The position numbers were made by a program, and so were the translations under genes. Below the pieces are notes generated by a model. That model was not told the DNA's origin. It saw only the letters and a program-made list of their open reading frames with translations, and did no database searches. A stretch of 45,485 nucleotides of DNA, from contig JACQCA010000023.1 of the NCBI GenBank assembly GCA_016201865.1, positions 1 through 45,485 of the forward strand. Reading direction: 5' to 3'. This document shows, piece after piece, positions 1 through 45,485 of the stretch. Source of the stretch: Nitrospirota bacterium. Its GTDB lineage: Bacteria; Nitrospirota; Nitrospiria; JACQBZ01. The stretch's first letter is position 1. Each line of letters begins with the position of its first letter.

Positions 1-98
1 CCCACCTCCGCCACTCGCTTCACCGCCTGTTCCTTAAACGCCGCCGTGTACTCCTGCTTCGGAATCTTGATCATCTTCGCCTCCAAGGTTACGTCCAT
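1..98 (-). mobile_element. IS3-family transposase OrfA, N-terminal fragment (cut by window edge)
   Basis: The minus strand reads an open frame from an ATG at 98 off the left edge (32 codons visible). It contains KIPKQEYTAAFKEQAVKRV, the typical start of the helix-turn-helix domain of IS3/IS911-type OrfA transposases (pattern 'YTxEFKxQAVxLV'). No inverted repeat can be assigned in the short space visible, and whether the element is complete lies outside the window. It begins directly after the DUF2283 gene on the same strand. The family call rests on this short motif only. Confidence 0.6.
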
Positions 99-99
99 T

Positions 100-312
100 T
101 TACACTATCCTTGGAAGACGAAATTCGAGGGGAAGCTCAGCTTTAGTCAAAGCCATTAAGAAATCGCTTCCGTCGAGAATCTCTAACAGTACAGGCTTTC
201 TACTCTTGGTAAAGTGGATAATAATGGGTCCCGCCTCTTCTGCATAAGCAATTCGATTTTTCGACAATTCGATGAGCAGGATATCTGTCTTCCGATCATA
301 GTTAATCTTCAT
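100..312 (-). CDS. DUF2283 family small protein (putative antitoxin partner)
   Basis: A 70-residue protein opening with MKINYDRKTDILLIELS, the hallmark of DUF2283 (short beta-rich proteins of about 60-80 residues). No catalytic residues are evident. It overlaps the preceding DUF4258-like frame by 11 nt (302-312), so the two are probably translationally coupled. DUF4258/DUF2283 pairs are common and have the layout of type II toxin-antitoxin modules. Which partner is the toxin is not established by the sequence, and the antitoxin role is inferred from the pairing. Confidence 0.8.
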   Translation of the reverse strand: MKINYDRKTDILLIELSKNRIAYAEEAGPIIIHFTKSRKPVLLEILDGSDFLMALTKAELPLEFRLPRIV

Positions 313-556
313 ATCGTTCCCTCCGACCAGGGTAAAACGTTATAACCACGGCCTCTCCTGATTTCTCCTCAAAAATGACCCTAAGAACAAGTTCTGGGGT
401 AAGCCCCGTCTGGGCGATCTTCCTGCCTTTATGCCCGATTAAAACCTTGTCGGGAGATTCAATCGCTCTCCTAACCTGACCCTCTGTGATATTGACACCA
501 TGCTGATGTAAAATTCTAAACTTGAATCTCGCATGTTCTGAGAATACGATCTTGAT
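302..556 (-). CDS. DUF4258-like small protein without a canonical start codon
   Basis: The minus-strand frame encodes about 84 residues: IKIVFSEHARFKFRILHQHG, then VLIGHKGRKIA and VVITFYPGRRERYED before TAA. This matches the DUF4258 pattern (KIxxSxHAxxRxxxRGI ... V.TVY). No ATG, GTG or TTG occurs in frame at a sensible place. The expected first residue is an AUC at 556-554, preceded by a purine-rich AAGGGGGG about 7 nt upstream; an in-frame CTG lies further upstream. Either a rare start codon is used or the start has been mutated. It is followed with an 11-nt overlap by the DUF2283 gene, giving a toxin-antitoxin-like pair. Confidence 0.6.
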   Translation of the reverse strand: MKIVFSEHARFKFRILHQHGVNITEGQVRRAIESPDKVLIGHKGRKIAQTGLTPELVLRVIFEEKSGEAVVITFYPGRRERYED

Positions 557-582
557 TCCTAATCCCCCCTTAAGGAACAGAA

Positions 583-2043
583 TTAAATATTCGGCTTTCT
601 CTTATGCCACTCCGTCGCCTGCTCAAAGGCGTAGGCCGCGTGAAGGATGGTCTCTTCGGCGAAGGGACGGCCCATGATCTGCAGACCGATCGGCAGCCCC
701 GCCTTGGTGAAACCGCACGGCATCGAGAGCGCAGGAATGCCGGCGATGTTCACCGAGATCGTGAAAATGTCCGAGAGATACATCTGGAGCGGGTCCTGTG
801 TCTTCTCCCCGATTTTAAAAGCGGCCGTCGGAGCGGTCGGCGTCACGATCAAATCCACCTGTTTGAAGGCCTCATCGAAATCGCTTTTGATCAAGGTCCT
901 CACGCATTGCGCCTTCCGGTAATAGGCGTCGTAATAACCGGACGACAGGGCATAGGTCCCCAGCATGATCCGGCGCTTCACCTCGGGACCGAATCCGTCC
1001 TGACGGGTTTTCATGTACATCTCTAAGAGATCCTTTGTCGGTTTCGCCCGATGGCCGTACTTTACGCCGTCATAGCGGGCCAGGTTCGAGCTGGCCTCGG
1101 CCGTCGCAAGGATATAATAGGTTGCAATCGCATATTCCGTATGCGGAAGAAAAACGTCCTGGGTTTTGGCGCCGAGCTTTTCCATCACCCGAATCGCTTC
1201 TTTGACGGCGTGCAGCACCTCCGAGTCCATTCCGTCGATGAAATATTCCTTGGGAATCCCGATCCTCATCCCGGTTAGGTTTCGGTCCAGCGCTCGAGCA
1301 AAATCCGGAACTGGAATCTCGGCCGAGGTGGAGTCATACGAATCATGTCCGCTGATCGCGTTCATCATCAAGGCGCAGTCCGTTACGTTCTTTGCAATCG
1401 GACCGATCTGATCCAACGATGAGGCGAAGGCGACCAGACCGTACCGCGAGACCCGGCCATAGGTCGGCTTCAGTCCGACGACGCCGCACATCGCGGCCGG
1501 CTGGCGGATGGATCCCCCCGTGTCGGAACCCAGCGCGGATATACAAGCGTCCGCAGCAACGGCCGCGGCCGACCCTCCCGAGGACCCTCCGGGAATCCGG
1601 CTCACGTCCCAAGGATTGGCCGTCAGACCGAAGGCCGAATTCTCTGTGGAGGAGCCCATCGCAAACTCGTCCATATTCGTTTTCCCGATAAAAACCGCGC
1701 CCGCCTCATTCAACCGCCGAACAACCGTCGCATTGTAGGGCGGGATGAAATTTTCAAGGATCTTTGATGAACACGTGGTGCGAATCCCCTGTGTGCAGAG
1801 GTTGTCTTTCAAGGCGATCGGGATGCCCGTCAACGGATGGGCCGGCCGCCCGGATTGAAGCCATTGATCAGCCGCCTCGGCCTGGGCCATGGCCGCCTCC
1901 GGCGTCACAGTCGTGTAGGCATGGATCTTCGGCTCCACCGATTTGATTCGATCAAGAATCAAACGGGTCAACGCCCGGGAAGTCGTCTTATGGTTTTTCA
2001 GTTGCCCATGAAGCTCATGGATAGTGAGTTGAGTCGGGTCCAC
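583..2043 (-). CDS. gatA: Aspartyl/glutamyl-tRNA(Asn/Gln) amidotransferase subunit A
   Basis: A 486-residue amidase-signature enzyme that hydrolyses glutamine and passes ammonia to GatB for transamidation of mischarged Glu-tRNA(Gln)/Asp-tRNA(Asn). The catalytic Ser-cis-Ser-Lys triad is visible as K79 (GIPIALKDN), S154 ([13 protein letters not shown]) and S178 ([12 protein letters not shown]). Length is normal for GatA. The start is GTG at 2043, 7 nt after the panD stop. It is the third gene of a gatC-panD-gatA run; gatB is not in the window. The protein appears complete and unremarkable. Confidence 0.97.
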
Positions 2044-2050
2044 GACACCC

Positions 2051-2407
2051 CTACTTTTGGATCAGCCTGTTTTTGTCGTCCACTTTGATGATCGTCGGTT
2101 TATAGGTCTTGAGCTCCTGCTCGTTGAAATATTCATAACAGAAGATCACGACACGATCGCCGGTCACCCCTTTTCGCGCCGTCGGGCCGTTCAGGCAGAT
2201 CACTCCGCTGCCGCGCTTGCCGGAAGGAATGACGTAGGTTTCAAAGCGTTCCCCGTTGTTGATGTTGGAAACCATCACCTGCTCGTACGGCAGGATGCCA
2301 GCCGCCTCTAACAGATTCTCGTCCACCGTCAAGCTCCCGTCGTAGTCCAGATTGGCGTCCGTCACAGTGGCACGGTGGATCTTTGAACGCAGCATCAATC
2401 GCAGCAT
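2051..2407 (-). CDS. panD: Aspartate 1-decarboxylase
   Basis: 118 residues, the usual length. It is a pyruvoyl-dependent decarboxylase making beta-alanine for pantothenate/CoA. The self-processing site is Gly24-Ser25 in [11 protein letters not shown]; Ser25 becomes the pyruvoyl group. The family block [20 protein letters not shown] is also present. The ATG lies 2 nt after the gatC stop and the gene ends 7 nt before gatA, so it is co-transcribed with the amidotransferase genes. A pantothenate gene between gatC and gatA is a metabolically unrelated insertion into the operon. Confidence 0.96.
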
Positions 2408-2409
2408 CG

Positions 2410-2706
2410 TTATTCTCTCTCCTCGATAATTTTGGGCACGCGGAAGTGGTTGTTCTCACGATCCGGCGCGTTCGCCAGTACGTCCGCCGGCGGCAGACTC
2501 TCCCGGACCACGTCATCCCGAAATATGTTACTCAGGTCCAGCACATGCGACGTCGGCTCGACCTTCGAGGTGTCCAGCTCGTTAAGCTTTCCGACGTAGG
2601 TCAGGATCTCGGAGAGCTGACGGCTGAAGGCCTCCTTCTCCTCCTCGCTCACGGCCAGCCGCGCCAGCTTTGCCACATGCTCCACTTCTTCTTTACTGAG
2701 TTTCAT
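2410..2706 (-). CDS. gatC: Aspartyl/glutamyl-tRNA(Asn/Gln) amidotransferase subunit C
   Basis: A 98-residue GatC, the belt-like subunit that stabilises GatA-GatB. It opens with [20 protein letters not shown] and ends with the family's typical '[11 protein letters not shown]' tail. A good ribosome-binding site (AGAGGAG) precedes the ATG at 2706. It leads the gatC-panD-gatA unit. The first 18 codons exist a second time at 3589-3642, on the far side of a nucleotidyltransferase gene pair. Confidence 0.95.
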
Positions 2707-2725
2707 GAATCTCCTCTGTCACAGC

Positions 2726-3280
2726 TCATAAGCTCAAAACATATTCCAATTCTTTTGATACCCCGATATGCTTCGCCCATCGTTGGAGATATCTACGGTC
2801 AAGGATTTTTCCCGAACGCTCAAGAACCGTGAGCGCATCTTCGAAATCCCGCGGACGTCCGACCTTAAGTTTCTGGATAACAAGATCCTCCGGCGATATG
2901 AACCAACAATATTGTTTTCCTATCTGCTTACGCCGTTTCCTCAGCAACGCTTGCCGGTCATGATCGTCACGGGGCCTAAGGAAATCAATGGCCACGCCTT
3001 TGAACTGCAGACGGAGTTGGGTCCCTTTCAGCATCGGATTCCACTTCGCCCACGCTTTATCTGCCTTAATAGCCATCCCAGCAAATCTGTCAGGGACCCG
3101 CGCAAGTTCCGCTTCGTTCAGCATCACCAGGAAATCAAGATCCTTCGTTGCTCTTGGACGACCCCACACCGATAGGGCCCATGCACCGATCAGTGCGTAC
3201 GTTACTCGCTCATGTCGCAAGTGCCCGACCACCCGCGCCAAAACCTTGAGAAGGCTTTCATCGGAAGAAGCGCGCACGTT
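2726..3280 (-). CDS. AbiEii/DUF6036-like nucleotidyltransferase
   Basis: A nucleotidyltransferase-fold protein of about 184 residues. The core motif is YALIGAWALSVWG-RPRATKDLDFLV, with the G-A/W-A-L helix and a DLD metal-binding pair as in AbiEii-type toxins and antibiotic-type nucleotidyltransferases. Downstream are FKGVAIDFLRP and SPEDLVIQKLKVGRPRDFEDA, a block conserved in this family. The frame is open up to 3364, but a GTG at 3280, just before RASSDESLLKVLARVV, fits the end of the preceding gene (23-nt overlap) and is preferred. The target (tRNA, protein or antibiotic) cannot be told from the sequence. It looks like accessory, possibly toxin-antitoxin, DNA placed beside gatC. Confidence 0.75.
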   Translation of the reverse strand, partial: NVRASSDESLLKVLARVVGHLRHERVTYALIGAWALSVWGRPRATKDLDFLVMLNEAELARVPDRFAGMAIKADKAWAKWNPMLKGTQLRLQFKGVAIDFLRPRDDHDRQALLRKRRKQIGKQYCWFISPEDLVIQKLKVGRPRDFEDALTVLERSGKILDRRYLQRWAKHIGVSKELEYVLSL

Positions 3281-3557
3281 CTTTTTTCCAAAGAGCCATC
3301 CGTTGTGCGTCCATTCGTGATGCGCGCGCCAGAATCTCCTGCATCCGCTTCCGAATAGTTTCAATATCGGTTTTCTGTCGGGCGGCCTGGGCCTCTTGTT
3401 TCAATGATTGAAGCGCGATCTCGGATAATGCCGCCGTCTCCCGGACCCCCGCCTCCACCGTTCGCGGCCAGCAAGATCCCCGTAGCTCCGATTTCACCTG
3501 TCCCAACTTTCGGAGCCACAAAGGAATCGCCCTACGTTGCTTGTTTTGCTTCGTCAT
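3258..3557 (-). CDS. Small charged helical protein, partner of the nucleotidyltransferase
   Basis: 99 residues, rich in Arg/Lys/Gln and Ala. A predicted helical C-terminal half contains DIETIRKRMQEILARASRMD. No recognised domain. It ends 23 nt inside the downstream nucleotidyltransferase frame, which suggests translational coupling and a two-gene module, perhaps an antitoxin. No clear Shine-Dalgarno precedes the ATG at 3557. The gene starts just after a gatC 5' remnant, so the junction of the acquired segment must lie close to here. Function unknown. Confidence 0.5.
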   Translation of the reverse strand: MTKQNKQRRAIPLWLRKLGQVKSELRGSCWPRTVEAGVRETAALSEIALQSLKQEAQAARQKTDIETIRKRMQEILARASRMDAQRMALWKKERARFFR

Positions 3558-3588
3558 ATCTATACCAATCTACTTCCGCCACCGTGAA

Positions 3589-3642
3589 GGCCAGCCGCGC
3601 CAGCTTCGCCACATGCCCCACTTCTTCCTTAGAAAGTTTCCT
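3589..3642 (-). pseudogene. gatC 5' fragment (18 codons)
   Basis: The minus strand encodes [18 protein letters not shown], matching the first 18 residues of GatC at 2706-2653 with two amino-acid differences (codon 1 and E9G). At DNA level 47 of 54 positions agree by my hand count. The ATG start has become AGG and similarity stops abruptly after the LA codons, so this is a remnant. It marks the outer edge of an insertion or duplication that placed the nucleotidyltransferase pair upstream of the intact gatC. Confidence 0.75.
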
Positions 3643-3685
3643 GATTTTCAACCTCACTTCATGGAAAAAGCAATACAGAAGATTG

Positions 3686-3988
3686 TTACTGTTTCCACAC
3701 CCCTTTTATTATTTCCTGTAACTCTCTTAATGCCTCGGTGTTAATTTCTACCTTCTCACCTTCTATAATGAATGCGCTTGTTCTCAACTTATTGAAAATG
3801 AGATCCCACTTGAGCCGGTCTCGACCAATAAACCTGATCGCAAATGGCACAAGCTCCCAAGCTGGATCAACAATGCGTTCTTTGTATTTCTTTTCATCAC
3901 GCAGTGTATCTGCTCCCTCAATCTTTATCTTCTCAAGAGACTTCTTGATGACAGGAGTTATTACATCAAGACTCTTAAAAAGATCCAT
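3686..3988 (-). CDS. Unknown 100-residue protein, paralogue of the C-terminal domain of the next gene
   Basis: Not recognised. It aligns end to end with the last 90 or so residues of the 224-residue protein at 4052-4726. Shared blocks are DEKKYKERIVDPAWEL versus DEKQYKRNVVNTAWEL, and LKWDLIFNKLRTSAF versus VKWDSLFARLREEAF. The domain therefore exists both alone and fused. The DNA is markedly AT-rich compared with the neighbouring core genes, suggesting horizontal acquisition. It follows the 224-residue gene by 63 nt on the same strand. No signal peptide or membrane segment. Confidence 0.65.
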   Translation of the reverse strand: MDLFKSLDVITPVIKKSLEKIKIEGADTLRDEKKYKERIVDPAWELVPFAIRFIGRDRLKWDLIFNKLRTSAFIIEGEKVEINTEALRELQEIIKGVWKQ

Positions 3989-4051
3989 CTGTGTATCTCC
4001 TTGAAGTTGGTTACTTTACGGTTTGCTTGACTTCAACATCAAGTAGTTCCA

Positions 4052-4726
4052 TCATAATAAATGGTATTTTTTATAGACATGCGTATTAGCACTTACCTTA
4101 TTGTCGGTTATTGAAAAGGCCTCTTCTCTTAATCTTGCAAATAATGAGTCCCACTTCACCTTTTCCCTGCCCAATAGCTTATCCGTAAATGGCAGAAGCT
4201 CCCATGCGGTGTTTACGACATTGCGCTTATATTGCTTTTCGTCAGTAATGCTTGTTGCATCCTCAAACTTAGTGTTGATAAGATACCTTTCTATATACGG
4301 ATCTATATACGGAGCCAATCGTTCAATTATGAATTCCTTCTCCCTTTCCTTTTGTCTTATAGCGGTTGGATTTGTTACTGAAATACCGTCCTTTGATGAG
4401 TACAGAATTTCGTCGCCTCTCTGAACTCTGACTATTTTATGTATTATTTTCTTGAAAATGAAGCCTGATTTATGTTCTTCAACAACAACGTTGTCGTACC
4501 TTTCTAAAGTTTTAAATATTTCCTTTTGTACCGACTGATTAAATATGCCTTTTTGTTCATATTCCAAATTAAGAGTCAAATCATGTTCTAACGTACCATC
4601 TGCAGACGAAGCAGAATCAAAACCATATTTAACTCGAACCACCCAGTTGTCAACCGCAAGATTAAAACTGAGCCATCTTGTACGGCACGTCACAACTTGT
4701 GCTTCAAATGTTCGAATAAGCGACAT
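4052..4726 (-). CDS. Unknown two-domain protein next to a minimal nucleotidyltransferase
   Basis: 224 residues. The N-terminal half (about 1-125) is beta-rich with alternating charged and hydrophobic residues. The C-terminal half (about 130-215) is homologous to the stand-alone 100-residue protein downstream. No HEPN motif (R-x4-6-H) can be found, so it is not an obvious HEPN partner even though it starts only 6 nt after the MNT-type nucleotidyltransferase. The DNA is AT-rich. The arrangement suggests an acquired MNT + unknown + unknown operon. Function cannot be inferred safely; a defence or toxin-antitoxin role is a guess from context. Confidence 0.65.
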   Translation of the reverse strand: MSLIRTFEAQVVTCRTRWLSFNLAVDNWVVRVKYGFDSASSADGTLEHDLTLNLEYEQKGIFNQSVQKEIFKTLERYDNVVVEEHKSGFIFKKIIHKIVRVQRGDEILYSSKDGISVTNPTAIRQKEREKEFIIERLAPYIDPYIERYLINTKFEDATSITDEKQYKRNVVNTAWELLPFTDKLLGREKVKWDSLFARLREEAFSITDNKVSANTHVYKKYHLL

Positions 4727-4732
4727 AGGCTT

Positions 4733-5062
4733 TCAAACTACAATTCCTTCTTCTTCCACCGCTTCTAAAAACTGTGACCGGATCGCCTTGAGTTGCTCCA
4801 GATGCTGTTGGCTGATCACTTGGATCGACAGGACTAGACCGTGTTCCAATTCAAGAGAATAGCCGATTTCACGAATGAGATCACCCAGCTTCCAATTCTC
4901 GGATCGAATGACCACTAAGATGTCGATATCCGATTCTTTTCCGGCATCGCCACGAGCTTTGGAACCGAAGAGGATCAAACACACCAATTCTTTAGGATAT
5001 TGTTGCTCTATGCTCTTCTTAAATGCCACAACAACTTGTTTCTCTTTAACGGTCAGCTTCAT
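4733..5062 (-). CDS. Minimal nucleotidyltransferase (MNT domain)
   Basis: 109 residues. The Pol-beta superfamily core is LILFGSKARGDAGKESDIDILVV, with the GS(x)10DxD metal-binding motif intact. This size is typical of MntA-type antitoxins, which AMPylate a HEPN toxin, and of other minimal nucleotidyltransferases. Its ATG overlaps the glmS stop by one base (TAATG), so it is translated as part of the glmUS transcript. The following gene is not a recognisable HEPN protein, leaving its partner open. Confidence 0.8.
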   Translation of the reverse strand: MKLTVKEKQVVVAFKKSIEQQYPKELVCLILFGSKARGDAGKESDIDILVVIRSENWKLGDLIREIGYSLELEHGLVLSIQVISQQHLEQLKAIRSQFLEAVEEEGIVV

Positions 5063-6853
5063 TATTCCACCGTCACGCTCTTGGCCAGGTTCCGGGGCTG
5101 GTCCACGTCGCAGCCCCGGAGGACGGCGATGTGATAGGCCAGCAGTTGCATCGGGATCGAAAGCACGATCGGCATCAGCAAGGGAGGCGCGGACGGAACC
5201 CGGATGACATGATCCGTCTTCGTCCCGATCCCGCGGTCTCCTTCCGTCGCCACCGCGATGATGATTCCGCCCCGGGCCTTCACCTCCATCACGTTGCTGA
5301 TCACCTTTTCGTAAACCCCGTCCTTCGGCGCCAGCACCACGACCGGCATATTCTCGTCAATCAAGGCGATCGGGCCGTGTTTCATCTCGCCGGCCGGGTA
5401 GCCTTCGGCATGGATATAGGACAGCTCTTTTAATTTCAACGCGCCTTCCAGTGCGATCGGATAATTGATTCCACGGCCGAGATACAGAAAGTCCCGGTGT
5501 TTAAAAAAATGACGGGCCAGTTCCAGCGTCGCCGGGTCCTGTTTCAACGTCTCCTCGATCAGACGCGGAAGGTGATGCAGGTCTTCCAAGAGCTTGGTCG
5601 CGCGGGAGGGGCTCAAAACCTTCCGCGCAGTTCCAAGATAGAAGGCCAGCAGATAGAGCGCCGTCAACTGGGCCGTAAAGGTTTTGGTGGCCGCCACGCC
5701 GATTTCGGGACCGGCGTGAGTATAGAACACGCCGTGGGACTCCCGGGCCATCGTGCTTCCGACCACATTGCAGACCGAGAGGACCCGCGCGCCCTTGCCC
5801 TTGGCCTCCTTGACGGCCGCCAGTGTATCGGCGGTTTCGCCCGATTGAGAGATCGCGACCAGCAAAGACTGACGATCCAGAATCGGGTTCCGGTACCGGA
5901 ATTCCGAACCGATGTCCACCTCGACCGGGCGCGGCATGCCACGAGGTCCCGCAGGCGACGAGCGATATTTTGCGCAGATCGTCCACCTCCGCCGGCGTCA
6001 GGCCGAGATCGGGAAGAACCACCTCATCCTTCTCGAGAAAGACGCGGCTTCGGAACGTATCGAGAACGGCCTGAGGCTGCTCATGGATCTCCTTCAGCAT
6101 AAAGTGCTTGTAGCCGCCCCGCTCGGCCATGACCGGATTCCAGGAAACCGTCTCGATCCTTTTTTCCTTGGGCCGACCGGTCCTGTCCTTGACCGCGATT
6201 CCCTTCGGCGTTAGAATGGCCATCTCCCCGTCATCCAGAAAGAGAATATCCCGCGTATGGTTCAAGATCGCCGGAATATCCGAGGCCACAAAATACTGCC
6301 CGTCGGCCAGACCGGCCACCAGCGGACAGCCTTCCCGGGCCGCGATCAGAACATCGGGATCCTTTTCGGATAAGACACAGACAGCATACGTCCCGCGAAC
6401 CTCCTTCAAGGCCGAGCGGACGGCCTCCTCAAACGCTTCGCCGCGGCTCATCTGCCGATCAATCAGGTGAACGATCACCTCGGTGTCGGTTTCGGATTGA
6501 AATGTCCGGCCCTCCGACTGCAGCTCCTGCTTGAGCGCAAGATAGTTCTCGATAATGCCGTTGTGGACCAGAACCAGCGGTCCGACACGGTGGGGATGGG
6601 CATTTTCTTCAGACGGCCGGCCATGGGTGGCCCACCGCGTGTGGCCGATCCCGATTCGGCCGGACGGTCCGTTGCCGGCCAGCGCCGCTTCAAGATTGAT
6701 GAGCTTGCCGACCGAGCGCCGGACCTCGATACGGCCGTTCTGTAGATAGGCGATCCCGGCCGAATCATAACCCCGATATTCCAGACGTCGGAGCCCTTCA
6801 ATCAGTACGGGGACGACCTCTTTATTTCCGACATAACCGATGATTCCGCACAT
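5062..6853 (-). pseudogene. glmS: Glutamine-fructose-6-phosphate aminotransferase, disrupted by a frameshifting deletion
   Basis: GlmS makes glucosamine-6-phosphate, the first step to UDP-GlcNAc. The frame from ATG 6853 starts with MCGIIGYVG (catalytic Cys after Met removal) and reads correctly through the glutaminase domain to [11 protein letters not shown] at residues 298-308. It then loses frame and runs on as nonsense to 5501. The remaining isomerase part is intact in another frame from about 5931: [13 protein letters not shown], then [10 protein letters not shown], through to [11 protein letters not shown] at 5062. Compared with the E. coli enzyme about 13 codons are replaced by 4 nt, a net loss of about 35 nt in the first SIS domain. 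Either the strain has another GlmS or this is an assembly error. It is the second gene of a glmU-glmS unit. Confidence 0.9.
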
Positions 6854-6862
6854 GACGAGAAT

Positions 6863-8281
6863 TCAATCCTTCCCGGATTTAACGGTTTCCTTTTTACCCT
6901 TGCCCTTTGCCTTTTTCCTTCGCTTCGCCCAGTCCTTCTTGACTTCCTGTTTGGCGCGGCTCAGCGCAAGGGAATCCGGCGGAACGTCCTTCGTGATCGT
7001 GGATCCGGCCCCGATGACCGCGCCGCGGCCGATCCGGACCGGCGCGACGAACTGGGCATCGCTTCCGACAAAAACCTCATCCTCGATCACGGTTTGGTGC
7101 TTCCGAATACCGTCATAGTTGCACGTGATTGTCCCGGCGCCGATGTTCACCTCTTTGCCGATCACGGCATCGCCGAGGTAGGTGAGGTGGTTCGCCTTCG
7201 ATCCCTCGCCCAGCTCGGCCCTTTTCGTCTCTACAAAATTCCCGATCTTGGCGCCTTTGTGCAGCATCGTCCCGGGACGCAGACGCGCAAAGGGCCCGAC
7301 GGTCGCGCCGTCCTCAAGCACCGATTCGGCCAGCACGCAGGAATCGTTTACCGTCACGCCGGTTTCCAAACGGCAATTCGAAATTCGGGTGTGGGAACGG
7401 ATGACGCAGTCCTCCCCGATTCGGCTTGCGCCTTCCAAGCGGACATTCGGATAAATCAGGGTGTCCCGCCCGATCACGACATCGGCCTCGATCCAGATCG
7501 TGTCCGGGTCCAGGAGGGTCACCCCCTCCGTCATATGCCGTTCCGCAATCCGACGGTAAACGATTTTTTCGATCCGGACCAGATCGGCGCGGTTGTTGAT
7601 CCCGATGATTTCCTCAAGACAACCGACTTCCGCCGTGTTCAATTTCAGACCCTGCCGGACGGCCATCGTGACGATATCGGTGAGATAATATTCCTGTTGT
7701 GTATTATCGGCCTTCAATTCCCTCAACGCGCCGAACAAAAAGGCCGATTCCACGATGTAAAAGCCGGTGTTGATCTCCCGGACGGCCCGTTGGTGCGGCT
7801 GCGCGTCTTTCTCTTCCACAACCGCGATCACGCGGCCTTCCGAATCCCGGATCACACGGCCGTAACCGGATGGATCCGAAAGCGTTGCGGTCAGAAAGGT
7901 GAGGTCGGCTTCCTGCTTGCGATGCGTGTTGATCATCGACCGGATCGTTTCGACCGTGATCAACGGCACATCCGCGTTCAGGATCAGGATCGGCCCTCGG
8001 AAATCGGCCAAGGCCGGTTCGGTCTGAAGAACCGCGTGTCCCGTCCCCAACGGGCGGCCTTGATGGATGATCTCAACCGGCTGATCCGCCAAGATCGGTT
8101 TCACGGCTTCGGCTTGATGGGCCACCACAACGATGATACGGTCGGACGGCAATTTCCGTGCGGCGTCGATGGAGTATCGAATCATGGGCCGCCCGGCGAT
8201 CGGGTGCAGCACCTTGACCCGCTTCGACTGCATCCGCTTGCCCAAACCTGCGGCCAGAATCACGGTGGCGATCGTCGTCAT
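6863..8281 (-). CDS. glmU: Bifunctional UDP-GlcNAc pyrophosphorylase / GlcN-1-P acetyltransferase
   Basis: About 472 residues; the enzyme makes UDP-GlcNAc from glucosamine-1-phosphate. The N-terminal uridyltransferase shows VILAAGLGKRMQSKRVKVLH, a variant of the usual LAAGxGTRM loop with Lys for Thr. The C-terminal left-handed beta-helix shows the acetyltransferase block GNFVETKRAELGEG and NHLTYLGDAVIG, then NIGAGTITCNYDG. The frame is open to 8341, but the ATG at 8281 is preferred: it begins MTTIATVILAAG and has GGAG 9 nt upstream, whereas the longer frame runs through the -10 promoter element. The C-terminus is Lys-rich. glmS follows 9 nt later. A strong promoter lies at 8325-8353. Confidence 0.96.
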   Translation of the reverse strand: MTTIATVILAAGLGKRMQSKRVKVLHPIAGRPMIRYSIDAARKLPSDRIIVVVAHQAEAVKPILADQPVEIIHQGRPLGTGHAVLQTEPALADFRGPILILNADVPLITVETIRSMINTHRKQEADLTFLTATLSDPSGYGRVIRDSEGRVIAVVEEKDAQPHQRAVREINTGFYIVESAFLFGALRELKADNTQQEYYLTDIVTMAVRQGLKLNTAEVGCLEEIIGINNRADLVRIEKIVYRRIAERHMTEGVTLLDPDTIWIEADVVIGRDTLIYPNVRLEGASRIGEDCVIRSHTRISNCRLETGVTVNDSCVLAESVLEDGATVGPFARLRPGTMLHKGAKIGNFVETKRAELGEGSKANHLTYLGDAVIGKEVNIGAGTITCNYDGIRKHQTVIEDEVFVGSDAQFVAPVRIGRGAVIGAGSTITKDVPPDSLALSRAKQEVKKDWAKRRKKAKGKGKKETVKSGKD

Positions 8282-8324
8282 TATTGCCGTCTCCCGACCT
8301 GAATCCACATAAAAAGAATGCTTA

Positions 8325-8353
8325 ATCATACTCATTTTCATTTATTCTTGCAA
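8325..8353 (-). promoter_or_regulatory. Sigma-70 promoter for glmU-glmS
   Basis: The minus strand has TTGCAA at 8353-8348, a 17-nt spacer, and TATGAT at 8330-8325. Spacing is optimal and five of six -10 bases match consensus. Transcription would start near 8318, about 37 nt ahead of the glmU ATG at 8281. Confidence 0.7.
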
Positions 8354-8361
8354 CTCTTTGT

Positions 8362-8390
8362 TTGCATTCTTTTATCGGTTTCAGTATGAT
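8362..8390 (+). promoter_or_regulatory. Sigma-70 promoter for the YhaN-like ATPase
   Basis: The plus strand has TTGCAT at 8362-8367, a 17-nt spacer, and TATGAT at 8385-8390. Transcription would start near 8397, with the AAAGGAG ribosome-binding site at 8411-8417. Its -35 element is only 8 nt from the -35 of the divergent glmU promoter, and the two share nearly the same hexamers. Confidence 0.7.
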
Positions 8391-8422
8391 TAACGACCGT
8401 TGCAACCGCAAAAGGAGCCTTT

Positions 8423-10363
8423 GTGGTTTTTGGGGAACTGGCCTTATACGGTATCCGGAACTTTACGCAGCTCACACGCCTTGCCTTTAAACCGGGATTG
8501 AACCTCATTCAAGGCGGCAACGGCGCCGGCAAGAGCACGGTTCGTGATGCGCTGCTTGCCGTTCTTTCGCCGATCTCCCAGACCCCGGTTCAATATCTCA
8601 AAAGTTTGAAATCCCCCGATACCTGTCAGGCCGCTTTGATTTTCAAGACTTCCCAAGGCCGCGTCTACCGTCTCGTCCGCGACTTCATCGGCCAGAGAAG
8701 CAGCCTGGCCGAATTGGACGCTTCCAACAAATTTCGCGTCATGATGCAGGAGGAGGAACCGATCGCAAAATTTCTGTCGGATGCGATCGGCGGCCTGGGA
8801 CCCAAAACGCTGGAGGGGTTGTTCTCGATCAGCGTATCTTGGATGCCGTCGGCGCGCGGTGTCGCCGCCGACCGGTCAAGGTCGTTTCCCGCATCATCCG
8901 GACCCCTCTCCTCCTCGATCCCCTCGAGTGAGGCGCGGAATATCCCGTTGGATCGTGCGCAGAAACAAAAGCGTTTGGACGAACTGAAAGCGATGCTGGT
9001 TCAGGGCGACCGCCTCGCCGCCATGGAAGATCAAGTCGCCGAGCTTCAATCCCGTTCGGCCGAATTAAAACGTCGCACGCGGGTCGTCACGGAGAAAACG
9101 GCGGAACTGGCCCGTCTGGCCCAGAAGGGATCGTCGTTTGAATCCATGCGGGATTTTCCGGAAGATCATCAATCGATTCTGGAAACGTCCGCGCAGCAGG
9201 AACAACTCAAAAATGAACAGTTGACCGCCATCGCCGAGGATGAAGAATTCCTCAAGCAGGAAGTCGCGGCCATTCCGAATCAGCCCTTTTTTCAGCATCA
9301 ATTTTTTATGACCGGCGGGGCGCTCGTCCTCGTTTCACTCATTCTCCTTCTCGCCCTGGACCTCGGCGGCATCCTCCAAAGTCTGCTGATGGTGGTGATG
9401 TTGACGGGAACCGGTTTAATGGGGTATGCGGGTTACCTCGATTTCGGAAAACAAAATAAGCGTAAAGGACTCGAACACAAACTCCGCGACCTTGACCGAC
9501 GGCGGGCGCGGGTCGAGGCCGCGTTTAAAAAAGAAAACGCCCCCTGCATCGAGTTGTTGAAAAAGGCCGGCTGCGCCGATGTCGCAAGCCTCCAAGAGAA
9601 GGTCAAGGCCTACGAGCAGTTCCTCATGACTCGGCGCCAACTGGAAACGGAGCGCGATCATTTGCTCGGCGGAAAAACGGCCGACGCGCTGCAACAAGAG
9701 TTGGATTCCGTAACGCGCCAGATTTCCGAAGTGGAAGCCAAACTGAAGGCCGCCACGACGCTGCCGTCGGACCTCTACATGATCCAGGAAGAGGTTCGGA
9801 TCTTGGAACGGGAACTCTTGACGTCGCCCGCGACGGATTCGAAACCGAATCCGGATCCTCTGCTGAAGGTTGCCGGACCGGACGACCGGTATTCGTTGAA
9901 TCTCCCGGACGCGGGTAATGATATTCTATCCGCTCAATTCCGGTCCGGGCTCCTGGCGGATTCCGTGCGATCGGCGCTCCTAAAACATCGCGCCGAACTT
10001 CAAACCGAGATGATCCGGCTCATCGGGAAGATGGGCGGTCCGGTCGAGAGCGGGATCGGATTGAACGAGGAACTGATGCCGGTCTTGTCGTCCCCCGCCC
10101 AAACGGCCGTTTCATGGGACGCCCTGAGTTCCGGGGAACAGGATCTGTACCATCTGGTCCATCAATTCGCCGTCAGCCGGATCCTGGCCGAGGCGTATCC
10201 TTTTCCATTCATCCTTGATAATCCGCTGTCCGTCCTGGATCCCCTGCGTCAGCGGAAGACGCTGGACATTTTGCGGGAAATCGCACAAAATAGGCAGGTC
10301 CTTTTGCTCTCGTCGGTCCCCTACCCCAACCGAGAGGACGATCATCTGATCATGCTGAAGTAG
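8423..10363 (+). CDS. YhaN/SMC-like AAA ATPase with a membrane hairpin in the coiled coil
   Basis: 646 residues with a RecF/SMC layout. The N-terminal Walker A is GGNGAGKST (about 31-39). Then come long charged coiled coils (about 170-265 and 345-480). The C-terminal ABC signature is SSGEQ (about 569) and Walker B is PFILDNPLSVLDP (about 594-606). Between the coils, residues about 293-340 form two hydrophobic segments (ALVLVSLILLLAL and LLMVVMLTGTGLMGYAG), as in YhaN-type proteins, so the ATPase is probably membrane-tethered. It starts at GTG 8423 with AAAGGAG five nt upstream. No nuclease partner (YhaM/SbcD-like) is adjacent. A role in DNA end or replication maintenance is inferred from family and the downstream tmk-holB genes. 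Confidence 0.8.
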   Translation: MVFGELALYGIRNFTQLTRLAFKPGLNLIQGGNGAGKSTVRDALLAVLSPISQTPVQYLKSLKSPDTCQAALIFKTSQGRVYRLVRDFIGQRSSLAELDASNKFRVMMQEEEPIAKFLSDAIGGLGPKTLEGLFSISVSWMPSARGVAADRSRSFPASSGPLSSSIPSSEARNIPLDRAQKQKRLDELKAMLVQGDRLAAMEDQVAELQSRSAELKRRTRVVTEKTAELARLAQKGSSFESMRDFPEDHQSILETSAQQEQLKNEQLTAIAEDEEFLKQEVAAIPNQPFFQHQFFMTGGALVLVSLILLLALDLGGILQSLLMVVMLTGTGLMGYAGYLDFGKQNKRKGLEHKLRDLDRRRARVEAAFKKENAPCIELLKKAGCADVASLQEKVKAYEQFLMTRRQLETERDHLLGGKTADALQQELDSVTRQISEVEAKLKAATTLPSDLYMIQEEVRILERELLTSPATDSKPNPDPLLKVAGPDDRYSLNLPDAGNDILSAQFRSGLLADSVRSALLKHRAELQTEMIRLIGKMGGPVESGIGLNEELMPVLSSPAQTAVSWDALSSGEQDLYHLVHQFAVSRILAEAYPFPFILDNPLSVLDPLRQRKTLDILREIAQNRQVLLLSSVPYPNREDDHLIMLK

Positions 10364-10423
10364 GGGCGTCATGGATGACGTCCCGATCAATCTAATTCTC
10401 TCGGGCAGGATGCATCCTGTCCC
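10361..10423 (+). other. Two consecutive hairpins between the ATPase gene and tmk
   Basis: A 9-bp stem with a TGGA loop (GGGGCGTCA / TGACGTCCC) begins at the stop codon of the ATPase gene, around 10363-10384. A second stem (GGGCAGGAT / ATCCTGTCC) occupies 10403-10422. Neither is followed by a T-run, so they may be attenuating or RNA-stability elements rather than classic intrinsic terminators. Confidence 0.4.
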
Positions 10424-10446
10424 TGCCGGAACCTTGTCACAATTTT

Positions 10447-11115
10447 ATGATGCGCGGTTTCTTCATCACGTTTGAGGGCACGGAAGGCAGCGGGAAAAGC
10501 ACGCAGATCAATATTTTGGCTCGGTATCTGATCCGGCGCGGGTATGACGTTCTAAAAACGCGCGAACCCGGCGGAACCGGATTCGGCGAGCAGATCCGGA
10601 AGGTCCTCTTGAGCGTCAAGAACCACGGATTGGATCCGCGGGCCGAGCTCTTTCTCTATCTGGCCGGCCGAAGCCAGCATCTCGAGGAGGCCGTCTTTCC
10701 GGCGCTGCAAAAAGGGAAGGTCGTCTTATGCGACCGATTCTCGGACGCGACGCTGGCCTACCAGGGTTTCGGACGGCGGTTGGATATGAAAACCGTGCGA
10801 ACCGCGGTGAAGTATGCCGCCAAGGGTCTTTCGCCGGACCTGACGTTGCTGTTGGATCTGGATGTCCGTTTGGGATTGGACCGCGTCCGGAATCGCGGAA
10901 AATGCGACCGCATGGACCGCGAACAGCTGGAATTTCACAAACGGGTTCGTGCCGGTTACCTTCGATTGGCCGAGACGGAACCGGACCGCATCAAGGTCGT
11001 GGCGGCCGCTCAGGAAAAAGAGGCCGTGGCCGGCGAGATTCAGGCCGTCGTCGAGCAACATCTCCGTTGCCGGACGGCGGTAAAACAGAACAAGGGGAAG
11101 ACTCGTGTCGCTTGA
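10447..11115 (+). CDS. tmk: Thymidylate kinase
   Basis: 222 residues; phosphorylates dTMP to dTDP. The P-loop FEGTEGSGKST is at residues 9-19, the DR(Y/F) motif is LCDRFSDATLAYQGFGR at about 95-111, and TREPGGTGFGEQIR is the substrate-binding block. Two adjacent ATGs (10447, 10450) can both serve as start. It overlaps holB by 11 nt, a common tmk-holB coupling. Confidence 0.95.
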   Translation: MMRGFFITFEGTEGSGKSTQINILARYLIRRGYDVLKTREPGGTGFGEQIRKVLLSVKNHGLDPRAELFLYLAGRSQHLEEAVFPALQKGKVVLCDRFSDATLAYQGFGRRLDMKTVRTAVKYAAKGLSPDLTLLLDLDVRLGLDRVRNRGKCDRMDREQLEFHKRVRAGYLRLAETEPDRIKVVAAAQEKEAVAGEIQAVVEQHLRCRTAVKQNKGKTRVA

Positions 11116-12157
11116 GACGTCCTTTGAAATGATCCTGGGACATGCCCATCCCAAAGCCATTCTGAAGGCCGCGCTCGCAAGCGGCCGCGTGGCTCACGCC
11201 TACGTATTCCATGGGGAAGCCCATATCGGGAAATTCATGACGGCCGTGGCCTTTGCAAAAACGGGTCTGTGCGCCGACCCGCCGTTCGACCAGTCTTCCG
11301 GACGGCCCGCGCCGACCTCCTGTAATTGTTGCCGCTCCTGCCGTGCCATCGACTCCGGCAGCCACCCGGACATCCGTCTCATTCGGCCGGACGGGGCTCA
11401 GATCAAAATCGATCAGATCAGGGAAGTCCAAGACGCCCTCTCCTACAAATCCTTGATCGGCACCCGGAAATGGTGCGTCATCGATGATGCCGACGCTTTA
11501 AATCCCGAGGCGGCCAACCGGTTTCTGAAAACCCTGGAGGAGCCTCCCGATCACAGCGTTCTCATCCTGATCACGGCCCGACCGCAGGCCTTGCTGCCGA
11601 CGATACGGTCCCGTTGCCATGCCGTCCGATTTCATCCGCCGTCTCAACAAGACCTGCTGCCGTGGCTCCAAAAACATCGAGCGATTGCCCCGACCGAGGC
11701 GCAGCTCCTGGCCGCGCTGTCCCTCGGGAGGATCGGGATCGCGGCCGAGGCCGATCCGGCCGTGTTGAGGCGCGAACGGGATCGGGTCTTGGAGGCCTTG
11801 GCGCCGGAGCGTCTCGGCAATCCATCCGACCTGTTCAACGAGCCGGAAGACCTGGCCGCCACTCAAGAGCAGCTCTCCAAAACGCTGGACACGATCGAGA
11901 TCTGGCTCCGCGACGTTCTGATCGGCCGACATTTGCCCGAACCGTCGCTTCTGATCAATCAGGACATCCACGACCGGATCTCGGCCTGGAGTCGCACCGT
12001 ATCGACGGATCAGATTTTAGAAGCGTTGACGCTGATCCATCTATTGAAACGGGCCGCGCCCCGGAACATCAACCACGCGCTGGTGCTGGAGACGGTGCTT
12101 CTGGAACTTCGAGACGCGGTTGTCCGGGAACCGGCCCCGGGCTTAAAACCAAACTAA
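11105..12157 (+). CDS. holB: DNA polymerase III delta-prime subunit
   Basis: 350 residues; clamp-loader subunit. The P-loop position reads GEAHIGKF, degenerate as usual for delta-prime. The AAA zinc finger is present (CNCCRSCRAI, with an upstream Cys). The family block is VIDDADALNPEAANRFLKTLEEPP, followed by ILITARPQALLPTIRSRC (an SRC motif). The start is GTG at 11105 inside the end of tmk. The clamp-loader role is certain from the motifs. Confidence 0.93.
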   Translation: MSLETSFEMILGHAHPKAILKAALASGRVAHAYVFHGEAHIGKFMTAVAFAKTGLCADPPFDQSSGRPAPTSCNCCRSCRAIDSGSHPDIRLIRPDGAQIKIDQIREVQDALSYKSLIGTRKWCVIDDADALNPEAANRFLKTLEEPPDHSVLILITARPQALLPTIRSRCHAVRFHPPSQQDLLPWLQKHRAIAPTEAQLLAALSLGRIGIAAEADPAVLRRERDRVLEALAPERLGNPSDLFNEPEDLAATQEQLSKTLDTIEIWLRDVLIGRHLPEPSLLINQDIHDRISAWSRTVSTDQILEALTLIHLLKRAAPRNINHALVLETVLLELRDAVVREPAPGLKPN

Positions 12158-12184
12158 ACTAAAGTAAACAATCTTCATCCGGAC

Positions 12185-14167
12185 ATGAAACCATCGGCCA
12201 GGAAAAAAAACCCGCATAAACGCAAAATGTTTTATATCACGACGCCGATCTACTACGTCAACGACGTTCCTCATATCGGACATGCTTACACCACCATCGC
12301 GGCCGATGTCCTCGCGCGATACAAACAGCTCCGGGGCTATGAAACCTTTCTCCTGACCGGGACGGACGAGCACGGACAGAAAGTCCAGCAGGCGGCCGTC
12401 AAACAGGGGCTGGATCCTCAGGCACATGCCGACCGGATGGTCGTGGCCTTTAAGGAACTCTGGAAGCGACTGACGATCTCGAACAGCGACTTCGTCCGTA
12501 CGACGGAAGAACGCCACAAACGGGTCGTTCAGTACGTCCTTCGGGAATTGAAGGATCGTAACGTCCTCTATCAGGCTTCCTATGAAGGCTGGTACTGCCT
12601 GCCGGATGAACGCTTCTGGGCCGGAGAGGACGTCGTCGATGGGAAATGCCCCGAATGCGGCCGGCCGGTGGAGCATATCTCGGAATCGAACTATTTTTTC
12701 AAGATGAGCGCCTATCAAGAACGGCTGATTCAACACATCCGGAAGCATCCCGAATTCATTCGGCCCGACGGCCGGCGAAACGAGGTGATCGGATTTCTAG
12801 AGCGTCCGCTTGAAGACCTCTGCATTTCCCGCCCGCGCGCCCGTCTCTCCTGGGGAATCCCCTTCCCGTTTGATCCGGATTACGTCACGTACGTCTGGGT
12901 GGACGCGCTGGTGAATTATATCTCGATCCCCGGCTACAGCTCCGACAACCGGCGGTTTAAAAAATGGTGGCCGGCCGATGTCCATTTGGTCGGAAAGGAT
13001 ATTTTAACGACTCATGCCGTCTACTGGTCCACGCTCCTGATGGCGCTCGGGCTCGAACTTCCGAAAACACTGTTCGCGCACGGCTGGTGGACGGTCAACG
13101 GAGAGAAGATGTCGAAAAGCCGCGGCAACGTGGTGGATCCCAACGCGATGGCGGATGAATACGGGACGGACGCCTTCCGGTATTTTCTCCTTCGCGAGGT
13201 TCCCTTCGGGCAGGACGGCGATTTTTCGAAGTCGGCATTGACGGCCCGGTACAACAGCGAGCTAGCGAACGATCTGGGCAATCTGTTCTCCCGTACGCTC
13301 ACAATGATCGAACGGTATTCCGGCGGCGCGGTTCCAAAGCCGCATCCCAAAGCGGTCAAGATGGGTGACCGACGGATGGCTGCGCGGGCCAAGGCGCTCT
13401 ATCGGACGGTCGGACGGGAGATGGACCGGTTCGCGTTCCATCGCGCGCTGCGAGAAATCTGGATGCTCGTGGACTTCGCCAACCGATACGTCGAGCAGAA
13501 CGCCCCGTGGGATATGGCCAAGGACCCCAAGAAACGTCCCCGACTGGACACGGTGCTGTATCATCTGGCCGAGACGATGCGAATCCTCGCGATCCATCTT
13601 TTTCCCTTCATGCCGATGACGGCACAACGCATGATCACGGAGATCGGCTCGACAGCGCAACTCGATCATGCGCTGAAGCCGCAGGATTATCAATGGGGCA
13701 AACTCAAACCGGGCCGACCCGTTCAAAAAGGAAAACCGCTTTTCCCCCGGATGGAACCGCCCGCCGCCGTTATAAAGCAGGAAACCGTCGCTTCCGCGAC
13801 GCCTTCAAAGGAGAACCGAATGGAATCCACCCAAACCGAACCCTCTTTAATCACGATTGACGACTTCCGCAAGCTGGAGCTTCGCGTCGGCCGCGTCGTC
13901 ACGGCCGAGAAGGTGGCCGGCGCCGACAAGCTATTGAAACTTTCGGTCGATATCGGAACCGACACACGTCAGGTCGTGGCCGGCATCGCCGCAAAGTATG
14001 CCCCCGACCAACTCATCGGGAAATCGGTCGTTCTGGTCGCCAATTTAAAACCGGCCGTGATCCGCGGGATCGAATCCCGAGGGATGATCCTGGCCGCCGG
14101 AGAGAAAGAGGTCGAGGCGCTGGCGACGTTCGCCGAGCCGGTCAGCCTTGGTACGCGGGTCAAGTAA
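12185..14167 (+). CDS. metG: Methionyl-tRNA synthetase with C-terminal tRNA-binding domain
   Basis: Class I synthetase. The HIGH signature is in VNDVPHIGHAYTT. The zinc knuckle of the single-CxxC (Thermus/Bacillus-like) subtype reads CPECGRPVEH. KMSKS is in GEKMSKSRGNVVDP. A C-terminal EMAP/Trbp111-like domain (about residues 550-660) begins IDDFRKLELRVGRV and is joined by a low-complexity linker. The frame opens at 12185; the conserved N-terminus MFYITTPIYYVND would start at ATG 12227, and no clear Shine-Dalgarno decides between them. It follows holB by 27 nt and is probably in the same operon. Confidence 0.95.
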   Translation: MKPSARKKNPHKRKMFYITTPIYYVNDVPHIGHAYTTIAADVLARYKQLRGYETFLLTGTDEHGQKVQQAAVKQGLDPQAHADRMVVAFKELWKRLTISNSDFVRTTEERHKRVVQYVLRELKDRNVLYQASYEGWYCLPDERFWAGEDVVDGKCPECGRPVEHISESNYFFKMSAYQERLIQHIRKHPEFIRPDGRRNEVIGFLERPLEDLCISRPRARLSWGIPFPFDPDYVTYVWVDALVNYISIPGYSSDNRRFKKWWPADVHLVGKDILTTHAVYWSTLLMALGLELPKTLFAHGWWTVNGEKMSKSRGNVVDPNAMADEYGTDAFRYFLLREVPFGQDGDFSKSALTARYNSELANDLGNLFSRTLTMIERYSGGAVPKPHPKAVKMGDRRMAARAKALYRTVGREMDRFAFHRALREIWMLVDFANRYVEQNAPWDMAKDPKKRPRLDTVLYHLAETMRILAIHLFPFMPMTAQRMITEIGSTAQLDHALKPQDYQWGKLKPGRPVQKGKPLFPRMEPPAAVIKQETVASATPSKENRMESTQTEPSLITIDDFRKLELRVGRVVTAEKVAGADKLLKLSVDIGTDTRQVVAGIAAKYAPDQLIGKSVVLVANLKPAVIRGIESRGMILAAGEKEVEALATFAEPVSLGTRVK

Positions 14168-14177
14168 AGGAGTATCC

Positions 14178-14213
14178 ATGAAAACGACAGGAATTATTTT
14201 TGGTGCATCGTAG
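14178..14213 (+). other. Eleven-codon mini-ORF with a strong ribosome-binding site after metG
   Basis: Immediately after metG, AAAGGAG and a 5-nt gap precede ATG at 14178. The frame reads MKTTGIIFGAS and then stops at 14211-14213. The good translation signal with only 11 codons suggests the relic of a once longer operon gene, or a leader peptide. Nothing recognisable lies in the following 40 nt before the convergent cytochrome gene. Confidence 0.35.
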
Positions 14214-14253
14214 AGCGATCTGAAAGAAGATCACGGCCCCTGTTCAAAAGCGG

Positions 14254-16020
14254 TCATAGTTCCGGCGGGATTTTGAGGTCGGGGCGATTTTTCCCGAAAG
14301 AGATTCTCTTGATCAATTTAAATCCGGCCTCGCTGTGGCATATCTCGCAGCGTTCTCCCAGTTCGCCTTCATGATAGTCGTCCTTTCGATGGCACGCGAC
14401 GCACATGCGCGAGGTTTTCTGAACATAGAGCTGCTTGATGTGACATTGTTCGCATTTCAAGCCGAGATGTTTTTGCACAAGCGCATAGCCGGTTTCCTTT
14501 GAATGATCAAAGTCGTCCCGTTTCCAGGTCTTTGCGGTATGGCAGGCTTCGCATTTTTTACCGAAATGTCCTTTGTGGTAGTCGTCTTTGATGTGACAGT
14601 CATTGCACACGGATGAGGTGTCCTTGAAAAGCGGCGTCTTATGACAGTCCGAACAGCGGACATCCTTATGTTTGTCCAGGAGCGGAAAACTCGTTTTTTG
14701 ATGATCGAACTTCTGAACGTCCTTCCAGGCCTTTTCCGTATGACACTTCTCGCAGGCATCGCCCAATTTCCCCTTGTGTTTATCATCCTTCTGATGACAG
14801 GTGGAGCATTGAGTCGGAATCTTGTAGGGTTCCTTAACGTGGCATTTCGCACAGGAAACATCCACATGCTTTCCCGTGAGCGGATACTCCGTTTTTGAAT
14901 GGTCGAATCGGATTCGCTTCCAATTCTCGGCCGTATGGCAACGGTCGCACTCCTTCCCCAGTTTACCCTTGTGCTTATCCTCCTTTTTATGGCATTCAAC
15001 GCAGGTCTTGGGTGTGGTTTTCAATGCGGCAGTTGTATGACACTTCAGGCAATCCGTTTTCTGATGCTTTCCGATTAAGGCAAACCGGGTTTTATCATGG
15101 TCGAACAGGATCTCCTTCCAGTCCTTGACCGTGTGACATTGCGAGCATTCAGGTCCGAGAATGCCCTTATGCCGGTCCACTTTTTTATGGCATTCAATGC
15201 AGGTCTTCGGCGTTTCCCGCAGCTGAGAGGTTTTATGACACTTGAGACAGTCAACCTTTTGATGGCTTCCCTCCAATTTAAATCGGGTCTTGTCATGGTC
15301 AAAGAGGATCTCCTTCCAATCCTTTGCCGTATGACAGCTCTCGCACTGCTTGCCGAGAGTCCCCTTGTGCTTATCCTTTTTGAGATGGCACCCCACGCAG
15401 GCGATGGGCGTGGACTTGAAATTGTCCGAGGCGTGGCATTTTTCACACGCCACCGGACGGTGTTTTCCTTCCAGCGGAAATTTCGTCTTCGTGTGGTCGA
15501 AACTGATCTTGGACCAGGCATCCGAATTATGACAGCGCTCGCAGCTCTTTCCCAACGCTCCCTTGTGCTTATCTTCTTTGAGATGACAGGAATGGCAGTC
15601 GTGAAGCGTATCGCGGAATTTCGGTTTTTGGTGGCATCCGTCGCATTTTGCGGTTTGATGCTTTCCGGTCAGTTCAAATTTGGTTTTTTTATGGTCGAAA
15701 TGCCCTGAATCAAACTGAATCAGATTGGCCTCACGCCCCTTATGCTCCGTGTGACAGGTCTCGCAGCGGGCGGCGTCGATGCTTCCGTGAAAGCCGATCT
15801 TTTGTTCAACGTCGCCTTTAACTTCCTTGTGGCACGCAAGACATTTATCAAAAAAAACCTTCTGGACGAGATTGTGACAGTCCAGACATTGACCCTCATA
15901 TTTCTCATGAAGCCTGGATACGTCACCGGGCATCACTCCCTTCAAGATATCAAGGGCGTCTGCGATTCCCCAGGTTGTGAGCAGAAATATCAAAACAGCC
16001 GGGCCGGATCTTTTCCACAT
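14254..16020 (-). CDS. 24-haem modular cytochrome c
   Basis: 588 residues with an N-terminal export signal (VLIFLLTTWGIADA, about residues 9-22) and 24 CXXCH motifs by count. After three haems in the first 90 or so residues come seven repeats of about 66 residues. Each repeat has three haems in the pattern FDHxKTxFxLxGKHxxxxCxxCH, TPxxCxxCHxKxDxHKGxLG, CxxCHTxxxWK. The spaced His residues in each module can serve as sixth ligands, as in class III / c7-type cytochromes. Periplasmic or outer-face electron wire by inference. It is the last gene of the unit 12-haem cytochrome, beta-barrel protein, membrane cytochrome b, 24-haem cytochrome. The start is ATG 16020 with GAGAAG upstream. Confidence 0.92.
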   Translation of the reverse strand: MWKRSGPAVLIFLLTTWGIADALDILKGVMPGDVSRLHEKYEGQCLDCHNLVQKVFFDKCLACHKEVKGDVEQKIGFHGSIDAARCETCHTEHKGREANLIQFDSGHFDHKKTKFELTGKHQTAKCDGCHQKPKFRDTLHDCHSCHLKEDKHKGALGKSCERCHNSDAWSKISFDHTKTKFPLEGKHRPVACEKCHASDNFKSTPIACVGCHLKKDKHKGTLGKQCESCHTAKDWKEILFDHDKTRFKLEGSHQKVDCLKCHKTSQLRETPKTCIECHKKVDRHKGILGPECSQCHTVKDWKEILFDHDKTRFALIGKHQKTDCLKCHTTAALKTTPKTCVECHKKEDKHKGKLGKECDRCHTAENWKRIRFDHSKTEYPLTGKHVDVSCAKCHVKEPYKIPTQCSTCHQKDDKHKGKLGDACEKCHTEKAWKDVQKFDHQKTSFPLLDKHKDVRCSDCHKTPLFKDTSSVCNDCHIKDDYHKGHFGKKCEACHTAKTWKRDDFDHSKETGYALVQKHLGLKCEQCHIKQLYVQKTSRMCVACHRKDDYHEGELGERCEICHSEAGFKLIKRISFGKNRPDLKIPPEL

Positions 16021-16051
16021 CAGGCTTCTCTACACAGTCTGAACAACGCTT

Positions 16052-16879
16052 CTAAAATATTAATACGGCGGCAATATGAACGATCAACGTAAAGGCGAGA
16101 ATCCAAATGAACGGAACATGAAGCTTGTGCCAGTAAGCGAACAGTTTTGTCGTTGTTTCGAGAGCCGATATTTTTTTCTCAAGATTGATCCGTTTTATCA
16201 GAACGGTCTCAAACGAGCCCTGATTCTCCATTTTGTTAAAGGCCGGCATCCCGCCTTGTTGTCGGAGAAGCCGGCCGATCTGACGCTTGAGTTTTTTCTC
16301 CAGCCGGTCTAATCGAACCATCAAGAAGAATGATCTCAGGGGTCCGTGAGATTTTTGCTTATCTCGAAGCTCAAAAAATATTCGGATTGTTCCAAGGATC
16401 GTTTGTGATTCGGAAAAACGCTGGGAGATTTGCTGGTCCAGTTGATCAATTTCCTGAGTGATCTCTTTTAATGTCGCACGCTCTCCTGAGAGGGAGAACT
16501 GAAAATGCCGGTAGATGTATCGACCGATCACGCCGCTGGCCACGACGATCAACATCACATAAAATGCAATGGCTGCGTTGGGAGATTTGACCATAAAGCC
16601 GGTGTGATACACGACCAACAACGGCCCGAGAATGCAAAGCGTAATGTGGACATCCAACCAGACGCTCATTTTGCCCAGGCTTCTTAACACCTTGATCCTT
16701 TTTCTTAAGGCATACAAAAGGGCGCCGAACACCATCATCACGGAGCCGATGATCCCGAGTAGAAGCGCGACAAACGATTTCGGGGAATAGGGATGCCATG
16801 AGAAATAGATCGGCAAGACGATCGCCAGACCGCATCCTAAAACGAGTAAAACCAGCTTGGATTCCGCTCTTTTTTCCAT
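16052..16879 (-). CDS. Dihaem membrane cytochrome b-type protein
   Basis: 275 residues with about five membrane segments (roughly 9-28, 35-58, 72-95, 102-122, 255-275) and a cytoplasmic or periplasmic helical stretch between the fourth and fifth. Two H-x13-H pairs are placed as in four-helix-bundle dihaem cytochromes b: H78/H92 (WLDVHITL ... VVYHTGF) and H254/H268 (WHKLHVPF ... TLIVHIAAV). This suggests transmembrane electron transfer between the quinone pool and periplasmic multihaem cytochromes encoded on either side of it. No exact family is recognised. A leader of about 75 nt separates it from the beta-barrel gene upstream. Confidence 0.7.
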   Translation of the reverse strand: MEKRAESKLVLLVLGCGLAIVLPIYFSWHPYSPKSFVALLLGIIGSVMMVFGALLYALRKRIKVLRSLGKMSVWLDVHITLCILGPLLVVYHTGFMVKSPNAAIAFYVMLIVVASGVIGRYIYRHFQFSLSGERATLKEITQEIDQLDQQISQRFSESQTILGTIRIFFELRDKQKSHGPLRSFFLMVRLDRLEKKLKRQIGRLLRQQGGMPAFNKMENQGSFETVLIKRINLEKKISALETTTKLFAYWHKLHVPFIWILAFTLIVHIAAVLIF

Positions 16880-16954
16880 CGATCTCTTCGACGGCGAAGT
16901 GTATAATACTATCCGGTCTAAATCAACCGATCCTGTCTTTGAAATTTTAAAACC

Positions 16955-18766
16955 TCAAAATGGAATGGTGACCGTGGTTCGGGTTTCCACGGTCTTCTGT
17001 GTGTCGCCGGCCGTGATGTTCTTGTCAATCGAATAGTCCGCATCGAGGCCGATCGAAGTGCCGTTTGTGAAAGAATAACTCAGCGTGAATCCGGGGATCC
17101 ACCGCATGGATCGGCTGTCCGTTGTGATAAATTCGATGCGTTCCCAACGACACCGCAACGACGCCTGGGTGCCGATGCCCCAAAATTTTGAGAAAGTGCT
17201 GGTCACTGTCGTTGTCTTAAAATCGGTCGCCGGCAGGTAGAGAAAAAGAACTGTCCAACTCTCGGACCATTTAAGCCCGTTCCGCTCGCTAAAAAAAACC
17301 GAGTAGCGGTCGGATCTCTTTCCTATCTTCCCATCGATAAAATCAATGGCCTCACCGATGACGTGTGAGTACCGGAAGTCGCCGCGCCAAACCTTCGTGA
17401 AATCGATCGTTGTGCCCAGCCGGAGTTCCCGGGAATCCGTGGTGTTGTCCAGGGCCAAGTTTTGGATATCCTTCCGAGTCAGCGTTTGTCGCAGGACATC
17501 CAGTGACGTGATCGGCGGGTCGGCCGCCGACAGGGAAGGATCCAGCAACGCCGTGTGATAGTCCAAAAACGGGTTTTTTCGATATTCGACAGCGACGGAA
17601 TACAGAACAATCGAGTAGCGGTACTCCAGGCTGAGTAATTCATCATTAAATTTTTTAAAATCCAGGTCGTAGTCCACAATGGATGAAATGTTAAGGGGTT
17701 CATTCAACCAGTACCCATTTATTCCGACAGCCCTGCGCGTTAAAAAGCTGATGTCTAAACTCGGGATTGACTCGAATTCCTCCGTATAATAGATTTTTCC
17801 TCCAAGATGATAGAAGTCATAAAGCGAGAGGTAAGAGTCGTAAAAGAGGCGATCATGTTGGATGCGGATTTTATTTTTATCAAAGGTGTTGACGGGATAC
17901 CCGACGCTCGAATTGAAACCGAGTGTATTGAAGGGCCGGACGGCAACGGCAATACCGTCAAAACGAGTGAACAGCGTATTCCCCGATGCCGGTTGGCGCC
18001 CGAGTCGAATATCCAAGACGGATCGCGGGTCATTCCATTCGGCATACAGTTTTGATAGCCGGTATCTTGTGTCTTCAGAATCCAGGTAATTATGCGAATA
18101 CATTCCCGATAGGTAAATTTTAATATCCCCGGCCGCCGGTCTTTTCCAACGGAGATCCAAGAACTCGCTCAAGCGGCTTTGGACCGGGGTCGAGAGTTTT
18201 GGCGAGGTCTGAAGATCATAGACGTATTCGGTCGTCAACCCGCCGGCCAATTTACCGAATCGTGAGGTTTCGGCCGGTCGCCGTAATGGTAGATCCCGCA
18301 CAATCGGCGCGGGCGGCTCTTTTGCGGAGGGGCTGTTGCTCGTGAAGGCCAACGTTTTTGTTAAAGCAGACAATCTCTTCTTGGTTTCGGTTGTATGTGG
18401 GCTCGATGGATAATTTTTTAAGAAGAAGTTATATTGTTGTTGCGCCTCATTTCGTTTTCCCTGTTTTTCCGCAATCTGTGCAAGATACCATTGGGCTTCT
18501 TCCAGCTCGGGGGACCCTCTTTGCGTATCAATGATTTTATTGAATGCCGATTTGGATTTTTCCAGATTGCCGTTCCGAAAGGCCTCTATCCCTTCTGTGA
18601 GTGTGGCCGAATGACCCCCGTCCGGTTTGAGCATAGAGTTGTTTTTGCTTAATGAACAGCCGGACTCCGTTAAAAAAAAGGATAGCACGATCAAAGAGGT
18701 CGTTAGTCGTACAAGAATGCATGCCCATCGTCGTTGTGGATAATTAAAATTGTTTGTAATCAGCAT
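16955..18766 (-). CDS. TPR-containing outer-membrane beta-barrel protein (porin of a porin-cytochrome conduit)
   Basis: About 603 residues from ATG 18766. The frame is open to 18988, but that extension overlaps the upstream cytochrome and has no signal peptide. The N-terminus has a signal sequence ending LSFFLTESGCS, possibly a lipoprotein with an imperfect lipobox. Residues about 60-130 are TPR-like (AFRNGNLEKSKSAFNKII, AQWYLAQIAEKQGKRNEA). The remainder is alternating amphipathic beta-strands with aromatic girdles, ending in TTVTIPF, a C-terminal Phe typical of outer-membrane barrels. No CXXCH. It overlaps the end of the 12-haem cytochrome gene by 23 nt. By analogy with MtrB/PCC porins it probably sheathes a cytochrome across the outer membrane (inference). 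Confidence 0.75.
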   Translation of the reverse strand: MLITNNFNYPQRRWACILVRLTTSLIVLSFFLTESGCSLSKNNSMLKPDGGHSATLTEGIEAFRNGNLEKSKSAFNKIIDTQRGSPELEEAQWYLAQIAEKQGKRNEAQQQYNFFLKNYPSSPHTTETKKRLSALTKTLAFTSNSPSAKEPPAPIVRDLPLRRPAETSRFGKLAGGLTTEYVYDLQTSPKLSTPVQSRLSEFLDLRWKRPAAGDIKIYLSGMYSHNYLDSEDTRYRLSKLYAEWNDPRSVLDIRLGRQPASGNTLFTRFDGIAVAVRPFNTLGFNSSVGYPVNTFDKNKIRIQHDRLFYDSYLSLYDFYHLGGKIYYTEEFESIPSLDISFLTRRAVGINGYWLNEPLNISSIVDYDLDFKKFNDELLSLEYRYSIVLYSVAVEYRKNPFLDYHTALLDPSLSAADPPITSLDVLRQTLTRKDIQNLALDNTTDSRELRLGTTIDFTKVWRGDFRYSHVIGEAIDFIDGKIGKRSDRYSVFFSERNGLKWSESWTVLFLYLPATDFKTTTVTSTFSKFWGIGTQASLRCRWERIEFITTDSRSMRWIPGFTLSYSFTNGTSIGLDADYSIDKNITAGDTQKTVETRTTVTIPF

Positions 18767-19814
18767 GCCTGTGACAGTTCGCGCACATCGCATTAGCTTG
18801 CAAGGAGTCTGCCATGGAGGTAAACGGCTGCTTGGTTGCCGGATTAATCTTATGCGCATCCGGCCCGGGATATTTATAGTCACGGGTATGGCAGTTTGCG
18901 CAGAAACCATACTGTGTGCCATCCCGAAAAAGAGCCGCGGGAACCGTTTGGGGATGACATGCCGAACAAGGAAGTACACTGTGGGCACCGATTAATTTTG
19001 GATTATCATGGTTTACCAGTGTTGCCGGGATCCAGCCGATCGTTTTATGACATGTGTCGCATTGAAGGGTTGTGACGAGATGACCCTGCGGTTTTCCCGT
19101 CGCCTTCTGGCTGTTATGACAGGTGGAGCATTGGCCGGTTGCACTGGCATCATGAATATAGATGGCCGGGACCCATCCGGTCGTCTTATGGCACGTATCG
19201 CATTGCGATGTGGTGGTGATGTGGTTGGACGGTTTCCCCGTCGCCTTCTGGCCGTTGTGACAGGTGGAGCATTGGCCGGTGGCACTGGCATCATGAATAT
19301 AGGTTGCCGGGACCCATCCGGTCGTCTTATGACACGTGTCGCACTGCGAGGTTGTGGTGATATGGTTAGATGGTTTTCCCGTTGCCTTCTGCCCGTTGTG
19401 ACAGGTGGAGCATTGGCCGGTTGCGCTTGCATCATGGCGAAATACTGCGGGAGACCAAGCAGATACGGTATGGCATTCATCGCAGCGCTGTGTGGTCATG
19501 ACATGATTTGAAGGCCTTCCGTACGCAACCTGACCGTTGTGACAAGTTTCACAGGTATTCGGAACGCCCTTATACTGTCCTCCTAAATGGCACTGGGAGC
19601 AGTTCAATCTTTTATGGGCCCCCAGAAGTGGAAAAGAGGTTGCGTCGTGGTTAAAGTTATCGAACAATTCACTGGATGCTGCAACTCTTTGGGATTCACC
19701 TCTCGCCTCAGACCCGATCACGCGATAAATGAGCAGAGTCATCCCTAAAATAATACTGATGCCGGCCGCGGCCAATAAGACGGCAGAGCCGGCTCTCCTC
19801 ATGATGAATGGCAT
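18744..19814 (-). CDS. 12-haem cytochrome c, membrane-anchored
   Basis: 356 residues. An N-terminal hydrophobic segment (about 10-32) without a clear cleavage site suggests an inner-membrane anchor with a periplasmic body. Twelve CXXCH motifs. The central part is a tandem array of 47-residue two-haem units (CSTCHNGQKATGKPSNH, then TTSQCDTCHKTTGWVPA). The C-terminal block has FRDGTQYGFCANCHTRDYK and AMCANCHRHADYK. Its N- and C-terminal blocks are paralogous to those of the 15-haem protein upstream. The start is ATG 19814 with GGAGGAAGGAG upstream. Expression is predicted to be gated by the riboswitch at 19857-19948. Confidence 0.92.
   Translation of the reverse strand: MPFIMRRAGSAVLLAAAGISIILGMTLLIYRVIGSEARGESQRVAASSELFDNFNHDATSFPLLGAHKRLNCSQCHLGGQYKGVPNTCETCHNGQVAYGRPSNHVMTTQRCDECHTVSAWSPAVFRHDASATGQCSTCHNGQKATGKPSNHITTTSQCDTCHKTTGWVPATYIHDASATGQCSTCHNGQKATGKPSNHITTTSQCDTCHKTTGWVPAIYIHDASATGQCSTCHNSQKATGKPQGHLVTTLQCDTCHKTIGWIPATLVNHDNPKLIGAHSVLPCSACHPQTVPAALFRDGTQYGFCANCHTRDYKYPGPDAHKINPATKQPFTSMADSLQANAMCANCHRHADYKQF
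19119..19423 (-). repeat. 141-nt tandem coding repeat in the 12-haem cytochrome
   Basis: The string AGGTGGAGCATTGGCCGG recurs at 19121, 19262 and 19403, a strict 141-nt (47-codon) period. The copies are nearly identical at DNA level, and each encodes two haem-binding sites. Such recent internal amplification is prone to expansion or contraction and to misassembly. Confidence 0.85.
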
Positions 19815-19836
19815 GGTCTCCTTCCTCCAGGCTCAG

Positions 19837-19868
19837 AAAAAAGCCACCAAAGGACTCCTTTGGCGGCT
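19837..19868 (-). terminator. Riboswitch-controlled intrinsic terminator (copy 1)
   Basis: The minus strand forms AGCCGCCAAAG / CTTTGGTGGCT followed by six T's (19842-19837). Its ascending arm contains CAAAGG (19862-19857), the 3' strand of aptamer helix P1, so P1 and the terminator cannot form together. The 12-haem cytochrome starts 22 nt downstream of the T-run. Confidence 0.85.
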
Positions 19869-19948
19869 CGGCGGGCATATCACCTCTTTAGGATTTAGCC
19901 CCGTTGCACTGCGTCCCCATCTTTCGATGGGTTTGCTCTGAGCAAAGG
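19857..19948 (-). promoter_or_regulatory. GEMM-I riboswitch upstream of the 12-haem cytochrome (cGAMP-type signature)
   Basis: A 92-nt aptamer. P1 is CCTTTG (19948-19943) with CAAAGG (19862-19857). The conserved J1/2 and P2 start is CAGAGCAAACC. P2 is CCCATC-GAAA-GATGGG with the GAAA tetraloop. Next is the invariant GGGACGCA, and P3 begins with ACGGGGCTAAA and closes with TATGCCC. These are the diagnostic features of the GEMM-I (c-di-GMP-I) class. The residue aligned by hand with G20 of the Vc2 aptamer is A, the feature of GEMM-Ib RNAs that prefer 3',3'-cGAMP in Geobacter. Ligand-stabilised P1 would block the overlapping terminator, giving an ON switch. Confidence 0.9.
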
Positions 19949-19992
19949 TGATGGAACTGATTCATTAAGACTAAATCATACCACTATTGACT

Positions 19993-20020
19993 ACTTTAAC
20001 AGATTTTATTACGCTGTCAA
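19993..20020 (-). promoter_or_regulatory. Promoter of riboswitch copy 1
   Basis: The minus strand has TTGACA at 20020-20015, a 16-nt spacer and TAAAGT at 19998-19993. It is homologous to the promoter of copy 2; both share the string AAAATCTGTTA at the end of the spacer. Transcription would start near 19986, about 38 nt before P1. Confidence 0.65.
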
Positions 20021-20168
20021 GTCGATCTATCCCCCAATAGAACGTAATGACTAAGGATATCCAGACATCCAATCTCAAATCACCTGGTCAATTCCTATTG
20101 TAGGAGCTCGCGTCGCCCCCTCCGGCTGGAGCCAGATTTTAAATCTGTCACCTCTTTTTGAAGCTCTC

Positions 20169-20202
20169 CAATCCCTGCCTGCCGGCAGTCAGGCAGGGAT
20201 TG
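20169..20202. repeat. 13-bp perfect inverted repeat between the two cytochrome genes
   Basis: CAATCCCTGCCTG at 20169-20181 and its exact complement at 20190-20202 flank an 8-nt loop (CCGGCAGT). It lies 10 nt downstream of the 15-haem cytochrome stop. There is no T-run on either strand, so it may act as a transcript-end stabiliser or be an intergenic palindromic repeat. The rest of 20021-20168 shows only a short AGATTTTAAATCT inverted repeat and no gene. Confidence 0.6.
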
Positions 20203-20211
20203 CGTGGATTA

Positions 20212-21562
20212 TTAGAATCCTCTATAGTCTGAATGCTTATGACAATTGGCGCACATCGCATTGGTTCGCAAGGCATCAGTCAGCGAAGTCCCACAGGTGG
20301 GACAGGCGTTCTTATGAGCCCCCTCGGAGAGCTTATAGTCTCTCGTATGGCAGTTCGCGCAGAAACCATACATTGTTCCGTCCCGATAAAAAACCGAGGG
20401 GGGCAATTGGGGGTGACAGGCCTTACATTCCAGGGTGCTATGGGCGCCGATTAATCTCGGATTATTATGATTTACCAGGATCGCCGGGATCCATCCGGTC
20501 GTCTTGTGACAGGTGTCGCACTGTGACAGGGTGCTGATATGATTGGATGGCTTGGAAACCGCTCCCACATTATTCCCGCTGTAGTGGCAGGTTGAACAGA
20601 AGGGGACAATCCCCGAGTGATTCATCTTGACGGTGGTAAACGAGGTGGTGCCGGAGTGACAGCTGCTGCAGTCTTGCCCAGTCAGGTTGTTATGAACCAC
20701 GTCGCTTTTCGGCGCTAATCCGCTTCCCATATGATTGGATGGCTTGTAAACCGCTCCCACTGCATTTCCCTGGTAATGGCAGGTTGAACAGAAGGGGACA
20801 ATCCCCGAGTGATTCATCTTGACGGTGGTAAACGAGGTGGTGCCGGAGTGACAGCTGCTGCAGTCTTGCCCAGTCAGGTTGTTATGAACCACGTCGCTTT
20901 TCGGCGCTAATCCGCTTAGTAGTCGTTCCGGCATGACACAGGTTGCACTCCGATGACGTTCCCATATGATTGGATGGCTTCCCTTTCGCCATTTCTCCAT
21001 TGTGACAGGTGGAGCACTGGCCGGCGGTTTTGGCGTCATGAACAAAAGTGGCCGGGGTCCAGCCGGTCATTTTATGACAGGTGTCACACTGCGCTCTGGT
21101 GGTGATATGGTTCTGCGGCTTGCCTTTTGCCTTCTGGTCGTTGTGGCAGGTGGAGCATTGGCCGGTTGCTAAAATCATCTTATGATCGAAGGTTGAAGGA
21201 GACCAGGCAGACACGGAATGACAGAGATTACAGCTCTGAGTCGTCATTATATGATTCTTGGATTTCCCATAAGCGATCTGATCATTATGGCAATTTTCAC
21301 AGGTTCTTGGGGCGCTTTTATACTGCCCTCCCAAATGACACAGGGAACATTTCAGCCCTCGATGCGCACCAAGCAGCGGAAACGATGTCGCATCATGATT
21401 AAAGCTCACGGGGAGTTCGCTCTCAGCAGATTTATTTAGGAATCCGCCTTTTGTTTGTGAATCAGCCGTTTCATAGGACAAAAGGACCGTCCCAAAGATC
21501 ATGATGCCGACAATCATGATTAAAGCAACAGAGCCCGGTTTTCTGATGAGATCTCGAATCAT
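20212..21562 (-). pseudogene. 15-haem cytochrome c, reading frame broken once
   Basis: Paralogue of the 12-haem protein. From ATG 21562 (GGAGGG 8 nt upstream) the frame gives an N-terminal membrane segment (about 10-30), FNHDATSFPLLGAH and seven CXXCH motifs, to ECNLCHAGTTT. It then loses frame near 20918-20930. The continuation in another frame (from about 20925 to 20212) has eight more CXXCH motifs and the same C-terminal block (YGFCANCHTRDYK, AMCANCHKHSDY). The total 1351 nt is one more than a multiple of three. The break sits exactly at the end of the second copy of a 141-nt perfect repeat. This could be real decay, phase variation, or an assembly or basecalling error. A CPTCG is a degenerate non-haem site. 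Confidence 0.85.
20585..20917 (-). repeat. Two perfect 141-nt direct repeats (period 192 nt) in the 15-haem cytochrome
   Basis: Positions 20585-20725 and 20777-20917 are identical by base-by-base comparison. Each encodes GLAPKSDVVHNNLTGQDCSS-CH and CSTCHY, with two haem sites. The repeat offset of 192 nt equals 64 codons, so duplication itself is in frame; the frameshift is immediately outside the second copy. Confidence 0.9.
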
Positions 21563-21597
21563 GTTGTTTTCCCTCCATTTAAACAAAAAAATTAAAC

Positions 21598-21631
21598 AAA
21601 AAAAGCCGCCAAAGGATTTCCTCTGGCGGCT
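21598..21631 (-). terminator. Riboswitch-controlled intrinsic terminator (copy 2)
   Basis: The minus strand forms AGCCGCCAGAGGA / TCCTTTGGCGGCT, followed by seven T's (21604-21598). The ascending arm includes CAGAGG (21625-21620), the 3' strand of P1. Same architecture as copy 1, with sequence differences that keep the stem. Confidence 0.85.
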
Positions 21632-21711
21632 CGGCGGGCATGTCCCGGATTCGGAATTTAGCCCCGTTGCACTGCGTCCCCATCTTTCGATGGGTTTGCT
21701 CTGAGCAAAGG
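21620..21711 (-). promoter_or_regulatory. GEMM-I riboswitch upstream of the 15-haem cytochrome (cGAMP-type signature)
   Basis: A 92-nt aptamer, the same length as copy 1 and identical to it from P1's 5' strand through P2, GGGACGCAGTGCAACGGGGCTAAAT. P1 is CCTTTG (21711-21706) with CAGAGG (21625-21620), using one G-U pair. The P3 tip differs but keeps pairing: CCG-AATC-CGG here, CCT-AAAG-AGG in copy 1. That covariation supports a conserved RNA fold. It also carries A at the Vc2 G20 position. Predicted ON switch through the overlapping terminator. Confidence 0.9.
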
Positions 21712-21754
21712 TAATAGAACCTATTGATTACAGTTAAACCGAACTGGTTTTGCT

Positions 21755-21782
21755 ATTCTAACAGATTTTTTTATATTGTCAA
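21755..21782 (-). promoter_or_regulatory. Promoter of riboswitch copy 2
   Basis: The minus strand has consensus TTGACA at 21782-21777, a 16-nt spacer and TAGAAT at 21760-21755. Transcription would begin near 21748, about 37 nt before the aptamer. Its -35 overlaps the -35 of the divergent thiolase promoter. Confidence 0.7.
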
Positions 21783-21804
21783 GTCTTCATATCCATCCTG
21801 TAAT
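21776..21804 (+). promoter_or_regulatory. Promoter of the thiolase-fadB unit
   Basis: The plus strand has TTGTCA at 21776-21781, a 17-nt spacer and TGTAAT at 21799-21804. It shares the heptamer TTGTCAA with the opposing cytochrome promoter, so both -35 sites occupy the same DNA. Confidence 0.55.
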
Positions 21805-21875
21805 TTATATAAAGTATCGCTCTTGTCGATGGATTCGGACTGGAGTATAATGGTCTTACTTATCAGAGGTATTGC

Positions 21876-23150
21876 ATGGCTGAAGCGGTGATCATTGATG
21901 GCGTCCGCACGCCGTTCGCAAAGTCCGGGACGGTTTTCAAAGACATTCCGGCCGAAGAATTGGGACGGTTGGCCGTCCATGAACTATTGGAGAAGACCGG
22001 CCTGGACCTGAACACGGTGGATGAAGTGATCATTGGGACGGTCAGCCAGATGGTGGACACGGCCAATGTCTCACGGATTATTTCGCAACGCGCCGGTCTC
22101 CCTCCCCGTGTCCCGGCCTATACCGTGAACCGGAACTGCGCCTCGGGCTTGGAGGCGATCGGAAGCGCAATCGAAAAGGTCCGGGCCGGCATGGCGGATG
22201 TGATTGTCGCCGCAGGCGTCGAGTCGATGAGCACGATCCCGATCTTCTATTACGGCAAGCGGCTGACCGAACTGCTGATGGAAACCTCGAAGGCCAAAAC
22301 GCTCGTCCAAAAGATCGTGAAGTTTGCCTCGATTCGTCTCCGTGATCTCAAGCCGAACATCATCAGCCAGACCGATCCGCTCAACGGAATGCGGATGGGC
22401 GATACGGCCGAGGTGCTCGCCAAAGAGTTCGGGATCACGCGCGAGGAACAGGACACCTTTGCTTTGATGAGTCATCAGAGGGCCGTCGCGGCGCGTCCGC
22501 AACTGGCCGAAGAGATCGTTCCGGTCTATCTCCCTCCCTACTATGATAACGTCGCCAAGAATGATGCCGGGCCGCGCGAGAATCAAAAAATCGAAGACCT
22601 GGCCCGTTTAAAACCGGTCTTTGATCGCCGCAACGGCTCGGTCACGGCCGGAAATGCCTCCCCGCTTACGGACGGCGCCGCCGCGCTGCTGATCATGAAT
22701 GAAGAGAAGGCCCGCGCGATGGGGTACAAACCGCTCGGACGCGTCCGTTCTTATGCCTATGCCGGCCTGGACCCGGCGCGGATGGGACTGGGCCCGTCCT
22801 TTGCCGCCCCAAAGGCCCTGGACCGGGCCGGGATGAAGCTCTCCGATATCGAACTGATCGAGATGAACGAGGCCTTCGCGGCGCAGGTGATCGCAAATGA
22901 GAAGGCCTTTCCCTCCAAGAAGTTTGCACAGGAGCAGCTCGGCCGTTCCGAGCCGATCGGCGAGATCGATCGTGCACGGCTCAACGTAAACGGCGGCGCG
23001 ATCGCGCTGGGACACCCCCTCGGCGCCTCGGGCGCCCGCCTGATGCTGACGATTCTCTATGAACTCCGGCGGAGGAGCCAATCCATCGGTCTGGTCACGC
23101 TCTGCGTCGGCGGCGGACAGGGCGCGGCCTTCGTGGTTGAGAGGAGATAA
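21876..23150 (+). CDS. Acetyl-CoA acyltransferase (thiolase)
   Basis: 424 residues, thiolase superfamily, FadA/FadI/AtoB type. The nucleophilic Cys88 is in VNRNCASGLEA. The His of GGAIALGHPLGASGAR lies at about 379 and the second catalytic Cys in LCVGGGQG at about 410. It cleaves 3-ketoacyl-CoA, or condenses two acetyl-CoA. With fadB following after 6 nt this is most likely the thiolytic step of beta-oxidation. Complete, starting at ATG 21876 with a promoter at 21776-21804. Confidence 0.93.
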   Translation: MAEAVIIDGVRTPFAKSGTVFKDIPAEELGRLAVHELLEKTGLDLNTVDEVIIGTVSQMVDTANVSRIISQRAGLPPRVPAYTVNRNCASGLEAIGSAIEKVRAGMADVIVAAGVESMSTIPIFYYGKRLTELLMETSKAKTLVQKIVKFASIRLRDLKPNIISQTDPLNGMRMGDTAEVLAKEFGITREEQDTFALMSHQRAVAARPQLAEEIVPVYLPPYYDNVAKNDAGPRENQKIEDLARLKPVFDRRNGSVTAGNASPLTDGAAALLIMNEEKARAMGYKPLGRVRSYAYAGLDPARMGLGPSFAAPKALDRAGMKLSDIELIEMNEAFAAQVIANEKAFPSKKFAQEQLGRSEPIGEIDRARLNVNGGAIALGHPLGASGARLMLTILYELRRRSQSIGLVTLCVGGGQGAAFVVERR

Positions 23151-23156
23151 TCGGCT

Positions 23157-25334
23157 GTGACCGCGGAGAAAAACATCCATCTGTCCGTAAACGAACATGG
23201 TCTCTGCCATGTCGAGTTCGATGTCGCCGGTAAAACGGTCAACCTGATATCGCCCGACGTTCTCATGGAGCTTTCGACCGCCGTGGACTCGATTCGTTCC
23301 GATCCACGCGTTAAAGGCGTTGTTTTTCTAAGCCGCAAATTGGATCATTTCATCGGCGGAGCCGAGATTGATGTCCGGAAATTTCTGAACGATCTCGACG
23401 CGACGCTGGCCTTCGTGGACCAGGGCCGGACCGTCTATCAAAGGATCGCCGAAATTTCCGTTCCCACGTTGGCCGCCGTCCACGGCGCCTGTTTGGGCGG
23501 CGGGTTGGAATTAGCGCTGGCCTGTCGTTATCGTCTGGCATCGGATTACCGAAAAACACGCATTGGGCTTCCGGAGGTTCTGCTCGGCATTCTTCCGGCC
23601 TGGGGCGGAACGACGCGGCTTCCCCACCTGATCGGCCTTTCGGCCTCGCTGGATCTGCTGTTGACGGGAAAGCAGCTGGACGCGAGGCGGGCCGAGCGGA
23701 TCGGCCTAGTGGATCGGGTCATCACCTCGAAAGAGGTTCCTACGCAGGCCGACCGGTTTCTGTACGAAATTCTATCCTCGGGCGACTCCATGGATCGAAA
23801 AATCGGATCGGCGCGCATGCGCGCTCAGAACGGGCTTATGACGCGCTTCTTGAACCGGACCGCTTTGGGAAGGGCTGTTGTCTTTCAACAGGCCCGCAAG
23901 AACGTCATGAAGCTTACAAAAAACCGCTATCCTGCCCATCTAAAAATCATCGAGGTGGTTCAAGCGGGGATGGCGAAACCGATCGACCGGGCGCTCCATC
24001 TTGAACAGGAGGCCATGAACGTGCTGATCCGCGAGGACGTGACGCAAAACCTTTTGCACGTCTTCTCATTAAGGACGCATGCCGGGAAACTTTCAAAAGA
24101 GATGAAGGGCGCCGAAACAATTCCGAAGATCCGAAAGACCGGCATCCTGGGTGCGGGTGCGATGGGTTCCGGGATCGCTCAATGGCTCCTCCAGCACGAA
24201 TTTCAGGTTCGGCTGCGGGATCTCAATGAAGAAGCGATCGCCAAGGGGATCAAGAACATCAACGGGTTGTTTGAAAAACTCGTCTCCCGTAAACGGATGC
24301 GCCCGGAAGAAAAAGAAGACCGGATGCGTCTCCTCTCGGCCACGACGGGTTATTCCGGGTTTTCGACCTGTGATCTGATCATCGAGGCGGTGGCCGAAAA
24401 AATGGAGGTGAAACAGCGGGTCATCCGCGAACTCCAGGAGGTCGCGGGCGACCGCGCGATCTTTGCCACAAACACCTCCGCTCTCTCGGTCACAACGATG
24501 GCCGAGGCATCGAGGCGGCCGGATCGCGTGTTGGGACTGCATTTCTTCAACCCGGTTTCACAGATGCCTTTGGTCGAACTGGTCAAAGGAAAACAGACAT
24601 CGAACGAAACACTCGCGGCCGGCGTGGCCTTTGTCAAACAGATCGGAAAGACACCGCTGATTGTATCCGACAGCCCGGGTTTCCTGGTCAACCGGATTCT
24701 GATGGCCTATGCAAATGAAGCCGGCCTGCTTTTGGAAGAAGGGGCCCCGGTGGAGGGGGTCGACCGCGCGATGGAGGTCTTCGGAATGCCGATGGGGCCG
24801 TTTACGATGATGGATGTGGTTGGGCTGGATATTGCCCATCACACCGCCGAAACGATCCGGGCGGCGCTGCATCTTGATTCGGAACAACAGTCGCATATCG
24901 GCGACCGGTTATTTGAGGCCGGACGGCTTGGAAAAAAGACGGGGCGAGGTTTTTATCGGTATGAAGGGCGACAAAAGCACGGCAACCCCGAATTAGAGGC
25001 CGTCTTGGCCGCCGTGAGGAAAGAGCGCGACATGTCTCCCCGCTCCGATATCAACGATCAAGAGATCACGGAGCGTCTGATGCTGATCATGATCAACACG
25101 GCCGCATGGTGTCTTGAAAAGGGAGTGGTTGAAGGTCCCGGCGATGTTGATTTAGGACTTATTATGGGCGCCGGTTTTCCGCCATTTAGAGGTGGATTAT
25201 TAAAGTATTACGATAAGATTGGCCTGTCCATGATTAAAGAGCGGCTCGACCGTTATACCGGATCGGCCGGAAGTCGCTTCTCTCCCGCCCGGATGATTAC
25301 CGAACGGGCCCAACAGGCGAAGGGTTTCTACTAA
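23157..25334 (+). CDS. Enoyl-CoA hydratase / 3-hydroxyacyl-CoA dehydrogenase (FadB/FadJ-like)
   Basis: 725 residues. The N-terminal crotonase domain (about 1-200) has the oxyanion-hole block HGACLGGGLELALACRYRLA and the Glu-containing PEVLLGILPAWGGTTRLP. The NAD-binding 3-hydroxyacyl-CoA dehydrogenase starts at about 325 with ILGAGAMGSGIAQWL, followed by HFFNPVSQMPLVELV and the C-terminal dimerisation domains. It performs hydration and oxidation in beta-oxidation, paired with the upstream thiolase. The start is GTG 23157 with GAGAGGAG overlapping the thiolase end. It overlaps the convergent glgP by 4 nt. Confidence 0.93.
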   Translation: MTAEKNIHLSVNEHGLCHVEFDVAGKTVNLISPDVLMELSTAVDSIRSDPRVKGVVFLSRKLDHFIGGAEIDVRKFLNDLDATLAFVDQGRTVYQRIAEISVPTLAAVHGACLGGGLELALACRYRLASDYRKTRIGLPEVLLGILPAWGGTTRLPHLIGLSASLDLLLTGKQLDARRAERIGLVDRVITSKEVPTQADRFLYEILSSGDSMDRKIGSARMRAQNGLMTRFLNRTALGRAVVFQQARKNVMKLTKNRYPAHLKIIEVVQAGMAKPIDRALHLEQEAMNVLIREDVTQNLLHVFSLRTHAGKLSKEMKGAETIPKIRKTGILGAGAMGSGIAQWLLQHEFQVRLRDLNEEAIAKGIKNINGLFEKLVSRKRMRPEEKEDRMRLLSATTGYSGFSTCDLIIEAVAEKMEVKQRVIRELQEVAGDRAIFATNTSALSVTTMAEASRRPDRVLGLHFFNPVSQMPLVELVKGKQTSNETLAAGVAFVKQIGKTPLIVSDSPGFLVNRILMAYANEAGLLLEEGAPVEGVDRAMEVFGMPMGPFTMMDVVGLDIAHHTAETIRAALHLDSEQQSHIGDRLFEAGRLGKKTGRGFYRYEGRQKHGNPELEAVLAAVRKERDMSPRSDINDQEITERLMLIMINTAAWCLEKGVVEGPGDVDLGLIMGAGFPPFRGGLLKYYDKIGLSMIKERLDRYTGSAGSRFSPARMITERAQQAKGFY

Positions 25335-27022
25335 AGCGACAGGTAAGCGTTCGTGACGTACTCCTGGACCATGCGCTGTGTGTTGAAGAAGGAGGCGTTC
25401 AACGCGATGCTGTGTTTCATGATATTGATATACCTCTCTCGGTCCCGGTAGAACATCGGGATGACGACATGCTCCAGCTTATGGTAGAGATTGGCCGCAT
25501 CCCGATTCCGGTCATCCCCTTCCGTTGGCTTACCGTCCTCGGCGATGGCCCAACCGGTCACCCCCTCCATGTGGCCCTCCGCCCACCAGCCGTCCAGGAC
25601 ACTCAATTGCGGAACGCCGTTGTGGCAGGCCTTCATCCCGCTTGTTCCGGAGGCCTCCAGTGGACTGATCGGCGTGTTAAGCCAGAGATCCACACCGGAC
25701 GTGATCAGTTTCCCCATCTCCATATCGTAGTTGGAAAGATAAATCATCTTGATATGGTTTTTGAGCGCCCACTGTGACTGGAATATCTTTGTGATAATCG
25801 CCTTCGCCTCATGATCCTGGGGATGGGCCTTTCCGGCATAGATGATTTGGAAGGGGCCCACCTCCGTCGCGATCTTCTTCAATCCTGCGATATCGTGAAA
25901 GAGCAGATCCGCCCGCTTGTAGACCGCGGCCCGCCGTGCGAAGCCGATCGTGAAGACCGGGACGTCCATGCCCGCCTTCTCTTTATGGTTGACGAGGTCC
26001 AGAAGCGCCTGTTTGGCTTCGAGATGGGCAGCCCAAACCGCCTCTTTGGGGATGCCCAGCGCATGTCGAAGCATGAAACTGTCCTGTCTCCAGCCGGGAA
26101 GGTAGTGGTCGAAAAGTTTTTGGAAAGGCTCGGAGGTCCAGGTGACGGAATGGACCCCGTTGGTGATGAACTGAATCGGATGGCCCGGGAACATGGCGCG
26201 GGCCACATCGCCGTGCTTCCGGGCTACGCCGTTGATGTAACCGCTCAGGTGGAGCGCAAGTCGGGTCATGTCGAGACCGTCACTGCCGTGAAAACCGTTT
26301 AGATGAAGGATCTCCCGCTCCCCCAGAATGGATCGTGCGAGGTCCGGAGGGAAGCGGTCATGCCCGGCCGCTACCGGAGTATGTGTGGTAAAGACGCATT
26401 GACGCCGGACCGACTCGATCGTCTCGGGATCCGTCTCCCGCTTATCGAGTCTTCGACGCGCCTCATTGAGGAGGTCCAAGATCAGCAGGCTGGCATGGCC
26501 TTCATTGATATGGTATTTCTTGATCGCATGGTAGCCCAACTCCCGGAGCATCCGGATACCGCCCATGCCCAAAATCACCTCCTGACACAACCGGTATCGT
26601 GAGTCGCCACCGTACAGGTTGCCGGTCAGTGAGCGGTCGCGCGGATCGTTATCATCCATATTGGCATCTAAAAAATAGACGGGAACCGTGAATCCCCGAT
26701 TTCCGCGCAATTCGTACTTCCAGGCCCGAATCTTAACCGAGCGATTCTCAATCTCAACCTTGGCCACGGCCTGAAGGGGCTCAAGGAAATCCCGCGGATC
26801 CCAATCTACGGACTCCTCTAATTGATTCCCGTGTTCATCCAGCTTCTGGTGGAAGTATCCCTTTTCGTGGAGCAGTGTCACCGCCACAATCGGGACATTC
26901 AGATCGGCCGCCGATTTGAGCAGATCGCCCGCCAAGATCCCCAGGCCGCCGCTGTAGGTTGGGATCCCATTATAAAGGGCGATTTCCATCGAAAAGTAAG
27001 CTATGGCGCGTTCTTGAATCAT
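25331..27022 (-). CDS. glgP: Alpha-glucan phosphorylase (GlgP family, short type)
   Basis: About 563 residues from ATG 27022, chosen because AAAGG lies 7 nt upstream; the frame opens 21 nt earlier. It degrades glycogen/maltodextrin to glucose-1-phosphate with PLP. The short TIGR02094-like type begins IAYFSMEIALYNGIPTYSGG, and FTTHTPVAAGHDRFP and FITNGVHSVTW follow. The PLP-lysine motif is EASGTSGMKACHNG (about residue 460). Convergent with fadB. Confidence 0.93.
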   Translation of the reverse strand: MIQERAIAYFSMEIALYNGIPTYSGGLGILAGDLLKSAADLNVPIVAVTLLHEKGYFHQKLDEHGNQLEESVDWDPRDFLEPLQAVAKVEIENRSVKIRAWKYELRGNRGFTVPVYFLDANMDDNDPRDRSLTGNLYGGDSRYRLCQEVILGMGGIRMLRELGYHAIKKYHINEGHASLLILDLLNEARRRLDKRETDPETIESVRRQCVFTTHTPVAAGHDRFPPDLARSILGEREILHLNGFHGSDGLDMTRLALHLSGYINGVARKHGDVARAMFPGHPIQFITNGVHSVTWTSEPFQKLFDHYLPGWRQDSFMLRHALGIPKEAVWAAHLEAKQALLDLVNHKEKAGMDVPVFTIGFARRAAVYKRADLLFHDIAGLKKIATEVGPFQIIYAGKAHPQDHEAKAIITKIFQSQWALKNHIKMIYLSNYDMEMGKLITSGVDLWLNTPISPLEASGTSGMKACHNGVPQLSVLDGWWAEGHMEGVTGWAIAEDGKPTEGDDRNRDAANLYHKLEHVVIPMFYRDRERYINIMKHSIALNASFFNTQRMVQEYVTNAYLSL

Positions 27023-27124
27023 GGCCGGACCTTTCCCAATCATGCGATTAACAGGGATAAGAGTGGTATTGGAATTGTGTTAAAACAAGACAGTATGAAT
27101 GAGGTTCTCTTCAAAACGGATTTA

Positions 27125-27154
27125 AGAATAGCACAACAGGTAGGCGCAAATCAA
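27125..27154 (-). promoter_or_regulatory. Possible promoter of glgP
   Basis: The minus strand has TTGATT at 27154-27149, an 18-nt spacer and TATTCT at 27130-27125, in the 198-nt gap between the DUF3386 gene and glgP. The match is moderate. Confidence 0.35.
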
Positions 27155-27220
27155 GGCCCATCCACAATTTATAGGGGGCTTGCACCGCCGATGATTATAT
27201 CTGGGCCCGTCCGGGCGGCG

Positions 27221-27898
27221 CTACAGGAGTCGGTGATGCTCAAAACGCATCCGACGCGTGATCACCTCCCCGTTTTCATTGAAGCTAACCCGTCGGATGC
27301 CCGGAAGGTAGATACCGTTCACGACGGCATGGCTATCCGCATAGGTTTCAACCTGTCTCAACGCGCCGTCTGCGGGTGAGAAATAGAAAACCGTGTAACG
27401 GGTGGTCAAGGCCTTTCCATCCGGTGTGGTCAGACTGTCCTCGACATTGATTGTAAACTTGACCCGTTCCATGCTGCGGTTGATTTGCGTGATCCGGTCG
27501 TCTTTAATCCGGTACCGGGAATTCATCCCGTCGCCATGGATGATCAGCAGACGGCCCATCGGATGATGATCCTCCTCTCCCAAAACGAGGGAATATTTCC
27601 CATCTGATTCTTCAAAGGAACGCGGGCTGCGGTGAACCGCCATCATGCCGACCTGGCCTTCGACCCATTTCCGCAGATCATCTTCTTTTAACTGAACCGT
27701 CGCCTCACGCGCCGATTTCACCGTGACGCCGCCTTCAGAAACGCGTCCGCCTTCCTCGCAAATCAGGTCGGCCGTGAATCCCTTAAAATCCGGCGGCCAG
27801 CGCAAGGTCTTCTCGAAGGCCTTTCGCAACAGATCGCGCGCGGCCGGATCGTCCGCTACGGCTGCGGCAGCCTCATTTTTCAGTTGATGCATCTCCAT
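27221..27898 (-). CDS. DUF3386-like protein
   Basis: About 225 residues from ATG 27898, which has AAAGGAG upstream; the frame is open to 28015 but that part overlaps the ChaN gene in another frame. No signal peptide or membrane segment. Blocks such as LRKAFEKTLRWPPDFKGFTADL and YTVFYFSPADGALRQVETYADSH resemble the DUF3386 family known from cyanobacteria and some Nitrospira; function unknown. It follows the ChaN-PDZ gene closely (37 nt), so the two may be co-transcribed. Confidence 0.65.
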   Translation of the reverse strand: MEMHQLKNEAAAAVADDPAARDLLRKAFEKTLRWPPDFKGFTADLICEEGGRVSEGGVTVKSAREATVQLKEDDLRKWVEGQVGMMAVHRSPRSFEESDGKYSLVLGEEDHHPMGRLLIIHGDGMNSRYRIKDDRITQINRSMERVKFTINVEDSLTTPDGKALTTRYTVFYFSPADGALRQVETYADSHAVVNGIYLPGIRRVSFNENGEVITRRMRFEHHRLL

Positions 27899-27935
27899 GA
27901 TTTTCTCCTTTATGGGTTGGCCCGTGGTTAAAATC

Positions 27936-29159
27936 TCACTGAGTCTTGTTCTCCAATTCGAACTGCGCCTCAAGATCAATCGTCTGTTCCCCACGGCGGA
28001 TCCGGAGATCGGCACGGTCGCCGGCCTGTTTCAGGCTCATGAGATGGGTCAGGTCAAACGGTCTCATAATCGGCTGCCCGTCGAAAGAGACGATGATGTC
28101 CCCTTCCAGAATGCCGATCTTGGATGCGGTCGATCTCGGCATTACCTTACGAACGGCCACCCCTTTTTCGGTTCCGTCGATTTGAACCCCCAGGTGGACA
28201 ATCCGGTCCTCCAGGTCCTCGTAACCCACGGCCCAGACGAAGTCGGCCAGGTAAAGCGGGATCGAAACCGGTTTCACATCCATGATAAGCTCTGTTCGAT
28301 TCTCCGGCAGCTTGGCGGTGTACGGCATCACGATGGCGTACGGTTCCGGAAGGCGTTTGAAGGCCCTGCGCGGAACTCCGAAACCGTAATTGACATGAAA
28401 TCCGCCGGTGAAGACCACCATCTTTCTCCCCTGGCCTTCCGGACCGGCCAGGTAGGTCGCCGCGGTCTGGGCCATCGTCTCGTCCCAGATCAACATCGTC
28501 TGGTAGAATCGCTCAAAACCCTCCTTCCCATGGGCATGGCCCCCAAAAACCGCTTCAAGCGAGTCTCGGTGGTAGGTATCATTGCGATCCATTTCGGGCA
28601 GCTCTTTCTTCAGGTCCTCCGGCAATCCGTTCGTTCCCTTCTCCATGACCGCTCGGACGAGACGTTCGGATGCGTTCAACGCGACCAAAGGAATCTTTCG
28701 GTCGCGCACATAACGGAGAATGTCCCGGTAATAAGTGTAAGACTGATCCCAATTGGCATGCCATTCGTCCATAAACGCCTTTTCGTCCAGTTCCCCCCGG
28801 CTCCATCGATCCAATTGTTTTTGGGACGGCCTCTGAAACATCTCCATTCCCACGGCCACCCGTCCGGGAAAGCGTTCCGATAGGCCTTTTAAAATCTCCA
28901 ACTCGACCTGATGGTCTTTGACATTGGTATGGGTCTCTCCCACATAAACGACACGCGCGCCCGACAGGATCTGAAACATCTGCTCTTTCGTCACCTCGAT
29001 CCCGGTCGGCAGATGCAGAATCGTTCCCTCCGTGAGCGTGTCGAGCGGACGGTACGGTGATACCGAGAAGGCCTGTCTGTCATTTACCGGAGAATGGACG
29101 GCGCAGCCTGTTCCAAGAATAATTAAAAATACGATGAAGAGCGTAGTCATCCGGATCAT
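27936..29159 (-). CDS. ChaN-type lipoprotein with a C-terminal PDZ domain
   Basis: 407 residues. The N-terminal lipoprotein-type signal is MIRMTTLFIVFLIILGTGC (Cys19). The central ChaN/DUF399 domain has ARVVYVGETHTNVKDHQVEL, VAVGMEMFQRPSQKQLDRW and VVFTGGFHVNYGFGVPRR, a family linked to haem-binding iron-regulated lipoproteins. A PDZ domain (about 320-400) contains VRKVMPRSTASKIGILEGD and IVSFDGQPI. The PDZ fusion suggests recruitment to a protease or envelope complex. A haem-related role fits a cell making many cytochromes c, but is inference. Confidence 0.85.
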   Translation of the reverse strand: MIRMTTLFIVFLIILGTGCAVHSPVNDRQAFSVSPYRPLDTLTEGTILHLPTGIEVTKEQMFQILSGARVVYVGETHTNVKDHQVELEILKGLSERFPGRVAVGMEMFQRPSQKQLDRWSRGELDEKAFMDEWHANWDQSYTYYRDILRYVRDRKIPLVALNASERLVRAVMEKGTNGLPEDLKKELPEMDRNDTYHRDSLEAVFGGHAHGKEGFERFYQTMLIWDETMAQTAATYLAGPEGQGRKMVVFTGGFHVNYGFGVPRRAFKRLPEPYAIVMPYTAKLPENRTELIMDVKPVSIPLYLADFVWAVGYEDLEDRIVHLGVQIDGTEKGVAVRKVMPRSTASKIGILEGDIIVSFDGQPIMRPFDLTHLMSLKQAGDRADLRIRRGEQTIDLEAQFELENKTQ

Positions 29160-29268
29160 TTCATCTCCAGGGGTTAATCATCCTCTGCCGACTCAACAGG
29201 TGAAAACCGATCTTATCACATAACCCTGCAAAACTGTCAAGAAAAGAGGCGAATCGACCCGTATAAGA

Positions 29269-30471
29269 TTATCCTCGGTGATGCACGCGGGCCGGCATAC
29301 GCCAGGCCAGAATCACACCGGGCCATGAGGTCACAAAGGCGATCAAAAAAAATACGGTAAAACCTACGCCGGCCGCCACAAAGCCGCTGACGCCTCCGGC
29401 CAGCGTAGCCGGCACGGACATCAGTGCAGAGCCGATCGCAAAGTGAGTGGCTTGAAACTCACGTTGACAACGCTGCATTAAGAAGACAAGAAGCGCCGCT
29501 GTTCCGAGACCGGCCGCCACCTGTTCGAAGGCGATCACAAGACTCACCCCCAACAAACCGGGTTTTACGTAAGCCATCCATGCGTACGCCGGAATCGCCA
29601 AACTTTGGATGAGGGTAAAAGGGAAAAAACAGGGGCGCAATCCCATGCGGCTGATGATCACGCCGCCGAACAATGCGCCGGCGATGCTTGTGACGGTGCC
29701 CAGTGTTCCGGATAAAAACCCACGCGCGGCGGTGTCATATCCCAGGTCTCTCAAGAGCGGCGTCGCCATCGCAAACATCATCGCATCCCCGGCCCGAAAT
29801 AGGAGAATAAAAGATAGAATCATCACGATGTGCGGTTGTCGTAGATAGGTCATAAAGGCCTCCCGGACCACCAAAACCTTCAGAACGTTTCTCGGCGTCG
29901 GGACTTTCGGCAAGAGCAGATGATGAAGCAGACCCAGAACGGCCATGATCCCCCCGGCCGTCAAAAAACAGGTCGCCCATGAAACCATCCCGGCCAGCAC
30001 CACCAGGGCGCCGTTGCCTACCAATAAAGCGATTCGGTAGGCAGCCACCCGGACGCCGGAAAAGGCCGCCTGATCCACGTCGTTCAGCGACTGAATATAA
30101 TATCCGTCCACGGCAATGTCATGGGTTGCGGCCAGAAATGCAACGATCAAAAATATCTTGGCCGCCAAAGCCAGATCAAAATTCATGGCCGGCCAGGTCA
30201 GAAACGCCGCAACCAAAGCGATCATCAGCTCAAGACTCACGAGCCAACTCTTTTTGAAGCTCAACAGATCAATCAGGGGGCTCCATAAAAACTTGAAGTT
30301 CCAGGCCAGGCCATAGAGTGAGGTCAATCCAATCGCCTGAAGACTCGCCCCTGCTGCGGTAAAAAATTGGGAAGAGATTTGATGCACGATGGAGTACGGC
30401 AAACCTTCGGCAAAGTACGTGCTCATCGTCCAAAGGGCCGTTGACGAACGGCGAGGGGCCGGCGGCATCAT
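29269..30471 (-). CDS. AmpG-like MFS permease
   Basis: 400 residues, about 12 hydrophobic segments. N-terminal YFAEGLPYSIV and VAFLAATHDIAVDGYYIQ are signatures of the AmpG / acetyl-CoA transporter branch of MFS. AmpG imports anhydromuropeptides for peptidoglycan recycling, but substrates of distant members vary. It begins 6 nt after the PilZ gene, so both are probably one transcript. Two adjacent ATGs (30471, 30468). Confidence 0.82.
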   Translation of the reverse strand: MMPPAPRRSSTALWTMSTYFAEGLPYSIVHQISSQFFTAAGASLQAIGLTSLYGLAWNFKFLWSPLIDLLSFKKSWLVSLELMIALVAAFLTWPAMNFDLALAAKIFLIVAFLAATHDIAVDGYYIQSLNDVDQAAFSGVRVAAYRIALLVGNGALVVLAGMVSWATCFLTAGGIMAVLGLLHHLLLPKVPTPRNVLKVLVVREAFMTYLRQPHIVMILSFILLFRAGDAMMFAMATPLLRDLGYDTAARGFLSGTLGTVTSIAGALFGGVIISRMGLRPCFFPFTLIQSLAIPAYAWMAYVKPGLLGVSLVIAFEQVAAGLGTAALLVFLMQRCQREFQATHFAIGSALMSVPATLAGGVSGFVAAGVGFTVFFLIAFVTSWPGVILAWRMPARVHHRG

Positions 30472-30477
30472 CGACGG

Positions 30478-30822
30478 CTACGCATCCTCGCGGCTTCGGA
30501 GAGATGAAATTCGGGGATGGTAATATTCATCGGTGTCTAAAAATTCCACGCCCAGGACGGTTTCGTCCTGCTGTTTCTTAATCCAGCGAACCCTTCCGAC
30601 CAAAAGTTCGTCGGCCCAGATCTCGTTCAGATGTTTTAGCTGACAACGGATGAGGAGGCGGTTATCAACGTAGACCGGAAGATCCTCCGTGGTCTGAATG
30701 CAGATGCAGGAGCCTGCGTAGGAAATATCCCGCATCATGCCGGTAAAACAGACCGTGTCGGTTGAGGCCTGTACGCGAAGCTGTTTATAGGGAAAGACAC
30801 GTGAATGGGATCTCGGCTTCAT
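30478..30822 (-). CDS. PilZ domain protein (c-di-GMP receptor)
   Basis: About 114 residues from ATG 30822, which has GGAGGG 5 nt upstream; an in-frame GTG at 30828 is less likely. The c-di-GMP-binding signature is complete: RSHSR (RxxxR) near the N-terminus, then DISYAG (DxSxxG) about 25 residues later, followed by a beta-barrel ending VLGVEFLDT. Stand-alone PilZ protein. Co-transcription with the AmpG-like gene suggests the permease or envelope recycling may be tied to cyclic dinucleotide signalling (inference). Confidence 0.88.
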   Translation of the reverse strand: MKPRSHSRVFPYKQLRVQASTDTVCFTGMMRDISYAGSCICIQTTEDLPVYVDNRLLIRCQLKHLNEIWADELLVGRVRWIKKQQDETVLGVEFLDTDEYYHPRISSLRSREDA

Positions 30823-30843
30823 ACGCACCCTCCATGCCGAAAT

Positions 30844-30871
30844 TTACACCTTTTTCGCTTCCCCTGTCAAT
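30844..30871 (-). promoter_or_regulatory. Promoter of pilZ-ampG
   Basis: The minus strand has consensus TTGACA at 30871-30866, a 16-nt spacer and TGTAAA at 30849-30844. Transcription would start near 30837, giving a leader of only about 15 nt that just holds the ribosome-binding site. Confidence 0.5.
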
Positions 30872-30920
30872 CATTCCAATCGGTGTGATTAGCGGTTACG
30901 AATAAGCGGAGAGGCCGTTT

Positions 30921-30961
30921 CAAAACAGAAAAGAGGCACGACGCCTTCTGCGCCGTGCCTC
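30921..30961 (-). terminator. Intrinsic terminator after the respiratory cluster
   Basis: The minus strand forms GAGGCACGGCGC / GGCGTCGTGCCTC with an AGAA loop (30961-30933), followed by TTTTCTGTTTTG. It lies 21 nt after the small exported protein and insulates the cytochrome cluster from pilZ. Confidence 0.85.
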
Positions 30962-30981
30962 ATCACAAAACAAAATATAGA

Positions 30982-31251
30982 CTACTTTTTCGCTTCCGCG
31001 GCCTTGATCGATTTAGCATGACCCTTCGTCACATCCACCGTGACTTGGTCTCCTGCTTTGACCTCGCCGGTCTTCTGAGTGGTATTGTCAAAATGGATCT
31101 TGTGTTCCTTGCCCTTCTTGTCCTTCACGAAATAGAATGAGCCTTTATCGTCGATCTTCGTCAGCTCGCCCGTGATCATGCCGGCCCAGCTCAAGCCGAC
31201 AAAAGACAGGACAACCACCGCCATGACCAGACTGGATAAAATCCGCTTCAT
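30982..31251 (-). CDS. Small exported beta-rich protein
   Basis: 89 residues. A clear Sec signal peptide (KRILSSLVMAVVVLSFVGLSWA, cleavage near residue 23) precedes a mature domain of about 65 residues beginning GMITGELTKIDDKGSFYFV, an OB- or SH3-like beta pattern, and ending in a Lys/Ala-rich tail. Such small periplasmic proteins occur in many Nitrospirota and proteobacteria; no function known. Strong ribosome-binding site AGGAGGTGA. Own promoter and terminator make it likely monocistronic. Confidence 0.8.
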   Translation of the reverse strand: MKRILSSLVMAVVVLSFVGLSWAGMITGELTKIDDKGSFYFVKDKKGKEHKIHFDNTTQKTGEVKAGDQVTVDVTKGHAKSIKAAEAKK

Positions 31252-31328
31252 TGATCTTCACCTCCTCTCGATTAGAAAACCCCGATTCATTCTGTAATGC
31301 AGTTATGGTGCCACGTCCGAATCCTTGA

Positions 31329-31334
31329 ATTATA
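31329..31334 (-). promoter_or_regulatory. Perfect -10 box for the small exported protein
   Basis: TATAAT on the minus strand at 31334-31329, about 78 nt ahead of the ATG at 31251. The -35 position reads GGAACG, a poor sigma-70 match. The remaining gap to 31461 holds no gene. Confidence 0.45.
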
Positions 31335-31461
31335 TCGTCTTTTAAAATAACCGTTCCATATGCATGCCGGATTTACGGCACAAATACCTCTTTTAAGGTA
31401 GGATCACGGGTATGCCGGTCCTGGTCGGGGAATAAAATCCCGTAGGTTGATTCCTAAACCG

Positions 31462-32733
31462 TCACGATGAGCCCTTCGGACCGCTGCAGTGAGGAGAGGG
31501 CATCTCTTGTCGGAAGGCCACGGTGGGAACCGGCTCGTTCAATCGGAACTCCTGCTCAAAGATCGTAAAGACATGAGGGACTTCAACGGAAAGACCGTAT
31601 CGGGTCTGAAGCTTCTTGTACTGTTTTTCAGTCAGGATATGATACTGCACGAATGCGCGCAGCTTCAAGCCGTCCGGTTTTTCAGGCAGACGGTACTGAA
31701 ACCGATACTCCCGGCTTGTTAACGGCATCAGGCGGTTTTCGTACACCTCCACAATCACCGGCCACCACACAATCCAACGCCGCATCGTATCTTCCCGGCG
31801 TTGGATCACCTTGCCCTCGGCATCCACCACCTCAAACGTAATCGTAAAATAGCGATCCGGATCACCCGTCGGGATCTTATGCCCGGCCCCGCTGTTCGTC
31901 AGCGTTAATGTAAAGTTTGCCTCCTGTCCAGGTTGAAAGGATTTTTGGTCACGCGTCACTTGAACCGTCACGGCCCGCTTGATCATCTCGGGAAAATGCC
32001 CGCCCTGCCAGAGGTGTTGTCTCCCCTGCCGGATCGGCCCTCCGGATACCACGGGCCGTTCGATGCTCGGCATATGGCAATCCTGACAGATCTTCCCCTG
32101 TTGATAATACGGACCGGCCTCGAACTCCGGAAAGGTCGAGCACGGCCCTCCATTGTAGAATTGGAACGGACCGGACGGAACCTGGTGGCAGGTAAAACAG
32201 ATATCGGTTGAACGGAAACGCGGAGAGTAACGCGTCGGATGCGGGGCCCGGACGTCTTCATAGGGCCCTTCGATCACGCCGTCCCGGACATGGCAAGAGG
32301 CGCAGGTGATACCCTCCTGCTGAAAATCGGCGTCGTAATGAGGGTTGTCGGCCTTGATCGGTTTATGAACCTTCCCGCCTTCAAGACCTTTGATCAACCA
32401 AGGCTGCTGCGGCTCCATCGGCGTATGACAGTTTAAACAAATCCAGATATGCTGATCTTTCCGCCAATAGGCCTGAAAGAGCGGATCGACATAGGCCTTC
32501 GAATGATACGATGTCTTCCATTCCTCGTAAATCGTTTTATGGCAGCTTCCGCACTGCTCGGCCCGTATTCCGGGGATTCCGGGCACGGGTTTCTCGTAGG
32601 GAACCGCCTTTGAGAAGTCCTCCCGAATCCCGAAGATAATTCGAGAATGAACATTCTCGTAGATGAAATAAAGGAGGACTGAGATTAAAACGACGACGCC
32701 GACCGAGGCGGCCGATTTCCGAGGGAAACGCAT
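31462..32733 (-). CDS. Pentahaem cytochrome c (c554-like), membrane-anchored
   Basis: 423 residues. The N-terminal membrane segment is at about 9-27. Five CXXCH sites follow: CGSCH, CLNCH, CASCH, CFTCH, CQDCH. WKTSYHSKAYVDPLFQAYW and the later FTCHQVP segment resemble cytochrome c554/multihaem nitrogen-cycle families. A C-terminal beta-sandwich (about 250-400) contains NFTLTLTNSGAGHKIPTGDPDRYF, a domain often attached to such cytochromes. Probably a periplasmic electron carrier anchored in the inner membrane. Exact partner unknown. Confidence 0.82.
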   Translation of the reverse strand: MRFPRKSAASVGVVVLISVLLYFIYENVHSRIIFGIREDFSKAVPYEKPVPGIPGIRAEQCGSCHKTIYEEWKTSYHSKAYVDPLFQAYWRKDQHIWICLNCHTPMEPQQPWLIKGLEGGKVHKPIKADNPHYDADFQQEGITCASCHVRDGVIEGPYEDVRAPHPTRYSPRFRSTDICFTCHQVPSGPFQFYNGGPCSTFPEFEAGPYYQQGKICQDCHMPSIERPVVSGGPIRQGRQHLWQGGHFPEMIKRAVTVQVTRDQKSFQPGQEANFTLTLTNSGAGHKIPTGDPDRYFTITFEVVDAEGKVIQRREDTMRRWIVWWPVIVEVYENRLMPLTSREYRFQYRLPEKPDGLKLRAFVQYHILTEKQYKKLQTRYGLSVEVPHVFTIFEQEFRLNEPVPTVAFRQEMPSPHCSGPKGSS

Positions 32734-32798
32734 GCCCTTAGAATACTATGCGCGCCGGCCGGAGTCAAACGGCATTAGACGATTGATCGAATAGAAAC

Positions 32799-33203
32799 TT
32801 ACGGGTCGAATATATCGATGGAGATGCTGTAGATCCGGCCGTTCTGCGGCTCACGATGGCCGGATGATTCATCCGTTGGGGGGGTCAGGTTTCCCAGCCC
32901 TGAAAGTTTGGAGAGAAAGTAGGCCGACTGTTCTTGTGGAAGAGAAAGGTCCAAGCGGATCGTTTCCGGACGGCTCTTCTTTACGATGCGGGATCGGGTC
33001 GTACCGTCCAACAGCGACACAAGATCTTTGATGGTTCGAAAAGCCAGCCGGTGGTCTTTCACCCGCAGTTTATAAACGTGGGAGTCCGAGGCATCTTGCG
33101 TCACCGGCGGCAGCGCCGCTCCCTCCGCCGATGTCGTGAAGGAACAATGGGCTTGAATGAACGTGAGGGACAGCAAAGCGATTGTAATGATCACGACTCT
33201 CAT
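32799..33203 (-). CDS. Exported protein of unknown function
   Basis: 134 residues from ATG 33203. The frame is open to 33443 but that part overlaps the cytochrome gene and is Pro/Arg/Ser-rich shadow sequence. Signal peptide VVIITIALLSLTFIQAHC, possibly lipidated at Cys. The mature part DHRLAFRTIKDLVSLLDGTT ... IRLDLSLPQEQSAYFLSKL alternates strand and helix, recalling DUF4349-like ferredoxin-fold domains, but this is weak. It sits between two cytochrome c genes and may be a maturation or assembly factor (context only). Confidence 0.6.
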   Translation of the reverse strand: MRVVIITIALLSLTFIQAHCSFTTSAEGAALPPVTQDASDSHVYKLRVKDHRLAFRTIKDLVSLLDGTTRSRIVKKSRPETIRLDLSLPQEQSAYFLSKLSGLGNLTPPTDESSGHREPQNGRIYSISIDIFDP

Positions 33204-33267
33204 CCGATGCAATATACCGATGCGAAAACGAGAAGTCAAGAAAAGGAACAGGCGGGCTTGAAAATTT

Positions 33268-34137
33268 TCATGTCGGTCCCTTACCGGATGGGGGACCGGG
33301 GGATTCGGCCGCGGTCGCGCGAAGGGTTTTGAGGTACATGACGACGGGCTTGGCGTCGACCTCGGGCATGTTGAAGGCCGGCATCTTGGTGTCGTGCCGG
33401 ATGGCCTGAGGGTATTGGATCCATTGGTACATCCAGGCGGCATTCATCCGGAATCCGGCGCGGGAAAGCTCCGGACCGATCTGCCCGCCTTTCTCGCCGA
33501 TCCGATGACAGCCTGTGCAGGAATATTTCGTTTCGTACAGGCCCTGTCCTTCCACGGCCATCTTCTGGCCTTCGGCCGAGTTCAAATCCGGAAACGTGAC
33601 GGGTTGAGGCCGGGATACGGAAGGCTTTTTTTCTTCACCGGCGGCTTCCTTGAATTTGATCTTATCGGCCGAGTTCTTATGCAGTGTCCGGATATAGGCC
33701 ACTAGATCCCAGATCTGTTCCTCGGAAAGCGTGTATCCCCAGTAGGGCATCAAGGGAGAGCCGCCCGCTTCATCTTCCTCCCCTTTTTTGGCCGCCTCGC
33801 CCTTCTTGACTTCCTTCTTTGGATGCGCCGCCTTCTCGCCCGCGGCTACCGGAAAGTTTCCCGAGACCCCTTCCCGGATACCCTTGAAAAGATCCTCGTT
33901 GGTTGAATCGGCCATGAAGGCCTCGACCCGGTCGGTCAGATCCCGCGGCCCGGGATCCAGATTGTGTGCATTGAAACCGTCCCCGCGACCCTTATCTCCA
34001 TGGCAGCCGGTACAGTACTGGGAAAAGATCGCCCGTCCCTTCGCCACATGCGGGTCCTCAAACACCACCCGGACGACAAAGACGCCGATTGCGATCAGCA
34101 CCGCGGCCCCAACGGCCCATCCCATGATCCGTTTCAT
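33268..34137 (-). CDS. Dihaem cytochrome c, membrane-anchored
   Basis: 289 residues. N-terminal membrane helix (about 5-25), then two class I cytochrome c domains: YCTGCHGDKGRGDGFNA near residue 42 and YSCTGCHRIGEKGGQIGPEL near 205. The last part, KMPAFNMPEVDAKPVVMYLK, supplies the Met ligand. Domains are linked by a Lys/Glu-rich low-complexity stretch (about 105-125). It lies 22 nt after the orphan ATP synthase c-subunit gene and would act as electron donor or shuttle at the periplasmic membrane face. Confidence 0.88.
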   Translation of the reverse strand: MKRIMGWAVGAAVLIAIGVFVVRVVFEDPHVAKGRAIFSQYCTGCHGDKGRGDGFNAHNLDPGPRDLTDRVEAFMADSTNEDLFKGIREGVSGNFPVAAGEKAAHPKKEVKKGEAAKKGEEDEAGGSPLMPYWGYTLSEEQIWDLVAYIRTLHKNSADKIKFKEAAGEEKKPSVSRPQPVTFPDLNSAEGQKMAVEGQGLYETKYSCTGCHRIGEKGGQIGPELSRAGFRMNAAWMYQWIQYPQAIRHDTKMPAFNMPEVDAKPVVMYLKTLRATAAESPGPPSGKGPT

Positions 34138-34158
34138 CAGCAGACACCGCCCGTCATG

Positions 34159-34371
34159 TTAGATCTTGCCGTACAAGAGAAATGCCAGAACAAGAATATA
34201 AATCGCGATCGTTTCGATCAGCGCGAATCCGAGAAAGACGAACCGGTTCATCTCGGCCATCGCGCCGGGATTGCGGGCGATTCCTTCCAGAAGCTTCCCG
34301 AAGAAGAAACCCAACCCGATCCCCACAAAACCCAATCCGATCGCCGCAATTCCAATACTGATCTGAATCAT
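34159..34371 (-). CDS. Orphan F-type ATP synthase subunit c
   Basis: 70 residues from ATG 34371, preceded by AAGGGAG; the frame opens at 34404. A two-helix hairpin: GIAAIGLGFVGIGLGFFFGK, polar loop ARNPGA, then FLGFALIETIAIYILVLAFLLY with the ion-binding Glu53. The Q of the sodium-binding motif (GxGQG in helix 1) is Leu here, so proton type is expected. No other atp gene lies nearby; it is embedded between an EB_dh cytochrome and a dihaem cytochrome. The paralogous module upstream has no counterpart. It may be a displaced atpE or a c-subunit recruited to the respiratory complex. Confidence 0.85.
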   Translation of the reverse strand: MIQISIGIAAIGLGFVGIGLGFFFGKLLEGIARNPGAMAEMNRFVFLGFALIETIAIYILVLAFLLYGKI

Positions 34372-34416
34372 CGAACCACTCCCTTCTCTCGATAAAAAAA
34401 TCACACCCTGTTTCGG

Positions 34417-36036
34417 TTATTTGGTCTTGCCCTTCGTTTTCCGGATCAACCAGAACTCCAGCCCGGCCACCAGCAGGACCGCCGCCCCCGTGTAGAGATA
34501 GACCCCGACCGACATCCCGGTTGTCAGGACGACGAAATACCATGACGAGATCGTCCGCCGCAGTCCGGTCTCCCCGTTGGCGCCGTCCCAGATATGCACC
34601 GCGACCGGAATGAGCTGGCCCGTCGCAAACTGGACATCGTTCGCGACATCCTTCGTGGTCAGCGGCCGCTTCATCACGACGCGCCAGACGCCGTCGTCGA
34701 AGACGCCCTTGCCCTCGGCCTGCTGACTGTCGGGCGGCTGCAACGTCGGCGGCGTTTTATAACCCTTCGCATTCAGTTCTTCGACTTTTTGAAGATCGGC
34801 CTTCCATTCCCAGAGGTTGACCGACTTTCCGGTATCGCCCAGAAAGAAATGCGGCTTCTCGGGCCCCTGCGGCAGTCTCACCGCAAACTGCAAAGCCGCC
34901 GCGTCCCTCAGGTTGCGAAGACGGACGGACGGAGGATAAAGAACCGGATAGGTCGCCGTAAAGTCCGGCGTCTCCATTTTCTGAACCGCCTCGCTGTCCT
35001 GCTGGGTGATGTTCTGCGTCCGATCATCCCATTCGAGACGGAAGGCGATCTCCTTGTCGTTATAAACCGACTGGATCACCACGAAATCGACCGTCGGACT
35101 CTGGTTGCGCGGGGGCAGATGAACTTGGCCGCTCATGAGAACATCCACGGGATCGGCACCTTTCCAGATCGGCGCGTTTGGATCCAGGGAGATCTCCCCG
35201 CTCACCTTCCGGGATTCGATCACGACCTTGCTGCCCGTCGGCACCGGCCGCTGAAGCGATTTGACATACTGGGCCAAGGACCACCGTTCCTCTTCGGTCA
35301 GCGTCTCCAGAAAGGCCGGCATCGGCGTTCCGTTGAGGCTCCCGGAGATTCGGAGGAAGATATCCTTGACATCGTTTCCGCCTTTGTAACTCCAGCTCTT
35401 GGTTAGATTGCGCGGATAGAGTGGATTGTTCCATGCATCCATCGTGGCGACCGATATGGGACCGTTGCCCCTGCCGCCCTTGCCGTGGCAGAGAAAGCAG
35501 GAGGCCTTGCCCTCGAAGAGCTCTTTTCCTTTTTTAATCGTCTCGGCCGTGGCTGGCGGCTCGGTCCCCACCGGAATCATTTTGGGGGCCGGCGCATTTT
35601 TAAACTTGTCCGAAAAGGTCTTGATGTAGGCGATCACCTGAAGCCGTTCCTCCTCGGAAAGCAGCCGTTTCCAAGACGGCATCCCGCTTCCCGGAATCCC
35701 GCGGCTGATCGTGCGATACAGATCCTCGTCGGTCGGCAGCTCATTGAATGCGGTCGAGCGCAGTTTGAAAAGCCCCCGCGTGAAGTCGCGCGGCCGGGGA
35801 TCCATCACGTCCGCCGCCGGTCCGTCACCCGCTCCGTTGACCCCGTGGCAGGGAAGACATCGCCGCTCGTAAATCTTCTTTCCGGCCTCGATCCCCTCGG
35901 GCGTCGCATTCAGTTTCTTGGACGGAACTTCGTCCGGCGCCGAGGGGCCGGTCGAAGCGTCCAGCTCCCCGGCGACACCCAAGGACGGATGAACCATCAT
36001 CCAAACCAACAGAAGAATTCGAACGGCGGCCCTCAT
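34417..36036 (-). CDS. Dihaem cytochrome c with EB_dh (NxrC-like) domain, second module
   Basis: 539 residues. Signal peptide at about 1-23. Two cytochrome c domains follow: RRCLPCHGVNGAGDGPAAD near 60 and SCFLCHGKGGRGNGP near 180. Then a haem-b-type ethylbenzene dehydrogenase gamma domain (about 280-505; SVYNDKEIAFRLEWDD, WRVVMKRPL, IPVAVHIWDGANGE) and a C-terminal membrane helix (about 510-530). Related gamma domains occur in nitrite oxidoreductase and other DMSO-reductase-family enzymes, but no molybdenum subunit is present. ATG 36036 overlaps the previous stop (ATGA). Paralogue of 40748-42316. Confidence 0.85.
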   Translation of the reverse strand: MRAAVRILLLVWMMVHPSLGVAGELDASTGPSAPDEVPSKKLNATPEGIEAGKKIYERRCLPCHGVNGAGDGPAADVMDPRPRDFTRGLFKLRSTAFNELPTDEDLYRTISRGIPGSGMPSWKRLLSEEERLQVIAYIKTFSDKFKNAPAPKMIPVGTEPPATAETIKKGKELFEGKASCFLCHGKGGRGNGPISVATMDAWNNPLYPRNLTKSWSYKGGNDVKDIFLRISGSLNGTPMPAFLETLTEEERWSLAQYVKSLQRPVPTGSKVVIESRKVSGEISLDPNAPIWKGADPVDVLMSGQVHLPPRNQSPTVDFVVIQSVYNDKEIAFRLEWDDRTQNITQQDSEAVQKMETPDFTATYPVLYPPSVRLRNLRDAAALQFAVRLPQGPEKPHFFLGDTGKSVNLWEWKADLQKVEELNAKGYKTPPTLQPPDSQQAEGKGVFDDGVWRVVMKRPLTTKDVANDVQFATGQLIPVAVHIWDGANGETGLRRTISSWYFVVLTTGMSVGVYLYTGAAVLLVAGLEFWLIRKTKGKTK

Positions 36037-36872
36037 TCCAGCTTCTCCGGTTTACGCGGCTCGACATCTGCCGTGTTGTACTCCGCTAAAATAATCTTCC
36101 AGATCTGATCGTCCGTCAATTCATCCTTCCATCGGGGCATCGCAGAGTCCCACGACGTCGATTCCCTGGGCAGGCCCCGTCCGCCTTCCTTCACCCGCCA
36201 GAAGACATAGGCCTCGACCACCGTTGGGATTGTTCCCGGATCCCTGAAATTGGCCGGTCTCAACCGGAACCCCAGGGCCATCGGCCCGTTGCCGTCGGCC
36301 TTTGAGCCGTGGCAGGGGCGGCAGTTCCGTTGGTAGAGCCCGCGACCTTCGGCCATTGTCTTCTGAACCAAGAGGGCCCGCGCCTCTTCAATCTTCATCG
36401 CGCCCAGACCTTCCTTTTCGATGAATACCTTAACCGTGTCTTCCTTTGGATCCCGATAAGGATTGATCAGTTTCTCATATTGTCCGGGAATGGTCGGGTG
36501 CTGAATTCGAATCCCGGTCGGGCTTTGGATCTTGGGCGCCACGCGGTCGTAGGCGATCCAGCCGGCCAGGCCGGGGATCAATACGAGCGCGATCAGGCGT
36601 GCCTGGCCCTTCATGCCCGGCTGTCCCCCTCGCAGAAAGTTCCGGATGGGGGTCAGGAACTCCTCCATATTCTTCTCGGACATGGTGATGTAGATCGCAA
36701 GCCCGATCATGGCCAGGAGCATATAGATCACGGCGAGGGTGGTCGGCACCCCAAGGGGATAAGGCCAATGAACAATCCACATTGAGACGCGCGGAATCAC
36801 CAGCTTGACAATCGTGTAAACGATCACCAGCGTGATCACGGCATACCCGAACAGAGAGATCCTTCGCTTCAT
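36033..36872 (-). CDS. Monohaem membrane cytochrome c, second module
   Basis: About 279 residues from ATG 36872. Three N-terminal membrane helices (about 8-25, 43-64, 90-108), then a periplasmic cytochrome c domain with RNCRPCHGSKADGNGPMALG and WDSAMPRWKDELTDDQIW (Met ligand). Paralogue of 42307-43041; both share LRPANFRDPGTI / LPPANFMDAGTI and the PRESTSWDSAMP / PAESTPWNSAMP block. Probably an integral subunit of the bd-like oxidase complex that passes electrons from periplasmic cytochromes c. Confidence 0.85.
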   Translation of the reverse strand: MKRRISLFGYAVITLVIVYTIVKLVIPRVSMWIVHWPYPLGVPTTLAVIYMLLAMIGLAIYITMSEKNMEEFLTPIRNFLRGGQPGMKGQARLIALVLIPGLAGWIAYDRVAPKIQSPTGIRIQHPTIPGQYEKLINPYRDPKEDTVKVFIEKEGLGAMKIEEARALLVQKTMAEGRGLYQRNCRPCHGSKADGNGPMALGFRLRPANFRDPGTIPTVVEAYVFWRVKEGGRGLPRESTSWDSAMPRWKDELTDDQIWKIILAEYNTADVEPRKPEKLE

Positions 36873-36887
36873 CAAGCCCCTCCGGTT

Positions 36888-37928
36888 TTACTGGAGTGTT
36901 TGGAGAAAAGCCAGTAGATTATGGAACTCATCCACCGTCAATAGATCGCGGAAGTTGTCCGGCATGATCGATTTCTTCTGCTGGACCATCTTCTCGATCT
37001 TGCTCTTTTCAATCTTCTGCCGCTGCCCATCCGAATCGGCCAGGGTGATGCTCTTGTCGTCTTCCTCTTTTTTCACGCCGGTGATGAACTCCCCGTCCTT
37101 TGTCACCACCAGAAAGGGCTCGTAGCCGCTCACGATCACGGCGCTGGGCTCCAGGATGGACTGAATGATATACGGGAGGTCCCGCGTCCCGGCCACGTTC
37201 GTTAACTCCGGCCCGACCTTCCCTCCCTTGCCCGCCACGGTATGACACTTGGCGCAGGGGGTCTTGCTGTTCGGATCGAAAAAGATCTCCTTTCCCTTTT
37301 CGGGATCGCCCTCCAGATAGGGCTTGAAGGCCACCGTCGTCGCCGCCGATTGGCTTCCTGCTGCTTTTTTGAGCAGTTCAAAATAGGGACTCTTCATCAA
37401 GGCCTCGGCATTCGGCTCGCCGCCCTGGCTCTGTAAATAAAGATCAACCGCGAGGATCTCGTCCACTTTCAGGCCGATGGGCGGCTTCCAGATCACCGGC
37501 ATCTCATTCTTATAACCCGACACCACATAGAACTCGGGATCATAGTGGCTCGAGACGAGATAATCGGCCGCGGTGAACGGCTTGCCCAGCTTCTGACTGA
37601 TTTCCTTCGCCCGTCCCTCGGCCCGAAGCCCAATCGGCAATGGAAAATCGGAGCCATGCGCGCCCAGATTCGGGGCCCGGATGGCACTGCCCTGGTCTCC
37701 GATCGAATGACAGGTGTGGCATTTGCCCTTTCCCCAGAAGATGGACTCGCCCGCCTCGGGACTGATTCCGGCCACGGTCGTGGCCGTCTTCGCTCCGCCC
37801 GAAATGGACGTGATTTCCTCGCCAATGCCGATGTAAATGGCGCAGACGCCCACGGCAAAAACAGCCGATTTGACAAAGGAGTTCTGGAGGATCGAGAGGG
37901 CCGCTTTGACGAATGAATTCTGCATCAT
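36888..37928 (-). CDS. Dihaem cytochrome c, second module
   Basis: About 346 residues, start ATG 37928 or 37925 (AGGAG just upstream), overlapping the oxidase stop. N-terminal anchor, then cytochrome c domains with GKCHTCHSIGDQGSAIRAPNL (about 71) and TPCAKCHTVAGKGGKVGPEL (about 226). The C-terminus (PSAVIVSGYEPFLVVTKDGE, IMPDNFRDLLTVDEFHNLLAFL) resembles haem domains of the 'Cxxch-DNFR' type. A short duplicated string, QNSFVK, appears twice in the first 21 residues. Counterpart of 43043-43795. Confidence 0.85.
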   Translation of the reverse strand: MMQNSFVKAALSILQNSFVKSAVFAVGVCAIYIGIGEEITSISGGAKTATTVAGISPEAGESIFWGKGKCHTCHSIGDQGSAIRAPNLGAHGSDFPLPIGLRAEGRAKEISQKLGKPFTAADYLVSSHYDPEFYVVSGYKNEMPVIWKPPIGLKVDEILAVDLYLQSQGGEPNAEALMKSPYFELLKKAAGSQSAATTVAFKPYLEGDPEKGKEIFFDPNSKTPCAKCHTVAGKGGKVGPELTNVAGTRDLPYIIQSILEPSAVIVSGYEPFLVVTKDGEFITGVKKEEDDKSITLADSDGQRQKIEKSKIEKMVQQKKSIMPDNFRDLLTVDEFHNLLAFLQTLQ

Positions 37929-39919
37929 CAACTCCTGGATCTCGCCGTCTTTTCATGCGCGGGTGGAGCGGCTTTCGGATGAGCGGCCGGTCCCTCGTCC
38001 GGTTTATGGGCCTTTTTCTCGGCCGCGCTGGTCAACCAGAACAAAAAAGAAACGGCGCTCAAAAAAATCAGTCCGCAGGCGCTGACCACTTTCGCCATCA
38101 GGGCGTTATCCGGCGTCCATGAACCGGGTGATGTATCCTGCATTACGCCGTAGATATGCCAGTTTTCACGCAGCCCGGACCGGATGAAGCCCATCAACCC
38201 GATCAACATCACGATAAAGACGCAAAGAAAGATCAAGGTGTACTGAGACCGGCTGGGCATCTTTCCCCAGGTCATCTCGCCGACCTGCGGCGCCCCCTTG
38301 AAAAGAAAGACATCCAGCGTCGTGACCAGCACCAGGGAGCTCATCATCGTCATCCATTGGGTCACGGCCACGTTACGAAGGAACGGATTGGCCACGGCCA
38401 TCACGATATATCCGTAGACGCCCAGTACAAAGGTGATATCAATGATGGTGATGCCTAGGTAGAGCATCTGGCCGATTTTCCCCCGATTCATAAAGGTCAT
38501 GGCCACGGCGACCAGCATGGCCGTGATCTGGACCAGCAGAAGGATGGCCGGCAGTTTGAAATACTTCGCCTTATCGGCCGGAAGGTCCAGCGCGGCTGGA
38601 TTCAGATGAAACAGGTAATTGGAATAGGAACCGAGGATCAGGATCAATCCGGCGGCGATACCCAGTAAGATCCATCTGGATTTCGCGCCCTGCTTGGAAA
38701 ACGGAATCCCCTCGCCCAAATTCGCACGACGGTATAGCAGGAAACTGAGAAAAGTGGACAGAATGATAAAATTCACCACGGCATTTTTGCCGGACATGAG
38801 ACCGAGGTATTTGAGCGTCGGATGGTACTGTCCTCCGACCGAGATCTGCTCCTCCGCCGAGAGCGGAAGGTTATGGGGCGTCAGCCAGACCGCAAAACAG
38901 AGGATGATGATGATATCGATGAACTTGATATATTTCGTGTACCGTTCCGAACCGGGAATCCGGTGCATCCCGATCCAGAGGTAGTAATTCGATCCGATGA
39001 ACAGCCCCCCGATCAGGATCGCCTGGATGATGAAGGTCCAAGAAAAGGCGCCGCCCATCATGTTGTTGCCCATGACGGCGCTGTTGGAGTAAACCTCACG
39101 ACCGAGGTAATAACCCGCAAAGGGCAGCGGGATCAATCCGCAGACGGCACAGAAATTTCCGATATAGCCCATCCAGTCATAATGGGCCCGCTCCTCCTGC
39201 GTCTTGGCCCCCAGGTATCGGATCGCGGCGTAAGCGCCGCAGACAAACCCCCCGAAGGCGACATTGCCTAAGAACCGGTGGAGGTTCAGCGGATGCCAGA
39301 GCGGGTTGTTCATCGCCTGCCAGGCGCTGCCGATGAACTGATTCGTGTCCTTAGCGATTCCGACCGGGCTCATCATGAAAGAGGCCCATGAGTTGGCCAC
39401 CATCATGATCACGGTCCCGCAGACATTCAGCAGGATGCCCAGGAGGATATGCAGCCCCTTCTGCTTGGCCATCTTATGCCACAAGTAATAGTAAAGGTAG
39501 AGCGTGATGGACTCGACAAAGAAGAGCAGCGCATAGATATACATCACGTCATGAAAGACGCCGGAGAGATAATCCATGAATTTGGGGTACAGCCCGAACA
39601 GGGAAAACGCGAGGAGACCGCCGAGGGTGGCCGTAAATCCGAAGGCGCCCGATAAAAGCTGGGTGAATTCGTAGGCCAGCTTGTCGTACCGTGGATCCTT
39701 CGTCTTCCAGCCGATGATCTCGATCGTAACCGCAAAGATCGGGACGCCCAGGACGAAGGCCCCGAACATGAGGTGGAGTTCGGCAATGATCCAGATCGCG
39801 ATGCGCGAATCGTATCCTAAAAAGGTACGATAGGCTTCCTCCGGAGCCGCCATCGCCGGTAACGCCAACGCCACGCCGATCAAGGCCAGCAGCGTGATGG
39901 CTCCTTTACGGTACCTCAT
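37928..39919 (-). CDS. Cytochrome bd-like oxidase subunit I (CydA-like), second module
   Basis: 663 residues, with a cleavable-looking signal (GAITLLALIGVALALPAMA) and about 13-14 membrane helices, more than the 9 of classical CydA. Key positions resemble CydA: H49 in IIAELHLMFGAFVLG (like H19, haem b595), E136 in LLFFVESITLYLYYYLW (like E107) and H214 in WHPLNLHRFLGNV (like H186, haem b558). A normal Q-loop is not apparent and no cydB lies nearby. This matches the 'bd-like' oxidases reported in Nitrospira and Manganitrophus. Pro/His/Lys-rich C-terminal tail. AGGAGG precedes ATG 39919. Oxygen reduction is inferred. Confidence 0.85.
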   Translation of the reverse strand: MRYRKGAITLLALIGVALALPAMAAPEEAYRTFLGYDSRIAIWIIAELHLMFGAFVLGVPIFAVTIEIIGWKTKDPRYDKLAYEFTQLLSGAFGFTATLGGLLAFSLFGLYPKFMDYLSGVFHDVMYIYALLFFVESITLYLYYYLWHKMAKQKGLHILLGILLNVCGTVIMMVANSWASFMMSPVGIAKDTNQFIGSAWQAMNNPLWHPLNLHRFLGNVAFGGFVCGAYAAIRYLGAKTQEERAHYDWMGYIGNFCAVCGLIPLPFAGYYLGREVYSNSAVMGNNMMGGAFSWTFIIQAILIGGLFIGSNYYLWIGMHRIPGSERYTKYIKFIDIIIILCFAVWLTPHNLPLSAEEQISVGGQYHPTLKYLGLMSGKNAVVNFIILSTFLSFLLYRRANLGEGIPFSKQGAKSRWILLGIAAGLILILGSYSNYLFHLNPAALDLPADKAKYFKLPAILLLVQITAMLVAVAMTFMNRGKIGQMLYLGITIIDITFVLGVYGYIVMAVANPFLRNVAVTQWMTMMSSLVLVTTLDVFLFKGAPQVGEMTWGKMPSRSQYTLIFLCVFIVMLIGLMGFIRSGLRENWHIYGVMQDTSPGSWTPDNALMAKVVSACGLIFLSAVSFLFWLTSAAEKKAHKPDEGPAAHPKAAPPAHEKTARSRS

Positions 39920-39979
39920 AACGGCCTCCTGACGGGTACAATGCCTCGTGCTTCCGATACACAGATCACAAGCGGCCTC

Positions 39980-40705
39980 TTATTTCTTTTTAAGTTCGAC
40001 GGCCACGGCGGTATCCGCCCTGGCCTTGACCACGACTTCCTTGGTCTCCCTGGAAAGCGTCTCGTGCCAGATCTCCATCTTGTAGGTTCCGGGCGGCACA
40101 TCCGTGAGACTAAACTTTCCGTGTTCGTCCGTCACGGCTACATAGGGATTATCCGTCGCCATGATCCAGGCGCCCATCCATTTATGGATATCGCATTGTG
40201 TCTTGATCGTCTCATTCGCCGTGAATTTCGCCTCGATCAACGGCAGGGATTTCGGCTGGGCCTTGTTGACCGGATCGTTCTCGATGCTGAAGGTATGAAC
40301 GTTGTGCGTGATCGGATCGCTGTTCTTGATCTGAAGCGTTCCTCCCACCGTTACCACCACGACATGCGGATCGAAGTGACATTTGTTCTGGTCCAGCACG
40401 CTCTTGGCCGCAGTCTCCAGTTTCTTGCCCTTGGCGATGTTCGTCAAACGGACGACCGCAAATTTGATCGATTTATCCGCGCCCATCACCAGCGCATCGG
40501 ATGGTTTGGTCTTGCCGCAGACTTCCTGATCCTTATTGATATCGGGCGCCTTGACTTCAGGCGCCGCGCCGTTTAATTTGACCGTCCCGCTGATGCTTCC
40601 CCCGTCCGTCACCGCGCCCCCCTCATAGGCCCAGGAGAGTCGGGCGGACGTTCCGGATAAAGCAACCAGGATCAAAGCCGTCTTCACACACACTGTCATT
40701 TTCAT
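39980..40705 (-). CDS. Exported cupredoxin-like protein with carboxypeptidase-regulatory repeats
   Basis: 241 residues, signal peptide ending near SARLSWA. A cupredoxin-like core has GGTLQIKNSDPITHNVHTF (H134 or H137) and TQCDIHKWMGAW with C171-x2-H174-x2-M177, a His-Cys-His-Met set expected for a type 1 copper site. An Ig-like regulatory segment is also present (DEHGKFSLTDVPPGTYKMEIW). Two extra Cys (63, 109) could form a disulfide. It lies between the two oxidase modules, so a copper electron carrier feeding a bd-like oxidase is plausible. GGAGG precedes ATG 40705. Confidence 0.78.
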   Translation of the reverse strand: MKMTVCVKTALILVALSGTSARLSWAYEGGAVTDGGSISGTVKLNGAAPEVKAPDINKDQEVCGKTKPSDALVMGADKSIKFAVVRLTNIAKGKKLETAAKSVLDQNKCHFDPHVVVVTVGGTLQIKNSDPITHNVHTFSIENDPVNKAQPKSLPLIEAKFTANETIKTQCDIHKWMGAWIMATDNPYVAVTDEHGKFSLTDVPPGTYKMEIWHETLSRETKEVVVKARADTAVAVELKKK

Positions 40706-40747
40706 TTTAGATTCCTCCCTGCATAATAATTACGTTGATTACGAACC

Positions 40748-42316
40748 TCATGACCGTTGCCGCAGCCGGCGGATCATCCACCACTGAAGGCCGGCCGCAA
40801 CCGCCACCCCGATGACCGGGTAGATAAAAACCGTCTTCGCCAGAGGCGGCTCCATTAAAAAGTAATACCAATGCGAGATCGCCATCTTTGCGCCCGTTTC
40901 GCCGTTCGAACCGTCCCATGCGAAAAACGCGATCGGAATGAACTTTCCCGGCTCCAGCTGAATGTCCTGCGCCGTGTTTCCGGTCCGGAGGGGACGCTTC
41001 AGTACGACCCGATAGCGACCGTTCTTAAATTCCCCGACCCCCCTCGTCTCCTGACTCGTGGAGGGCTGGGCGACCAAACGGGCGATGCCGTTTCCGTTCA
41101 TTTCGGTCACCGTCCCGTCGGCCGATTCGCCGACGGACCAACGCAGAAGCTGAACCGCCAGTTCCGGATCCCCCATCAAAAAGAACGGCCGTTTTGTGCC
41201 GGTCGGAATCTGGACGGGCAGTTGAACCGCAACGGCATCTTCAAAAATCCCCTTCGAAGAATCCGGGCGGCTGTTCGTCGGATCATCCCAGGTCAGATGG
41301 AATGCGACTTCCCGATCGTTATAAACCGCCTTCACCTCGATCTGATTGCCGGTGGGCGTAAACATTCGCGGTTCCTTGATCACCTGACCGACCAAGGGAA
41401 AATCAAACGCCTCCTGCGCAAGCCAAAAGGGATCGCCCGGCTTGGCCGGAATTTCGCTCTCGACGCGACGCGCCCGGAGGACCACCTTCAGAGATGGAAC
41501 ATCCCCGCTGGGGTCCGGCCAGAGCGACATAATATAATTGATCAGATGCCAGGTCTTGTCATTGTCAAGACTGTCGGCAAAGGACGGCATCGGCGTTCCG
41601 GAGATGCCGCTTTGAAGCCGGAGGTAGAGATCGTTGGGGGCATGCCCTCCCCGGAAGTTCCACGGCTTGGTCAGATTGGCCGGCCGGATCGGATAGTTCC
41701 AGTCATCCGTCAGTTCCGGCGCGGACGGACCATCGGCCCGTCCCTCATCACCATGGCACTTGAAACATTCCATATCATGAAAAAGTTGCTTCCCCTTGGC
41801 AATGCTGTCGGCGCCGGATGCGATTTGTTTTCCGATCACAACCGGCTTGGGCGCGTCCTTGGTCCGGGCGAAGCGCCGTGAAAACGTTTTGATATACGGG
41901 ACGAGCTGCCGGCGATCCGGCTCCTTAAGCGCATGTTCCCATCTCGGCATTCCGGTGCCGGGCATCCCCTTCGTAATCACGTTGAACAGGTCCTGATCGG
42001 ATGGAAGCTGGCCGTTGACGGTCGACCGGATCTTAAACAATCCCGTCCTGAAATCACGCGGCCGCGGCCGGAGAAAATCGGCCGCCGGTCCGGCCCCGTC
42101 GCCCTCTTCGCCATGACAGTTGATGCACCATTTCTGGTAGATCTTCTTCCCGGCCTCGATCTCCGGCGAACCGGCCGCCGGCGCCTGAGCGGCCGGTTCC
42201 TCCGCCATTGTGATCGAGAACGATAAGGCAAGAACCGTCCCGGACAGGACCAGAATCGGGAGTCCTGCCGAGATTCGGCCCGGAGCCATTTCTATCTTCA
42301 ATGGATTTATTGCCAT
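40748..42316 (-). CDS. Dihaem cytochrome c with EB_dh (NxrC-like) domain, first module
   Basis: 522 residues from ATG 42316; the open frame extends to 42589 but overlaps the upstream cytochrome gene, whose stop is at 42307. Signal or anchor at about 18-38, then cytochrome c domains with KWCINCHGEEGDGAGPAAD and MECFKCHGDEGRADGPS. An EB_dh domain (about 280-495; AVYNDREVAFHLTWDD, YRVVLKRPLRTG, IAFFAWDGSNGETGAK) and a C-terminal membrane helix (about 495-515) follow. Same domain order and many identical blocks as 34417-36036. Confidence 0.85.
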   Translation of the reverse strand: MAINPLKIEMAPGRISAGLPILVLSGTVLALSFSITMAEEPAAQAPAAGSPEIEAGKKIYQKWCINCHGEEGDGAGPAADFLRPRPRDFRTGLFKIRSTVNGQLPSDQDLFNVITKGMPGTGMPRWEHALKEPDRRQLVPYIKTFSRRFARTKDAPKPVVIGKQIASGADSIAKGKQLFHDMECFKCHGDEGRADGPSAPELTDDWNYPIRPANLTKPWNFRGGHAPNDLYLRLQSGISGTPMPSFADSLDNDKTWHLINYIMSLWPDPSGDVPSLKVVLRARRVESEIPAKPGDPFWLAQEAFDFPLVGQVIKEPRMFTPTGNQIEVKAVYNDREVAFHLTWDDPTNSRPDSSKGIFEDAVAVQLPVQIPTGTKRPFFLMGDPELAVQLLRWSVGESADGTVTEMNGNGIARLVAQPSTSQETRGVGEFKNGRYRVVLKRPLRTGNTAQDIQLEPGKFIPIAFFAWDGSNGETGAKMAISHWYYFLMEPPLAKTVFIYPVIGVAVAAGLQWWMIRRLRQRS

Positions 42317-43041
42317 GTTCTCGGTTTCCAACCCGTTTGCTCGTATAGATACATCACGACGGCCCAGCGCTCTTCCGTATTCAGCATATCTTCCCATTTC
42401 GGCATGGCCGAATTCCAGGGCGTGGATTCGGCCGGAAGGCCGGGGCCGCCCGTGCTGACCCGCCAGAAAACGAACGACTCCTGCAGCTGGGCGATCGTTC
42501 CGGCATCCATGAAATTCGCCGGCGGTAGATTGAAGCCATGCGCAAAGTGGCCTTCTCCGTCGAATCGATCGCCGTGACAGTAAAAACAATTTTGGAAATA
42601 AATCTTCGAGCCCAGTTTGATATAGTCCTGATATTTTTCGGGCCGCTGCCGCAACGGGTTGTTCAATCCCGCCACCTCAAACGGCGGGGCGGGATGCACC
42701 ACCCGCTGTTCGGCCGGTGGATTATAGCTGGGTTTGACCTTGTTGTAGACGCCCCATCCAATGAACAGGGGAATCATCGCAAGAACGATCAATCGAACCC
42801 CCTGCCAAACCGCGCCGCGATCAGACCTTCCGCGAAAGAACTCCTCAATCGGCAGTGTAAACTCATTCCAAACGTCGTCATAGATCGAGACATAGACCAG
42901 CACGCCGACGACCGTGAGCGACATGTACATGAAGACCAGACTGAAGGGAAGCGGTGGTTGGATCACAAACCGGATCAGGATGTAGATCCCGATCACCACT
43001 CCGACTACTTTGGCCAATATCGGTATGCGTCGCTTCGGCAT
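42307..43041 (-). CDS. Monohaem membrane cytochrome c, first module
   Basis: 244 residues. N-terminal membrane helices at about 8-27, 33-53 and 80-98, then one cytochrome c domain with FQNCFYCHGDRFDGEGHFAHG and Met in PWNSAMPKWEDMLNTEERW. Paralogue of 36033-36872. It begins 1 nt after the dihaem gene's stop and overlaps the EB_dh gene by 10 nt, consistent with a tightly coupled operon. Confidence 0.86.
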   Translation of the reverse strand: MPKRRIPILAKVVGVVIGIYILIRFVIQPPLPFSLVFMYMSLTVVGVLVYVSIYDDVWNEFTLPIEEFFRGRSDRGAVWQGVRLIVLAMIPLFIGWGVYNKVKPSYNPPAEQRVVHPAPPFEVAGLNNPLRQRPEKYQDYIKLGSKIYFQNCFYCHGDRFDGEGHFAHGFNLPPANFMDAGTIAQLQESFVFWRVSTGGPGLPAESTPWNSAMPKWEDMLNTEERWAVVMYLYEQTGWKPRTWQ

Positions 43042-43042
43042 C

Positions 43043-43795
43043 TTAATTCCCTGTTTTCCCGCCCGTCTTCGGGGTGAGCGTTTGGAGATAGGCCATCAAA
43101 TCGTCCAGATCTTTCACGGACAGCTTTCTGTTAAAGTCGGGATGCGGTGGTTTGCCTTCCGTTCCACCGGCCGGCCGGACGACCGCCGCGCGCAACGACT
43201 CCTCGCTTGCGTATTTGCCCAGGATGGCCGACATCTGCTTATGGCAGTCGGCGCAGGCCAGATGGCCGAAGACGCCGCGTCCCGCCTCGGAATCGCCCGT
43301 GATTTTGGGCGGCGGAAGAAAGGCCGCGAGCTCCCGCGGTTCGATCGTCACCTCGCCGCCCAGTTGCTGGACAAACGCCATCACCGCCAGCAGTTCGGCA
43401 TCGCTCAGATTCACCGGAGGTTTGTTGATCCGGGGCATCTGGGCCGGGAACGGCTTGGGCGGACTGGACGTATAGTCCTTGTAGATGTATTTGTCCGGCT
43501 GGGTCAGCGACTCGTAAATGAATTCCCGCGTCAATTTTGCGCCGACGCCTTCAAGATTAGGGGCCCGGGCCCCTTCACTGGGTCCGATCGTATGGCAGAG
43601 GGCACACTGCCCTTTCCCAAAAAATATTTTTTTTCCGATCAGCACCAGATCGGCCTTGGTCTTGATCTGGGCCGGATCGAGATTCTCTTTCACGGGAGGA
43701 AGAGAGGCCTGTTGCGGAATGCTGGATGCCATCATATAAAAGAGGCCCAGGATCACCAGGACGAAAGCCAGGACTTTTAAGAAATCCTTCGACAT
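43043..43795 (-). CDS. Dihaem cytochrome c, first module
   Basis: 250 residues. N-terminal anchor LAFVLVILGLFYMMASSI, then GKGQCALCHTIGPSEGARAPNL (about 64) and HLACADCHKQMSAILGKY (about 180). The block EGARAPNLEGVGAKL parallels SAIRAPNLGAHGSDF in the 36888-37928 protein, although this one is about 95 residues shorter. It follows the oxidase gene by 41 nt. Confidence 0.85.
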   Translation of the reverse strand: MSKDFLKVLAFVLVILGLFYMMASSIPQQASLPPVKENLDPAQIKTKADLVLIGKKIFFGKGQCALCHTIGPSEGARAPNLEGVGAKLTREFIYESLTQPDKYIYKDYTSSPPKPFPAQMPRINKPPVNLSDAELLAVMAFVQQLGGEVTIEPRELAAFLPPPKITGDSEAGRGVFGHLACADCHKQMSAILGKYASEESLRAAVVRPAGGTEGKPPHPDFNRKLSVKDLDDLMAYLQTLTPKTGGKTGN

Positions 43796-43836
43796 GCGTT
43801 TTCTCTATATATGAATTTAATAATCCTTGCCGCAAA

Positions 43837-45485
43837 TCATCGAGCCGCCGCCTTGGTCGCTGTCAACGGGGGCGGCGGCGCTCCTTTTTCGGTCTTTCCG
43901 TCCTTCTCGGCCGAGAGCGATGCGACCCAGAAGATGAAGCTGACAAACAGACAGAACGCAAGCGTGGAAAACGCGATCAGCAATGCCGCATCCCCGAGCG
44001 CCGGAGAGAAGGCATATTTCGAGGTGTCCTCCAGGACGCCGTAGATATGCCAATGCACGCGCGACGCGGAGCGGGCATATCCCATCAGGCTCATCAACAG
44101 GATGACCATGATCGCGTTCAACACAAGGGCGTATGAAGCCCGCGCCGGCATCCGGCCCCAATGGAGCGCTGTTTCCTTCGCACCCTTCGTGGACAGCACG
44201 ACGAGGATCGTCACGACGATCAGCGTCCCGATCACCGTCCCAACCTGTGAAACAGAAAGCACATAAATCCGGACGATCGCCGGCACGTAATAGCCGTAGA
44301 TGCCGGCCCAGATGACATAGACGGCCGCGAGGCCGATCAGGATGAACGGAACTTTTCGCGCCGACTTCGCCCAACTCACGGTCTCGATCTTGTTCGCGCG
44401 CCAGTACATCAAAAAGCTGGCGAAGGTGATCAGGATCATCAGGTTCGAGACGGTCATCTTAGCCGACATGACTCCGAAGCGGCTCAGCAACGGATGGTGC
44501 GTGCCGCCGATCGCGCGGGCCTCCTGGAGACTGGCCACCATGCTGTGCGGCGTCATCCAGATGCCGAAGCAGATCAGAAGCGCCGTTGTGAATCCCAGGA
44601 TGTACTTTTTATGTTTTTGCGAGTCTTCCGTCCGGTGGGCCAGCCCCAGCCAGAAATAATAATTACTGCCCAGAAACAGGACGCCGATCAGGACCGCCTG
44701 AAGGATGAACAGCCAGGACAGGAATCCTCCCATCAGGGTGATCCCCATCTGCTGGTTGTATCGGTAGATTTCCATGGTAAGCCAGTATCCCGCAAACGGA
44801 AGCGGCAGCAGGCCGAACACCCCGATGAAGTTGCCGATGTAGCCCATCCAGTCGTAATGCGCCCGTTCCTCGGCCGTCTTGGCTCCCATTAACCGTATGC
44901 CGGCATACGCGCCACAGATGAAGCCGCCCAGGACGACATTGGCGATCAGACGATGGATGTTTACCGGCCACCAGGTCGGGTTATGAGCCGCGGCCCAGCT
45001 TCGCTCCCATCCCGTCAGCCCCTCCGGAAGAACAACGGGGCTGTTCTGGTAGGTGCCCCAGGCGTTCGCCACGATCATGATCATCAGACCGAACACATTC
45101 AGCAGAAAACCGAGGAAGAGATGCCATCCCTTGCGTTGGCTCATCGCATCCCAGCCGTACCAATAAAGATAGAGGGTGACGGTTTCGAGAAGAAACAAAG
45201 AGGCATAGACGAAGTAGGAGGTGTAGAAAACGTCTGACAGGGTGTTCATGAACTTGGGGTACAAACCCACCAACAGGAACAGAAAGATCGCCCCGAACAA
45301 TGCCGTCGTCGAATACGCGGCCGTAAGCAGCTTCGTAAATTCTTTGGCCAGCTTGTCGTAGCGGGGATCCTTCGTTCGTACGCCGATGATCTCGCAGACC
45401 CAGGCAAAGATCGGGACCCCCAGTACGAAACCCGCAAACAGGAGATGGATCTGAGCCACTATCCAGATCAGGTTTCGGCTGCCGA
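43837..45485 (-). CDS. Cytochrome bd-like oxidase subunit I (CydA-like), first module, N-terminus outside window
   Basis: About 549 residues visible; the frame continues to the right edge (SRNLIWIVAQIHLLFAGFVLG), matching SRIAIWIIAELHLMFGAFVLG of the second copy. A GTG at 45459 is internal, not a start. Conserved positions: the His of AQIHLLF, the Glu of LFLLETVTLYLYWYGW and the His of WWPVNIHRLIANV. ERAHYDWMGYIGNF is identical in both paralogues. About 12-13 membrane helices, Pro/Ala-rich tail, no cydB. It begins the first of two tandem respiratory modules. Confidence 0.86.
   Translation of the reverse strand, partial: GSRNLIWIVAQIHLLFAGFVLGVPIFAWVCEIIGVRTKDPRYDKLAKEFTKLLTAAYSTTALFGAIFLFLLVGLYPKFMNTLSDVFYTSYFVYASLFLLETVTLYLYWYGWDAMSQRKGWHLFLGFLLNVFGLMIMIVANAWGTYQNSPVVLPEGLTGWERSWAAAHNPTWWPVNIHRLIANVVLGGFICGAYAGIRLMGAKTAEERAHYDWMGYIGNFIGVFGLLPLPFAGYWLTMEIYRYNQQMGITLMGGFLSWLFILQAVLIGVLFLGSNYYFWLGLAHRTEDSQKHKKYILGFTTALLICFGIWMTPHSMVASLQEARAIGGTHHPLLSRFGVMSAKMTVSNLMILITFASFLMYWRANKIETVSWAKSARKVPFILIGLAAVYVIWAGIYGYYVPAIVRIYVLSVSQVGTVIGTLIVVTILVVLSTKGAKETALHWGRMPARASYALVLNAIMVILLMSLMGYARSASRVHWHIYGVLEDTSKYAFSPALGDAALLIAFSTLAFCLFVSFIFWVASLSAEKDGKTEKGAPPPPLTATKAAAR

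Follow-up and report, generated by a model that had tools for sequence, protein, structure and literature searches.

Two GEMM-I riboswitches of predicted cGAMP type ahead of multihaem cytochrome genes in a Nitrospirota genome

The window, i.e. the whole stretch of 45,485 nucleotides that was analysed, is contig C94 of a 2.47-Mb Nitrospirota genome in 97 contigs (G000), and it carries two GEMM-I riboswitch aptamers, both with an adenine at the position of G20 in the Vc2 c-di-GMP aptamer. Each of them lies in the 5′ leader of a multihaem cytochrome gene, on the same strand as the gene and followed first by a terminator and then by the cytochrome ORF. It appears quite likely that both RNAs are cGAMP-type (GEMM-Ib) ON riboswitches, that the same cell produces the cGAMP and that the cytochromes serve extracellular electron exchange; within this explanation, the aptamers, A20, the overlapping terminators, the cytochromes, the Hypr signature residues and the phylum are shown directly, and we infer the ligand, the direction of switching in cells, the products of the enzymes and the function of the conduit. 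The sequence-only reading was correct in naming Nitrospirota. Judging from sequence, another phylum probably has a signalling circuit that is known best from Geobacter. The features concerned, all on the minus strand, are the following:

21620–21711, minus strand: GEMM-I aptamer 1, A20; RF01051 match over 21710–21622, the P1 ends adding 1–2 nt
21598–21632, minus strand: intrinsic terminator 1, GAGCCGCCAGAGG-AAAT-CCTTTGGCGGC-TTTTTTT; its 5′ arm overlaps the P1 3′ strand and the aptamer end
20212–21562, minus strand: multihaem c-type cytochrome with 7+8 CXXCH motifs; ORFs 20882–21586 and 20212–21045, from translation and Pfam Cytochrome_C7
19857–19948, minus strand: GEMM-I aptamer 2, A20; RF01051 match over 19947–19859
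19837–19869, minus strand: intrinsic terminator 2, GAGCCGCCAAAGG-AGT-CCTTTGGTGGC-TTTTTT; its 5′ arm overlaps the P1 3′ strand
18744–19814, minus strand: 12-haem c-type cytochrome, 12 CXXCH motifs, Cytochrome_C7; similarity to DmsE-type decahaem cytochromes weak, below cut-off
16955–18766, minus strand: TPR plus putative porin-like outer-membrane beta-barrel; TPR_6, BamD-like TPR; order conserved in relatives
16052–16879, minus strand: membrane protein with His-containing hydrophobic segments, cytochrome-b-like by inspection only
14254–16020, minus strand: 24-haem c-type cytochrome, 24 CXXCH motifs; Cytochrome_C7, Cytochrom_c3_2

The sequence-only reading had proposed two paralogous GEMM-I RNAs, and the Rfam covariance model RF01051 (GEMM-I) bore this out, matching both over its full length (model positions 1–87) with 60.6 bits (E = 1.6e-9) for aptamer 1 and 61.1 bits (E = 1.2e-9) for aptamer 2, the cut-off being 35 bits; no other Rfam family was matched in the window. 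The two 92-nt stretches are identical at 83 of 92 positions, all differences save one being confined to the P3 tip. In the covariance-model alignment, both aptamers have A, not G, at model position 11, an unpaired base that precedes the G-C pair opening P2 and is equivalent to Vc2 position 20, so that the assignment previously made by hand alignment was upheld by the model search recommended as its check. The same alignment retains the ligand-stacking A (the A47 equivalent, within GGGACGC) in both RNAs, and the C92 equivalent is likewise retained as part of the invariant CC opening the 3′ strand of P1. The covariation claimed for the P3 tip stood only in part: in the register of the model, pairing is complete in the 21.6-kb copy but not in the 19.9-kb copy, the tip of the latter being either mismatched in that register or folded as a shorter, shifted hairpin. 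As a separate observation, the genome has nine GEMM-I RNAs, and in four of them (L012:3972-4058, L014:38-132, L015:3188-3266 and L016:9346-9446) the A47 position is taken by C or U, with GCAAAC altered; the first of the four lies ahead of genes resembling a Csu-type pilus cluster. A 6S RNA (L009:1873-2058, 112 bits) adjoins a GEMM-I leader on the opposite strand.

Concerning the expression platform, the terminator is present in the minimum-free-energy fold of each leader (z of −4.3 and −3.8). A leader can form either the aptamer or the terminator but not both, and ON switches are therefore expected; from the sequence and the modelled folds, both RNAs should act as such by aptamer–terminator competition. 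The cGAMP riboswitch of G. metallireducens pilM is an ON switch with mutually exclusive aptamer and terminator, the latter sequestering C75 (PMC9262584). Since the window leaders match this described architecture, they most likely, by analogy, operate in the same mode. With no ligand, the nascent leader would fold the terminator, GAGCCGCCAAAGG...CCTTTGGYGGC-T(6-7), which would use up the 3′ strand of P1 together with the ligand-pairing C at the Vc2 C92 position, and transcription would stop. With 3′,3′-cGAMP in the junction, A20 would contact the adenine, A47 would stack between the ligand bases and C92 would pair with the guanine; P1 would then be locked, the terminator could not form and the cytochrome genes would be transcribed.

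This platform recurs in the phylum. A model built from 34 aptamers gave 129 distinct GEMM-I leaders across Nitrospirota, with position 20 occupied by A in 78, G in 49, C in one and T in one (the T being a weak match); it should be noted that the ratio of 78:49 is not a frequency, because the set was partly picked by the A20 pattern. The subclass of the window RNAs takes in 51 of the 78 A20 leaders, including one (L063) that is a misfit of the sorting rule, and nearly all of the 51 have a complementary 3′ arm of the terminator followed by a T run. Four of the six P1 pairs are matched in this subclass more often than in nearly every column shuffle. A terminator overlapping the aptamer was found in none of the 49 G20 leaders of the set. 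A third A20 aptamer of the window genome (L013:4113-4213, contig C83) has an overlapping hairpin and is likewise of the ON type; no clear gene follows it on the same strand for ~2 kb downstream.

When CAGNGCAAAC was searched for with base 20 left open, A occupied that position in 45 of the 50 matches in Nitrospirota and G in the remaining five, so A is the rule in the subclass, though not an absolute one. The J1/2 of the window RNAs reads GCUCAGA and lies two positions off the Vc2 junction, which we take to be GCACAGG. It is more like Vc2 carrying G20A than like the junction that the crystal structure of a Geobacter cGAMP aptamer (4YAZ) is reported to have. Because of its near-equality with Vc2, a mixed cGAMP/c-di-GMP specificity is possible. 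The ligand contacts of Vc2 have been listed (PMC7288161). As for A20 itself, the single exchange A20G switches the Gmet_0970 riboswitch from cGAMP to c-di-GMP, and the pgcA riboswitch favours cGAMP by ~1200-fold, whereas the OmcST leader responds to both messengers (PMC6456294); for a Desulfuromonas A20 aptamer, affinity for cGAMP is described as gained and that for c-di-GMP as perhaps slightly weakened (PMC9481103). It is conceivable, if improbable, that the window RNAs are ON switches responding to c-di-GMP or to both dinucleotides, with A20 only relaxing specificity and the physiological input being c-di-GMP or the sum of both. The Vc2-like J1/2 would suit such behaviour, as would an RNA of similar core with G20 in another genome of the phylum (G157:C51), the excess of Asp-type over Ser-type GGDEF domains in the window genome (11 vs 3) and the A20-type RNAs of mixed affinity already known (PMC6456294; PMC9481103); the prevalence of A among the CAGNGCAAAC matches, the flip of selectivity in Gmet_0970 and the synthases described below argue against it. 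On the sequence as it stands, we infer that the window RNAs prefer cGAMP.

Other leaders present the two bases side by side. The window genome has two aptamers sharing 89 of 92 positions that carry G20 (L010:3130-3221, contig C62) and A20 (L011:9376-9467, contig C18), respectively; their platforms are near-identical, each leader is positioned ahead of a lipoprotein-like gene, and the pair lends itself, within one genome, to a natural test of how a single base bears on messenger specificity. Seven leaders contain G20 and A20 aptamers in series (L136:193-447, L141:2331-2668, L131:65-415, L224:5733-6102, L228:7441-7796, L187:6467-6886 and L234:7598-7843), with G20 first in five and A20 first in two; judging from their sequence they could be two-messenger gates, and such mixed tandems are absent from the logic gates listed in the consulted passages of PMC9481103. 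One genome with two mixed tandems (G183) is related to Candidatus Manganitrophus GAC4 and is held distinct from it because their shared stretches are only ~65–75% identical; the subclass of the window RNAs is also present in GAC4, there as A20/A20 tandems (L202). That cGAMP is widespread in Nitrospirota and separated from c-di-GMP by one base in near-identical riboswitches, some leaders reading both, may be suggested from these sequences, if only as a tentative and somewhat doubtful generalization.

With regard to the source of the ligand, the genome contains 16 GGDEF loci, of which 11 have the canonical Asp, two Asn and three Ser at the signature position; given the 11 Asp-type domains, c-di-GMP is probably produced in this organism as well. 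A search for a Hypr-type GGDEF synthase, advised in the sequence-only reading, yielded two candidates by sequence, L025 and L033. The former (contig C40) is a GAF-GGDEF protein with the Hypr Ser (GHLMGSKVL...GGDEF), and its best match in the PDB is 6d9m, the domain of GacA from G. metallireducens (E = 4.9e-50), the next one scoring 47 bits lower. In the evolutionary tree, it belongs to a clade (support 99/96) consisting of GacA, the GacA-like Ser-type domains of Nitrospirota and three bin sequences, the latter from bins named Desulfuromonadales, Geobacteraceae and Proteobacteria. At the cross-dimer position of Tyr304, L025 has Phe and not Arg; an Arg here accompanies increased c-di-GMP, and cGAMP is seen with Tyr, Ser, Ala or Gln (PMC6456294). 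Since Pfam shows only GAF and GGDEF and no N-terminal receiver domain, a lack that bears on the input, the protein is named here GacA-like rather than GacA. The other candidate, L033 (contig C92), is a transmembrane sensor of the 4HB-HAMP-GGDDF type with the Hypr Ser, a layout with HAMP and GGDDF being described as well for GSU1937, which G. sulfurreducens has as its second cGAMP synthase (PMC8835794). Its homologues in the genomes of L204, L225 and L210 share 36–38% identity, the Ser being kept only in that of the L204 genome. The genome thus encodes, by sequence, relatives of both known cGAMP-making enzymes of Geobacter, their products being predicted, and cGAMP would come from the GAF-GGDEF GacA-like enzyme and probably also from the HAMP-GGDDF one. 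An FHA-GGDEF protein with the Ser (L030) was considered as GacA-like and rejected, since it branches apart from the GacA clade. An FHA-GGDEF protein with the Hypr Ser, recorded at L322:4603-5577 (contig C17), lies outside this clade and has matches in G163 and G233.

Across 246 Nitrospirota genomes, the strict A20 core pattern was found in 42, the GacA-like Ser pattern in 81 (a codon pattern that also lets through a few other residues) and the GSU1937-like Ser pattern in 31. Either Hypr-type enzyme occurs in 34 of the 42 A20 genomes vs 58 of the 204 others (Fisher p = 5e-10, confounded by descent); the remaining eight A20 genomes have no Hypr pattern. At the level of families the link is not significant (15 of 17 with A20 vs 14 of 21 without, p = 0.15), and permutation within families gave no signal (p = 0.85), so the association holds by genome and fails by family. 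Both family-level results would fit an association due only to shared ancestry, GEMM-I RNAs and Hypr enzymes being both frequent in the same deep lineages and the window RNAs sensing another ligand or none. This is regarded as very improbable, given that five large families (f2, f19, f20, f25 and f26; 119 genomes) have a single Hypr match and no A20 match, and that relatives from several phyla share a conserved core and platform, which would be unexpected for a dead relic. The subclass pattern was found outside Nitrospirota in Deltaproteobacteria (including Geobacteraceae and Desulfuromonadales), in Gemmatimonadota and in one gammaproteobacterium, as well as, in different surroundings, in Bacillota; A20 GEMM-I RNAs are therefore not peculiar to the window genome. 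Those of the window subclass in Gemmatimonadota (L188, L189, L191, L194, L197, L198, L201, L205, L214 and L234) in many cases have a GCCGCC terminator arm.

Where A20 leaders were read, multihaem genes (at least 12 motifs) as direct targets were confined to the family of the window genome. Two genomes of family f18 have a five-motif ORF further downstream of the A20 leader, and outside the family of the window genome the A20 leaders are mostly positioned ahead of genes for secreted or surface-type proteins. The generalization that A20 RNAs control cytochromes throughout Nitrospirota was rejected for this reason.

In the window itself, the multihaem cytochrome predicted behind each aptamer was recovered in both cases, with 12 CXXCH motifs in one and 7+8 in the other, each with Pfam Cytochrome_C7. 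The 15-haem gene behind the 21.6-kb aptamer has its frame broken near 20920, where a repeat of ~180 bp begins; the frameshift, placed within 20880–20960, either arose in assembly or is a real lesion. Behind the 19.9-kb aptamer, the order is 12-haem cytochrome, TPR/putative barrel protein, membrane protein and 24-haem cytochrome. The TPR/barrel protein consists of TPR repeats plus a long strand-rich region; AlphaFold without an alignment gave confidence in the TPR part only. Neither this protein nor the 24-haem cytochrome has a sequence relative in the PDB, the putative barrel matching no solved porin, and the membrane protein at 16052–16879 has no family match in Pfam or NCBIfam. The same cluster order is found in G163, a genome of the same family, with one A20 leader of the ON type ahead of a 14-haem cytochrome as the first gene; related clusters keep the order in part in G131 and G119. 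By its sequence, the layout of the 14254–19814 cluster resembles a porin-cytochrome electron conduit. The switches may, of course, work as proposed on cytochromes that serve periplasmic redox reactions and not extracellular electron transfer, which seems rather unlikely: the unmatched putative barrel, for which AlphaFold gave no confident model, and the weak similarity of the 24-haem protein to HmcA would fit it, but the recurrence in relatives of a multihaem cytochrome, a TPR/barrel-like protein, a membrane protein and a 24-haem cytochrome in porin-cytochrome-like order speaks against it. In the preferred reading, the output of the two switches would be the multihaem cytochromes and the conduit-like gene cluster, and through them extracellular electron exchange.

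No earlier report of a cGAMP riboswitch in Nitrospirota was found in the open literature, a listing of single hits in subscription papers being possible, and a text search of the literature with the core sequence of the window RNAs returned unrelated papers only. Geobacter has been called a genus especially rich in these RNAs, with novel ones expected elsewhere (PMC8835794). Most of the detailed descriptions of cGAMP riboswitch circuits come from Geobacter, in which metal respiration is under their control. With cytochrome targets, A20 switches of predicted ON type and relatives of both synthases in one genome, it becomes testable in Nitrospirota whether cGAMP is a general switch. The question is one of extracellular electron exchange and life on surfaces in a phylum that includes the manganese oxidiser Candidatus Manganitrophus.

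Compared with known systems, the window RNAs share with the Vc2 c-di-GMP-I riboswitch (GEMM-Ia) the fold, the core, a J1/2 of the form CxCAG and the equivalents of A47 and C92, and differ from it in having A where Vc2 has G at position 20. The gene cluster is similar to porin-cytochrome (PCC) clusters, including those of Candidatus Manganitrophus (PMC9040806), in that several multihaem cytochromes are found beside a possible outer-membrane barrel; unlike in those clusters, the barrel is putative, TPR repeats stand in front of it and there is a 24-haem component, and a relation to PCC_1 is not part of the likeness. L033 resembles the GSU1937 cyclase as a transmembrane sensor with HAMP, the signature Ser and GGDDF, the two being likened by described architecture and not by alignment. 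L025 has in common with GacA (GSU1658/Gmet_1914) the GGDEF clade, the signature Ser, GGDEF instead of GGEEF and the lack of Arg at the Tyr304 position, whereas its GAF-GGDEF architecture goes without the N-terminal receiver and its product is predicted. Finally, in relation to the Geobacter GEMM-Ib riboswitches (pilM/Gmet_0970 and pgcA/GSU1761), the window RNAs belong to Nitrospirota, have CUCAGA in J1/2 and not the junction reported for 4YAZ, and have a predicted ligand; they are alike in the RF01051 fold, in A20, in a terminator competing with P1, in the predicted ON mode and in the multihaem cytochromes encoded downstream.
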